A stretch of 36,857 bases of DNA from Planctomycetota bacterium (GTDB lineage Bacteria > Planctomycetota > Planctomycetia > Gemmatales > Gemmataceae), in assembly GCA_016872605.1 (NCBI GenBank), contig VGZI01000042.1:1-36857 (forward strand). Reading direction: 5' to 3'. A program made the translations under genes and the position numbers. Below, piece by piece: positions 1 to 36,857 of the stretch (position 1 is the first letter of the stretch; the number at the start of each line of letters is the position of its first letter). Under the pieces are notes generated by a model. The model made no database searches. It saw nothing but the letters and a program-made list of their open reading frames with translations, and was not told the origin of the DNA.

Positions 1-1
1 C

Positions 2-220
2 GAGTTCGACGACGCCGAGCGCGTTTTCGATGCACTCATCGCGCGCATGCCGACCGAGATGAACTACCGCGTCAACGCAGCCGAAACGATGATCTCGGCC
101 CGACAAGGCAAGAAGGCGGAGAAGTACGCGAAAGATGGCCTCGCCGCCGCCGTCAAAGCCAACAACCGCGACCTGGAAGGCCACTTCAAGGAGTTGCTTG
201 CCGCGGCGCAGCGGAAGTGA
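2..220 (+). CDS. C-terminal end of a helical-repeat (TPR-like) protein, partial
   Basis: The reading frame is open from the window edge to a TGA at 218-220 and gives 72 residues; the start lies outside the window. The visible part is rich in Ala, Glu and Lys with regularly spaced small and aromatic residues (ERVFDALIARMP, then AEKYAKDGLAAAVKANNRD). This is the spacing expected of helical hairpins of the tetratricopeptide type, followed by a short basic tail (AAAQRK). No catalytic motif is visible and the function cannot be told from this fragment. The TPR reading is an inference from composition and spacing. It is convergent with the methyltransferase remnant that follows. Confidence 0.6.
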   Translation, partial: EFDDAERVFDALIARMPTEMNYRVNAAETMISARQGKKAEKYAKDGLAAAVKANNRDLEGHFKELLAAAQRK

Positions 221-296
221 GAGGCCAAGGACGAGCATCGCGATCGCTCAGAATCGGCGGCATCGCCATTTCTCCGCCGCCTCGGCTTCATTATGG

Positions 297-579
297 TCGC
301 CGTCAACTGCGCCTTCAGCTTTTCGTGCAGCGTAAAAAGAAACTCGACGCGCTCGCGGTCGCTTTCAAACGGCCTGACCCGGTAGCAGAGATCGACGGCC
401 CGGTCCAGGTCGGCATGCGCTTTCGTCAAGTTCGCCGGCATCGTCAGCGGGTCGTACAGGTCCGCCAGGCCCGCCCCAAGAGGAGTGGCACGCGCATATG
501 ATCGATGAAACTCCAGTGCCTTCTTCACGGGCTTCGCTATTTCGCGCCAGCTCGTCGCAAGCTTGGAGGAACCGGTCAA
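297..579 (-). pseudogene. Remnant of the C-terminus of an MmeI/YeeA-type DNA methyltransferase
   Basis: On the minus strand the stretch LADLYDPLTMPANLTKAHAD, followed by LDRAVDLCYR and SDRERVEFLFTLHEKL, matches my memory of the extreme C-terminus of large class I SAM-dependent DNA methyltransferases (MmeI-like type IIG, YeeA/PglX-like). In those proteins it follows the target-recognition region. Only about 95 residues remain. A stop at 583-585 lies directly upstream in frame, the only available start is a TTG at 577-579, and none of the SAM-binding or NPPY catalytic part is present. The frame stays open to 64, but beyond about 297 it only reads antisense to the preceding gene. I therefore call it a decayed fragment. 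A small expressed protein is possible but unlikely. Confidence 0.6.
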
Positions 580-636
580 GAATCAAAAAGGGCTCGATCC
601 CGGGGATTCGTTGAGTTCGCCCCTGGGATTCCGCCT

Positions 637-1632
637 TCATTTACGCCTCGTCGCTGCGACTTCGGGATTCACCCACGCGGGCAGCGGTTGGCCGGTGACG
701 CCGGCGATGAGGTTTTTGCCGCAGATCTCCGCCATCTGGTTGCGCGTCTGGACCGTGGCGCTGGCGATGTGCGGGGCGATCACGACGTTCGGCAGCTTGA
801 GCAGCGGATCGTCCATGCTCGGCGGTTCGGGGTCGGTCACGTCCAGGCCGGCGGCGAAGATCGTGCCGCTCCTCAGTGCGTCGGCGAGCGCCTTCTGATC
901 GACGAGCGGGCCGCGGGCGGTGTTGATCAGGATCGCCGTTCGCTTCATCATCCTGAATTGCTCGGCGCCGATCATGCCGCGGGTCGAGTCGTTGAGGTCG
1001 GTGTGCAGCGACACGAAGTCGGATTCTCACAACAGCGTTGGCAAATCGACCTGGGTCGCGCCGAACTCGGCCTCGGCCTTGGCGCTCTTGTAGACATCGT
1101 GATATAGGATGCGCATATCCCAGCCGCCGTGACAGCGCTTGGCCATCGCCTGGCCGATGCGGCCCATGCCGATGATGCCGAGCGTCTTTGCCGCGAGTTC
1201 CTGGCCGAGATGACCGAGCGGCTCCCACGTATTCCAACGGCCCGCGAGCGTGTACTGATGCCCTTCGACGATGCGCCGCACCGCCGCAATCAAGAGGCAG
1301 AACGCCATGTCGGCGGTGGCGTCGGTCAGCACGCCGGGCGTATTGCCGACGGCGATGCCGCGCTCCGTGCAGGCGGGGACGTCGATGTTGTTGAAGCCGA
1401 CGGCGAAGTTGCTGACGACCTTGAGCGTTGGCGCGCGATTGAGAATGGCTGCGTCGACCTTGTCAGTCAAAAGCGAGACCAATCCGTCGATGTTTGCGAT
1501 CTTCGCACCAAGGATCTCGGCCGGAGGAGGCAGGGGATCGGTCCAAACGTCCGCATCACAGGCGGCGCGGATCAACGCCAGGCCGGCGTCGGGGATGATG
1601 CGGGTGACGAAGACTTTGGGTTTGGTCGGCAT
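637..1632 (-). pseudogene. D-2-hydroxyacid dehydrogenase (glyoxylate/hydroxypyruvate reductase type) interrupted by an in-frame TGA
   Basis: The frame from the ATG at 1632 (MPTKPKVFVTRIIPDAG) to the stop at 637 encodes a full-length NAD(P)-dependent D-2-hydroxyacid dehydrogenase of about 330 residues, except for one TGA at 1027-1029. The first part has the substrate domain (SNFAVGFNNIDV) and the nucleotide-binding GMGRIG motif. The part after the stop carries the catalytic Arg (NTARGPLVD), the Glu (DPEPP) and the His (APHIAS). The text around the stop reads LPTLL-stop-ESDFVSLH, where relatives usually have LLRESDFVSLH, so a single CGA-to-TGA change explains it. A product ending at the TGA would lack all three catalytic residues. 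A recent nonsense mutation, a sequencing error or readthrough are all possible. Two TTG codons lie just upstream of the chosen ATG. Confidence 0.85.
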
Positions 1633-1701
1633 CAACAATTCCGAAAGTGGGTTTATGCAACACCGAACGCAGGGCGGGCGCTAATCGAAGAGGGGATGGG
1701 G

Positions 1702-2889
1702 TCATCTCTCTGCCGTGACCGTTACGATCTTCGTTTGCGTTACGCCGGTGCTGGAGCGGATGCGGATCGGAAAAACGCCGGGCTCGCTGACGCGGCACTT
1801 CCAGAGCACCGTCGTCGATTCCTGATCCTCGGCCAGCGGCGCCACGGGTTGCACCGTCTTGGCTTCCAGGCGTTGGATGCCTGTCGGCAACTCGAGCGAC
1901 AGCGTCTGTCCCGGTGGCGGGTCGGCGACGACGGCGGAGATCGTAAACGTCTTCCCCGGCTCGCACGAACCGCCCAGCGCCATCTGGAAGCGTCCTTCGC
2001 TCTCCGGCGCCACTGCGATGCCTTCGCCGTACGCATAGGCAAGCTCGCGCTTGCTGCCCGGCTTCATTTCCTTGGTCGCCCAGTAGAAGCTGATGGCCGA
2101 GTCGCCCATCGCTTGTGCGGGCACCATTTCCCAGTTGGTAAAGCCGACGCGCAGGCTCGACAACACGCACTTGGTGACCTTCTCGTATCGGCTGCCCATG
2201 TCGAGAGAGAGATGCGAGATGTAGCCGGGGTTGCGCAGATCGGGGCGTTGCAGCATCTGCACGTACGCGGGCAATGTCTTGTCTTTCAGGACGATGCCGT
2301 CGAGGAGCTTGTTCGGATGCGTCGGGGCCGCGAAGATACAGCCGTCGTTGTCGATGACATAGGTGTCCATGCAGATGCGTGCGCCGATGGTTTGCGACCG
2401 CTGGGCGGTGTTCTCGATGGTGTAGGCAACGAGCACGGTGTTCATGAGCCGTTTCTGCCCTGCGCCCTTCGCCTTGGCCGGATGCAGCGTGACCGTTTGG
2501 GTGATGCGAAGATCATTGATGATCCAGGTCGACGCATAGCCGTTGCGTGCTTTGCCGGTCGCAGCTTTCTTCAACGGAGCGTTAACGCCTTCGAAGCGTC
2601 CGCCCTGGCCGGGTTGCATGGGGACATTATTGATCAGGAACTGCGGAAAATGGCTCAGGTGGAGAGTCTGGCCTTGCAGCGTGCGGATGTTGACGTAAAA
2701 GGTGCCGCCCGAGGCGAAGCTGATGCGTTGCGTCGGATCGATGGCGCCGATGTCATCGTTCTCGGTGACGATGGCTTTTTCGTCGGCGATCTTGACGCGA
2801 AACTTAGGTTTGTCGGAAGATTGAGCCGCCCCGCCCGCCAGTCCGACGAGCACCAGCGACGCGAATGGGACCAAGAGTCTCGGAAGCAT
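1702..2889 (-). CDS. Secreted protein of unknown function
   Basis: The product has 395 residues. The start at 2889 is preferred over an upstream in-frame ATG-rich extension because it gives a clean signal peptide (MLPRLLVPFASLVLVGLAGG, then AAQSS) and has a GGGAGG ribosome-binding sequence about 6 nt upstream. The body looks all-beta: an early segment (FASGGTFYVNIRTLQGQTLH), a cysteine-containing middle (ICMDTYVIDNDGCIF) and a C-terminal Ig-like stretch (CRVSEPGVFPIRIRSSTGVT). The C-terminal part may be a small beta-sandwich domain. No enzyme motif was recognised. It probably acts in the periplasm or at the cell surface. It is followed, after 69 bp on the same strand, by the broken dehydrogenase. 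Confidence 0.8.
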   Translation of the reverse strand: MLPRLLVPFASLVLVGLAGGAAQSSDKPKFRVKIADEKAIVTENDDIGAIDPTQRISFASGGTFYVNIRTLQGQTLHLSHFPQFLINNVPMQPGQGGRFEGVNAPLKKAATGKARNGYASTWIINDLRITQTVTLHPAKAKGAGQKRLMNTVLVAYTIENTAQRSQTIGARICMDTYVIDNDGCIFAAPTHPNKLLDGIVLKDKTLPAYVQMLQRPDLRNPGYISHLSLDMGSRYEKVTKCVLSSLRVGFTNWEMVPAQAMGDSAISFYWATKEMKPGSKRELAYAYGEGIAVAPESEGRFQMALGGSCEPGKTFTISAVVADPPPGQTLSLELPTGIQRLEAKTVQPVAPLAEDQESTTVLWKCRVSEPGVFPIRIRSSTGVTQTKIVTVTAER

Positions 2890-2949
2890 GATGTCCTCCC
2901 CTATCAGGCGCATCAGCAAGCAAGACTATTGTACCGAACCGCTCTCCTC

Positions 2950-2970
2950 GTAGGGCGCGTGATACGCACC
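2950..2970. repeat. Short hairpin starting with GTAG
   Basis: GTAG is followed by an imperfect 7-bp inverted repeat (GGCGCGT, loop gat, ACGCACC; one mismatch). It lies in the 141-bp gap between the secreted protein and the HD-domain gene. It resembles, in miniature, the other GTAG-headed hairpins in the window (8265, 18033, 24898). Confidence 0.4.
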
Positions 2971-3030
2971 TTTTCCCAATCGATGCCCTTAACGCACCCT
3001 GCAGTAGCGTGCCTAGCTATGAAAAAGCTA

Positions 3031-4044
3031 CTATACCGTTCGCCGTTTGTAGAGTTGCTTGCCGAGGACCGGATCGCGGCTCGTAAAGTCGCCCGGCTCC
3101 TTGTCGTTCATCAGGCAGCGAACGTACATCTCCATCTTGGCATCGAGATCGTCCGCGTGGTGAATGATCAGCACCTCCGGAATCGCCGGCAACCGCGGCG
3201 AGCCCCATTCGGGCAGGCTCAGATGCGTCACGACGATGTGTTCTAGAAGCTGCAAAAGCTCCGGATTCACATCGCCAAGCTCCCGTGCCGTGTCGCGGAC
3301 CAGATCGCGGCCCAGAAACAGGTGGCCGAGCAGCCGGCCTGGGACCGTCGGTTGCACGTTCAGGACATCGTCGGTCAATTCGAGTGTTCGCCCGATGTCA
3401 TGGAGAATTGCCCCCGCGATGACGAGGTCGCGGTTGATCGGCGGCTGCAGGTCCGGGTAATGGGCCACGTACTTGTCGGCGAGGTGCAGGCACGTGTGCG
3501 TGACGCTCAAGAGATGTTCCAACAGCCCGCCGGCAAACGGATAGTAGTGCTTATGCGACGCCGGCGCTTGTTTCAGACGCGGTTTTTGGCGTTCGAGAAT
3601 CGTCAGAACGAGCCGACGCAGCGGCACATCGCCGATGCTCGATTCGGCAAGGCTCCATAGTTCTTCGTACATGGCGTTGACATCGTAGCGGCTGTGCTCG
3701 ACGAATTGCATCGGGTCGAAACCGTCGCTCGTATCCGCGTCGGTCACGGGGCGAATTTGCGCGATGTCGAGTTGTGGTCCGTACGTCTTGTGCTCATCGA
3801 GCATGGCGCGGATTTTGAAGAACTGTCCTTCGCGCCAGGTGTTCTCACACGCCTCGAAGAATGGCCCGTCGCTCCAAACCATGAAGGTGGCGACACGGCC
3901 CAGATCGCGAAAACGACACGTGAAAAACGGCTTGCCATCGCGGCGCGCGCCGCGCGTTCGCTCTGCCAGCAGGGCGAAAAAAATCGCCGATTGTCCCGAA
4001 GCCATCTCCGACAGACGCATAAGCGGCGGCTTGGTTGTAGCCAT
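3031..4044 (-). CDS. OB-fold/HD-domain protein of the YhaM 3'-5' exoribonuclease family
   Basis: The product has 337 residues, close to the usual YhaM length of about 315. An N-terminal OB-fold-like part (about residues 15-100, FFTCRFRDLGRVATFMVW and GQFFKIRAML) precedes an HD phosphohydrolase domain. The metal-binding positions can be read in order: His in the SHKHYYPFAGG region, GGLLEH (His177), ILHDIGR (His215-Asp216), HIVVTHLSLPEWGSP and HHADDLDAKM. YhaM proteins degrade RNA (and DNA in vitro) from the 3' end using a divalent metal, and the combination of OB fold, GGLLEH, HDIG and HADDLDAK is diagnostic. It is a cytoplasmic enzyme with no signal peptide. The ATG at 4042-4044 has only a weak ribosome-binding sequence. 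The gene stands alone. Confidence 0.85.
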   Translation of the reverse strand: MATTKPPLMRLSEMASGQSAIFFALLAERTRGARRDGKPFFTCRFRDLGRVATFMVWSDGPFFEACENTWREGQFFKIRAMLDEHKTYGPQLDIAQIRPVTDADTSDGFDPMQFVEHSRYDVNAMYEELWSLAESSIGDVPLRRLVLTILERQKPRLKQAPASHKHYYPFAGGLLEHLLSVTHTCLHLADKYVAHYPDLQPPINRDLVIAGAILHDIGRTLELTDDVLNVQPTVPGRLLGHLFLGRDLVRDTARELGDVNPELLQLLEHIVVTHLSLPEWGSPRLPAIPEVLIIHHADDLDAKMEMYVRCLMNDKEPGDFTSRDPVLGKQLYKRRTV

Positions 4045-4187
4045 GCGTGCATTCCCGGGACGGGAGATGATACTCTCCGTAGTTTAGCACACCGAATTGC
4101 AAAAGAAAGCCCTCGCTCGCCGCACGGTTGCGGCACGACATCACGACGCGCTTGCGCGGCTGATGGGCCACGGCATCGCGCTCAGGC

Positions 4188-4322
4188 GAGCGGCAGGACT
4201 TGATTTACCCCCCACTCCCTCCGAGAGAGAGGTTGGGGGTGAGGGCAAATCAAGGGAAACTGAAAGTCTCACCCCCGGCCCCTCTCCCGGAGAGAGGGGC
4301 GAGGAAGAGACTTGCCGCTCGG
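4188..4322. repeat. Inverted-repeat element rich in CCCCTCTCCC/GGGAGAGGGG
   Basis: Two purine/pyrimidine-rich arms (about 4207-4243 and 4267-4304) are imperfect inverted copies of each other. Each arm can also fold on itself (CCCCTCTCC with GGAGAGGGG). An outer pair (GCGAGCGGCAGGAC at 4188 and GACTTGCCGCTCGG near 4309) extends the symmetry. It fills most of the gap between the HD gene start and the sensor-kinase stop. It is likely a dispersed planctomycete repeat, and its strong folding would help end transcription. Confidence 0.7.
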
Positions 4323-4323
4323 C

Positions 4324-6951
4324 TTAGGCCACGCGCAAGGTCTGCGATTGCTGCCGTTCGGAGGTTTCCGGCAAGAGAATGGTCCACTCAGTTCCGACGC
4401 CTTCTTCGCTGGCAACTTCAATGGCGCCGCCAGTTTGCCGGACGATCCCATGCGCCGTCGCCAACGTCAGATCGCCTTTGTGCCCGTCAATCACGGGATG
4501 ATACGGCTCGAAGACATGCGGGAGCGTTTCCTCGTCGATCCCGGCCCCAGTATCGCCGAGACGAATCTGAATGTATGCGCCCGGCCTCATGTCGGCGTGC
4601 GGCAGGTCGTTCGGGGAAAGTTGAACGCGCTGGGTGCGAATGGTCAGCGTGCCCTTCGTCGGCATGTGGGCTCGCGCATGGTTGGCCAAATGCAGAACGG
4701 CCTGCTCGAAGGGATGGGGATCGGTCTTGGCCCACAGATCGCCGACGCCGCGCTGCCACTGGAGCTGGACGTGCCCCAGGGCAACGCGAAGCCTCGGCTC
4801 GAGCGACGCCAGTTGTTCGTTGATGTCCGTTGGAACCAGCTGCAACAAGTGATTCCGACTGAACGCGACCAGCCGCTGCGACAATTCGGTTCCTTTGCCA
4901 GTGGCTTGGTGGATATCTTCCAGATAGTTCTGGGCAACATGGTCGCGCGGCAAGTTGTCGCGCAGCACCTCGGTATTGCCCAGAACGACGGAAAGGACAT
5001 GGTTGAGGTCGTTGGCGACACCGCTGGCAAGCCGCCGCATCGCTTCCTGGGCAGCGTGGAGGTCGGTCTCGTGGCCGGCGTGTGACTCGTGCAACTGGTG
5101 CAACCGATCCTGTTGCTCGCGTGCGGCCGTCTCAAGTTCCTCGATGTGCCGATCGCGTTCGCGAAGCTGCTTTTCGAGCTGTTTGATCCGTTTCTCCGAC
5201 TCGCACACGGCGGCCTCGTGCGATTGTTTCTGATCGCCGTGCTCGCTCAGTCGCTTCTCTAGTTCACGATTCTGCTCGCGATGTACTGACAATTGTGATT
5301 CGAGATTCTTGTGCCGAGTGACGTCACTGAACTGAACCTGCACCACCGAGCCGGCAAGCGGATGCGAAGCGGCCCGTGCTTGCACCGCATACGAACGCCC
5401 CCCCTCCAGATCCATCTCCCAAGCGGACTCGGCATGCGGAGACGCCTGGCCGACCGCACGCTGGAATTCGCGCCAACCCGACTGCACCTGCGATTCCATA
5501 TGCGCGGCAATCGTTTGCCAGGTGTGTCCCGTCATCGTGTCGTTGGACAGCTTCCACATGCGAACGAAGGCGGCGTTCCACGAAACAGGCTCTCCTCGCG
5601 CCGACAGGATCAGCAGGCCGTCGGCGCTGGTGTCCGCATGCGACCCGGCAAGCCATTGCTGATGCTCTAACTCGCTGCGGGTTTTCGATTCACGTTCGCG
5701 CAGCTCAGCGTTTTCCTTTTCCAACTCGGCGAGGCGCGTCTCTTGGGCTTTCAGCTTTTCGTCGTGCAGCAGGTCGGCTTGTGGATGGATCGGCACATCG
5801 GAAGACTCACGCAGATCGCGGACGCGCACCACCATCGTGTTGGATTCGTCGCGCGACTGGCACTCCACTTCGACATCGTGCCAGATGCCGTAGTCGGCGC
5901 TCATTCGACAGACGATGACCGGATGCGCATTGGTTTTTTGGAGCGTGGCCTGCACCTTGGCTCGATCCTGCGGGTGAATGAGGTCAAGGAGGTTCTGGTT
6001 CTCCAAATCGCCAGGCTGGAATCCGAAGGCCGACTGCCAGGCCGGATTGACGTAATGAATGAATCCGCCGGCATCGAGCACGGCAATGGGATCGGACTGA
6101 TTCTCGATGACCCATCGAAAGCGTGCTTCGCTATCTGCGAGGCGCAATTGTGCCTTCACGCTTCTGCGCAGCTCGTGGTCGAAGATGAGCCAAAAGAGCA
6201 GGCAACCCAAAAGGAGGAACACGCCGATGAGCGCCGCGGCGCCGATGCCATGCCACCGGGTGCGGTGCGTTGCTGCCAGCCCGCGTTCGGCCTGGCCAAT
6301 GTCGTCGCGCAACTTTTCAGCCAGCACGACGGCGCGTTCGCGCGCATGGGCGAAGTCGGCCCGCCATTTGAGGCGCGTCTTGACGTCGTTCGGCGCCGTG
6401 AGCTGGACGAAGAGCTTCTCCATCTGCTGCACCTCGGCGTCGACGCTGGTCAGCTCTTTGTCCCAAGTGGAATCCGTTCGCAACGCGGCATGAAGTTGGC
6501 CGGCGTGAACGGCATAGGCATCGCGATTGTTCTTCCATGCCGCCGCATCCACCGTGAAGTCCTCGGCCGGCAGAACGGCATTCAAGTGGTGCAGGCTGCT
6601 TTCCAGAGACGCGACTTGCTTCAAGTATTCGCCATGCCGCAGCTGCTTATTGAGGACGCGATCAGCATCGTACAACAACGCCCCGATCCAGCCCAACAAA
6701 CCCGCGACGACCACGATGCCCAGCACAATCCAACTTCCCGGCAACGCCTGCTCGTCGCGCAGCCGGCCACGCAGGAGGTATGCCAGCAAACCGAAGCATA
6801 GGAGAATATCCAGAGCGCCGACAACGAGCAGCAAGAGATTCGGCGCGTCGGCCGTCGGTTGAAACGTGTTGTGTATGAGCCAAGCGCCGAAAAAGATGCC
6901 CAGGACCGCAGCGATTTCGGCCAGCGGCAGTTGAAAGAGGGACCGACTCAT
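4324..6951 (-). CDS. Membrane-bound PAS-domain sensor histidine kinase with degenerate catalytic boxes
   Basis: The product has 875 residues from the ATG at 6951; another in-frame ATG at 6981 is possible. Three hydrophobic segments at the N-terminus and one near residue 245 (GIGAAALIGVFLLLGCLLFW) frame a helical, presumably extracytoplasmic sensor region. Two PAS-like domains follow (about 275-380 and 440-560), separated by coiled coils rich in Glu, Lys and Gln, then a C-terminal kinase module. In that module the H-box reads GVANDLNHVL, with Asn647 where the phospho-accepting His of GVAHDFNNLL should be. Both Asn positions of the N-box are His (LHLANHARAHM). The G2 box reads GDLTLATAHGIV instead of GTGLGLATV. 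The D-box (DTGAGID) and F-box (FEPY) remain. No response regulator is adjacent. The fold assignment is firm, but enzymatic activity is doubtful. Confidence 0.9.
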   Translation of the reverse strand: MSRSLFQLPLAEIAAVLGIFFGAWLIHNTFQPTADAPNLLLLVVGALDILLCFGLLAYLLRGRLRDEQALPGSWIVLGIVVVAGLLGWIGALLYDADRVLNKQLRHGEYLKQVASLESSLHHLNAVLPAEDFTVDAAAWKNNRDAYAVHAGQLHAALRTDSTWDKELTSVDAEVQQMEKLFVQLTAPNDVKTRLKWRADFAHARERAVVLAEKLRDDIGQAERGLAATHRTRWHGIGAAALIGVFLLLGCLLFWLIFDHELRRSVKAQLRLADSEARFRWVIENQSDPIAVLDAGGFIHYVNPAWQSAFGFQPGDLENQNLLDLIHPQDRAKVQATLQKTNAHPVIVCRMSADYGIWHDVEVECQSRDESNTMVVRVRDLRESSDVPIHPQADLLHDEKLKAQETRLAELEKENAELRERESKTRSELEHQQWLAGSHADTSADGLLILSARGEPVSWNAAFVRMWKLSNDTMTGHTWQTIAAHMESQVQSGWREFQRAVGQASPHAESAWEMDLEGGRSYAVQARAASHPLAGSVVQVQFSDVTRHKNLESQLSVHREQNRELEKRLSEHGDQKQSHEAAVCESEKRIKQLEKQLRERDRHIEELETAAREQQDRLHQLHESHAGHETDLHAAQEAMRRLASGVANDLNHVLSVVLGNTEVLRDNLPRDHVAQNYLEDIHQATGKGTELSQRLVAFSRNHLLQLVPTDINEQLASLEPRLRVALGHVQLQWQRGVGDLWAKTDPHPFEQAVLHLANHARAHMPTKGTLTIRTQRVQLSPNDLPHADMRPGAYIQIRLGDTGAGIDEETLPHVFEPYHPVIDGHKGDLTLATAHGIVRQTGGAIEVASEEGVGTEWTILLPETSERQQSQTLRVA

Positions 6952-7053
6952 ATCCGTTCTCTCGCACGAGGTTCCGTCCATGGAATGTCCCGACGCTCGG
7001 CCGAGATTCTAACACAACGGTGAATTTTCGTGCAAGATAGATAAGTATCCGTA

Positions 7054-7229
7054 TTCCGCGGCGGGTGCACGACATAGTTTGCAAACGGCACAGGAGGGCG
7101 AGGCTCCTGCCGAGCCGCGAGCCCGCAAATAATCTGAGTTGACATTACGATGCTGACGCTTCCGGCTCGGCAGGAGCCTCGCCTTCCCAAAAGGGGCCGC
7201 GCAGACCGTGTTGTGCACCCTTCCGCGGC
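7054..7229. other. 9-bp target-site duplication flanking mobile element copy A
   Basis: TTCCGCGGC occurs at 7054-7062 and again at 7221-7229, exactly abutting both ends of the 158-bp element at 7063-7220. This is the signature of transposition with a 9-bp staggered cut. Confidence 0.9.
7063..7220 (+). mobile_element. MITE-like non-autonomous element, copy A (158 bp)
   Basis: The element begins GGGTGCAC and ends GTGCACCC. Imperfect inverted repeats continue inward and then recur as a strong internal pair (GGCGAGGCTCCTGCCGAGCC near 7098 and its complement near 7163). It encodes no protein. Copy B at 19488-19645 is the same length in inverted orientation and differs at only about five positions. 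Copy C at 33612-33670 is an internally deleted form. It lies between the sensor-kinase start and the DksA-like gene's terminator. Mobilisation by an unlinked transposase is inferred, and the transposase family cannot be named from the ends alone. Confidence 0.9.
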
Positions 7230-7275
7230 AAGCGGTTGCTGGTCTATACCACGGTGAATTGTCGACCGGACGAGT

Positions 7276-7317
7276 TGTGAAAACGAAAACGGCTCGCTGA
7301 TCTTGCAGCGAGCCGTT
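7276..7317 (-). terminator. Intrinsic terminator of the DksA/TraR-like gene
   Basis: Read on the minus strand, an 11-bp perfect stem (AACGGCTCGCT at 7288-7298 with AGCGAGCCGTT at 7307-7317, loop of 8) is followed by a T-rich run (TTTTCGTTTTC). It begins 19 nt after the stop codon at 7336. Confidence 0.8.
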
Positions 7318-7335
7318 CGGAAGGAGCGCCAATCG

Positions 7336-7800
7336 CTACTTCGACAAATCCATCTCAAGCTGAGACAGGTCGACGTCGCGGGGCTCTTTCATTCGGGCTT
7401 CCGAATCGGACAGGTTTTCCCAGTCGACCCCGCGCGCGTTTCCATCCCAGTGTCCATAGTTCTCCATGTCGCGCTGGCACTGAATGCAGGTTGTGCTGAA
7501 AGGCAATGCGTTGAGGCGGGCCACCGGAATCTTCTTCTGGCAATTTTCGCACATGCCATAGGTGCCTTGCTTGAGTCGATGAAGGGCGCGCTCAATCTGC
7601 ATGAGTTCGCGTGCTTCGATCTCGGCAAGCTGCGACGAAACGTCTCCGCCAGACGACTCGAAGGCTTGATCGGCTTCGTCCCCTGTGTCGCCCGCATTCT
7701 GCCGTAGGTCCTTCAGGTCGCCACCGAGCCGTCGAAGGAGCGTGTCGCGCCGCTCTACGAGTGCTTTATGGAGATGAACTAGAGCGTCTTTTCGTGCCAT
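7336..7800 (-). CDS. DksA/TraR C4-type zinc-finger protein
   Basis: The product has 154 residues, about the length of DksA. A helical N-terminal half contains the acidic tip region (GDTGDEADQAF) that in DksA reaches into the RNA polymerase secondary channel. It is followed by QLAEIEARELMQIERALHRL and a C-terminal four-cysteine zinc finger (CENC, 17 residues, CIQC). The family modulates RNA polymerase, in proteobacteria together with ppGpp. In planctomycetes that role is an inference. The start at 7800 has a good AAAGGTGG ribosome-binding sequence. The gene is monocistronic, with its own terminator and a long AT-rich upstream region. Confidence 0.9.
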   Translation of the reverse strand: MARKDALVHLHKALVERRDTLLRRLGGDLKDLRQNAGDTGDEADQAFESSGGDVSSQLAEIEARELMQIERALHRLKQGTYGMCENCQKKIPVARLNALPFSTTCIQCQRDMENYGHWDGNARGVDWENLSDSEARMKEPRDVDLSQLEMDLSK

Positions 7801-8264
7801 GGCACACCACCTTTCCGTTTGGGGCCTTGGAATGTTGAACTCTCTGGTGCAACTAACGTGCCGTCACGTTTTCTCAAACAGGACTGATATAGTTCCCTTT
7901 CTTAACATAAAACTAATTAAAGATTTATGTCGAGTTCTCCTTAGTCCTGCTCAAAGCATATACCACAAATAAGACGATTGATCTGCCTTATTGGGCACAT
8001 TTTCTCAGCAAAATTGACCACTTTTCCATTACAAATAGACAATCTTGCTGTCAATTCGGCAGATCTCGGGCTACCAAGTCAAGGAAATCAAGCAGGTCAC
8101 GGTGCATTCTGAGTTTTCGCCCGGTCCTGCCGATTCTGGCAGCGTCACCGAGAAAGGACGTTTCTTTTAGCAAAACTTGCGCCGGAAGCGGGCTTCATTC
8201 CTGCATGCTTTCCTGCAAGGCCAGCGGCAGGACATGATGTACCCGGCGGCAGACGGACAAAAAT

Positions 8265-8323
8265 GTAGCGTAGACTCCAGTCCACGCGAAGGGGCGCGAC
8301 GCGTGGACTGAAGTCCACGCTAC
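8265..8323. repeat. GTAG...CTAC hairpin repeat (GTCCACGC family)
   Basis: Two 24-nt arms (8265-8288 and 8300-8323) are complementary except at two positions, both of which would be G-U pairs in RNA. The arms begin GTAG and end CTAC, with an 11-nt GC-rich loop. The inner ACTCCAGTCC/GGACTGAAGT part is itself palindromic. Confidence 0.85.
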
Positions 8324-8585
8324 GGCCGGTATTTTCGCTTCCTGCCTCTCGCCTAATGGGCAGCCCAGCTTATCACGGGCTCCCAGCCGAAGACGTTGAC
8401 TCGTTCGATCGAGTCGGGTACGACCGGTTTCCTGCAGGTTGCCTGTGGTGAAAGGCTGCCGTTTGCCGACGATGCAAGGATATCGCAGGTCCGGCGTTCC
8501 AGCCTGATGTTCCGTGGGTTTCCGTCAAGCTGGAAAGCCTGACATACTGTGTCGCCGAGGCTAATTGCGAGGGTTGTTGCACCAG

Positions 8586-8639
8586 CCCGAAGCGGAAGCG
8601 CAAAAGCACTTGCAAAGCCAGCATCGCTTACGCTTCGGG
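8586..8639. repeat. Hairpin repeat (CGAAGCGTAAGCG family), degenerate copy
   Basis: CCCGAAGCGGAAGCG at 8586-8600 pairs with CGCTTACGCTTCGGG at 8625-8639 with one mismatch. A cleaner member of the same family is at 24570-24622. Confidence 0.6.
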
Positions 8640-8732
8640 TTAGTAGCTCACGATCTTTGACCGAACAACGCACGACATCAAGATGACCAGCGAACGATGT
8701 GGCGGCGTGGAACCAACGCGTGCTTTGCGATA

Positions 8733-11700
8733 ATGACTGATTCCCGATGGCGAATGTGGTTGATTCTCCCCTTGGCTTTCGCGAGCCTTGCAGCGCCGGT
8801 GCGCGCGCAGTCGGCGACAAACCTGCCGCGCTATGACGTCGACGTCGTCTTGGATGTGTCCAACCGCCTTGTCCTGGTTCGCCAGAATGTGACCTGGACC
8901 AACGGGTCATCGGTCCCGGTTCAGCAAGTCGTGTTCAATGCCCATGCCCATTACAGCGTTCCGGACAAGGATATCGGGTTCCTTGCCAAGACGGCCGAGT
9001 TGCTGCGCATGTCGCCCAAGGAATCGATGAACCTCGATGGTCCGGTTCTGCATATGGAAGGGGTACGGCTGGGAACTCGGCCGGATGCCAGCGTCGAGGC
9101 GAGACATTTCTTTCCGCCCGACAATGCGACGGCGTTGACGGTCGTGTTGCCCGAGCCCGTAGGCCCAGGATCGTCGGTGACGGTGGAACTGGCATTTCAT
9201 TTGAAGCTGCCTCAAAAGAAAGGTCGCTGGGGCCAATGGGAAGGCATCACGACGTTGGCCCAGTGGCTTCCCGTGGTGGCAGTTCACGATCAGGGCCGAT
9301 GGCAACCGACGCCGTTCATACCCTGGCATCAGCCGTTCTACAACGAAGCTGGGCATTACCAGGTGAGGGTTCGGGTGCCAAGCGACCAGCGGTTGGCGGC
9401 GTCGGCTGCAGTGCGCCACGAAGTCGCGGTCAAGGACGGCTGGAAGGAAGTCGAATTTGAACCGATCTGCGCGCGCGATTTCGCGCTGGTGGCGAGTGCG
9501 CGTTTTCAGGAGTGGACCACGACTGCCGACGGCGTCAAGATTCGCTGCCTGGCGCCGGCGGAACATGAGTTTCATGCGCGGTCTCTGGTCGCCGCCGCCG
9601 CCGAGGCAATTCCGATCTACAACAAGTGGTTTGGCCGCTATCCGTACCCGCAGTTCACCATCGTAGAAGGCTCGCTCGGCTGGGCCGGCAACGAGTGCGG
9701 CGGGCTCGTGATCATCGACGATCGCATCTTCAATATGCCGACCATCGCCAAAAAATACCCGATTTATCTACTGCAGCACGAACTTGCGCACCAGTGGTGG
9801 TACAACGTCGTCGGCACCAACGGCTACGCCGAGACCTGGATGGACGAAGGACTCGCGACGTACTTCAGTCATCGCCTTGCCGACCGAACGCTCGGCAGAA
9901 ACAACGAACTGCTCGATTATCCGGTCGGCCTGCGCTGGCTGCCGAACATCCATCGTGACGATTTTCGCAACGTTACCATGATCGGCGCCTGGGCGCGCGG
10001 TCAGGCGCATCCCGTCGTGCAGGAAATGCCCAAATACGAGCATCTCGCCAACCTGACGGCATCCACGTACGATCGCGGCAGCAAGGTCGTCGGGCTGATC
10101 GAGCAGCGTCTCGGCGAACCGGGCTTCGACGCGTTCATGCGCGGCATCTATCGCAAGTATCGATTCCGCATCCTGCGCGTCGCCGAGTTTCAGAAGGAAC
10201 TCGAAGCTTACACGAAGTACTCGTGGGACGAATTCTTCCGCCACTGGGTCCACAGCACGGGGCAGTGCGATTGGGCCATCGATCGCGTCGAGATCAACGA
10301 CCGGCTGCCCAGCGTGTTCCAGCGCAAATCAAGCCGATCCGCGGAGGCCGTGAAGGTCGCGATCTATCTCAAGCAACAAGGCGACTTCAACGAACCGACG
10401 GTGGTCGGCTTCCGCATGCTCGACGGCAACGATTACCAGATTCGCATCCCGATTCATCCGAACACGCCTGTCTTGCAAATTGACGAGCTATCGGCCATCG
10501 TCACGTGCATTAGCGACGATTCCGGGGGCAAGCAACGTTCGAGCGTGAAGGTCGAGATCACGCTGCCGCACGAGCCGGTACAGATCTCGGTTGATCCGGA
10601 TCGCGTGTTGCTCGATAAGTGTCCGACGAATAACCACTGGAAGCGGCAATTCCGCTGGCGTTTGACGCCGTTCTACACGATGCTCGACGAAGTTGACGTG
10701 GCCAACGCGCACGATCGGTGGAACGTCAACGCGGGGACGTGGCTGTATTTCGCTTCGTACAACGATCCATGGTACACCAAGTCGCTCATGGGCGGCCTCC
10801 GCGCGGGCGTCTTTCGCACACAGGAGATCAACGCGGGCGTGTTCCTCGCGTATCGCGCCAACGATCGCAACATTGTCGCCGGCGCGGATTTCTTTTGGGA
10901 TCACGTGCTGCATCCGCGCATGCAAGTCGGCATGTCTCTGGAGAAATCGCTGGCGACCATGGGCAACGCCGATATCCCGTGCAGCCGGGGCGTAGTTTTC
11001 GGCCGGTACGTTCTGATGCAAAGAAGCGCGCTCTACTTGCCTCCGTTCGAGTATGTCGAGTTGTTCGGCGTCGTGCAAAATCGCTGCATGCCCGACCCGA
11101 AAGTGCCGACTCCCGGCGCCGACCTATTCCGCGATCGCACGGCGTTCGGCTTGCATTACCACAAGAACCTGATGACCCCATATTGGGATGCTGAAGGTGG
11201 GTTCTCTGTCGATCTGACGTATCAGTACGGCGTGCCGATCTTCGGAAACGATCGCGATTTTCAGCAGGCGTATGGACAGGTTGCAACCGTCAAGGGGCTG
11301 GGATTCGTCAACGACTGGTTCAGTCATGGCCCCGTGCGTGATTGGCTGGCCGACACGCGCGTGGCCGCTCGCATCGGCGGAGCGGCGGCACTGCCGGATA
11401 ACGGACAGTTCTTCGCACTCGGCGGCGGCGACAATTTCCGCGGCTTTGATCTTTACGAACGGCAAGGCAACATGCTGTGGATCGGCAGCGTCGAGTGGCG
11501 CGTGCCGATCCTGAGCAACACCCACTTCGACTTTCTCGACCATGTCGGCGGCGTGCGCAACGTCTATGTCGCTCCGTTCTACGACGTCGGCAACGCTTAC
11601 CTCAATGGGCAACCGCTCGGCAACATCGCTCATGCCGTCGGCGCCGGCCTGCGCGTCGACGTCACCTGGCTCGGCCTCATCGAACGCACCTCCTTGCGTT

Positions 11701-11771
11701 TCGATATCGCCAAAACCGTCAACGGCAACTACCCCTGGCAGTTCTGGTTCGGCATTCAGCATCCGTTCTAA
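8733..11771 (+). CDS. M1-family metallopeptidase fused to an Omp85-type outer-membrane beta-barrel
   Basis: The product has 1012 residues from the ATG at 8733, which opens a good signal peptide (MTDSRWRMWLILPLAFASLA, ending near VRAQS); an in-frame ATG at 8697 is also possible. Residues 30-560 form an M1 (aminopeptidase N-like) domain: the zinc site HELAH at 349-353 and Glu372 in WMDEG have the exact HEXXH-X18-E spacing. The substrate loop reads GWAGNECGG where classical members have GAMEN. From about residue 640 the sequence changes to alternating barrel strands and contains GGGDNFRGF (compare GGxxSVRGY of BamA/Omp85), FYDVGNAYL, VGAGLRVDV and a C-terminal Phe. The inference is a peptidase tethered to the outer membrane by its own barrel, or displayed through it. 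A hairpin follows directly after the stop. Confidence 0.88.
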   Translation: MTDSRWRMWLILPLAFASLAAPVRAQSATNLPRYDVDVVLDVSNRLVLVRQNVTWTNGSSVPVQQVVFNAHAHYSVPDKDIGFLAKTAELLRMSPKESMNLDGPVLHMEGVRLGTRPDASVEARHFFPPDNATALTVVLPEPVGPGSSVTVELAFHLKLPQKKGRWGQWEGITTLAQWLPVVAVHDQGRWQPTPFIPWHQPFYNEAGHYQVRVRVPSDQRLAASAAVRHEVAVKDGWKEVEFEPICARDFALVASARFQEWTTTADGVKIRCLAPAEHEFHARSLVAAAAEAIPIYNKWFGRYPYPQFTIVEGSLGWAGNECGGLVIIDDRIFNMPTIAKKYPIYLLQHELAHQWWYNVVGTNGYAETWMDEGLATYFSHRLADRTLGRNNELLDYPVGLRWLPNIHRDDFRNVTMIGAWARGQAHPVVQEMPKYEHLANLTASTYDRGSKVVGLIEQRLGEPGFDAFMRGIYRKYRFRILRVAEFQKELEAYTKYSWDEFFRHWVHSTGQCDWAIDRVEINDRLPSVFQRKSSRSAEAVKVAIYLKQQGDFNEPTVVGFRMLDGNDYQIRIPIHPNTPVLQIDELSAIVTCISDDSGGKQRSSVKVEITLPHEPVQISVDPDRVLLDKCPTNNHWKRQFRWRLTPFYTMLDEVDVANAHDRWNVNAGTWLYFASYNDPWYTKSLMGGLRAGVFRTQEINAGVFLAYRANDRNIVAGADFFWDHVLHPRMQVGMSLEKSLATMGNADIPCSRGVVFGRYVLMQRSALYLPPFEYVELFGVVQNRCMPDPKVPTPGADLFRDRTAFGLHYHKNLMTPYWDAEGGFSVDLTYQYGVPIFGNDRDFQQAYGQVATVKGLGFVNDWFSHGPVRDWLADTRVAARIGGAAALPDNGQFFALGGGDNFRGFDLYERQGNMLWIGSVEWRVPILSNTHFDFLDHVGGVRNVYVAPFYDVGNAYLNGQPLGNIAHAVGAGLRVDVTWLGLIERTSLRFDIAKTVNGNYPWQFWFGIQHPF

Positions 11772-11828
11772 CCGCTTGCGGCTTCGCGCTCGCACCGGGG
11801 CGCCCCGCGAGCGCGAAGCCGCAAGCGG
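11772..11828. repeat. REP-like palindrome (CCGCTTGCGG family), convergent-gene hairpin
   Basis: A perfect inverted repeat of two 22-nt arms (11772-11793 and 11807-11828) around a 13-nt loop that itself contains GGGGCGCCCC. It starts 1 nt after the peptidase-barrel stop and ends 7 nt before the stop of the convergent gene at 11836, so it can act as a bidirectional terminator. A near-identical copy is at 23372-23429. Copies with the same outer core flank the RAYT-like gene. Confidence 0.9.
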
Positions 11829-11835
11829 CGCTGCC

Positions 11836-12729
11836 TCACTTCTTCTTGACATCGCTTTGAATCTGAGACGCCTCGACGCTGATGTCAAGCGTTGCCGATG
11901 CGCCCGGAGCATCGGGGATCGTGGCGTTGCCGGCCATGCGCATCTTCATCTGCATCTTTCCCGCCTCGGTGGCGCCGTCGATGCATGTGTCGAGCGTCAA
12001 GTCCAGAACAATCTTGACCCCGTCGCCGAACACAAGAGTTCCTTTGCCTTCGCCGATGCTAGTGATCGGTATCTCGATGCTGAACTTCAACTCGCCGTAC
12101 TGTCGTCCGTCTCTCTTGTAGGCTTTCATCAGCTTTCCCTGCCCTGCAGATTTGGCGACATTGAGCTTCATTGGCCCTTGTTTAGCCAGCTCTTGGACAA
12201 CTTTGGGCATGTCGATCTTCCACGATCCACCCACGGCGACAGCGCCGTTGGGAAGGAGAAGCCGCTCGAGCTCGGCATCCGTCTCAGATTTCTTGCTAAA
12301 CTCCTTGGCTAGAGCGGCTGCCGTGGTCGCATCGATCGTGCCGCCGCCTTTGTACATGAAGGTGTATGACCCGTCTTTTTTCTCGATGAGGACGGTTTTG
12401 CCTTGAAGGGCGCTTTCTTGCAGGCGGTCGTCGGTGCTGCGTTCGGCTTTCGTGTATTGGCGTTGCAGTTTGGTCGGTGGTTTTCCCGGCTGGCGTTCAA
12501 GAACGGTCTCGACATAGATTTGATTGTCCTTGGTAACGTTGCGGTTGTCGACGACGACGTTGCCTCCGCCGTCCGTGACCGTAACTTTGGCGCTGGTGAT
12601 CTCGGATTTCGTGACGGCGACCGTCGCGCCGGCGTCGCGTTCCTTGAGCTTGATGGTATAGGTCTCTTGCGCCTGGCCTACGTTTACCCAGAACAACGAA
12701 CCGAGGACTGCCAACAGGACGGCATTCAT
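11836..12729 (-). CDS. Secreted protein of unknown function
   Basis: The product has 297 residues. The start at 12729 is chosen because it opens a signal peptide (MNAVLLAVLGSLFWVNVGQA, then QE) and has GGGGAAAACC upstream; an upstream in-frame extension to 12780 lacks these. The mature part is rich in Lys, Thr and Glu with amphipathic beta-strand patterns (YTIKLKERDAGATVAVTKSE and ISVEASQIQSDVKKK at the end). No catalytic motif or named domain is recognised. It is convergent with the peptidase-barrel gene and shares its terminator hairpin. Periplasmic or surface location is inferred from the signal peptide. Confidence 0.8.
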   Translation of the reverse strand: MNAVLLAVLGSLFWVNVGQAQETYTIKLKERDAGATVAVTKSEITSAKVTVTDGGGNVVVDNRNVTKDNQIYVETVLERQPGKPPTKLQRQYTKAERSTDDRLQESALQGKTVLIEKKDGSYTFMYKGGGTIDATTAAALAKEFSKKSETDAELERLLLPNGAVAVGGSWKIDMPKVVQELAKQGPMKLNVAKSAGQGKLMKAYKRDGRQYGELKFSIEIPITSIGEGKGTLVFGDGVKIVLDLTLDTCIDGATEAGKMQMKMRMAGNATIPDAPGASATLDISVEASQIQSDVKKK

Positions 12730-12913
12730 GGTTTTCCCCAAAAGAGTGTGACGAGCGAGAAATAATCGCAGCGTATGCACAAGATTAGTATCTGGGCATG
12801 GCGAGCCTCAGTCAACAAAGATCGAAGATAAACGGATGTTCCAATCCTAACGACTTCTCTTGTTTTGGCGGCTGCATGCGAACGACAAATAGCGCGGCAG
12901 TTTTCGATGCCAA

Positions 12914-12950
12914 ACCAGCCTTTGGCTGGCAATTCGTGATAGAATTGCCA
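12914..12950 (+). promoter_or_regulatory. Two overlapping, mutually exclusive hairpins upstream of the LEDR-motif gene
   Basis: CCAGCC-ttt-GGCTGG (12915-12929) and TGGCAATTC-gtgata-GAATTGCCA (12927-12950, perfect 9-bp stem) share bases 12927-12929, so only one can form at full length. They lie about 120 nt before the ATG at 13071. The regulatory meaning is speculative, and either may belong to the upstream promoter region. Confidence 0.35.
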
Positions 12951-13070
12951 GAGAATAGTGCGATAACGAAAAGGAGGTCGACCCGTTGAAGTAGTGTCGC
13001 GCTCCTTGTTTAGCGCCCGGCGGGCGCGACGGGAACGCCGATCGTGTTGGCTTGGAATCGGAGAGAAGAG

Positions 13071-15554
13071 ATGCAGTCGTTCTTTCGCCGGGTGTGGAAC
13101 GCATTGGTGTCCGGCAGCCAGAAGCGCAAGACAAATCCGACGCAACGGCTGATGGTCGAGGCCCTCGAGGATCGCTGCACGCCGGCGGGCACCGTCAGCG
13201 GCGTGGTGTACCTCAATGAGCCGGACAACGGGCTCATCGGCGCATCGATTCACTTGAGCGGCACCCCCACTGCGGCGCCGATCATTCCAGTCAACCTGAC
13301 TGCGCTAACCGACGCTAACGGAGCGTTCAGCTTCACCGGTCTCCCTGCCGGCAGTTACCACATCAGCACCGGGCCGTTTACCGGCCTCGTCGGCACCGTC
13401 AAGATCGGCAGCGTCACGTCGTCACCAGATGTCGTGATCGACTCGCCGGTCGTGGTGGGCGGCGTGACTTCGGTCGTCGCGCAAGGCGGCATGGATCCGA
13501 ACCTGATCACGCTGCAGATGTTCTTGAACACCTCGCCAGAGAATAACTTCCCGTTCCAGTCCGCGGTCGGCGCCGGCACGCCCAACAACACGCCATTCGT
13601 CAAGGTCGCCATTCCGGATCAGGTGCTCGGCAAGAGCGTCGCGATCTCCAGCGCCGTGCAGTCGGGCCGCATCGCCACCATCACCACGTCGGCGGCGCAT
13701 GGATTCGACGTTGGGCAATCCGTGACGATCGCCGGTGTCAGTCAGGCCGGCTACAACGGAACTTTCATCATTCGATCCGTGACAAGCACGACCTTCAAGT
13801 ATCTTGCCAACTCGGCTGGCCTAGGCGCGTCCAGCGGCGGAACGGCTAGCGTCGGCGCGACGCGCACCATCGACCTCGCCGGGTATTTCGCCGATCCCAC
13901 GATCACCGAGAGCTCGGTGACCATGAACATCAGTGACCGCGGCGTTGCCAAGCAGATCAACCTCACGCTCACCGACGCGGCAACGCCCCAGGCCGTCGCC
14001 AACTTCTACGACTATGTCAACGCCGGCGCTTACGACAACAACTTCTTCTTCCGCAACACCAGCACCGCCGGCGACGGCATCGACATCATTCAGGCCGGGC
14101 GAGCGATCATGACGAACGGCAATCGGCCCACCGTCGGATCGACAAGCTTTCCGACGATTCCGGACGAGATCGCCGCGCTCAACCTCAAGGGGACGATCGC
14201 CACGGCAAACAACGGGTCGGCCAATAGTGCCAGCGACCAGTTCTTCTTCAACACGTCAAACAATCCGGGGCTCGACCACTTGCCGTCCGCAACGCAGGAT
14301 CAGCAGGGCTACACTGTGTTCGGCAGGGTCGCCGATACTGCGTCGCAGGCCGTACTCGACAGCTTGACCGCGGTCGCCACCAGCAATTTCAGCGGATCGT
14401 CCACGATCGCGGCGGTGAGCGGCGCGACCGAGTCGGGCAACACCGTCACCATCACAACAACAAGCGCTCATCGCTTGATGGTGGGCCAGAGTGTCACGAT
14501 CAGCTCCGTCAACGTCGCGGGCTACAACGGCTCGTTCACCATCACCAGCGTGCCCAGCGCGACAACCTTTACCTACACCAACACGGTCGCGGGCCTGGCC
14601 AACTCAGGCAACGGAACCGCGACCGGCACCGGGTTCCTCATCAACCAGCTTCCGCTCGACGGCAGTCCGCTCACCGATTTCCCGACCGACGCGTCCAAGT
14701 ATTTGATCATCAACAACGTCGTCATCAACAAGCGCGACGATTTCCTGACCTATTCGATCGAAAGCAACAGCAATGCCGCCGTCGCCACGGCGACGTTAAC
14801 CAACGAGCATCTGAAACTGACTGCGCTCACCGCCGGGACAACGCAGATCACCGTCAAGGCAACCGATCGATTCGGCAACAGCACCGTCGAGACCTTCACC
14901 GTCACCGTCCCCAACGATCACGACCCGGTCATCAGCAGCAATGGCGGCGGAGCGACGGCGTCGATCGGTATCAGCGAGAACTCCATCGCTGTCACCACCG
15001 TCACCGCAACGGACGCCGACGCCGTCTCGACGCTGACGTATGGCATCTCGGGCGGGGCCGATGCGGCCAAGTTCAGCATCAATCCCGCCAGCGGCTCGTT
15101 GACGTTCATCACAGCCCCGGACTTCGAGGCGCCGACCGATGCCAATTCAAACAACGTCTACGAAGTGACGGTCCAGGTCTCCGACGGCACGCGCAGCGAC
15201 ACGCAAGCCATCAGCGTCAATATCTTCGGGGTCAACGACAATAACCCGGTCATCACCAGCAACGGCGGCGGCGCCACCGCGGCGGTCACGATTCCGGAAG
15301 GCACTACAGCCGTAACCACCGTCACCGCCACCGACGCCGACCTCCCCGGCGACACATTGGCGTATAGCATCAATGGAGGCGACGATGCCATTGCGTTCAC
15401 CATCGGCTCCTCGTCCGGCGCCCTGGCATTCATCAGCGCGCCGTTCGTGGCGTCGCCGGGCGATCTCAACGGCGACAATGTCTACGAAGTCATCGTGCAA
15501 GTCTCCGACGGGGCCCACACCACGACCCAGGCAATCAGCGTTACCGTGATGTGA
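13071..15554 (+). CDS. Large secreted surface protein: LEDR N-terminal motif, cyclophilin-like domain, cadherin-like repeats
   Basis: The product has 827 residues. The ATG at 13071 follows GAGAGAAGAG; a TTG at 13044 is an alternative. Residues 29-41 (VEALEDRCTPAG) are the N-terminal motif typical of large exported planctomycete proteins. Domains in order: a carboxypeptidase-regulatory-like beta domain (about 43-130), a 65-residue VGQSVTI repeat (191-263), a cyclophilin-type peptidyl-prolyl isomerase domain (265-550), a BIG2-like Ig domain (555-613), and two cadherin-like repeats (616-722 and 725-827). The cyclophilin domain shows NFYDYVNAGAYDNNFFFRN, IIQAG, SASDQFFFNTSNN and YTVFGRV. A second VGQSVTI repeat (445-520) is inserted inside it. 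The protein ends abruptly after the second cadherin repeat, without an anchor. Confidence 0.88.
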   Translation: MQSFFRRVWNALVSGSQKRKTNPTQRLMVEALEDRCTPAGTVSGVVYLNEPDNGLIGASIHLSGTPTAAPIIPVNLTALTDANGAFSFTGLPAGSYHISTGPFTGLVGTVKIGSVTSSPDVVIDSPVVVGGVTSVVAQGGMDPNLITLQMFLNTSPENNFPFQSAVGAGTPNNTPFVKVAIPDQVLGKSVAISSAVQSGRIATITTSAAHGFDVGQSVTIAGVSQAGYNGTFIIRSVTSTTFKYLANSAGLGASSGGTASVGATRTIDLAGYFADPTITESSVTMNISDRGVAKQINLTLTDAATPQAVANFYDYVNAGAYDNNFFFRNTSTAGDGIDIIQAGRAIMTNGNRPTVGSTSFPTIPDEIAALNLKGTIATANNGSANSASDQFFFNTSNNPGLDHLPSATQDQQGYTVFGRVADTASQAVLDSLTAVATSNFSGSSTIAAVSGATESGNTVTITTTSAHRLMVGQSVTISSVNVAGYNGSFTITSVPSATTFTYTNTVAGLANSGNGTATGTGFLINQLPLDGSPLTDFPTDASKYLIINNVVINKRDDFLTYSIESNSNAAVATATLTNEHLKLTALTAGTTQITVKATDRFGNSTVETFTVTVPNDHDPVISSNGGGATASIGISENSIAVTTVTATDADAVSTLTYGISGGADAAKFSINPASGSLTFITAPDFEAPTDANSNNVYEVTVQVSDGTRSDTQAISVNIFGVNDNNPVITSNGGGATAAVTIPEGTTAVTTVTATDADLPGDTLAYSINGGDDAIAFTIGSSSGALAFISAPFVASPGDLNGDNVYEVIVQVSDGAHTTTQAISVTVM

Positions 15555-15565
15555 TTCCGTTTCCT

Positions 15566-15613
15566 GTTTACGTTTAGCCCTCGCACAGCGCCACCCGAGC
15601 GCTAAACGTAAAC
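15566..15613. repeat. Hairpin repeat (CGTTTAGCGC family)
   Basis: GTTTACGTTTAGCCCTCG pairs with CGAGCGCTAAACGTAAAC with one mismatch. It begins 12 nt after the stop of the surface-protein gene. A related hairpin at 35802-35839 lies between convergent htrA-like and queC genes. Confidence 0.8.
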
Positions 15614-15638
15614 GCAACGCATGTCAAACCAGGCAAGA

Positions 15639-15667
15639 TATGCCGGCCCCCGGCATAATCCATTTTT
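15639..15667 (+). terminator. Probable intrinsic terminator after the LEDR-motif gene
   Basis: A perfect 8-bp stem (TATGCCGG, loop ccc, CCGGCATA) is followed by AATCCATTTTT. It is about 85 nt downstream of the stop at 15554 and upstream of the BBP7-type gene. Confidence 0.6.
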
Positions 15668-15766
15668 CCCGAATAATCGGAAAGTTCGGCAAAGCATCTC
15701 GCCGAAGATAATCCCAGCGATTCAGGTCGTTTTCATCGCGAAGATTCCACGCCAGAGGATTTGGGA

Positions 15767-16990
15767 ATGATGCGTCGAATGGCGATCACGCTGGCCGTGT
15801 TGTGCATCGGGATCGGATCGGCACGTGCCCAAGCGCCCGAGGATGGCCCGCCGGTGCTCGGCCCCGTACGCGAACCCGGGCCTTTGGCGTCGTTTCTGCG
15901 CACGCCGTCAGGTCCTGTTCTTCCGAGCGATGGCCGATTTTGGATCGCCGGCGACTATCTGGTGGCGTTCCTGCGCGGCACAAACTTGCCCGCGCTAGTG
16001 ACGACGAGTGAACCGGGCACGACCAAGCTCAACGCCGGCGTCATCGGTCTCGGCAGCACCAGCACGCTCTTCGGCCCCGGCTGGGTCAACGACGACATTC
16101 GTTCGGGCGTTCGCCTACAGACGGGCTATTGGTTTAACTCCTCTCAGACGCTCGGCATCGAAGCCGGCTTCATGGTCATCGAAGGCCAGTCCGCGTCGTT
16201 CGTCGGCAACTCCGACGCTTTTCCGATTCTCGCTCGCCCCTTCTTCAACACAGAGACCGGTGTCCAGGGATCCCACGTGATCGCCTTTCCTGGATTCTCG
16301 AACGGCTCCATCGATATTCGCGTCGTCTCGGCCAACTTTTGGGAGACACACGTCGATCTCAGCGAAAAAGCCATCGACACGGGCTGGTTCCGCCTCTATT
16401 CGCTCTTCGGCTATCGCTACTTCCGCTACGACGAATACCTCCGCGCCACCGAGATCATCAACCCGACTAATCGGAACTTCATCGCCGGCACGCAGATCGT
16501 CTCGACCGACAACTTCAACACACGCAATGAGTTTCACGGCATCGATCTGGGATTTCGCTCACAGTTCATCTGGGATCGCCTGACGATCGACGTGCTCACC
16601 AAGCTCGCCGTGGGCCGAATCAATCGCACGATCGACATCAACGGCCAGCAGACCATCTCAACGCCCGGCTTCGGCACAATCACCCGCGACGGCGGCGTGT
16701 TGGCGCTCGGCTCCAACAGTGGCCTGTCCTCCAGCGGCGACTGGAAAGTTCTGCCCGAAGCGGGCGTGAACCTCAACTGGCAGGTCGGCTCCAACCTCAA
16801 CATGCGCTTCGGCTATACCTTCATGCTGCTCAACGGTATCGCCAGAGTCGTCGACAAAGTCGACACGACGATCAACCCCAACTTCTTCCCCGGCGGCTCC
16901 AGCGCCGGCGTCGTGCGTCCTGCCAATAACAACGTCCGGTCCGACATGTGGATCCAATCCCTCAACGTCGGCCTCATCTGGACGTACTAG
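15767..16990 (+). CDS. BBP7-family outer-membrane beta-barrel protein
   Basis: The product has 407 residues. The ATG at 15767 has AGAGGA 7 nt upstream; another ATG follows at 15770. A signal peptide (MMRRMAITLAVLCIGIGSAR, then AQA) precedes a proline-rich linker. After the linker comes the characteristic opening FWIAGDYLVAFLRGTNLPALVTT, then LGIEAGFMVIEG, LYSLFGYRYFRYDEYL, a GIDLGFRSQF segment, LNMRFGYTFMLLNGIARVVD and a C-terminal LNVGLIWTY. This strand order is that of the planctomycete BBP7 porin-like family, a predicted barrel of the outer membrane. The substrate is unknown. It lies 212 bp downstream of the LEDR-motif gene on the same strand, but a probable terminator separates them. Confidence 0.9.
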   Translation: MMRRMAITLAVLCIGIGSARAQAPEDGPPVLGPVREPGPLASFLRTPSGPVLPSDGRFWIAGDYLVAFLRGTNLPALVTTSEPGTTKLNAGVIGLGSTSTLFGPGWVNDDIRSGVRLQTGYWFNSSQTLGIEAGFMVIEGQSASFVGNSDAFPILARPFFNTETGVQGSHVIAFPGFSNGSIDIRVVSANFWETHVDLSEKAIDTGWFRLYSLFGYRYFRYDEYLRATEIINPTNRNFIAGTQIVSTDNFNTRNEFHGIDLGFRSQFIWDRLTIDVLTKLAVGRINRTIDINGQQTISTPGFGTITRDGGVLALGSNSGLSSSGDWKVLPEAGVNLNWQVGSNLNMRFGYTFMLLNGIARVVDKVDTTINPNFFPGGSSAGVVRPANNNVRSDMWIQSLNVGLIWTY

Positions 16991-17047
16991 ATCGTAGGCA
17001 TCACGCTCCGAGCATGTGACTTTTTTTCGTGGAATACGATTCCAATA

Positions 17048-18007
17048 TCACCACGGCAGCTTGTCGAGGTTGACGTTACCGCCGCTCAGGACGATGCCGA
17101 CGTTTTTCATGCCCGCCAAGTCGTGAAACCTGGGCGTCAGCACGGCAGCGACGGCGACAGCGGAACTGGGCTCGATCAAGAGCTTGGCGCGCTCCCACGT
17201 CAGCCGCATCGCTTGCACGATTTCATCTTCGGTCACAGTGACCACCGCTTCGACCAGATCGCGTACGACGGGCCAGGTCAGATCGCCTAGGCTGGTCAAC
17301 AAGCCGTCGGCGATCGTGTGCGGGCGTGTCTGCAGAATCAACTCGCCCTTGGCCTTCGATCGTGCCGCGTCGTCCGCGCCCAACGGCTCGGCGGCGAACA
17401 AGCGGATCGACGGCTTGATCGCCTTGGCCGCGATCGAAACGCCGGCCATCAACCCGCCGCCGCCGATCGGCGCGACGATGGCGTCAAGATCGGGACGCTC
17501 CTCCAGCATCTCCAGGGCGGTCGTGCCTTGGCCGGCGATCACGTCGGGATGATTGTACGGCGGAATCAGAACCGCGCCGGTCTTTTTTTGTACCTCGGCA
17601 ACCGTCGTTTCTCTCGCGATCAGCGTCGGCTCGCATTCGACGACGATGGCGCCGTAACCCTCGACGGCCCGGCGCTTCACCGGCGTCGCGTTGCTCGGCA
17701 TGACGATGTGAGCCGATATGCCGCGCAACTTCGCTGCCAGGGCCAACGCCTGAGCGTGGTTGCCGGAACTGTGTGTGACGACGCCTTTCCTGGCGTCTCG
17801 TTCGTCGAGCTTATTGACGGCATTGCAAGCGCCGCGAAACTTGAACGCCCCGACCTTCTGCCATTGCTCGCACTTGAAGAACAACCGCCGTCCCGCGAGC
17901 CGATCGAGTGTCGCGCACGTCACGATCGGCGTACGATGCGCGATCCCCGCGATGCGCCGAGCCGCGGCTTGGATGTCGGAGAGCGACGGCTGAACTGTCG
18001 ACGCCAT
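17048..18007 (-). CDS. PLP-dependent serine/threonine dehydratase or serine racemase (fold type II)
   Basis: The product has 319 residues. The start at 18007 (MASTVQPSLSDIQAAARRIA) is chosen over an upstream in-frame start because the family begins with this helix. The PLP lysine is Lys56 in GAFKFRG. SSGNHAQ (80-86) contacts the cofactor carboxylate, GGGGLMAG binds the phosphate, and the C-terminal VLSGGN holds the Ser that pairs with the pyridine nitrogen. The length, without a C-terminal ACT regulatory domain, matches catabolic threonine/serine dehydratase (TdcB) or serine racemase rather than biosynthetic IlvA. The choice between dehydration and racemisation cannot be made by eye. It is cytoplasmic and convergent with the BBP7 gene. 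Confidence 0.88.
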   Translation of the reverse strand: MASTVQPSLSDIQAAARRIAGIAHRTPIVTCATLDRLAGRRLFFKCEQWQKVGAFKFRGACNAVNKLDERDARKGVVTHSSGNHAQALALAAKLRGISAHIVMPSNATPVKRRAVEGYGAIVVECEPTLIARETTVAEVQKKTGAVLIPPYNHPDVIAGQGTTALEMLEERPDLDAIVAPIGGGGLMAGVSIAAKAIKPSIRLFAAEPLGADDAARSKAKGELILQTRPHTIADGLLTSLGDLTWPVVRDLVEAVVTVTEDEIVQAMRLTWERAKLLIEPSSAVAVAAVLTPRFHDLAGMKNVGIVLSGGNVNLDKLPW

Positions 18008-18032
18008 GGCGGTTGTCTCTTTCGTTTGCCCC

Positions 18033-18090
18033 GTAGGCACAAGCTGTCAGCTTGTGCCACGAACCCGGCAAGCTAGCAGCTTGCCGCTAC
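18033..18090. repeat. GTAG...CTAC double-hairpin repeat (GCTGTCAGC family)
   Basis: A perfect hairpin GGCACAAGCTG-t-CAGCTTGTGCC (18036-18058) is followed by GGCAAGCT-agc-AGCTTGCC (18067-18085). The whole is bounded by GTAG at 18033 and CTAC at 18087. It lies in the divergent gap between the PLP enzyme and the WD40 gene. The hairpins at 24898-24974 are related. Confidence 0.8.
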
Positions 18091-18250
18091 GTGGTGCAGA
18101 ATCACCCGTGCGCATTTAGCCTACTTTGAGTTGAACACAAAACAACGTCATTCCGCGATTGCACGAAACTGCGCCGACTTCTGCTTGGAGTGCGTACTGA
18201 TTCATAATACACTCGCTGGTAACGAACTAGCCGTGATTGAGGATCCCGAC

Positions 18251-19462
18251 ATGCGGCTCGCCATCGTGCTGCTCTTCGCACTTTCGTCTGCCGTTTCGCT
18301 CAAGGCTGAAGCGCAATCGACTCCGTCGGACATCGACCGCCTCATCAATCAACTCGGCGACGAAGACTTCGCCGCTCGGGAAGCAGCGATCACACGGCTC
18401 GTGAAGATCGGCGAGCCCGCGCTCGCTGCGCTCAAGAAGGCGACGCAACACGCCGACCCGGAGATTCGCCGGCGCGCCCGCGAGACGATCGTGCGCATTG
18501 AAGATCGTGCCGGGCGGGAACTGCGCACGATTCGGCCTGGCCCGAATGCGCAGGGCGACGATTACCGCATTCACGCACTCTTCAGCGGCGATGGCAGGCA
18601 CGCGATTGCCCTGGGCGGCGACGTCGTCTGGATCGACCTCGAAACCGGCAAGCAGGTCAAGCGCTTGCTGCAAACGCATTGGCCCCGCCTCGCGCAAGGA
18701 TTGTCCCGCGACGGCCGATTTCTCGCCACGAGCCACCAGACCAGCGATCGGCTCCACGTTCTCGATACTTTGAAGATGGATCTCGTCGGCTCCTGCCACA
18801 ATCCGGATCGATTCGATCGGGAGAAGCTCTGGCGGCCCGAAATACGCGCGGCTGCATTCTCGCACGACGGCGACAGCATCGCTCTGGGAGGCGGCGGCAA
18901 GACGATCCGCATCTACGACGCCAAGACCTTCAAAGAGCTCGTCACGATCGACCATGGCGAGCACGAACTGTCCGCCCTCGCTTTCTCGCCGGATGGTCAA
19001 CATCTGGCATCCGCGGCCGTCACCGTCGGCTATCAGGATCGGCCGGTGTATCTCTGGGATCTCAAGACGAAGAAGGTGGTCAAGACGTTCACCGCCCATG
19101 ATCGCTATATCTGCACCGTCCTGTTTACCCCGGACGGAAAAAAGCTGCTGACGGCGGGCAACGATGGGTGGATGATTCTCTGGGACGTCGCCACCGGCAA
19201 GGAACTGAAACGCATGACCCATAGCCAAACCGATCCGGACAGCGTGATTGTCCGTGCCGCCATCTCGCCCGACGGCAAGCGCGCCTTGACGGCGGGCGGA
19301 CCGAATCGCACCTTGCGCGTCTGGGATCTCGACACGGGCAAGACGATTCGCGTGTTCGACACGCATACTGCGCCGGTCGGCAGCGTCGCGTTCTCGCCCG
19401 ACGGCCGGCGGGCCCTGTCGTGTGATGCCCGCGAGATCAAGCTGTGGAAGCTGCCGGAGTAG
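18251..19462 (+). CDS. Exported WD40-repeat protein with an N-terminal HEAT-like segment
   Basis: The product has 403 residues from the ATG at 18251. This start is chosen because it opens a signal peptide (MRLAIVLLFALSSAVSLKAE, then AQS); the frame is open further upstream to 18131 without one. Residues 25-85 form a HEAT-like helical pair (INQLGDEDFAAREAAITRLV and ALAALKKATQHADPEIRRRA) common in planctomycete exported proteins. From about residue 110 there are at least five WD-type blades (LAFSPDGQHLASAAV, YLWDLKTKKVVKTF, FTPDGKKLLTAGND, LWDVATGKELKRM, VAFSPDGRRALSC). The propeller is presumably a protein-interaction platform in the periplasm. No enzyme domain is attached. Before insertion of mobile element copy B, the next small frame would have begun about 41 nt after this stop. 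Confidence 0.88.
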   Translation: MRLAIVLLFALSSAVSLKAEAQSTPSDIDRLINQLGDEDFAAREAAITRLVKIGEPALAALKKATQHADPEIRRRARETIVRIEDRAGRELRTIRPGPNAQGDDYRIHALFSGDGRHAIALGGDVVWIDLETGKQVKRLLQTHWPRLAQGLSRDGRFLATSHQTSDRLHVLDTLKMDLVGSCHNPDRFDREKLWRPEIRAAAFSHDGDSIALGGGGKTIRIYDAKTFKELVTIDHGEHELSALAFSPDGQHLASAAVTVGYQDRPVYLWDLKTKKVVKTFTAHDRYICTVLFTPDGKKLLTAGNDGWMILWDVATGKELKRMTHSQTDPDSVIVRAAISPDGKRALTAGGPNRTLRVWDLDTGKTIRVFDTHTAPVGSVAFSPDGRRALSCDAREIKLWKLPE

Positions 19463-19478
19463 GGCCGCGCCAGCGTGG

Positions 19479-19654
19479 GACAAAGGGGGGTGCACGACAC
19501 GGTCTGCGCGGCCCCTTTTGGGAGGGCGAGGCTCCTGCCGAGCCGGAAGCGTCAGCATCGTAATGTCAACTCAGATTATTTGCGTGCTCGCGGCTCGGCA
19601 GGAGCCTCGCCCTCCCGTGCCGTTTGCAAACCATGTCGTGCACCCGACAAAGGG
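19479..19654. other. 9-bp target-site duplication flanking mobile element copy B
   Basis: GACAAAGGG occurs at 19479-19487 and again at 19646-19654, immediately outside the ends of the element at 19488-19645. Confidence 0.9.
19488..19645 (-). mobile_element. MITE-like non-autonomous element, copy B (158 bp, inverted relative to copy A)
   Basis: It has the same length and GGGTGCAC...GTGCACCC ends as copy A. Reverse-complemented, it differs from copy A at about five of 158 positions. It sits 25 bp after the WD40 gene stop. It has no coding capacity. Near-identity with copy A and intact target duplication point to fairly recent activity. Confidence 0.9.
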
Positions 19655-19670
19655 AGAAGGGGAGAATCGC

Positions 19671-19799
19671 ATGGCGAGCGACTATTTCAAGCGAGAGGTG
19701 AAGGATTTTCAAGAAATCCGGTGGATCGCTTTGCATCGGACGGCTTCTCGGAGAGATCACAAAATGATAGTGATTCTGTGTGAGACTTGGCGGCAATGA
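19671..19799 (+). CDS. Possible 42-residue small protein
   Basis: An ATG at 19671 follows an unusually strong ribosome-binding sequence (AGAAGGGGAG, about 7 nt spacing) and opens a 42-residue frame (MASDYFKREVKDFQEIRWIA and so on) ending at 19799, 18 nt before the next gene. It is charged and has no membrane segment or recognised motif. The ribosome-binding sequence is the main support, and it could be a chance frame. Removing mobile element copy B and one target repeat would place it about 41 nt after the WD40 gene. Confidence 0.3.
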   Translation: MASDYFKREVKDFQEIRWIALHRTASRRDHKMIVILCETWRQ

Positions 19800-19817
19800 G
19801 CAACATTCGAGGATTTC

Positions 19818-21623
19818 ATGCGAAGCCTCTCTTTTCTTCTCATCTTGGTTGTTTCAGGTTCGGCCTTAACGCAGCCGCCGCTGCCCACGCCCGGCAATCG
19901 GCTCGCCTACCTGGGCGACCTCGATCCCTATTACCCGCACGCCAAGTTTCCGAAGTTCATCACGCCGCAGTGGGTGGGCGAACGCGATGTGGACGCCGTC
20001 GTTATCCTCGCCATCGACGACATGCGCGATCCCAAGAAGTACGAGACGTTCTTGCGGCCGATTCTCAATCGGCTCAAGAAGATCGATGGCCGGGCGCCGG
20101 TGAGCATCATGACGTGCGATGTCGAGCCGAAGGACGCCCAGGTTCAAGCGTGGCTCAAGGAAGGGCTGAGCATCGAGGTGCACACGGTCGATCATCCTTG
20201 CCCGTACTTCAAACCGGGCTTCGAGAAGGCCAAGGATACGTACGACCGCTGCGTCGATCGCATGAATGAGATCGCCGAGAATTACCCGGTGGCGTTTCGC
20301 ATGCCGTGCTGCGATTCGCTGAACACGCCCAGCCCGCGACATTGGGCGGAGATCTTCAATAAAACCACCGCCAAGGGCAATTTTCTCACGCTCGATTCGT
20401 CAGCCTTTCAAGTGTTCACGTCGGCCGACCCGGAGTTGCCAAGGGAGTTGGTGCTCGACGACGGCAAGGAACGCTTCTACAAGTACTTGCCGATGGATCG
20501 CTCGTTTGTCAATTGGATAGAGAATTATCCGTATCCCTACGTGATCGGCCGGTATTGCTGGCAGTTCCCGTGCATGACGCCTAGCGATTGGCAGGCCCAG
20601 CATCTGCACAAGCCGAACAATCCGCTCACCGTGCGCGACTGGAAGGCGGCGCTCGATTGCTCCGTCATCAAGAAGGGTGTCTTCAACATGGTCTTCCATC
20701 CGCACGGATGGATCAAGGCCGAACAGGTGGTCGACTTCATCGACTACGCCGTCGCCAAGCATGGCAAGAAAGTCAAGTTCCTCACCTTCAAGGAGGCCCA
20801 TGACCGCTTGCGAAAAACCGTCCTTGCCCGCGGACAGTGGCGCGGCGCCGCCAACAACGTCTTCCTGCTCGATGTCAACAACGACGGCTACATCGACATC
20901 GTCGACCTAAGGCCGCAGTTCAACAAGACGTATCTGTGGAATCCCGAGTCGTCGCACTGGCGCATCGTCAAGATGCCGGAGCACTCGCTGGGCAACATCT
21001 TTGTCGACAGCGAGTACGCGTTCGGGGTCTTGCAGAAAAATGGCTTCGCATCGCTGGCTTATCGGCATCAGAGTTTGCCGATGAGCTCCGAGGGTTTTAC
21101 CGATCAAGGCGTGCTGCACTTCGACGGCGAAAAGTGGTTGGCCGACAAGGCGCTGCGCAGCACCTTTCGCGATACGCAGGCGGGCAAGCACGTGCTGTTC
21201 CACCGCTTCCTCGACCTCGATGGCGACGGCCTATGCGAAGTCGTTGCGAACAACGGCAAAGTCTATCGCCACGAGTCCGGGAAGGACTGGCAGCCGTTGC
21301 CTTTCGCGGTTCCCGGAGGCGAGGGCACGCTGCAAAACGGCATGCGCTTTCTCGACCTCGACGGCGACGCCAAACTCGACATCGTCCACTCTAACGAGCG
21401 CGAGTTCGGCATCTACCGGTTCAGCGATATAAAGAAAGGCTGGACGAAAATCCGCGCCGGCAAAGCGCAGGATAAGAACGCCTTGCCACCGATCGTTCGC
21501 AACGGAACCAACAACGGCTGCTGGGCCCACTCCGGCCATCTCTGGTGGGCCAACGAGGACACGCACTTACTAAAGAACCACGTCGATCGGCGATCTTACA
21601 AGGAACTGCTGAAAAAAGAGTAA
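19818..21623 (+). CDS. Exported polysaccharide-deacetylase-like (CE4/NodB fold) protein with FG-GAP/VCBS repeats
   Basis: The product has 601 residues. A signal peptide (MRSLSFLLILVVSGSALTQ) begins at the ATG at 19818, preceded by GAGGA. Residues 60-330 read as a NodB-type deacetylase: AIDDMRD supplies Asp67/Asp68 (general base and metal), EVHTVDHP gives the metal pair His122/His126, FRMPCC matches the RxPxG strand, and FHPHGW at 293-298 occupies the last catalytic-His motif. Residues 345-560 hold three FG-GAP/VCBS-like blades with calcium-type loops (DVNNDGYIDIV, DLDGDGLCEVV, DLDGDAKLDIV). The family removes N- or O-acetyl groups from polysaccharides; the substrate here is unknown. The RMPCC variant and the fused propeller are unusual. 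It is monocistronic. Confidence 0.82.
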   Translation: MRSLSFLLILVVSGSALTQPPLPTPGNRLAYLGDLDPYYPHAKFPKFITPQWVGERDVDAVVILAIDDMRDPKKYETFLRPILNRLKKIDGRAPVSIMTCDVEPKDAQVQAWLKEGLSIEVHTVDHPCPYFKPGFEKAKDTYDRCVDRMNEIAENYPVAFRMPCCDSLNTPSPRHWAEIFNKTTAKGNFLTLDSSAFQVFTSADPELPRELVLDDGKERFYKYLPMDRSFVNWIENYPYPYVIGRYCWQFPCMTPSDWQAQHLHKPNNPLTVRDWKAALDCSVIKKGVFNMVFHPHGWIKAEQVVDFIDYAVAKHGKKVKFLTFKEAHDRLRKTVLARGQWRGAANNVFLLDVNNDGYIDIVDLRPQFNKTYLWNPESSHWRIVKMPEHSLGNIFVDSEYAFGVLQKNGFASLAYRHQSLPMSSEGFTDQGVLHFDGEKWLADKALRSTFRDTQAGKHVLFHRFLDLDGDGLCEVVANNGKVYRHESGKDWQPLPFAVPGGEGTLQNGMRFLDLDGDAKLDIVHSNEREFGIYRFSDIKKGWTKIRAGKAQDKNALPPIVRNGTNNGCWAHSGHLWWANEDTHLLKNHVDRRSYKELLKKE

Positions 21624-21653
21624 CGTGATCTCGAAAAAAAAGCGATACGGCTA

Positions 21654-21682
21654 TTGATTTCGTGTAGTGTGTAGTATATACT
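21654..21682 (+). promoter_or_regulatory. Sigma-70-type promoter of the XRE operon, predicted leaderless start
   Basis: TTGATT (21654-21659), a 17-nt spacer and TATACT (21677-21682) form a near-consensus promoter. The expected start point, 7 nt after the -10 box, is 21689, which is the A of the ATG of the XRE gene. No ribosome-binding sequence fits between, so the mRNA is predicted to be leaderless. Confidence 0.75.
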
Positions 21683-21688
21683 ACACAC
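21667..21688. promoter_or_regulatory. Perfect 22-bp palindrome overlapping the -10 box: likely XRE operator
   Basis: The sequence is an uninterrupted 22-bp palindrome centred between 21677 and 21678 (core TGTAGTATATACTACA). It covers the whole -10 element and ends at the base before the ATG. A dimeric HTH repressor bound here would block RNA polymerase, so autorepression by the adjacent XRE protein is the simplest reading. The symmetry is seen; the binding is inferred. Confidence 0.75.
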
Positions 21689-22042
21689 ATGAACGTTTTC
21701 GGCGACTACGTTCGGCAAAGACGCCTTGAACTCCAGGAAACGGATGCCGCGTTCTCGCTGCGCAAAGTCGCGGCGGCCATCGATGTCGAGCCGTCGTATC
21801 TGTCCAAGATCGAGCGCGGCGAGCAGCCGCCTCCGGGCGAGAAGACGATCATCGCCCTAGCCAAGGAGCTCGGCGAGGATCCCGATGCGCTGCTCGCCTT
21901 GGCCGGCAAGGTGTCGGAAGAGTTGTTGGCCATCATTCGCAAACGGCCCAAGCTGTTCGCCCAGCTCATTCGCGACTTGAAAAACATGCCCGATCACGCT
22001 GTCTTGCGCTTGGTGCGCGAGGTGCGTGACGGGAACTGGTAA
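21689..22042 (+). CDS. XRE-family helix-turn-helix transcriptional regulator
   Basis: The product has 117 residues. The N-terminal HTH_3 domain (about 5-70) reads FGDYVRQRRLELQETDAAFS, then LRKVAAAIDVEPSYLSKIER with the recognition helix VEPSYLSKIE. The C-terminal part (LLALAGKVSEELLAIIRKRP, LFAQLIRDLKNMPDHAVLRL) is a conserved helical extension of this subfamily, probably for dimerisation. The ATG at 21689 directly abuts the palindrome and is the predicted transcription start. It is the first gene of a probable three-gene operon (gaps of 20 and 36 bp). Partners of related regulators are often M78 (ImmA/IrrE) peptidases, but none is present here. Confidence 0.92.
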   Translation: MNVFGDYVRQRRLELQETDAAFSLRKVAAAIDVEPSYLSKIERGEQPPPGEKTIIALAKELGEDPDALLALAGKVSEELLAIIRKRPKLFAQLIRDLKNMPDHAVLRLVREVRDGNW

Positions 22043-22062
22043 TAATTGCTACGGAGGTTGTC

Positions 22063-22257
22063 ATGTCGGAAGCCGACGTTAAATCGCTGGTTGGCCTGAG
22101 TATTAAGGAAGCGGAGACGACTGTTCACGAGGCCGGATTCAATTTCCGCATTTCATGTCAGGACGGTGTGCCGATACCGGTCACCGCCGACTACCGACGC
22201 GACCGGGTCGACGTCACGACGATCGCGGGAAAGGTCACGCATGCCGAGATCGGTTGA
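22063..22257 (+). CDS. Small I78-type peptidase-inhibitor-like protein
   Basis: The product has 64 residues. The ATG at 22063 has a strong ribosome-binding sequence (ACGGAGG). The pattern is a helix (VKSLVGLSIKEAETTVHEAG), a strand with FRISCQDG, then the signature TADYRRDRVDVTTIAGKVTH. This matches the potato-inhibitor-I/I78 arrangement, in which DYRxDRxNV supports a protruding reactive loop. Such proteins inhibit serine proteases. There is no signal peptide, so any target would be cytoplasmic. The domain match is from memory of the family motif, and activity is not shown. It lies 20 bp after the XRE gene. Confidence 0.7.
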   Translation: MSEADVKSLVGLSIKEAETTVHEAGFNFRISCQDGVPIPVTADYRRDRVDVTTIAGKVTHAEIG

Positions 22258-22293
22258 AAGATTAGATTACCACCAAGCCCAAAGGAGAGTCCC

Positions 22294-23334
22294 ATGATTG
22301 AGCTGAAGCACGATTCCCTCGCGTTCTCGTTTCCCGATGTTCACCCGAGCGCCACGCTGAACATCACGTTCCAGCGCACGCTGCGAATTCCCGATGACGA
22401 CAAGACGTATCCGCTGCCGCCCGGTCTCGGCGCCTTTCCGCTCCGGCACGTCGACGATTTCGCCGACAACGTTCCCGGCATGTGGCTCGAGCACGGCGGC
22501 GTCATGATGCCGATGTACCAGGCCGAGGCGCTTTGGTTGCGCTTCAGCGCCGGCATGGATCAGGAACGTTATGCGAACTATCCGTTCGCCATCAAGGTCG
22601 CGACCGGCAAGATCGACGCCGTCACCGGCAAAGACTGGTCACCAGGCATCCATCGCGATCCACAGGACTACATGGTCGCTCCGGAACAGCCGTGGCTTGA
22701 CGGGTATTGCGTCGAACGAGGCACGATCCGCCAATTCGTCGCCATGCCGCTCGGCGAAGGCTACACGGCCGAGGAGCAAATCACCGGCAAGGCCGAGCAC
22801 GGAGGGTTGCAGATCATCGTCTACCCGATGAAACGCGACGTGTTCGAACGCCGGTTTCCAAAACTACCGCGCAGCGAGATGCGATACGCGTCCAAGGCGC
22901 TGGCCGGCGAGTCATACTTCTGCTGCTCCATGCCCGAAGCCGAAATGGGCTTGGCGCCGGGCGGGCGTATGAAGCAAGAAATCTACGACGATCCGTTCAA
23001 CTTGGACGACTGGGACCTGACGAAGTCGAGCCGCTGCTTCATCCACCTGGCGAACTCGCTGGTCTGGCAAGCGATCACGGGCAAAGCGCCGCCGTACCCG
23101 CCGCCGACCGCCGCCGAGTACACGCGGGTCGGCTTTCCATGGTTCGACTACTACGACGAGAAGCAAACGGCCGTCGACGGGTCAAGCATCCTGGCCAGGC
23201 TTCTGTCGGTGTTCGGCATGGGCAAGGAAAAACGCCGCAATCCGCTTCCCGAGAACGAATCGTGCGAGCCAGTCAACGTCAAGAGACTTCGCCCCCAACG
23301 TGTCGGCGACGCGGTGCGCGAAGGCACGTTCTGA
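22294..23334 (+). CDS. Conserved protein of unknown function (family shared with actinobacteria)
   Basis: The product has 346 residues. The ATG at 22294 follows AAAGGAGAG. Several stretches are reminiscent of an uncharacterised family I recall from Streptomyces-type bacteria: YPLPPGLGAFPLRHVDDFAD, GGVMMPMYQAEALWLRFSAG, QPWLDGYCVERGTIRQFVAM, then GLAPGGRMKQEIYDDPFNLD, and RCFIHLANSLVWQAITGKAP. It has no membrane segment or signal peptide. Conserved His, Asp, Trp and Glu positions could suit an enzyme, but no catalytic site is assignable. It is the last gene of the XRE/I78-like group (36-bp gap), followed by a REP-like palindrome. The cross-phylum family would suggest horizontal spread, but this is inference. 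Confidence 0.85.
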   Translation: MIELKHDSLAFSFPDVHPSATLNITFQRTLRIPDDDKTYPLPPGLGAFPLRHVDDFADNVPGMWLEHGGVMMPMYQAEALWLRFSAGMDQERYANYPFAIKVATGKIDAVTGKDWSPGIHRDPQDYMVAPEQPWLDGYCVERGTIRQFVAMPLGEGYTAEEQITGKAEHGGLQIIVYPMKRDVFERRFPKLPRSEMRYASKALAGESYFCCSMPEAEMGLAPGGRMKQEIYDDPFNLDDWDLTKSSRCFIHLANSLVWQAITGKAPPYPPPTAAEYTRVGFPWFDYYDEKQTAVDGSSILARLLSVFGMGKEKRRNPLPENESCEPVNVKRLRPQRVGDAVREGTF

Positions 23335-23371
23335 CGATCGGATGTTCGGTTCGTATATCAGCGATGTCCCC

Positions 23372-23429
23372 TGCCGCTTGCGGCTTTGCGTTCGCATGGC
23401 GCCCTGCGAACGCGAAGCCGCAAGCGGCA
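23372..23429. repeat. REP-like palindrome (CCGCTTGCGG family)
   Basis: Two 25-nt arms (23372-23396 and 23405-23429) are complementary with one mismatch, around an 8-nt loop. It is nearly the same sequence as 11772-11828. Here it separates two codirectional genes, ending 15 nt before the next start codon and just ahead of its AGGAG site. Confidence 0.88.
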
Positions 23430-23444
23430 AACAGGAGTCATCGC

Positions 23445-24566
23445 ATGGCCATCATTCAAATTGGCAAACCCGAAACAATCGGCATCGATCCTTCAGCGCT
23501 GCGCCGGGCTGACGATCTCGTGCAGCGCTGGTTGTCCGAGGATCGCATCCCCGCCGCGGGATGGACTATCGGCCGGCGCGGGCGCATGATCGAACCGCGG
23601 CTGGTCGGTCGGCAGCGCGCCGCCAGGGATGCGCCAGCGCTGCGGCGAGATGCCCTCTTCCTCGTCGCATCGATCACCAAACCGGTGACCGCCACGGCGA
23701 TCATGATGCTCGTCGAACGCGGCCAGCTGGCGCTCGATGATCGCGTGGCCGACTATGTGCCCGCATTCGCGGCCAACGGCAAGCGCGATGTGCTCATCCG
23801 CCATCTTTTGACGCACACCTCCGGCCTGCCCGACATGTTGCCCAGCAACGAGAAGTTACGCCGAGCTCATGAACCGCTCTCGGCGTTTGTTCGCGAAACG
23901 TGTCGCTTGCCGCTGTTGTTCCCGCCGGGAACGCGCGTCAATTACCAGAGCATGGGCATCTTGATGCTTGCGGAAATCGTGCATCAAGTCTCTGGCGTAG
24001 CGCTCCCGGAGTTCTTGGCCCGCGAGGTCTTTGCTCCGTTGGAAATGCGCGACACCGCGCTGGGCGTGACGGGCGCTCGCCGTGAGCGCATCGCCGGCAT
24101 TCGCGTGCCGGCGGCATTGGAACGTGCCGACTGGAATTGGAATAGCGCCTACTGGCATGGCATGGGCGTGCCGTGGGGCGGATTGATCACATCGCCGGCG
24201 GACTTCGCGCGATTCTGCCTGATGATGCTCGGCGGCGGCACGTTGGGCCGCGTGCGCATTCTGAGCCCGGCGTCGGTGCGGGCAATGACGATGAACCAAC
24301 TCGCCGCCATGCCTGTCGTGCCGGAAGAGGATCGCCGCTGCAAGCCGTGGGGCCTCGGTTGGCGGCTGAACTGGCCAAGCCATTCTGCAAACTTCGGCGA
24401 TCTGTTGGGTCCACGCACGTTCGGCCACTGGGGCTCGACCGGGACCTTATGCTGGATCGACCCCGACGCCGACGCGTATTTCATTTTGTTCACGACGCAG
24501 CCGCAAGAGCCGGAGGGGCGATTCCTGGCGCGGTTGTCGAACGTCGTCGCGTCGGCGCTCGTATAG
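23445..24566 (+). CDS. Serine hydrolase of the beta-lactamase / penicillin-binding-protein-like family
   Basis: The product has 373 residues. The ATG at 23445 has AGGAG upstream; the open frame extends to 22707 but that part only overlaps the preceding gene in another frame. The class C beta-lactamase fold motifs appear in order: SITK (Ser76, Lys79), the HLLTHTSGLPD segment, YQS as the Tyr-x-Ser/Asn element, and HWGSTG as the KTG-equivalent near the C-terminus. The relatives are esterases, D-aminopeptidases and carboxypeptidases as often as true beta-lactamases, so the substrate is open. No signal peptide is visible, which points to a cytoplasmic esterase-like enzyme rather than an antibiotic-resistance enzyme. 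A hairpin follows 4 nt after the stop. Confidence 0.88.
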   Translation: MAIIQIGKPETIGIDPSALRRADDLVQRWLSEDRIPAAGWTIGRRGRMIEPRLVGRQRAARDAPALRRDALFLVASITKPVTATAIMMLVERGQLALDDRVADYVPAFAANGKRDVLIRHLLTHTSGLPDMLPSNEKLRRAHEPLSAFVRETCRLPLLFPPGTRVNYQSMGILMLAEIVHQVSGVALPEFLAREVFAPLEMRDTALGVTGARRERIAGIRVPAALERADWNWNSAYWHGMGVPWGGLITSPADFARFCLMMLGGGTLGRVRILSPASVRAMTMNQLAAMPVVPEEDRRCKPWGLGWRLNWPSHSANFGDLLGPRTFGHWGSTGTLCWIDPDADAYFILFTTQPQEPEGRFLARLSNVVASALV

Positions 24567-24569
24567 TCG

Positions 24570-24622
24570 GAGCCTGAAGCGTAAGCGAAGGAAAGCGTTT
24601 CCATCGCTTACGCTTCAGGCTC
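24570..24622. repeat. Hairpin repeat (GAGCCTGAAGCGTAAGCGA family)
   Basis: Perfect 19-nt arms (24570-24588 and 24604-24622) flank a 15-nt loop. It begins 4 nt after the hydrolase stop and can serve as a terminator. A degenerate relative is at 8586-8639. Confidence 0.85.
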
Positions 24623-24649
24623 TGACGTGTTTTGCGTACAATCAACGTT

Positions 24650-24901
24650 ATGGACCCGCAACGAACCGTCGAGGAGCTGTGTCTGCAGCACGGCATCGAC
24701 ATCGAGACGCTGGCGGACAAAGCCACGCTTGATGAAAAGCGTGTGCGTGCGATCGTCGAAGGCCGGTGGACGCCGAGCCCGGCGGAGCGCGATCGCATTG
24801 CCGCGGTATTCGGGCTGACGCGTGACGACATCGCCTGGGGCCACAAGGCGCAAGTGTCGCACGTCTACGGCCACGGCCCGCAGTTTGGCCGGAGTCCGTA
24901 G
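24650..24901 (+). CDS. Small HTH-like protein with a C-terminal YGHGP tail (paralogue 1)
   Basis: The product has 83 residues from the ATG at 24650; a TTG at 24632 would add six. The helical pattern TVEELCLQHGIDIETLADKA, then RVRAIVEGRWTPSPAERDRI and AAVFGLTRDDIAWGH, resembles a short XRE-like DNA-binding domain (LADKATLDEKRVRAIVEGR as the HTH). A conserved tail, HVYGHGP, follows. The neighbouring gene at 24985 encodes a paralogue matching at about 50 of 77 positions, so the pair arose by tandem duplication. The role is unknown; DNA binding is inferred only from the helix pattern. The stop overlaps the start of the next hairpin repeat. Confidence 0.75.
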   Translation: MDPQRTVEELCLQHGIDIETLADKATLDEKRVRAIVEGRWTPSPAERDRIAAVFGLTRDDIAWGHKAQVSHVYGHGPQFGRSP

Positions 24902-24974
24902 GGACAAGCTGCCAGCTTGTCCCCTTGGCACTGGGGATGCCGCACAAATGGGACAAACTGGCAGCTTGTCCTAC
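24898..24974. repeat. GTAG...CTAC double-hairpin repeat between the tandem HTH paralogues
   Basis: GTAGGGACAAGCTGCCAGCT begins at 24898 and GGCAGCTTGTCCTAC ends at 24974. The outer arms are inverted copies of each other, and each arm also contains an AGCTG/CAGCT self-complementary core. It is related to 18033-18090. It overlaps the stop codon of the first paralogue and ends 10 nt before the start of the second. Confidence 0.8.
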
Positions 24975-24984
24975 GGTGAAAGCA

Positions 24985-25221
24985 ATGGAAACGTTGAAAA
25001 CAGTCGACGAACTGTGCGTCGAGCACAAGATCGACGTGAAGTCGTTGGCGGAGCGCTCGGGGCTTGATGAGACGCGCGTGCTGGCGATCGTGTTGGGCCG
25101 CTGGACGCCGAGCCCGCCGGAGCGCGACAAGATCGCCGGCGTTTTCGGGCTGACGCGCGATCAGATTGCCTGGGGGCACAAGACGCCGATTCAGCACATC
25201 TACGGACACGGACCGGGGTAG
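24985..25221 (+). CDS. Small HTH-like protein with a C-terminal YGHGP tail (paralogue 2)
   Basis: The product has 78 residues from the ATG at 24985; the frame extends upstream only through the repeat. The sequence runs TVDELCVEHKIDVKSLAERS, RVLAIVLGRWTPSPPERDKI, AGVFGLTRDQIAWGHK, then QHIYGHGPG. It keeps the same HTH-like helices, the WTPSP turn and the GHGP tail as the gene before it. The ribosome-binding sequence is weak (GGTGAAAG). The absolutely kept WGHK and YGHGP elements suggest the tail has a function of its own, perhaps metal or partner binding through the histidines. That is speculation. Confidence 0.72.
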   Translation: METLKTVDELCVEHKIDVKSLAERSGLDETRVLAIVLGRWTPSPPERDKIAGVFGLTRDQIAWGHKTPIQHIYGHGPG

Positions 25222-25277
25222 ATCGGAATACGCTTGGCGTTCGCTCGGCGCCACGCAAACCCTAAGCGAGGAATCCG

Positions 25278-25589
25278 TTACATCACCCGATCCTCGGCCC
25301 AACAGTGCCGCCTTCCCGTGTCAAACTCCTTGTATTCGAGCGACGTCGGCTCGTGAATCTTCGCTGGGTCGAAGGCGGTGTTGATCATTTTCAAGAGCGG
25401 AACGATGTCGGCGTCCGGATAGCCGATGCCGCGCACTTCGAAGTAATCCTTATTGACATCGATGACGTGAAGCTTGTCGGTCCAGACGCGGACCTTGCGC
25501 AGGTTACGCAGCTCGGCGCGCGTGCGTTTGAGAAACTCGCACGCGGCGTCGATCGTGGCGAAGTCGTGAGTGGCAAGGGCAGCGGTCAT
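25278..25589 (-). CDS. Small protein of unknown function
   Basis: The product has 103 residues from the ATG at 25589. The sequence (MTAALATHDFATIDAACEFL, then RVWTDKLHVIDVNKDYFEVR and IVPLLKMINTAFDPAKIHEP) has alternating helix and strand segments and many charged residues. There is no signal peptide, membrane segment or known motif. It lies just downstream of the RAYT-like gene on the same strand, separated from it by a REP-like palindrome. It could be a chance frame, but its composition is protein-like and no better frame covers the region. Confidence 0.55.
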   Translation of the reverse strand: MTAALATHDFATIDAACEFLKRTRAELRNLRKVRVWTDKLHVIDVNKDYFEVRGIGYPDADIVPLLKMINTAFDPAKIHEPTSLEYKEFDTGRRHCWAEDRVM

Positions 25590-25598
25590 GTTGTATCT

Positions 25599-25653
25599 GC
25601 CGCTTGCGGCGTAGCAAAACCGGCGTCCCTGGTTTTGCTACGCCGCAAGCGGC
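25599..25653. repeat. REP-like palindrome at the 3' end of the RAYT-like gene
   Basis: GCCGCTTGCGGC, GTAGCAAAACC, an 11-nt loop, then the complementary GGTTTTGCTAC and GCCGCAAGCGGC. The inner hairpin starts GTAG (25611) and ends CTAC (25641). It overlaps the transposase stop codon by one base. Confidence 0.9.
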
Positions 25654-26306
25654 TATTCGGGGTACATTCCGAGTTCGCGCCGTCGTTTCGCGTACGGGGA
25701 ATTTGGGCTGTGTCCTTCGTGGAGCGGCCAATTGTCGTAGGGTTTGATGAAGGGCCATGCTTGTTTGGGCGACCCGATCTTCTCAGGATTTCGTTCGATG
25801 TAGGGGATAGTACGGCGAATTTCCTTGGGATGATCGAGAAACACCGACCAACCGTCGCCGCCGGTCCAGGTCGGATGATCGCCGTCACGGAAGCCGGCGG
25901 CGCAGACGCGCAGGCGGCTGGCGTCCTTGAGTTTTTTCATTATTTCTTCGGCGGCGTGCGTGTGTTTGCGGATCAAAATGTGGACGTGATCCGGCATGAC
26001 GGCGCATGCGTAACACGTGTATCGCTTTTCTTCGACGACTTGACCGAAGGCTTCGCCGATCGACGCACGTGCGGGCTCATCGAATGTCAACAATGGGAAC
26101 TTCAAGACGGGGGCAGCGCGTTCGTAGAATTCGCGCACAACTTTGCCCGACGGCTGCACCCTTTTTCGGCCATAGTGCAGGTCGCCCAACTCGGCGATGA
26201 CGTCGCTGGCGACTTGCTCGGAGCCGCTGCCGCGCGGGTCGTTGGGGAGCCACCAGCCATAGACGGTCCAGATCAGGTGATACGCAATGACGATCGGATG
26301 CGCCAT
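25653..26306 (-). CDS. RAYT-like (REP-associated / IS200-type Y1) transposase
   Basis: The product has 217 residues from the ATG at 26306. The N-terminus (IAYHLIWTVYGWWLPNDPRG) and the HUH metal-binding motif in YACAVMPDHVHILIRKH are typical of Y1_Tnp single-strand transposases. The C-terminal part reads IPYIERNPEK and WPFIKPYDNWPLHEG, as in many planctomycete copies. The helix that should carry the nucleophilic tyrosine reads IMKKLKDASRLRV, without a Tyr at the usual place, so catalysis may use another Tyr or be lost. REP-like palindromes lie at both ends (25599-25653 and 26324-26391), the arrangement of REP-RAYT loci. There are no classical IS ends with insertion-sequence structure, which fits a single-copy domesticated gene. 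Confidence 0.85.
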   Translation of the reverse strand: MAHPIVIAYHLIWTVYGWWLPNDPRGSGSEQVASDVIAELGDLHYGRKRVQPSGKVVREFYERAAPVLKFPLLTFDEPARASIGEAFGQVVEEKRYTCYACAVMPDHVHILIRKHTHAAEEIMKKLKDASRLRVCAAGFRDGDHPTWTGGDGWSVFLDHPKEIRRTIPYIERNPEKIGSPKQAWPFIKPYDNWPLHEGHSPNSPYAKRRRELGMYPE

Positions 26307-26323
26307 TGTGCGATCTCCCAATT

Positions 26324-26391
26324 GCCGCTTGCGGTGTAGCAAAGGCATCTGCTACGCCGCGAGCGGCGGTTTTTGCCACGCCGCAAGCGGC
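26324..26391. repeat. REP-like palindrome cluster upstream of the RAYT-like gene
   Basis: GCCGCTTGCGGTGTAGCA pairs with TGCTACGCCGCGAGCGGC (26324-26368; GTAG at 26336, CTAC at 26352-26355). A third arm, GCCACGCCGCAAGCGGC, follows to 26391. It fills the gap between the transposase start and the stop of the oxidoreductase gene at 26396, and may also end that transcript. Confidence 0.88.
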
Positions 26392-26395
26392 GTTT

Positions 26396-28036
26396 CTAGC
26401 GCAGCCCCGCCAATTCTTGCAGCAAGTGCCAATTCTCCAGGCGATCCTGCTTGGCGTGTAGCAAGAGTTGCGACGGATTGCCGTCCTTGTCGAAGTGTTT
26501 GGCGAATCGGCCCTCGCTGCGAGCGAAGTCGATGAAGGTGACTTCCTCGTTGGTCTTGGGATTCTTGAACCAATCCTCCTTGACCGCGGGATTGCCTTGC
26601 AGCGACAGCTTTTCCTTGACCCTGTCGCCCTTGCGGGGATCGAAGATCAGAAGCGGGAACGCACGACTATCGACGGCGAGGCGTGCTTGTTCGCCGGCCA
26701 TGTTGTCGGCGACGCCATGTTCGGGCTGGCAGGTCGTGTAGCAGACAACCATCGCTGGGCCGTCGAACTCGAGGGCGCCAAGAACCGCCTTGTAGAAATG
26801 GTTGACGTGAGCGCACGTGGTTTGTGCGACATACGTGCGCGGGTGCATCATAGCGATCTGGGCGATTTCCTTGCGGCGTTCTTGCTTGCCGCCGAACGCG
26901 TTGCCGTGCACGCTCATCTTGGTGTTTTGGCCTGTGTAGGTCGAAGTCGAGGCCTGGCCGCCCGTGTTGGAATAAACCTGTGTGTCAAGCACGAAGACTT
27001 TGATGTTGTGGCCGGACGCAAACATGCGGCTCAGGGCCTGGAAGCCGATGTCGAACATGGCGCCGTCGCCGCCGATGCACCAGATCGGTTTGCCCTGCCA
27101 GCCCATTTGATCCCAACGCATGCGGACGCCGATGGCGTCGGCCGGCGCGTTTTCGAAGAGCGAGTTGGTCCACGGCACGAGGTACGGATTGTACGGATAC
27201 GTCGAGGTATACACCGTGTTGCAGCCGGTGGCGGCGACGATGGCCCACTGATCGCCATACTTGGCGCCGGTGGCGGCGCACATCATGCGAAGAGCAGTTC
27301 CTTCGCCGCAACCGGCACACGAACCGGCGCCGCCAACATACAGATGCGTCTTTTCCTTGAGCATCATGTCGATGAGCAGGTTGTCGTTGATGTACTTGTC
27401 GTTGGATGGCCCGATGTTCTTGAAGTAACGATGCGCCTTGCGCGACCAGGTCATGACGTCGTCATTTTTCTGAATCATCTTCAGCGCGTCATCGTCGCAA
27501 ACGGTCACGCACTCGGCGCAGCCCTTGCATTTGGACGGATCGATGATGATGTTGAACATGCCGCCGTCGCCGAGCTTCTTCTTGAATCCGTCATAGTACT
27601 TCTTGGTGCGCGACCATTCCCTGGAGAAGCGTTCGCGGTCGGCTTCGGGGATTGTCTTGAGCTTCTCGTTCCATTCGGTCTCGGACAGCACTTTGCCGAG
27701 GATGGCGGTGTCGGGGCACTCGGTGACGCAGTCCATGCAGCCGGTGCAGTGCGCGGGAATGTACTCAGGGATTTCAGGCGCGATGTTGCTGAAGTCGCGC
27801 AACGTCGCGGTTCCGGCCGGGACCAGCGAACGAGCCGTGGACAGGTCGGCGGGAAGATCGCGTTCGCCCCAGCCTTCTTCGTAGCCGCGAATGATGCGTT
27901 CGTTAAAGTCGTTCACATCGAGCACGGGGAGATTGATCAGCTTGTAACCTGAATCGACCAGCGTGCCGTAGCTGTTGTTGTTGTACGGGTCGCGTTCGGT
28001 GGCCTCGTTCATCGACGAGGCAGCGGTGGTGGACAT
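26396..28036 (-). CDS. Pyruvate:ferredoxin oxidoreductase, ferredoxin plus TPP-binding subunit (delta-beta)
   Basis: The product has 546 residues from the ATG at 28036, with AGGAG upstream; two TTG/ATG alternatives lie within 3 nt. The N-terminal third carries two 4Fe-4S motifs (CTGCMDCVTECPD and CKGCAECVTVCDDD). The rest is the thiamine-diphosphate half: CAGCGEGTALRM binds the third cluster/TPP region, IGGDGAMFDIGFQAL is the GDG-type TPP motif, and VYSNTGGQASTSTYTGQ is the diagnostic PFOR stretch. It corresponds to domains V-VI of single-chain PFOR (NifJ, about 1170 residues), so here the enzyme is split. It converts pyruvate and CoA to acetyl-CoA and CO2 with reduction of ferredoxin. It lies 61 bp downstream of the alpha-gamma gene in one operon. 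Confidence 0.93.
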   Translation of the reverse strand: MSTTAASSMNEATERDPYNNNSYGTLVDSGYKLINLPVLDVNDFNERIIRGYEEGWGERDLPADLSTARSLVPAGTATLRDFSNIAPEIPEYIPAHCTGCMDCVTECPDTAILGKVLSETEWNEKLKTIPEADRERFSREWSRTKKYYDGFKKKLGDGGMFNIIIDPSKCKGCAECVTVCDDDALKMIQKNDDVMTWSRKAHRYFKNIGPSNDKYINDNLLIDMMLKEKTHLYVGGAGSCAGCGEGTALRMMCAATGAKYGDQWAIVAATGCNTVYTSTYPYNPYLVPWTNSLFENAPADAIGVRMRWDQMGWQGKPIWCIGGDGAMFDIGFQALSRMFASGHNIKVFVLDTQVYSNTGGQASTSTYTGQNTKMSVHGNAFGGKQERRKEIAQIAMMHPRTYVAQTTCAHVNHFYKAVLGALEFDGPAMVVCYTTCQPEHGVADNMAGEQARLAVDSRAFPLLIFDPRKGDRVKEKLSLQGNPAVKEDWFKNPKTNEEVTFIDFARSEGRFAKHFDKDGNPSQLLLHAKQDRLENWHLLQELAGLR

Positions 28037-28058
28037 CAAACATGCTCCTATTCATGGG

Positions 28059-28092
28059 AGCCCAGGGGTGAGGTACTGCGAACCCCTGGGCT
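28059..28092 (-). promoter_or_regulatory. Hairpin between the two oxidoreductase genes
   Basis: An 11-bp stem (AGCCCAGGGGT at 28059-28069 with ACCCCTGGGCT at 28082-28092) with a 12-nt loop lies in the 61-bp gap between the subunit genes. No T-run follows, so processing or mRNA stabilisation is more likely than termination. Confidence 0.6.
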
Positions 28093-28097
28093 TGCGA

Positions 28098-30086
28098 TTA
28101 CGCATTGATCAAAGACGCAGGTATTTCCTTGGTTTCCTGGTATCCGCGCTTGACGCAGTTCAGGTTGTCTAAAACGACGCGGTCGCCGCGCTTGCCGAAG
28201 TACTTCTGCAGCGCCTTTTCGACCCCTTGATAAACTTGCTCGTCGCTCATGTTGCTGTTCTTGGCGTACGGCGTGAGCTTCAGGAACGCGCCCAAGAGCA
28301 CGATGCCTTGCATACGCATTTGCAAGTCGGCCTCGGATGCCATCTCGCGGGCAATCTTGACCATATCGCAGAAGTGGACGTGGTATTTCTTCTCCCGAAT
28401 AATCTTTTGCACCGGCGCCGGGATGTGGTCCCACACTTCCTTGGCATCCACGTACGGCGACTGCATGAAGATCGACCCGCCCGCCTGTAAGCCATCGAGC
28501 GTGAGCGGGTTCATGATGGCAGTCGGATCGTTCACGCACAAGAGATCGATGTGCTCGAGTTCGCTGTGCATGTAGATGTGCGAATCGCCGATCGTGAGGT
28601 AGTAGGTGGTCGGCAATCCCTTCTTTTCAGAGCCGTACTTCGGATACGCCTGAACGTCTTTGCCGAAGACATTGCCGGCAATAGTTGCGATGATCTTGTT
28701 GGTGGTGACGGAGCCGAATCCGCCGACCGAATGGCCGCGCATCGAGAAGCCGTTCTTGGGACGCAAATCGGGGTCTTCGGCACGCTTCAATGCGAGGGCA
28801 TGATCGATGCCGACGCAGAAGAAGTGCTGGCCGTTGGGCTTTCGCATGTTGTTGAAGGCGGCGATGATGTCGCCGGGGCGGACATCGCGGCTGCCCAGGC
28901 CGGCGGCGGCGTGGTAGATGCGGGGAATCTTGTTGATTTTTTCCTGCCCGTTGACGCCGTTCATCGCGTCGCAAAACGCTGCCTTGATCTCGCGCGTCAG
29001 GTGGTTGCCGGTCGTCGACATGGGATCGTCGAGCCGTTCGAATACGCTGAACGCCGTGCAGTTCTTCAGTGCGTCGACGATGTGACGAGCCGGGAACGGA
29101 CGGAAGACGCAGACGTTGAGGCACCCAGCGGGGATGCCCTTCTTGCGGAGGTAATCGACCGTGACCTTGGCCGTCTCCATGTAGCTGCCCATGCCGACCA
29201 GAATAAACTCCGCGTCATCGCACAGGTACGGTTCGACGAAGTCGTAGCGCCGGCCGGTCTTCTGATGAAAGAGGGCAAAACACTCTTCCAGGATGCCGTC
29301 GATGCGATCGTAATACCAGCGTTGCGCGAGCTTACCCTTCATGTAGGAGTCTTGATTCTGCACGACACCGGACATGACCGGATTGGCGGGATCCATCAGG
29401 TTGATGAGCTTTTCCTTGGGATCGCCGATGTATTCCTTCATGAAGGCGGGTTCGGGCAGACGCACGGTTTCAACGGTATGCGTGGTGAGGAATCCATCCT
29501 GAATGTTGAAGAACGGCGTCTGGCTGGCCTCGGCGGCGCGACGTGCGATCAAACACAGGTCGCCGGCTTCCTGGGCATTCCGGCCAAACATCATGCCCCA
29601 GCCGCAATCGGCGACGGAGACGACGTCGTCGTGGCCGGCGTGCACATTCAGGCCTTGGCTTGTCAATGCGCGAGCGCCGATGTTCATCAGCACCGGCAGA
29701 CGTTTTCCCGCAATCGTGTAGAGCACTTCCTTCATCAAGACGAGGCCCTGCCCTGACGTGAAGTTCGTGACGCGCCCGCCCGCCACGGCGAAGCCTTCGC
29801 AAACCGTGGCCGCCGAGTGTTCGCTCTCCGGTTCGAAGAAGAGCAGAGTGTCGCCCCACAGGTTCTTCTTGCCGTTCATGACGGCTGCGTTGAACCCGCC
29901 GCCCATGGTCGTGGAGCTGGTGATCGGGTAGGCGCCGGCGGCTTGAGCGACGTTGATTTCAACGTGGACGACGGCTTCCGCGCCGTCGCAGGTTGTCGGA
30001 ATTCCGGGATATTCAAATTTCTGTTCGGTAGATTCGTCGGACGGTTTTTGTTTGGGAGGGGATTTTGGGACAATACCAGTGCTCAT
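28098..30086 (-). CDS. Pyruvate:ferredoxin oxidoreductase, alpha-gamma subunit
   Basis: The product has 662 residues. The ATG at 30086 is chosen because it has GAGGAACG upstream; a longer frame reaches 30119. The N-terminal pyruvate-binding domain contains AAGAYPITSSTTMGG, FTSGQGLVLMKEVLYTIAGK and the FRPFPARHIVDAL segment. The C-terminal gamma/EKR region includes GGFGSVTTNKIIATIAGNVF and SEKKGLPTTYYLTIGDSHIY. Together with the 546-residue partner (sum about 1208) it equals one NifJ-type PFOR cut between the gamma and ferredoxin domains. A strong promoter lies about 65 bp upstream. The ferredoxin or flavodoxin acceptor is not encoded nearby. Confidence 0.92.
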   Translation of the reverse strand: MSTGIVPKSPPKQKPSDESTEQKFEYPGIPTTCDGAEAVVHVEINVAQAAGAYPITSSTTMGGGFNAAVMNGKKNLWGDTLLFFEPESEHSAATVCEGFAVAGGRVTNFTSGQGLVLMKEVLYTIAGKRLPVLMNIGARALTSQGLNVHAGHDDVVSVADCGWGMMFGRNAQEAGDLCLIARRAAEASQTPFFNIQDGFLTTHTVETVRLPEPAFMKEYIGDPKEKLINLMDPANPVMSGVVQNQDSYMKGKLAQRWYYDRIDGILEECFALFHQKTGRRYDFVEPYLCDDAEFILVGMGSYMETAKVTVDYLRKKGIPAGCLNVCVFRPFPARHIVDALKNCTAFSVFERLDDPMSTTGNHLTREIKAAFCDAMNGVNGQEKINKIPRIYHAAAGLGSRDVRPGDIIAAFNNMRKPNGQHFFCVGIDHALALKRAEDPDLRPKNGFSMRGHSVGGFGSVTTNKIIATIAGNVFGKDVQAYPKYGSEKKGLPTTYYLTIGDSHIYMHSELEHIDLLCVNDPTAIMNPLTLDGLQAGGSIFMQSPYVDAKEVWDHIPAPVQKIIREKKYHVHFCDMVKIAREMASEADLQMRMQGIVLLGAFLKLTPYAKNSNMSDEQVYQGVEKALQKYFGKRGDRVVLDNLNCVKRGYQETKEIPASLINA

Positions 30087-30150
30087 TTCGTTCCTCGCTG
30101 CGAAGGACGGTCGCCGCAACTACATGTCGCGGGTTCGTTCGTGCACTTAT

Positions 30151-30179
30151 GTTATATCGCAAACAGCCTTTGCGTCCAA
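30151..30179 (-). promoter_or_regulatory. Sigma-70-type promoter of the pyruvate:ferredoxin oxidoreductase operon
   Basis: On the minus strand TTGGAC (30179-30174), a spacer of exactly 17 nt and TATAAC (30156-30151) precede the operon. The predicted start, near 30144, gives a leader of about 58 nt before the ATG at 30086. Confidence 0.65.
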
Positions 30180-30258
30180 CCCAGCTTTGCGATTGCCGTC
30201 AGCGCGTTTGACAGCGCCGCACTCGCTACAGCTCGACGTCGACCGCGTACAAACGCGG

Positions 30259-31902
30259 CTACGCGGACCGCACGCATCGGCTCAATGTAAACACGATTAC
30301 ACCTATGGCGACCAGGCTTGCAATCAGGATCAGACTTGCGGCGGCCAGGCTGTTGTCGACGCCATAGTGGATGCGGTTCAGGAACGTTTTGGCAAAGGAC
30401 TCCCAGCCCGGTGTCTCGACGCGTGTGCTGGCCCCGACTTCGCCGAGGCACAGCGCCGTTGACGCGAACGCCGTAACCACGGTCGCTCGCCAGGTCGTCG
30501 GCAGCACGATATGTACGAACTGGCTCAGCGCACTCGCCCCGGCCAACTTCGCCTCATCGAATGTCTGGTTCGGAATCAAACGCACTACAGGCCATAAGCA
30601 AACGGCGGCTATCGGCAGCGCGCGTATCGTTTGTACCCAGATCAAGGGCGCCGGCGAAGGACCGTGATGCAATACCTGTTTCCATGGTCCGGGCGGCAAG
30701 AGCAGGATCAGGCGATGCAGCCCGATTCCAACGACCGGGCCAGGTAGAATCCAGACGGCTGTCAGCAGCAGAAGCAAGAGCCAACGCAGCTGAACCGAAT
30801 CGCGCGCCAACCAGCAGCCGACCAGGGCGATCATGGCCGTCAAAGACCCAGCGGCAAACGACGTGGCGAGGCTTGCGAACAACTCGCCTCCAAGTAATCG
30901 CATTTCCGATTGAATGAAATGCCCGGCGGTCGAATCGCTCCACTGCGGAGGATGCCCGGCAATCCCAAGTTTCCAGATGAGGCTCGCCAGAGACGCGACC
31001 ATGATGGCCAGCAACAGTGCCGCCGTGCTGAGTCGCGAACCAGGCGTGCCGATCTCGAGATCGCGCAAAGGCCGGGCTGTCGCCGTCAGCGGAGGCAGCC
31101 TATCCGTCAAGTAAGCGACCATGCCGGCGAGGACGACCGTGGCGCACACCCACACCGGGATCGACAACGCCAGCGTTCGGGCCAGGCCGTCCCTGTCGGA
31201 GGCGGCGAACAGCGCTCGCGTCGTCTCGGCAAACGTCGGCACGAGCGCCATCTCGGCGATGCTGACTTCGGTCGCCGTTTGAATGAGCACGAACACTGCG
31301 GCGGCCAGGATACTGGCGCGTGCGCGTGGCAGCGTCACAAAGAGTATGACCCGCCAGGGAGCGACCACCAGACCTGCTTCATCTTCGCTCTCCGAGTCAA
31401 TCCAGGTCACGCCGACGCCAACGATGAAGGTGACCCAGGGAATCGCCGCAAGCGCGTGCATGGCGATCGCCGGCGCCAGGCCAGTGCACATCGATGTGCC
31501 TTCGCCGAAGATCGCTCGCCAGATCACGACGAGGATCGGCACTGGCACGAACAGAGCAACAGCGAGAGTGAACCACAGCAGCGTCTGACCAACGAATGCT
31601 GTCCGCAGGAGGAGGACAGCCAATGCGATTCCGATTGGCAGTGCAAACGCCGCGGCGCAGAAACTCAACGCAGTTGTGTTGAGCGCAAGGTGGACAAGCT
31701 CAGGCGCGTCTCCGCTTGTCCAGTGCCAGGCTGCCGGGCGCCATAGATCCTGTGCCAAGAGTGAGAGCGGTAGGGCGACCAGCACCATCAGCATGATGCC
31801 GAAACCGACGCACAGCGCGTTCATCGCAGCGTCCGAAGTTGACGATGATCCGTTGCGCCCGTCGTGATGGCCCGTGCGTGGATCGATGGTGTGCGATTCC
31901 AT
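30259..31902 (-). CDS. Two-domain ABC transporter permease (FbpB/ThiP/ModB-like)
   Basis: The product has about 547 residues from the ATG at 31902, or 521 from the ATG at 31824. It has about 12 hydrophobic segments in two halves. Each half carries the permease EAA loop: EDEAGLVVAPWRVILFVTLP in the first and FDEAKLAGASALSQFVHIVLP in the second, the latter close to consensus. Fused double permeases of this kind serve ferric-iron, thiamine or sulfate-type importers with one ATPase and one binding protein. Neither partner is in the window, so the substrate is unknown. The start is uncertain: 31902 lies inside the preceding gene, while 31824 makes an exact ATGA overlap with its stop codon, suggesting translational coupling. 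No strong ribosome-binding sequence supports either. Confidence 0.8.
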   Translation of the reverse strand: MESHTIDPRTGHHDGRNGSSSTSDAAMNALCVGFGIMLMVLVALPLSLLAQDLWRPAAWHWTSGDAPELVHLALNTTALSFCAAAFALPIGIALAVLLLRTAFVGQTLLWFTLAVALFVPVPILVVIWRAIFGEGTSMCTGLAPAIAMHALAAIPWVTFIVGVGVTWIDSESEDEAGLVVAPWRVILFVTLPRARASILAAAVFVLIQTATEVSIAEMALVPTFAETTRALFAASDRDGLARTLALSIPVWVCATVVLAGMVAYLTDRLPPLTATARPLRDLEIGTPGSRLSTAALLLAIMVASLASLIWKLGIAGHPPQWSDSTAGHFIQSEMRLLGGELFASLATSFAAGSLTAMIALVGCWLARDSVQLRWLLLLLLTAVWILPGPVVGIGLHRLILLLPPGPWKQVLHHGPSPAPLIWVQTIRALPIAAVCLWPVVRLIPNQTFDEAKLAGASALSQFVHIVLPTTWRATVVTAFASTALCLGEVGASTRVETPGWESFAKTFLNRIHYGVDNSLAAASLILIASLVAIGVIVFTLSRCVRSA

Positions 31903-33398
31903 GCGAGCTGCTGAGTTCCACGCCGTCCCAGGGCGTCGTCGCTCATCGCCTTGTCCTTCTCCTTGTCCTTCTCCTTGTCCTTCTCCTTGTCCTTCTCCTT
32001 GTCCTTCTCCTTGTCCTCTTTGTTGTCCGGGTCTTTTTTCTTTTCTTCCATCGGCGGCGGCTTCTTTTCTTCTTTGGGCTTGGGAGGCGCTACGCCGGTG
32101 ACCTTCAACGCCAAGGGTCGCACCAGGTCGCGGTTTCTCAGGCAAAGGATCTGGCCGTCGTGCGCAGCGAGATAAACGCGGTCGGTCCATTCGTTCGGCA
32201 ACGTGAGCATCCAGTCGGCCATGTCGAGCTTGGCAAGCGTGGTGCCGCGCTCGGCGTCGAGAACGAAGAACTTGCCGATGTTGTCGAGGGCATAAACGTA
32301 TTTGAGGTTGGCTGCGAGAAAACGTGTAGCGTCGCGGTTCGTCCAGCGTTCACGGCCGGTCTCGCGGTCGAGTCGGCGCAGGCCGATGCGGTCGGGCGCA
32401 ATGTAGACGTCGCGGTCGTTGACGTAGGGCTGCATTCGCACCGGGGCGCCGGAAACATGCCGCCATTTGATCGTGCCGCCAAGCAGACTCACGGCGTAAA
32501 CATTGGAGTCATCCGAGGCGATGAAAGCGGTAGCGAGATGTTGTCCTGGAGCAGCCGGGGCCTGGCCAATTGTCTTGAACTCGAACTTTTCGATGCGTTG
32601 CCCTCTCTCGAACCGCGTGATCGACGACAACGTTCCGTCGTTGGCCAGGAGCCCGAGAAAATCGTCGGCGATGAGCGGCGACGATGTCATGATCTTGTCC
32701 GCGAGCTTGTAGCCCCAGTAGAAGTCGGGCTGCGGCGAATCCGGTCCGTCATCGTCATCGGGAAGATCCTTTTCCTTTGGACCGCCTTTTTTTTCTTCGC
32801 GGCCTTTTGCCTTGCGCAGCTCACGGGCGCGCTTGATGCGGTCGTGTTCAGCGAAATCGGGCATCAGAATCGAATGCACGCGGTCGCCCATCGGCAGATA
32901 CAGGAAATCCTCGTCGGCGACAGGCACCGATTGCGGAGCGAATTGAAGCTCGTAACCAAACGAAAACAGCTTGGTCGCGCGATCGTAGGTGTAGACGCGT
33001 TGGGAGCCGTCCTGGCGATTGAGGACGTGCAGCATGTTGCGCCGTGTGACGTAGATGCTGTGCGAGCAGAACGCGGCCGCCTGGACCGACCAGAAGGGGA
33101 CGCCGACGTCGGTCTTCCAGATCATGTCGCCGCGGTTGGCGTCGAAAAGGTAGACGGAGCCCTTAAACGTCTGCACAACGATCTGGGTCGGCGTACCGGG
33201 AATGATCTGAAAACTGGCGATACCGTCACGATTCCCTTCGACGCGCACGCGAGTCGTCCATGCGACGGTCAAATTCATGCGGTCCAGCGAATCGCGCGGC
33301 GGCATCTTGGGACTGGTGTAAACCTTGTACGGCGCTTGTGCCGACGCCGGCGCCACCCACGTGCCCAGGAGTGTGATGGCCAACAGCCCGAGTCTCAT
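31821..33398 (-). CDS. Exported PQQ-like beta-propeller protein with a Lys/Glu/Asp repeat tail
   Basis: The product has 525 residues. A signal peptide (MRLGLLAITLLGTWVAPASA, then QAPYKVY) starts at the ATG at 33398, with a GAGGG upstream. Propeller blades of the PQQ type include VYLFDANRGDMIWKTDVGVP, LHVLNRQDGSQRVYTYD, VSLLGGTIKWRHVSG, LRRLDRETGRERWTNRD and FFVLDAERGTTLAKLDM. A charged insert (REEKKGGPKEKDLPDDDDG) interrupts the propeller. After about residue 440 comes a proline/lysine linker and a KEKD tandem repeat encoded by a 12-bp DNA repeat. A final 41 residues after the repeat have odd composition, and the stop overlaps the ATG of the permease as ATGA. PQQ-like propellers without cofactor are assembly or scaffold proteins; the partner is unknown. 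Confidence 0.85.
   Translation of the reverse strand: MRLGLLAITLLGTWVAPASAQAPYKVYTSPKMPPRDSLDRMNLTVAWTTRVRVEGNRDGIASFQIIPGTPTQIVVQTFKGSVYLFDANRGDMIWKTDVGVPFWSVQAAAFCSHSIYVTRRNMLHVLNRQDGSQRVYTYDRATKLFSFGYELQFAPQSVPVADEDFLYLPMGDRVHSILMPDFAEHDRIKRARELRKAKGREEKKGGPKEKDLPDDDDGPDSPQPDFYWGYKLADKIMTSSPLIADDFLGLLANDGTLSSITRFERGQRIEKFEFKTIGQAPAAPGQHLATAFIASDDSNVYAVSLLGGTIKWRHVSGAPVRMQPYVNDRDVYIAPDRIGLRRLDRETGRERWTNRDATRFLAANLKYVYALDNIGKFFVLDAERGTTLAKLDMADWMLTLPNEWTDRVYLAAHDGQILCLRNRDLVRPLALKVTGVAPPKPKEEKKPPPMEEKKKDPDNKEDKEKDKEKDKEKDKEKDKEKDKAMSDDALGRRGTQQLAWNRTPSIHARAITTGATDHRQLRTLR
31949..32018. repeat. 12-bp tandem repeat in the PQQ-like gene
   Basis: CCTTGTCCTTCT units (coding strand AGAAGGACAAGG) repeat about five and a half times with almost no change. 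The unit is a multiple of three, so gain or loss of units changes the length of the KEKD tail but not the frame. Confidence 0.85.
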
Positions 33399-33602
33399 GA
33401 TGACGTGCCCTCGTTAGGCCTCGCATTGCCGCTTGGGTTGGTCGCGCGAGGACAACACCCCTCAGTGTATCACGACGGCCTTTTCCAATTGAAGGTCGGT
33501 AGCAGAATTCTCAATGTTCCGCGCGAAAAATGCGCTCGCACGTCCGCATAGGCCACAAATCCGATACGAACCGCACGCATGGGTGGCAGCCCGATGGAAC
33601 CG

Positions 33603-33679
33603 TCGCAGACCGGGTGCACGACATGGTTTGCAAACGGCACGGGAGGGCACGCAGACCATGTCGTACACCCTCGCAGACC
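33603..33679. other. 9-bp target-site duplication flanking mobile element copy C
   Basis: TCGCAGACC occurs at 33603-33611 and again at 33671-33679, immediately outside the element ends at 33612 and 33670. Confidence 0.88.
33612..33670 (+). mobile_element. MITE-like element, copy C: internally deleted 59-bp form
   Basis: The left 37 bp match copies A and B (GGGTGCACGACATGG and onward). The right 22 bp match their right end with about three changes (ending GTACACCC). About 99 bp of the interior are missing. It has its own 9-bp target duplication, so the ends were still used as transposon ends, either before or after the deletion. Confidence 0.85.
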
Positions 33680-33699
33680 TTGAACCCAACGCGAGTTCG

Positions 33700-34017
33700 C
33701 TACTCCATGCTCTGTAGCAACTCCGCCATCTCGCCGGCAGCGTGCTGATCCCCCTTTTTCTGGGCGATCGGAATCCCTTGGGTGAGCACGTCGCGTGCTT
33801 CGGCGATTTGGCCCAATCGCTGCAAGGCCCGGCCCGCCTGATGGTAGGCCGGCGGATAATTCGGCGCCACTGCGATCAACTCCCGGAAGCAGCGCACCGC
33901 CTCGGCATCGTCGCCGCCGCTCACGTATTCCATGGCCAGCATGTAACGCAATTCCGGATCGTTCGGCTCGTCCGCAAGCATGGCTTCGATCTTCTGGCGG
34001 CGTGACGCTGAGTCCAT
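33700..34017 (-). CDS. Small tetratricopeptide-repeat protein
   Basis: The product has 105 residues from the ATG at 34017; a GTG at 34029 would add four. It holds roughly two to three TPR motifs: ELRYMLAMEYVSGGDDAEAV with RCFRELIAVAPNYPPAYHQA, then GRALQRLGQIAEARDVLTQG with IPIAQKKGDQHAAGEMAELL. The W/L-G-Y-A-F-A-P spacing of TPRs is clear. Such short TPR proteins act as adaptor or co-chaperone-like partners; no target is suggested by the neighbours. There is no signal peptide. A hairpin repeat and the divergent HtrA-type gene lie upstream. Confidence 0.85.
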   Translation of the reverse strand: MDSASRRQKIEAMLADEPNDPELRYMLAMEYVSGGDDAEAVRCFRELIAVAPNYPPAYHQAGRALQRLGQIAEARDVLTQGIPIAQKKGDQHAAGEMAELLQSME

Positions 34018-34042
34018 TTGTTCTTCCACAGATTGCGGGCGT

Positions 34043-34127
34043 AGGAGTCAGGGATCAGGAGTCAGGAGTCGGAAGTCAAACAGCAGGTCTGGTGATAGCC
34101 CGCTGACTCCAGACTCCTGATTCCTGC
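34043..34127. repeat. GGAGTCAGGAGTC inverted/direct repeat cluster
   Basis: AGGAGTCAGGGATCAGGAGT and further GGAGTC copies on the left (34043-34070) pair with GACTCCAGACTCCTGATTCC on the right (about 34105-34124). It occupies the divergent gap between the TPR and HtrA-type genes. The rest of that gap (34128-34378) shows nothing more than the ribosome-binding region. Confidence 0.7.
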
Positions 34128-34378
34128 GAAGGCATTGTAAGAGAATCGCTACAATCGTCAGGCTCGAGGCAGTCCGTCATTTCGGCAAAGCAATCGCCGT
34201 CGGCATCCCTTGCTCGCAGTGCGCGCGACGACTTGCGAATGGGCGAATCCTCGCGCGGGAAACTGAGGCAACTTTGCGGGGTTGCCGATTGGATAAAGAG
34301 CCGACGCCGGGCTCTCCCGTGCTTCGGCCCCGCGCAGCCCTTCCCACTCAGACGAAGAATCCAGGATCCGAGGACATC

Positions 34379-35791
34379 ATGAGTTTGCACCAACGTTGGC
34401 CGATCGCCTTGGGGTTCCTCTGTTGCATTGCAGTTTTTTTCTCCGTTCACGCTCAAGAAGCCGGTCTCGGTCCCAATTTGTTTACGAATGAGACTCGCGG
34501 CAAAGACAACGCCCCCTTGACACGAACGATGGCCCGGCGCACCGCAATCGTGACGGCGGTCGACCGCGTCAAGGCCGCCGTCGTCAACATCCACAGCGAA
34601 CGGCTGGCCGGCGGCCCGGGCGACGCGTTTTCGGCGCCGGTCGCCCGCAAGCCGATGAACGGCATGGGCACCGGCATCGTCATCGATCCGCGCGGCTACA
34701 TCGTCACCAACCAGCACGTGGTCGATGACGTCACGGCGCTGCGCATCCGCCTGGCCGACGGCGCTACGCACAATGCGGTCATCGTCGCACGCCACCCCGA
34801 ACTCGACCTCGCCCTCATCAAGATCGACCCGACGAATGCGCTGCCGGTTATGCCGATCGGCACCGCCAACGATCTCATGGTCGGCGAAACCGTCATCGCA
34901 CTCGGCAACGCCTATGGCTACGAGCACACCGTCAGCGTCGGCATCGTCAGCGCCATCAAACGCGATGTCAGCCTGAACGAGAGCATGTCGTACAAGTCGC
35001 TCATCCAAACCGACGCCAGCATCAACCCGGGCAACTCGGGCGGACCGCTCGTCAACGTCAACGGGGAACTTGTCGGCGTCAACGTCGCCATTCGCGCCGG
35101 GGCCCAGGGCATCGGCTTCGCGATCCCGGTCGATCACATGGTCAAATCAGTCAGCGACATGTTCAAGGCGCGCCGACGGTCCAGCACCTACGACGGCCTG
35201 ATCTGCCGCGATGTGCTGCAACCGTCCAACGACGGCCTGGTGCGCAAGGTGATTGTCGATCGCGTCGATTCGTCCAGTCCCGCGGCGACGAGCGGACTGC
35301 TGTCGGGCGACGTCGTTGTTCAGATCGGCGAAGTCAAAATCGCGTCGGGCATTGATGTCGAACGCGGCTTGATGGACCGAAAAGCGGGCGACAGCGTGGC
35401 CATTGTTGTCCGGCGGGGAACTCAGGAAAAGAGCGTGCGGCTTGCGCTGGCGTCAGGCGATCGGCAGGTTCGGCCCGTGTCGTTGTCGGACATCGTTTGG
35501 CAGAAACTGGGCATCCAGTTGACGCCGATCGCCGGGGATGCCGTTGCCAAGGCGAACAATCAACTGCACGGCGGCCTGGAGATCACGGCGGTGAACGCCA
35601 ACAGCGCCGCCGCCAAGGCCGGTCTGAAAAAGGGCGATGTGCTCGTCGGCCTGCACACTTGGGAAACGGTTAGCCTGGACAACATCAACTACGTGCTCAA
35701 TCACCCGGATCTCCCGACGTTTAACCCAGTTTCGTTCTTCATCGTCCGCGGCGGCCAAATCCGCAAAGGCGCCATCGCCGTGCTGCCATAG
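34379..35791 (+). CDS. HtrA/DegP-family (S1C) periplasmic serine protease with two PDZ domains
   Basis: The product has 470 residues. The ATG at 34379 has GAGGAC upstream and opens a signal peptide (MSLHQRWPIALGFLCCIAVF, then FSVHAQ); the upstream frame to 34274 lacks both. The trypsin-like domain holds the triad His113 (TNQHVV), Asp143 (ELDLALIK) and Ser220 (NPGNSGGP). PDZ1 (about 285-350) carries the ligand loop GLLSGDVV, and PDZ2 (about 395-465) shows GLKKGDVLVGL. The family degrades or refolds damaged envelope proteins, with PDZ domains controlling substrate access and oligomer form. It is likely monocistronic, with a hairpin just after its stop. Confidence 0.93.
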   Translation: MSLHQRWPIALGFLCCIAVFFSVHAQEAGLGPNLFTNETRGKDNAPLTRTMARRTAIVTAVDRVKAAVVNIHSERLAGGPGDAFSAPVARKPMNGMGTGIVIDPRGYIVTNQHVVDDVTALRIRLADGATHNAVIVARHPELDLALIKIDPTNALPVMPIGTANDLMVGETVIALGNAYGYEHTVSVGIVSAIKRDVSLNESMSYKSLIQTDASINPGNSGGPLVNVNGELVGVNVAIRAGAQGIGFAIPVDHMVKSVSDMFKARRRSSTYDGLICRDVLQPSNDGLVRKVIVDRVDSSSPAATSGLLSGDVVVQIGEVKIASGIDVERGLMDRKAGDSVAIVVRRGTQEKSVRLALASGDRQVRPVSLSDIVWQKLGIQLTPIAGDAVAKANNQLHGGLEITAVNANSAAAKAGLKKGDVLVGLHTWETVSLDNINYVLNHPDLPTFNPVSFFIVRGGQIRKGAIAVLP

Positions 35792-35801
35792 ATCCTGTTC
35801 A

Positions 35802-35839
35802 CGTTTAGCGCTTGCATGGCGCCATGCGGGCGCTAAACG
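35802..35839. terminator. Bidirectional hairpin between convergent genes (CGTTTAGCGC family)
   Basis: Two 19-nt arms (35802-35820 and 35821-35839) with two mismatches lie between the HtrA-type stop (35791) and the queC stop (35844). It is related to 15566-15613. Termination in both directions is inferred from position. Confidence 0.75.
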
Positions 35840-35843
35840 AAAT

Positions 35844-36536
35844 TCACACGGCATATCGCCGCGGGTCGCTCATTTGATTTTCCGCAAAACCCTTCAATCG
35901 CAACAAGCACGCGTCGCACCGGCCGCACGCCAAGCCCGCTGGCGTTGGATCGTAGCAGGAGGTCGTCAACCCGAAATCCACGCCTAGTTCGATGCCCCGG
36001 CGAATGATCTCCGCTTTCGAGAGTGCAATCAACGGCGTGTGAATCTTGAACGTTCGGCCCTCGACACCGGCCTTGGTCGCCAGGTTTGCCAGCGTCTCAA
36101 ATACCGCAATATACTCGGGCCGACAGTCGGGATAGCCCGAGTAGTCGAGCGCATTGACTCCCAGGCAGATGTCGGAAGCGCCAAGCACCTCGGCCCAGGC
36201 CAGCGCGAAAGAGAGGAAGATCGTATTGCGAGCCGGGACGTACGTCGACGGAATGCCGTGGCTCATCTCATCGAGCGGACGGTCTTTCGGCACGGGAAGG
36301 TCGCTGGTGAGTGCCGAGCCGCCGAACTGACGCAAATCGATGGGCACGATAGTGTGCTCGACGACCGCCATCGCTTGGGCGATTCGGCGTGCAGCGTCGA
36401 TCTCGATGGCGTGCCGTTGCCCGTACTGAAGAGTGAGCGCGTAACAGGCGAAACCCGCGTACTTGGCGATGGCCAAGGTCGTCGTGGAATCGAGGCCGCC
36501 GCTCAAAAGGACGACCGCTTTCGGTGCAAGTGTCAT
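35844..36536 (-). CDS. queC: 7-cyano-7-deazaguanine (preQ0) synthase QueC
   Basis: The product has 230 residues, the usual length of QueC. The start at 36536 is chosen because [20 protein letters not shown] places the ATP-pyrophosphatase P-loop (SGGLDS, residues 12-17) at the expected distance from the N-terminus; the frame is open to 36683 without family sequence. Other family signatures are [50 protein letters not shown] and the C-terminal zinc site (CYDP, then CGRCDAC). It converts carboxy-deazaguanine, ATP and ammonia to preQ0, on the way to queuosine in tRNA. No other queuosine gene is visible in the window. It lies 41 bp after the upstream partial gene on the same strand. Confidence 0.95.
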
Positions 36537-36576
36537 GGCACTGGGATTGTATCGCGCAGCCTTGACGTGTTCCGCG

Positions 36577-36857
36577 TTATCGCGCGGGGTCGGCCGGCAT
36601 CGAGAGGGATGCGCCGGAGCCAAGAGGCGAAAGGCCGCGAAGACGCGGATCGACCTGTTTTTGCGTGCTGTCCATCGTTTCACGCGGCGATGAGAATCGT
36701 ATCAGATACTGCAGCAGTGGACGCGACGGCGCGCGGGCCGTCGGTGTCTTGGCGCCGGTGCTGATCGTTTCCGCCAGATGACGTTCCTTGTCGCTGACCG
36801 GCGCCATGGCGGGCACCGCCATCGGCACCTGATGATAAGTCGGCTGAATCAGGACCG
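36577..36857 (-). CDS. C-terminal end of an unidentified protein, partial
   Basis: The frame is open from the window edge to the stop at 36577, about 93 residues; any start lies outside the window or at internal GTG/ATG codons. The sequence is rich in Pro, Ala and Ser ([20 protein letters not shown], then [10 protein letters not shown] at the end), suggesting a disordered tail. No family is recognised. It is the only frame open across this end and sits just upstream of queC on the same strand, but its coding status is uncertain. Confidence 0.4.

Follow-up and report, generated by a model that had tools for sequence, protein, structure and literature searches.

The DNA analyzed here (the window) is a stretch of 36,857 nt that makes up contig 42 of a 6.70-Mb draft assembly (372 contigs, 92.8% complete) of a planctomycete of the family Gemmataceae, hereafter the source genome. 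The window contains three copies of a short repeated element, each flanked by a perfect 9-bp target duplication. Copies A (7063..7220, + strand) and B (19488..19645, − strand) are both 158 bp long, lie in opposite orientations, are about 97% alike, and belong to subfamily 1 (see below); copy C (33612..33670, + strand) has 59 bp. The duplicated targets are TTCCGCGGC for copy A (7054..7062 and 7221..7229), GACAAAGGG for copy B (19479..19487 and 19646..19654), and TCGCAGACC for copy C (33603..33611 and 33671..33679). The coordinates of all three copies, the exact repetition of these flanks on either side, and the equal length and opposite orientation of copies A and B had been described in an earlier note on this DNA and were all confirmed. 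By the reading frames, each copy is intergenic, with a PAS/histidine-kinase gene and a dksA/traR-like gene on either side of copy A, a WD40 gene and a polysaccharide-deacetylase/FG-GAP gene around copy B, and a PQQ-propeller gene and a TPR gene around copy C.

The terminal inverted repeats of copy A are located at 7063..7082 (+) and 7201..7220 (−). Its interior holds a putatively captured palindrome, with a left arm similar to GGGAGGGCGAGGCTCCTGCCGAGCC at 7092..7116 (+) and a right arm at 7164..7188 (−); the arms in copy B are at 19520..19544 (+) and 19592..19616 (−). When folded as DNA, the 158-bp strand reaches −50.4 kcal/mol, compared with a mean of −28.2 kcal/mol for shuffled sequences (z = −7.9). 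Common ends and internal inverted repeats had both been attributed to the three copies. The ends are indeed present in all three, but the internal inverted repeat is found in copies A and B and is gone from copy C, which has kept both ends and 8 nt of one arm (GGGAGGGC, 33641..33648, +). At the junction of copy C, where GGGAGGGC meets ACGCAGACC, the left arm is represented by its first 8 nt, and the right arm is missing together with the adjoining subterminal bases. Because of these retained arm nucleotides and the missing right subterminal part, copy C is best read as a shell that lost its palindrome by deletion and not as an ancestral empty shell. No second example of this form was found among the 54 copies collected from the source genome.

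Several other repeats occur in the window. A Y1_Tnp gene (IS200-like, perhaps a RAYT) at 25653–26345 (−) has GTAG-containing GCCGCTTGCGGCGTAGCAAAA palindromes on both sides (25599–25653 and 26324–26396), and this arrangement is likely a planctomycete example of a classical RAYT accompanied by its REPs. The claim that the window holds no transposase was thus not strictly right; to our knowledge, the Y1_Tnp class makes no 9-bp duplications. Related hairpins (CCGCTTGCGGC...) are present at 11772–11829 and 23372–23429, and the former is also frequent in sister genomes (query positions approximately 7473–7530). A third palindromic repeat family (GTTTAGCGC...) occurs at 13008–13046, 15568–15613, and 35797–35842, an inverted repeat of the GGACAAGCTGCCAGCTTGTCC type at 24902–24971, and a 12-bp tandem repeat (TCTCCTTGTCCT) that overlaps long reading frames at 31922–32053.

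BLAST (40 of 167 candidates scored) and end-pattern matches together identified at least 54 distinct two-ended copies in the source genome. This number was obtained after removal of five spurious pairings of 196–358 bp, in which chance partner ends lay beside real copies, and it leaves out copies that are cut by contig ends or have one unrecognized end (including C236). The true copy number must be higher than 54, given that the 15-base end pattern (up to three mismatches) has 454 matches in the source genome versus 169 for the control, and that only part of the BLAST candidates were scored. Most copies (46) are exactly 158 bp long; the others are 157 bp (three), 159 bp (two), and 156, 190, and 59 bp (one each). 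The terminal inverted repeats have a consensus of about 20 bp at both ends (GGGTGCACGACAyGGTyTGC). The two 9-mers that flank a copy are identical at all nine positions in 33 copies, at eight in 10, at seven in five, and at fewer in six, such that 43 of 54 copies have a duplication with at least eight matching positions. All 33 perfect duplications differ from one another, and when flanks from different perfect copies were mixed, the identity never exceeded 7/9, a level reached in 27 of 19,402 draws. The terminal repeats, the constant length of the target duplication, the large number of similar copies scattered over unrelated sites, and the lack of a transposase gene identify these elements as a real MITE family. 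The earlier note had identified them as MITEs that truly transposed and had called for a genome-wide count of copies and 9-bp flanks; the 54 copies, 33 with perfect duplications, bear out this identification. No match to the MITE was found in plasmid records. In viral contigs, two end-pattern matches were taken as chance after their reading frames were inspected by eye.

These copies fall into two subfamilies, which are 83.7% alike. Subfamily 1, which includes copies A and B, has 17 copies with a mean pairwise identity of 97.0% and a mean distance of 1.5% from the consensus; subfamily 2 has 36 copies (94.7% and 2.7%, respectively). The recent activity proposed from the near-identity of copies A and B agrees with the low divergence of subfamily 1, but it is not the whole story. 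Subfamily 2, with its 36 more diverged copies, and the imperfect duplications at 21 of 54 copies indicate older activity as well. An assembly or binning artefact is extremely improbable as an explanation of these patterns. Several of the 372 draft contigs end inside copies, and N-gapped apparent copies do exist in the related genome G112 (four of 43–58 bp and one of 127 bp). However, the 54 copies have differing flanks and are spread over many contigs, the window copies contain no N, and the same ends are found in genomes from other studies.

The insertion sites avoid long reading frames. After the sites were rejoined, frames of at least 200 aa spanned 15 of 49 sites, whereas among 845 control positions the share was 60% (Fisher p = 7e-5), by a crude ORF measure with controls that came from the same loci and are therefore not fully independent; five of the 54 copies without 400 bp of flank on one or both sides were left out. 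For empty sites in relatives, the left flank of copy A in the same-genus genome G002 runs through seven of the nine target bases and onward without the MITE (66% identity). Orthology in G002 does not extend to the right side, and the empty site of copy A is thus half shown. The corresponding comparison for copy B is uninformative, because orthologous sequence begins only at 19886.

Avoidance of long frames and a strong hairpin would also fit an element that is useful to the host, such as a two-way terminator or an mRNA stabilizer, and that is kept by selection at intergenic sites. Conservation of the arms points in the same direction to some extent. Between the consensuses of the two subfamilies, 22 of 158 positions differ, but all 50 arm positions are identical. 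Among the copies of exactly 158 bp (16 of subfamily 1 and 30 of subfamily 2), the change per site and copy in subfamily 1 is 0.5% in the arms versus 2.7% in the loop; in subfamily 2, it is 1.9% in the left arm, which is hardly slower than the loop (2.3%), and 0.5% in the right arm. The arms therefore seem to be under some constraint, acting either on the mobile element or on the host. Nevertheless, 18 of 22 arm-pair changes break the pair and no compensatory double change was found in the 46 copies compared, and this absence of covariation leaves no proof that pairing matters after insertion. Moreover, Rfam has no match in the window, avoidance of genes is what purifying selection on any insertion would produce, and the arms of young copies from one source would be similar anyway. 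We thus consider a host function improbable as the reason for the maintenance of these elements.

The MITE ends are not confined to the source genome. With up to one mismatch allowed, the 20-bp end has 115 matches in the source genome and is present in 19 of the 95 family genomes (source included), whereas the reversed control pattern has no match in any of the 95. Among named-genome records, seven matching stretches were found, five of which belong to G004 and G006; the others include Actinomycetota and Limnochordales. Relatives also contain insertion sequences of 1.7–1.9 kb that combine similar ends of about 20 bp and 9-bp duplications with ISKra4-type (prokaryotic Mutator-like) transposases. 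In G066, a single-contig genome of 9.0 Mb, one insertion sequence of 3017 bp combines MITE-type ends with a perfect 9-bp duplication; judged against a second copy, about 1.2 kb of it is an extra insertion. An uninterrupted copy of 1776 bp in the same genome is flanked by the perfect 9-bp duplication TTCGCAGAG, and most of it is spanned by an open stretch of 621 codons that starts before the left end. Across 18 loci with related transposases, both ends were called in 13, of which five have a perfect 9-bp duplication and eight do not; the end calling was loose (up to seven mismatches), and at one of these 13 loci (L177) an end is plainly wrong.

All nine transposase stretches scanned against NCBIfam, including three near-identical G066 copies, have NF033572 (ISKra4) as the best match (E = 1e-33 to 4e-44), with scores of 117–152 bits that are all below the curated cut-off of 205. 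Pfam gave no match for the two transposases scanned. The ISKra4 group is classified with the prokaryotic Mutator-like transposases (p-MULT 4) and has repeats of 18–39 bp, duplications of 8 or 9 bp, and members in Planctomycetes, according to excerpts of PMC3942029. The MITE, with ends of about 20 bp and 9-bp duplications, has these hallmarks. Based on the sequence comparisons, the candidate mover class is likely an ISKra4-type transposase, although the MITE subterminal sequence has no clear derivation from any full insertion sequence seen.

Relatives of this transposase are present in 28 of 95 genomes of the family (tblastn, E ≤ 1e-10). By the same search, none was found in the source assembly, which also lacks a match to NF033572 by profile search (E ≤ 0.001) and in which no long element with MITE ends was found. 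A pattern designed to exclude intact MITE ends had 23 matches in the source genome versus 15 for the control. None of these led to an insertion sequence; several are diverged MITE ends, and the only exact non-MITE match (C143:120) lies inside a Y1_Tnp match. Two contigs of the same-genus genome G002 hold pieces of an insertion sequence: on one, a transposase-like start (similarity judged by eye) comes after an end, and on the other, a transposase tail (tblastn E = 7e-17) terminates directly at an end. An autonomous partner with similar ends is thus present in relatives, and in pieces in G002, but absent from the searches of the source assembly. The earlier note had predicted a trans-acting enzyme encoded elsewhere, and this agrees with the gene-less 158-bp element, which is too short for any transposase gene, and with the ISKra4-like insertion sequences of similar ends in relatives; the full-length insertion sequence that it proposed to look for was recovered from relatives but not from the source assembly. 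The ISKra4-like class presumably moved the copies of the source genome, and its gene may have been lost from the lineage, may never have been resident for long, or may lie in an assembly gap. Because the enzyme class was found in relatives and not in this 92.8%-complete assembly of 372 contigs, present activity in the source strain is only putative.

The interior of the MITE has a distribution of its own. Element positions 30–126 consist of two 25-nt arms (GGGAGGGCGAGGCTCCTGCCGAGCC) in inverted orientation, separated by a 47-nt loop. When the MITE was searched against 58 other genomes (E ≤ 0.001; up to 14 candidates scored per genome), at least 10 had matches, and all matches listed outside the source genome fall within query positions 20–145 and do not reach the outer ends. 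A pattern that leaves out most MITE copies by design detected perfect arms in 13 of 95 genomes of the family (source included). The 12 arm-pattern matches in the source genome correspond to five MITE copies and seven free loci, namely five inverted pairs, one single arm, and one direct pair. At all 33 free-cargo loci (seven from the source and 26 from other genomes, a few of them overlapping), the 20-mers up to 80 nt away from an arm all differ from the MITE end at seven or more positions, whereas the closest 20-mers in two MITE controls have zero and one mismatches. The interior is therefore a separate REPIN-like palindrome that is dispersed without the shell in the source genome and in other genera. 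In the earlier note, it had not been recognized as a repeat in its own right. A RAYT as the mover of this cargo was considered and rejected: Y1_Tnp gave 45 matches in eight genomes, and the 30 loci read among them contain no arm with up to six mismatches and one arm-like word with seven. By eye, the arm GGGAGGGCGAGGCTCCTGCCGAGCC has no GTAG or CGTC tag. Given these two results, the palindrome is termed REPIN-like and not REPIN. Four arm strings were absent from open-access full text (subscription journals were outside the scope).

Some individual free loci have additional features. The single free arm in the source genome (L242, C15:12174-12200) may sit in a reading frame. If read in frame, the cargo repeat would give words such as GSAGASPS or EGEAPAEP, which we take to be of a kind found in planctomycete proteins. 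At L055 in G004, the cargo palindrome is nested within a 22-nt GAACACTAATCTCCACTAATCC inverted repeat. At L047, L056, and L064 in G057, which belongs to another family of the class, AGAGTCTG(TC) inverted repeats flank the cargo palindrome in two of the three loci; this signal is weak, with flanks of 8 and 10 nt versus a 10-nt chance-like match at the unrelated L049.

The location of cargo within the GAACACTAATCTCCACTAATCC inverted repeat at one G004 locus and within AGAGTCTG-type repeats at two of three G057 loci would fit a palindrome that invades palindromes. The MITE may then have come first, through plain internal deletion, with the REPIN-like repeat inserted later, the composite amplified, and the shell having no preference for palindromes. 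The occurrence of cargo arms singly, in direct order, and in inverted order is likewise consistent with this order of events. However, no shell was found that is empty and has a clean pre-insertion target, as the 59-bp copy is best read as a deletion; no RAYT mover was identified in the Y1_Tnp loci described above; and the G057 flanks hardly exceed the chance-like flank at L049. This order of events is quite plausible, though we would not expect it to be the correct one.

Sister genomes contain elements with the same ends and other cargo. G004 and G006 belong to the same genus as the source genome based on the kinship table. G004 has elements of 146–147 bp around a ACCACGGATT palindrome, a type also found in G006, and elements of 145 bp around a GTAGCCGC...CGCCAGAA palindrome; several elements in these two genomes have perfect 9-bp duplications. 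Judged from BLAST extents, the ACCACGGATT type has many interior-only matches in G003–G006, and the GTAGCCGC...CGCCAGAA type has about 20 interior-only places in G004, of which one locus was read. In G003 and G005, ACCACGGAT cargo is found between ends altered to a GGGTGCACGACAGCACTTGC-like form. G112 and G101 have elements of 188–191 bp with yet other interiors. Of 17 element rows outside the source genome, eight have perfect duplications; the 17 include one row without a right flank, one with N, and probably some chance pairings. Among the matches listed, no full-length match to the source MITE was found in the six other genomes of the genus. Three tiny elements of 43–47 bp in G112 were rejected as scaffolding artefacts due to N gaps inside them, as were copies of 58 and 127 bp with N gaps; these gapped copies (L207, L208, L213, L214, and L215) are a warning for MITE counts in drafts.

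As a MITE family, these elements have an ordinary mechanism; the unusual part is that the palindromic cargo differs between sister species inside the same shell. This may be explained by shells that repeatedly formed around or captured resident palindromes, either in a manner similar to that of Pack-MULEs or by template switching during gap repair at hairpins. Within one genus, three different dispersed palindromes, two of them in G004, occur in shells whose 20-bp ends are nearly identical and which share the 9-bp duplication. This argues for such a process, as do the further interiors in G112 and G101. Nonetheless, capture is putative and three cargo types are few. The ACCACGGAT cargo common to G003, G004, G005, and G006 may represent one inherited event, one of the G112/G101 interiors (188 bp) is not obviously palindromic, and free copies of these interiors are only putative. 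Repeated capture is accordingly a possible but doubtful account of the differing cargo.

Taken together, these findings make it highly probable that the elements are a non-autonomous MITE family of the ISKra4 / prokaryotic Mutator-like type with a captured REPIN-like palindrome. Under this interpretation, a DDE transposase from an ISKra4-like insertion sequence would bind the terminal inverted repeats of about 20 bp and excise or copy the element, and insertion at staggered cuts would generate the 9-bp duplication. The interior would be a captured REPIN-like palindrome, such that amplification of the shell would amplify the palindrome as well. An orphan MITE family is in this way tied to a likely transposase class, and three shell-and-cargo combinations exist within one bacterial genus. 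The origin of MITE interiors and the interplay between MITEs and REP-like repeats thereby become open to genome comparison and to a simple mobilization assay.

Several known systems resemble parts of this arrangement, as described in excerpts of the respective reports. ISKra4 / p-MULT 4 elements are similar in having ends of about 20 bp that start with G, 9-bp duplications, and a transposase family (NF033572) that those of the relatives match (PMC3942029), whereas the element here is gene-less and the relatives' transposases fall under the curated ISKra4 cut-off. Bacterial MITEs are comparable in size, ends, duplication, lack of coding sequence, and high copy number (PMC10969869), but here the palindromes found between the same ends are unrelated in sister species. 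QMITE2 of Coxiella is a MITE that contains a GTAG repetitive extragenic palindrome (PMC10969869); the palindrome here has no GTAG tag and is dispersed shell-free in other genera too. BrickBuilt of Porphyromonas gingivalis is a MITE around another kind of repeat, a minisatellite (PMC4596501), whereas the enclosed repeat here is an independently living palindrome and the cargo varies between sister species. REPINs and REP sequences share the two inverted short arms, the variable loop, and the dispersed distribution (PMC3733652), but the cargo here has 25-nt arms, no GTAG or CGTC tag, and no adjacent RAYT found. The excerpts of PMC3189936 contain nothing on capture of REPs. Open-access full text with ISKra4, MITE, and transposase yielded no title on such elements (subscription journals were outside the scope).

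A further comparison is with plants. Plant Pack-MULEs consist of a Mutator-superfamily shell with a foreign interior. Unlike these, the elements here are bacterial and tiny, their cargo is a palindromic repeat and not gene pieces, and capture is putative. It is conceivable, albeit unlikely, that they represent a bacterial counterpart of Pack-MULEs, in which ISKra4-like shells repeatedly take up resident palindromes as exchangeable cargo and spread them. If so, two selfish repeat systems would travel as one, with a hairpin nested in a hairpin.
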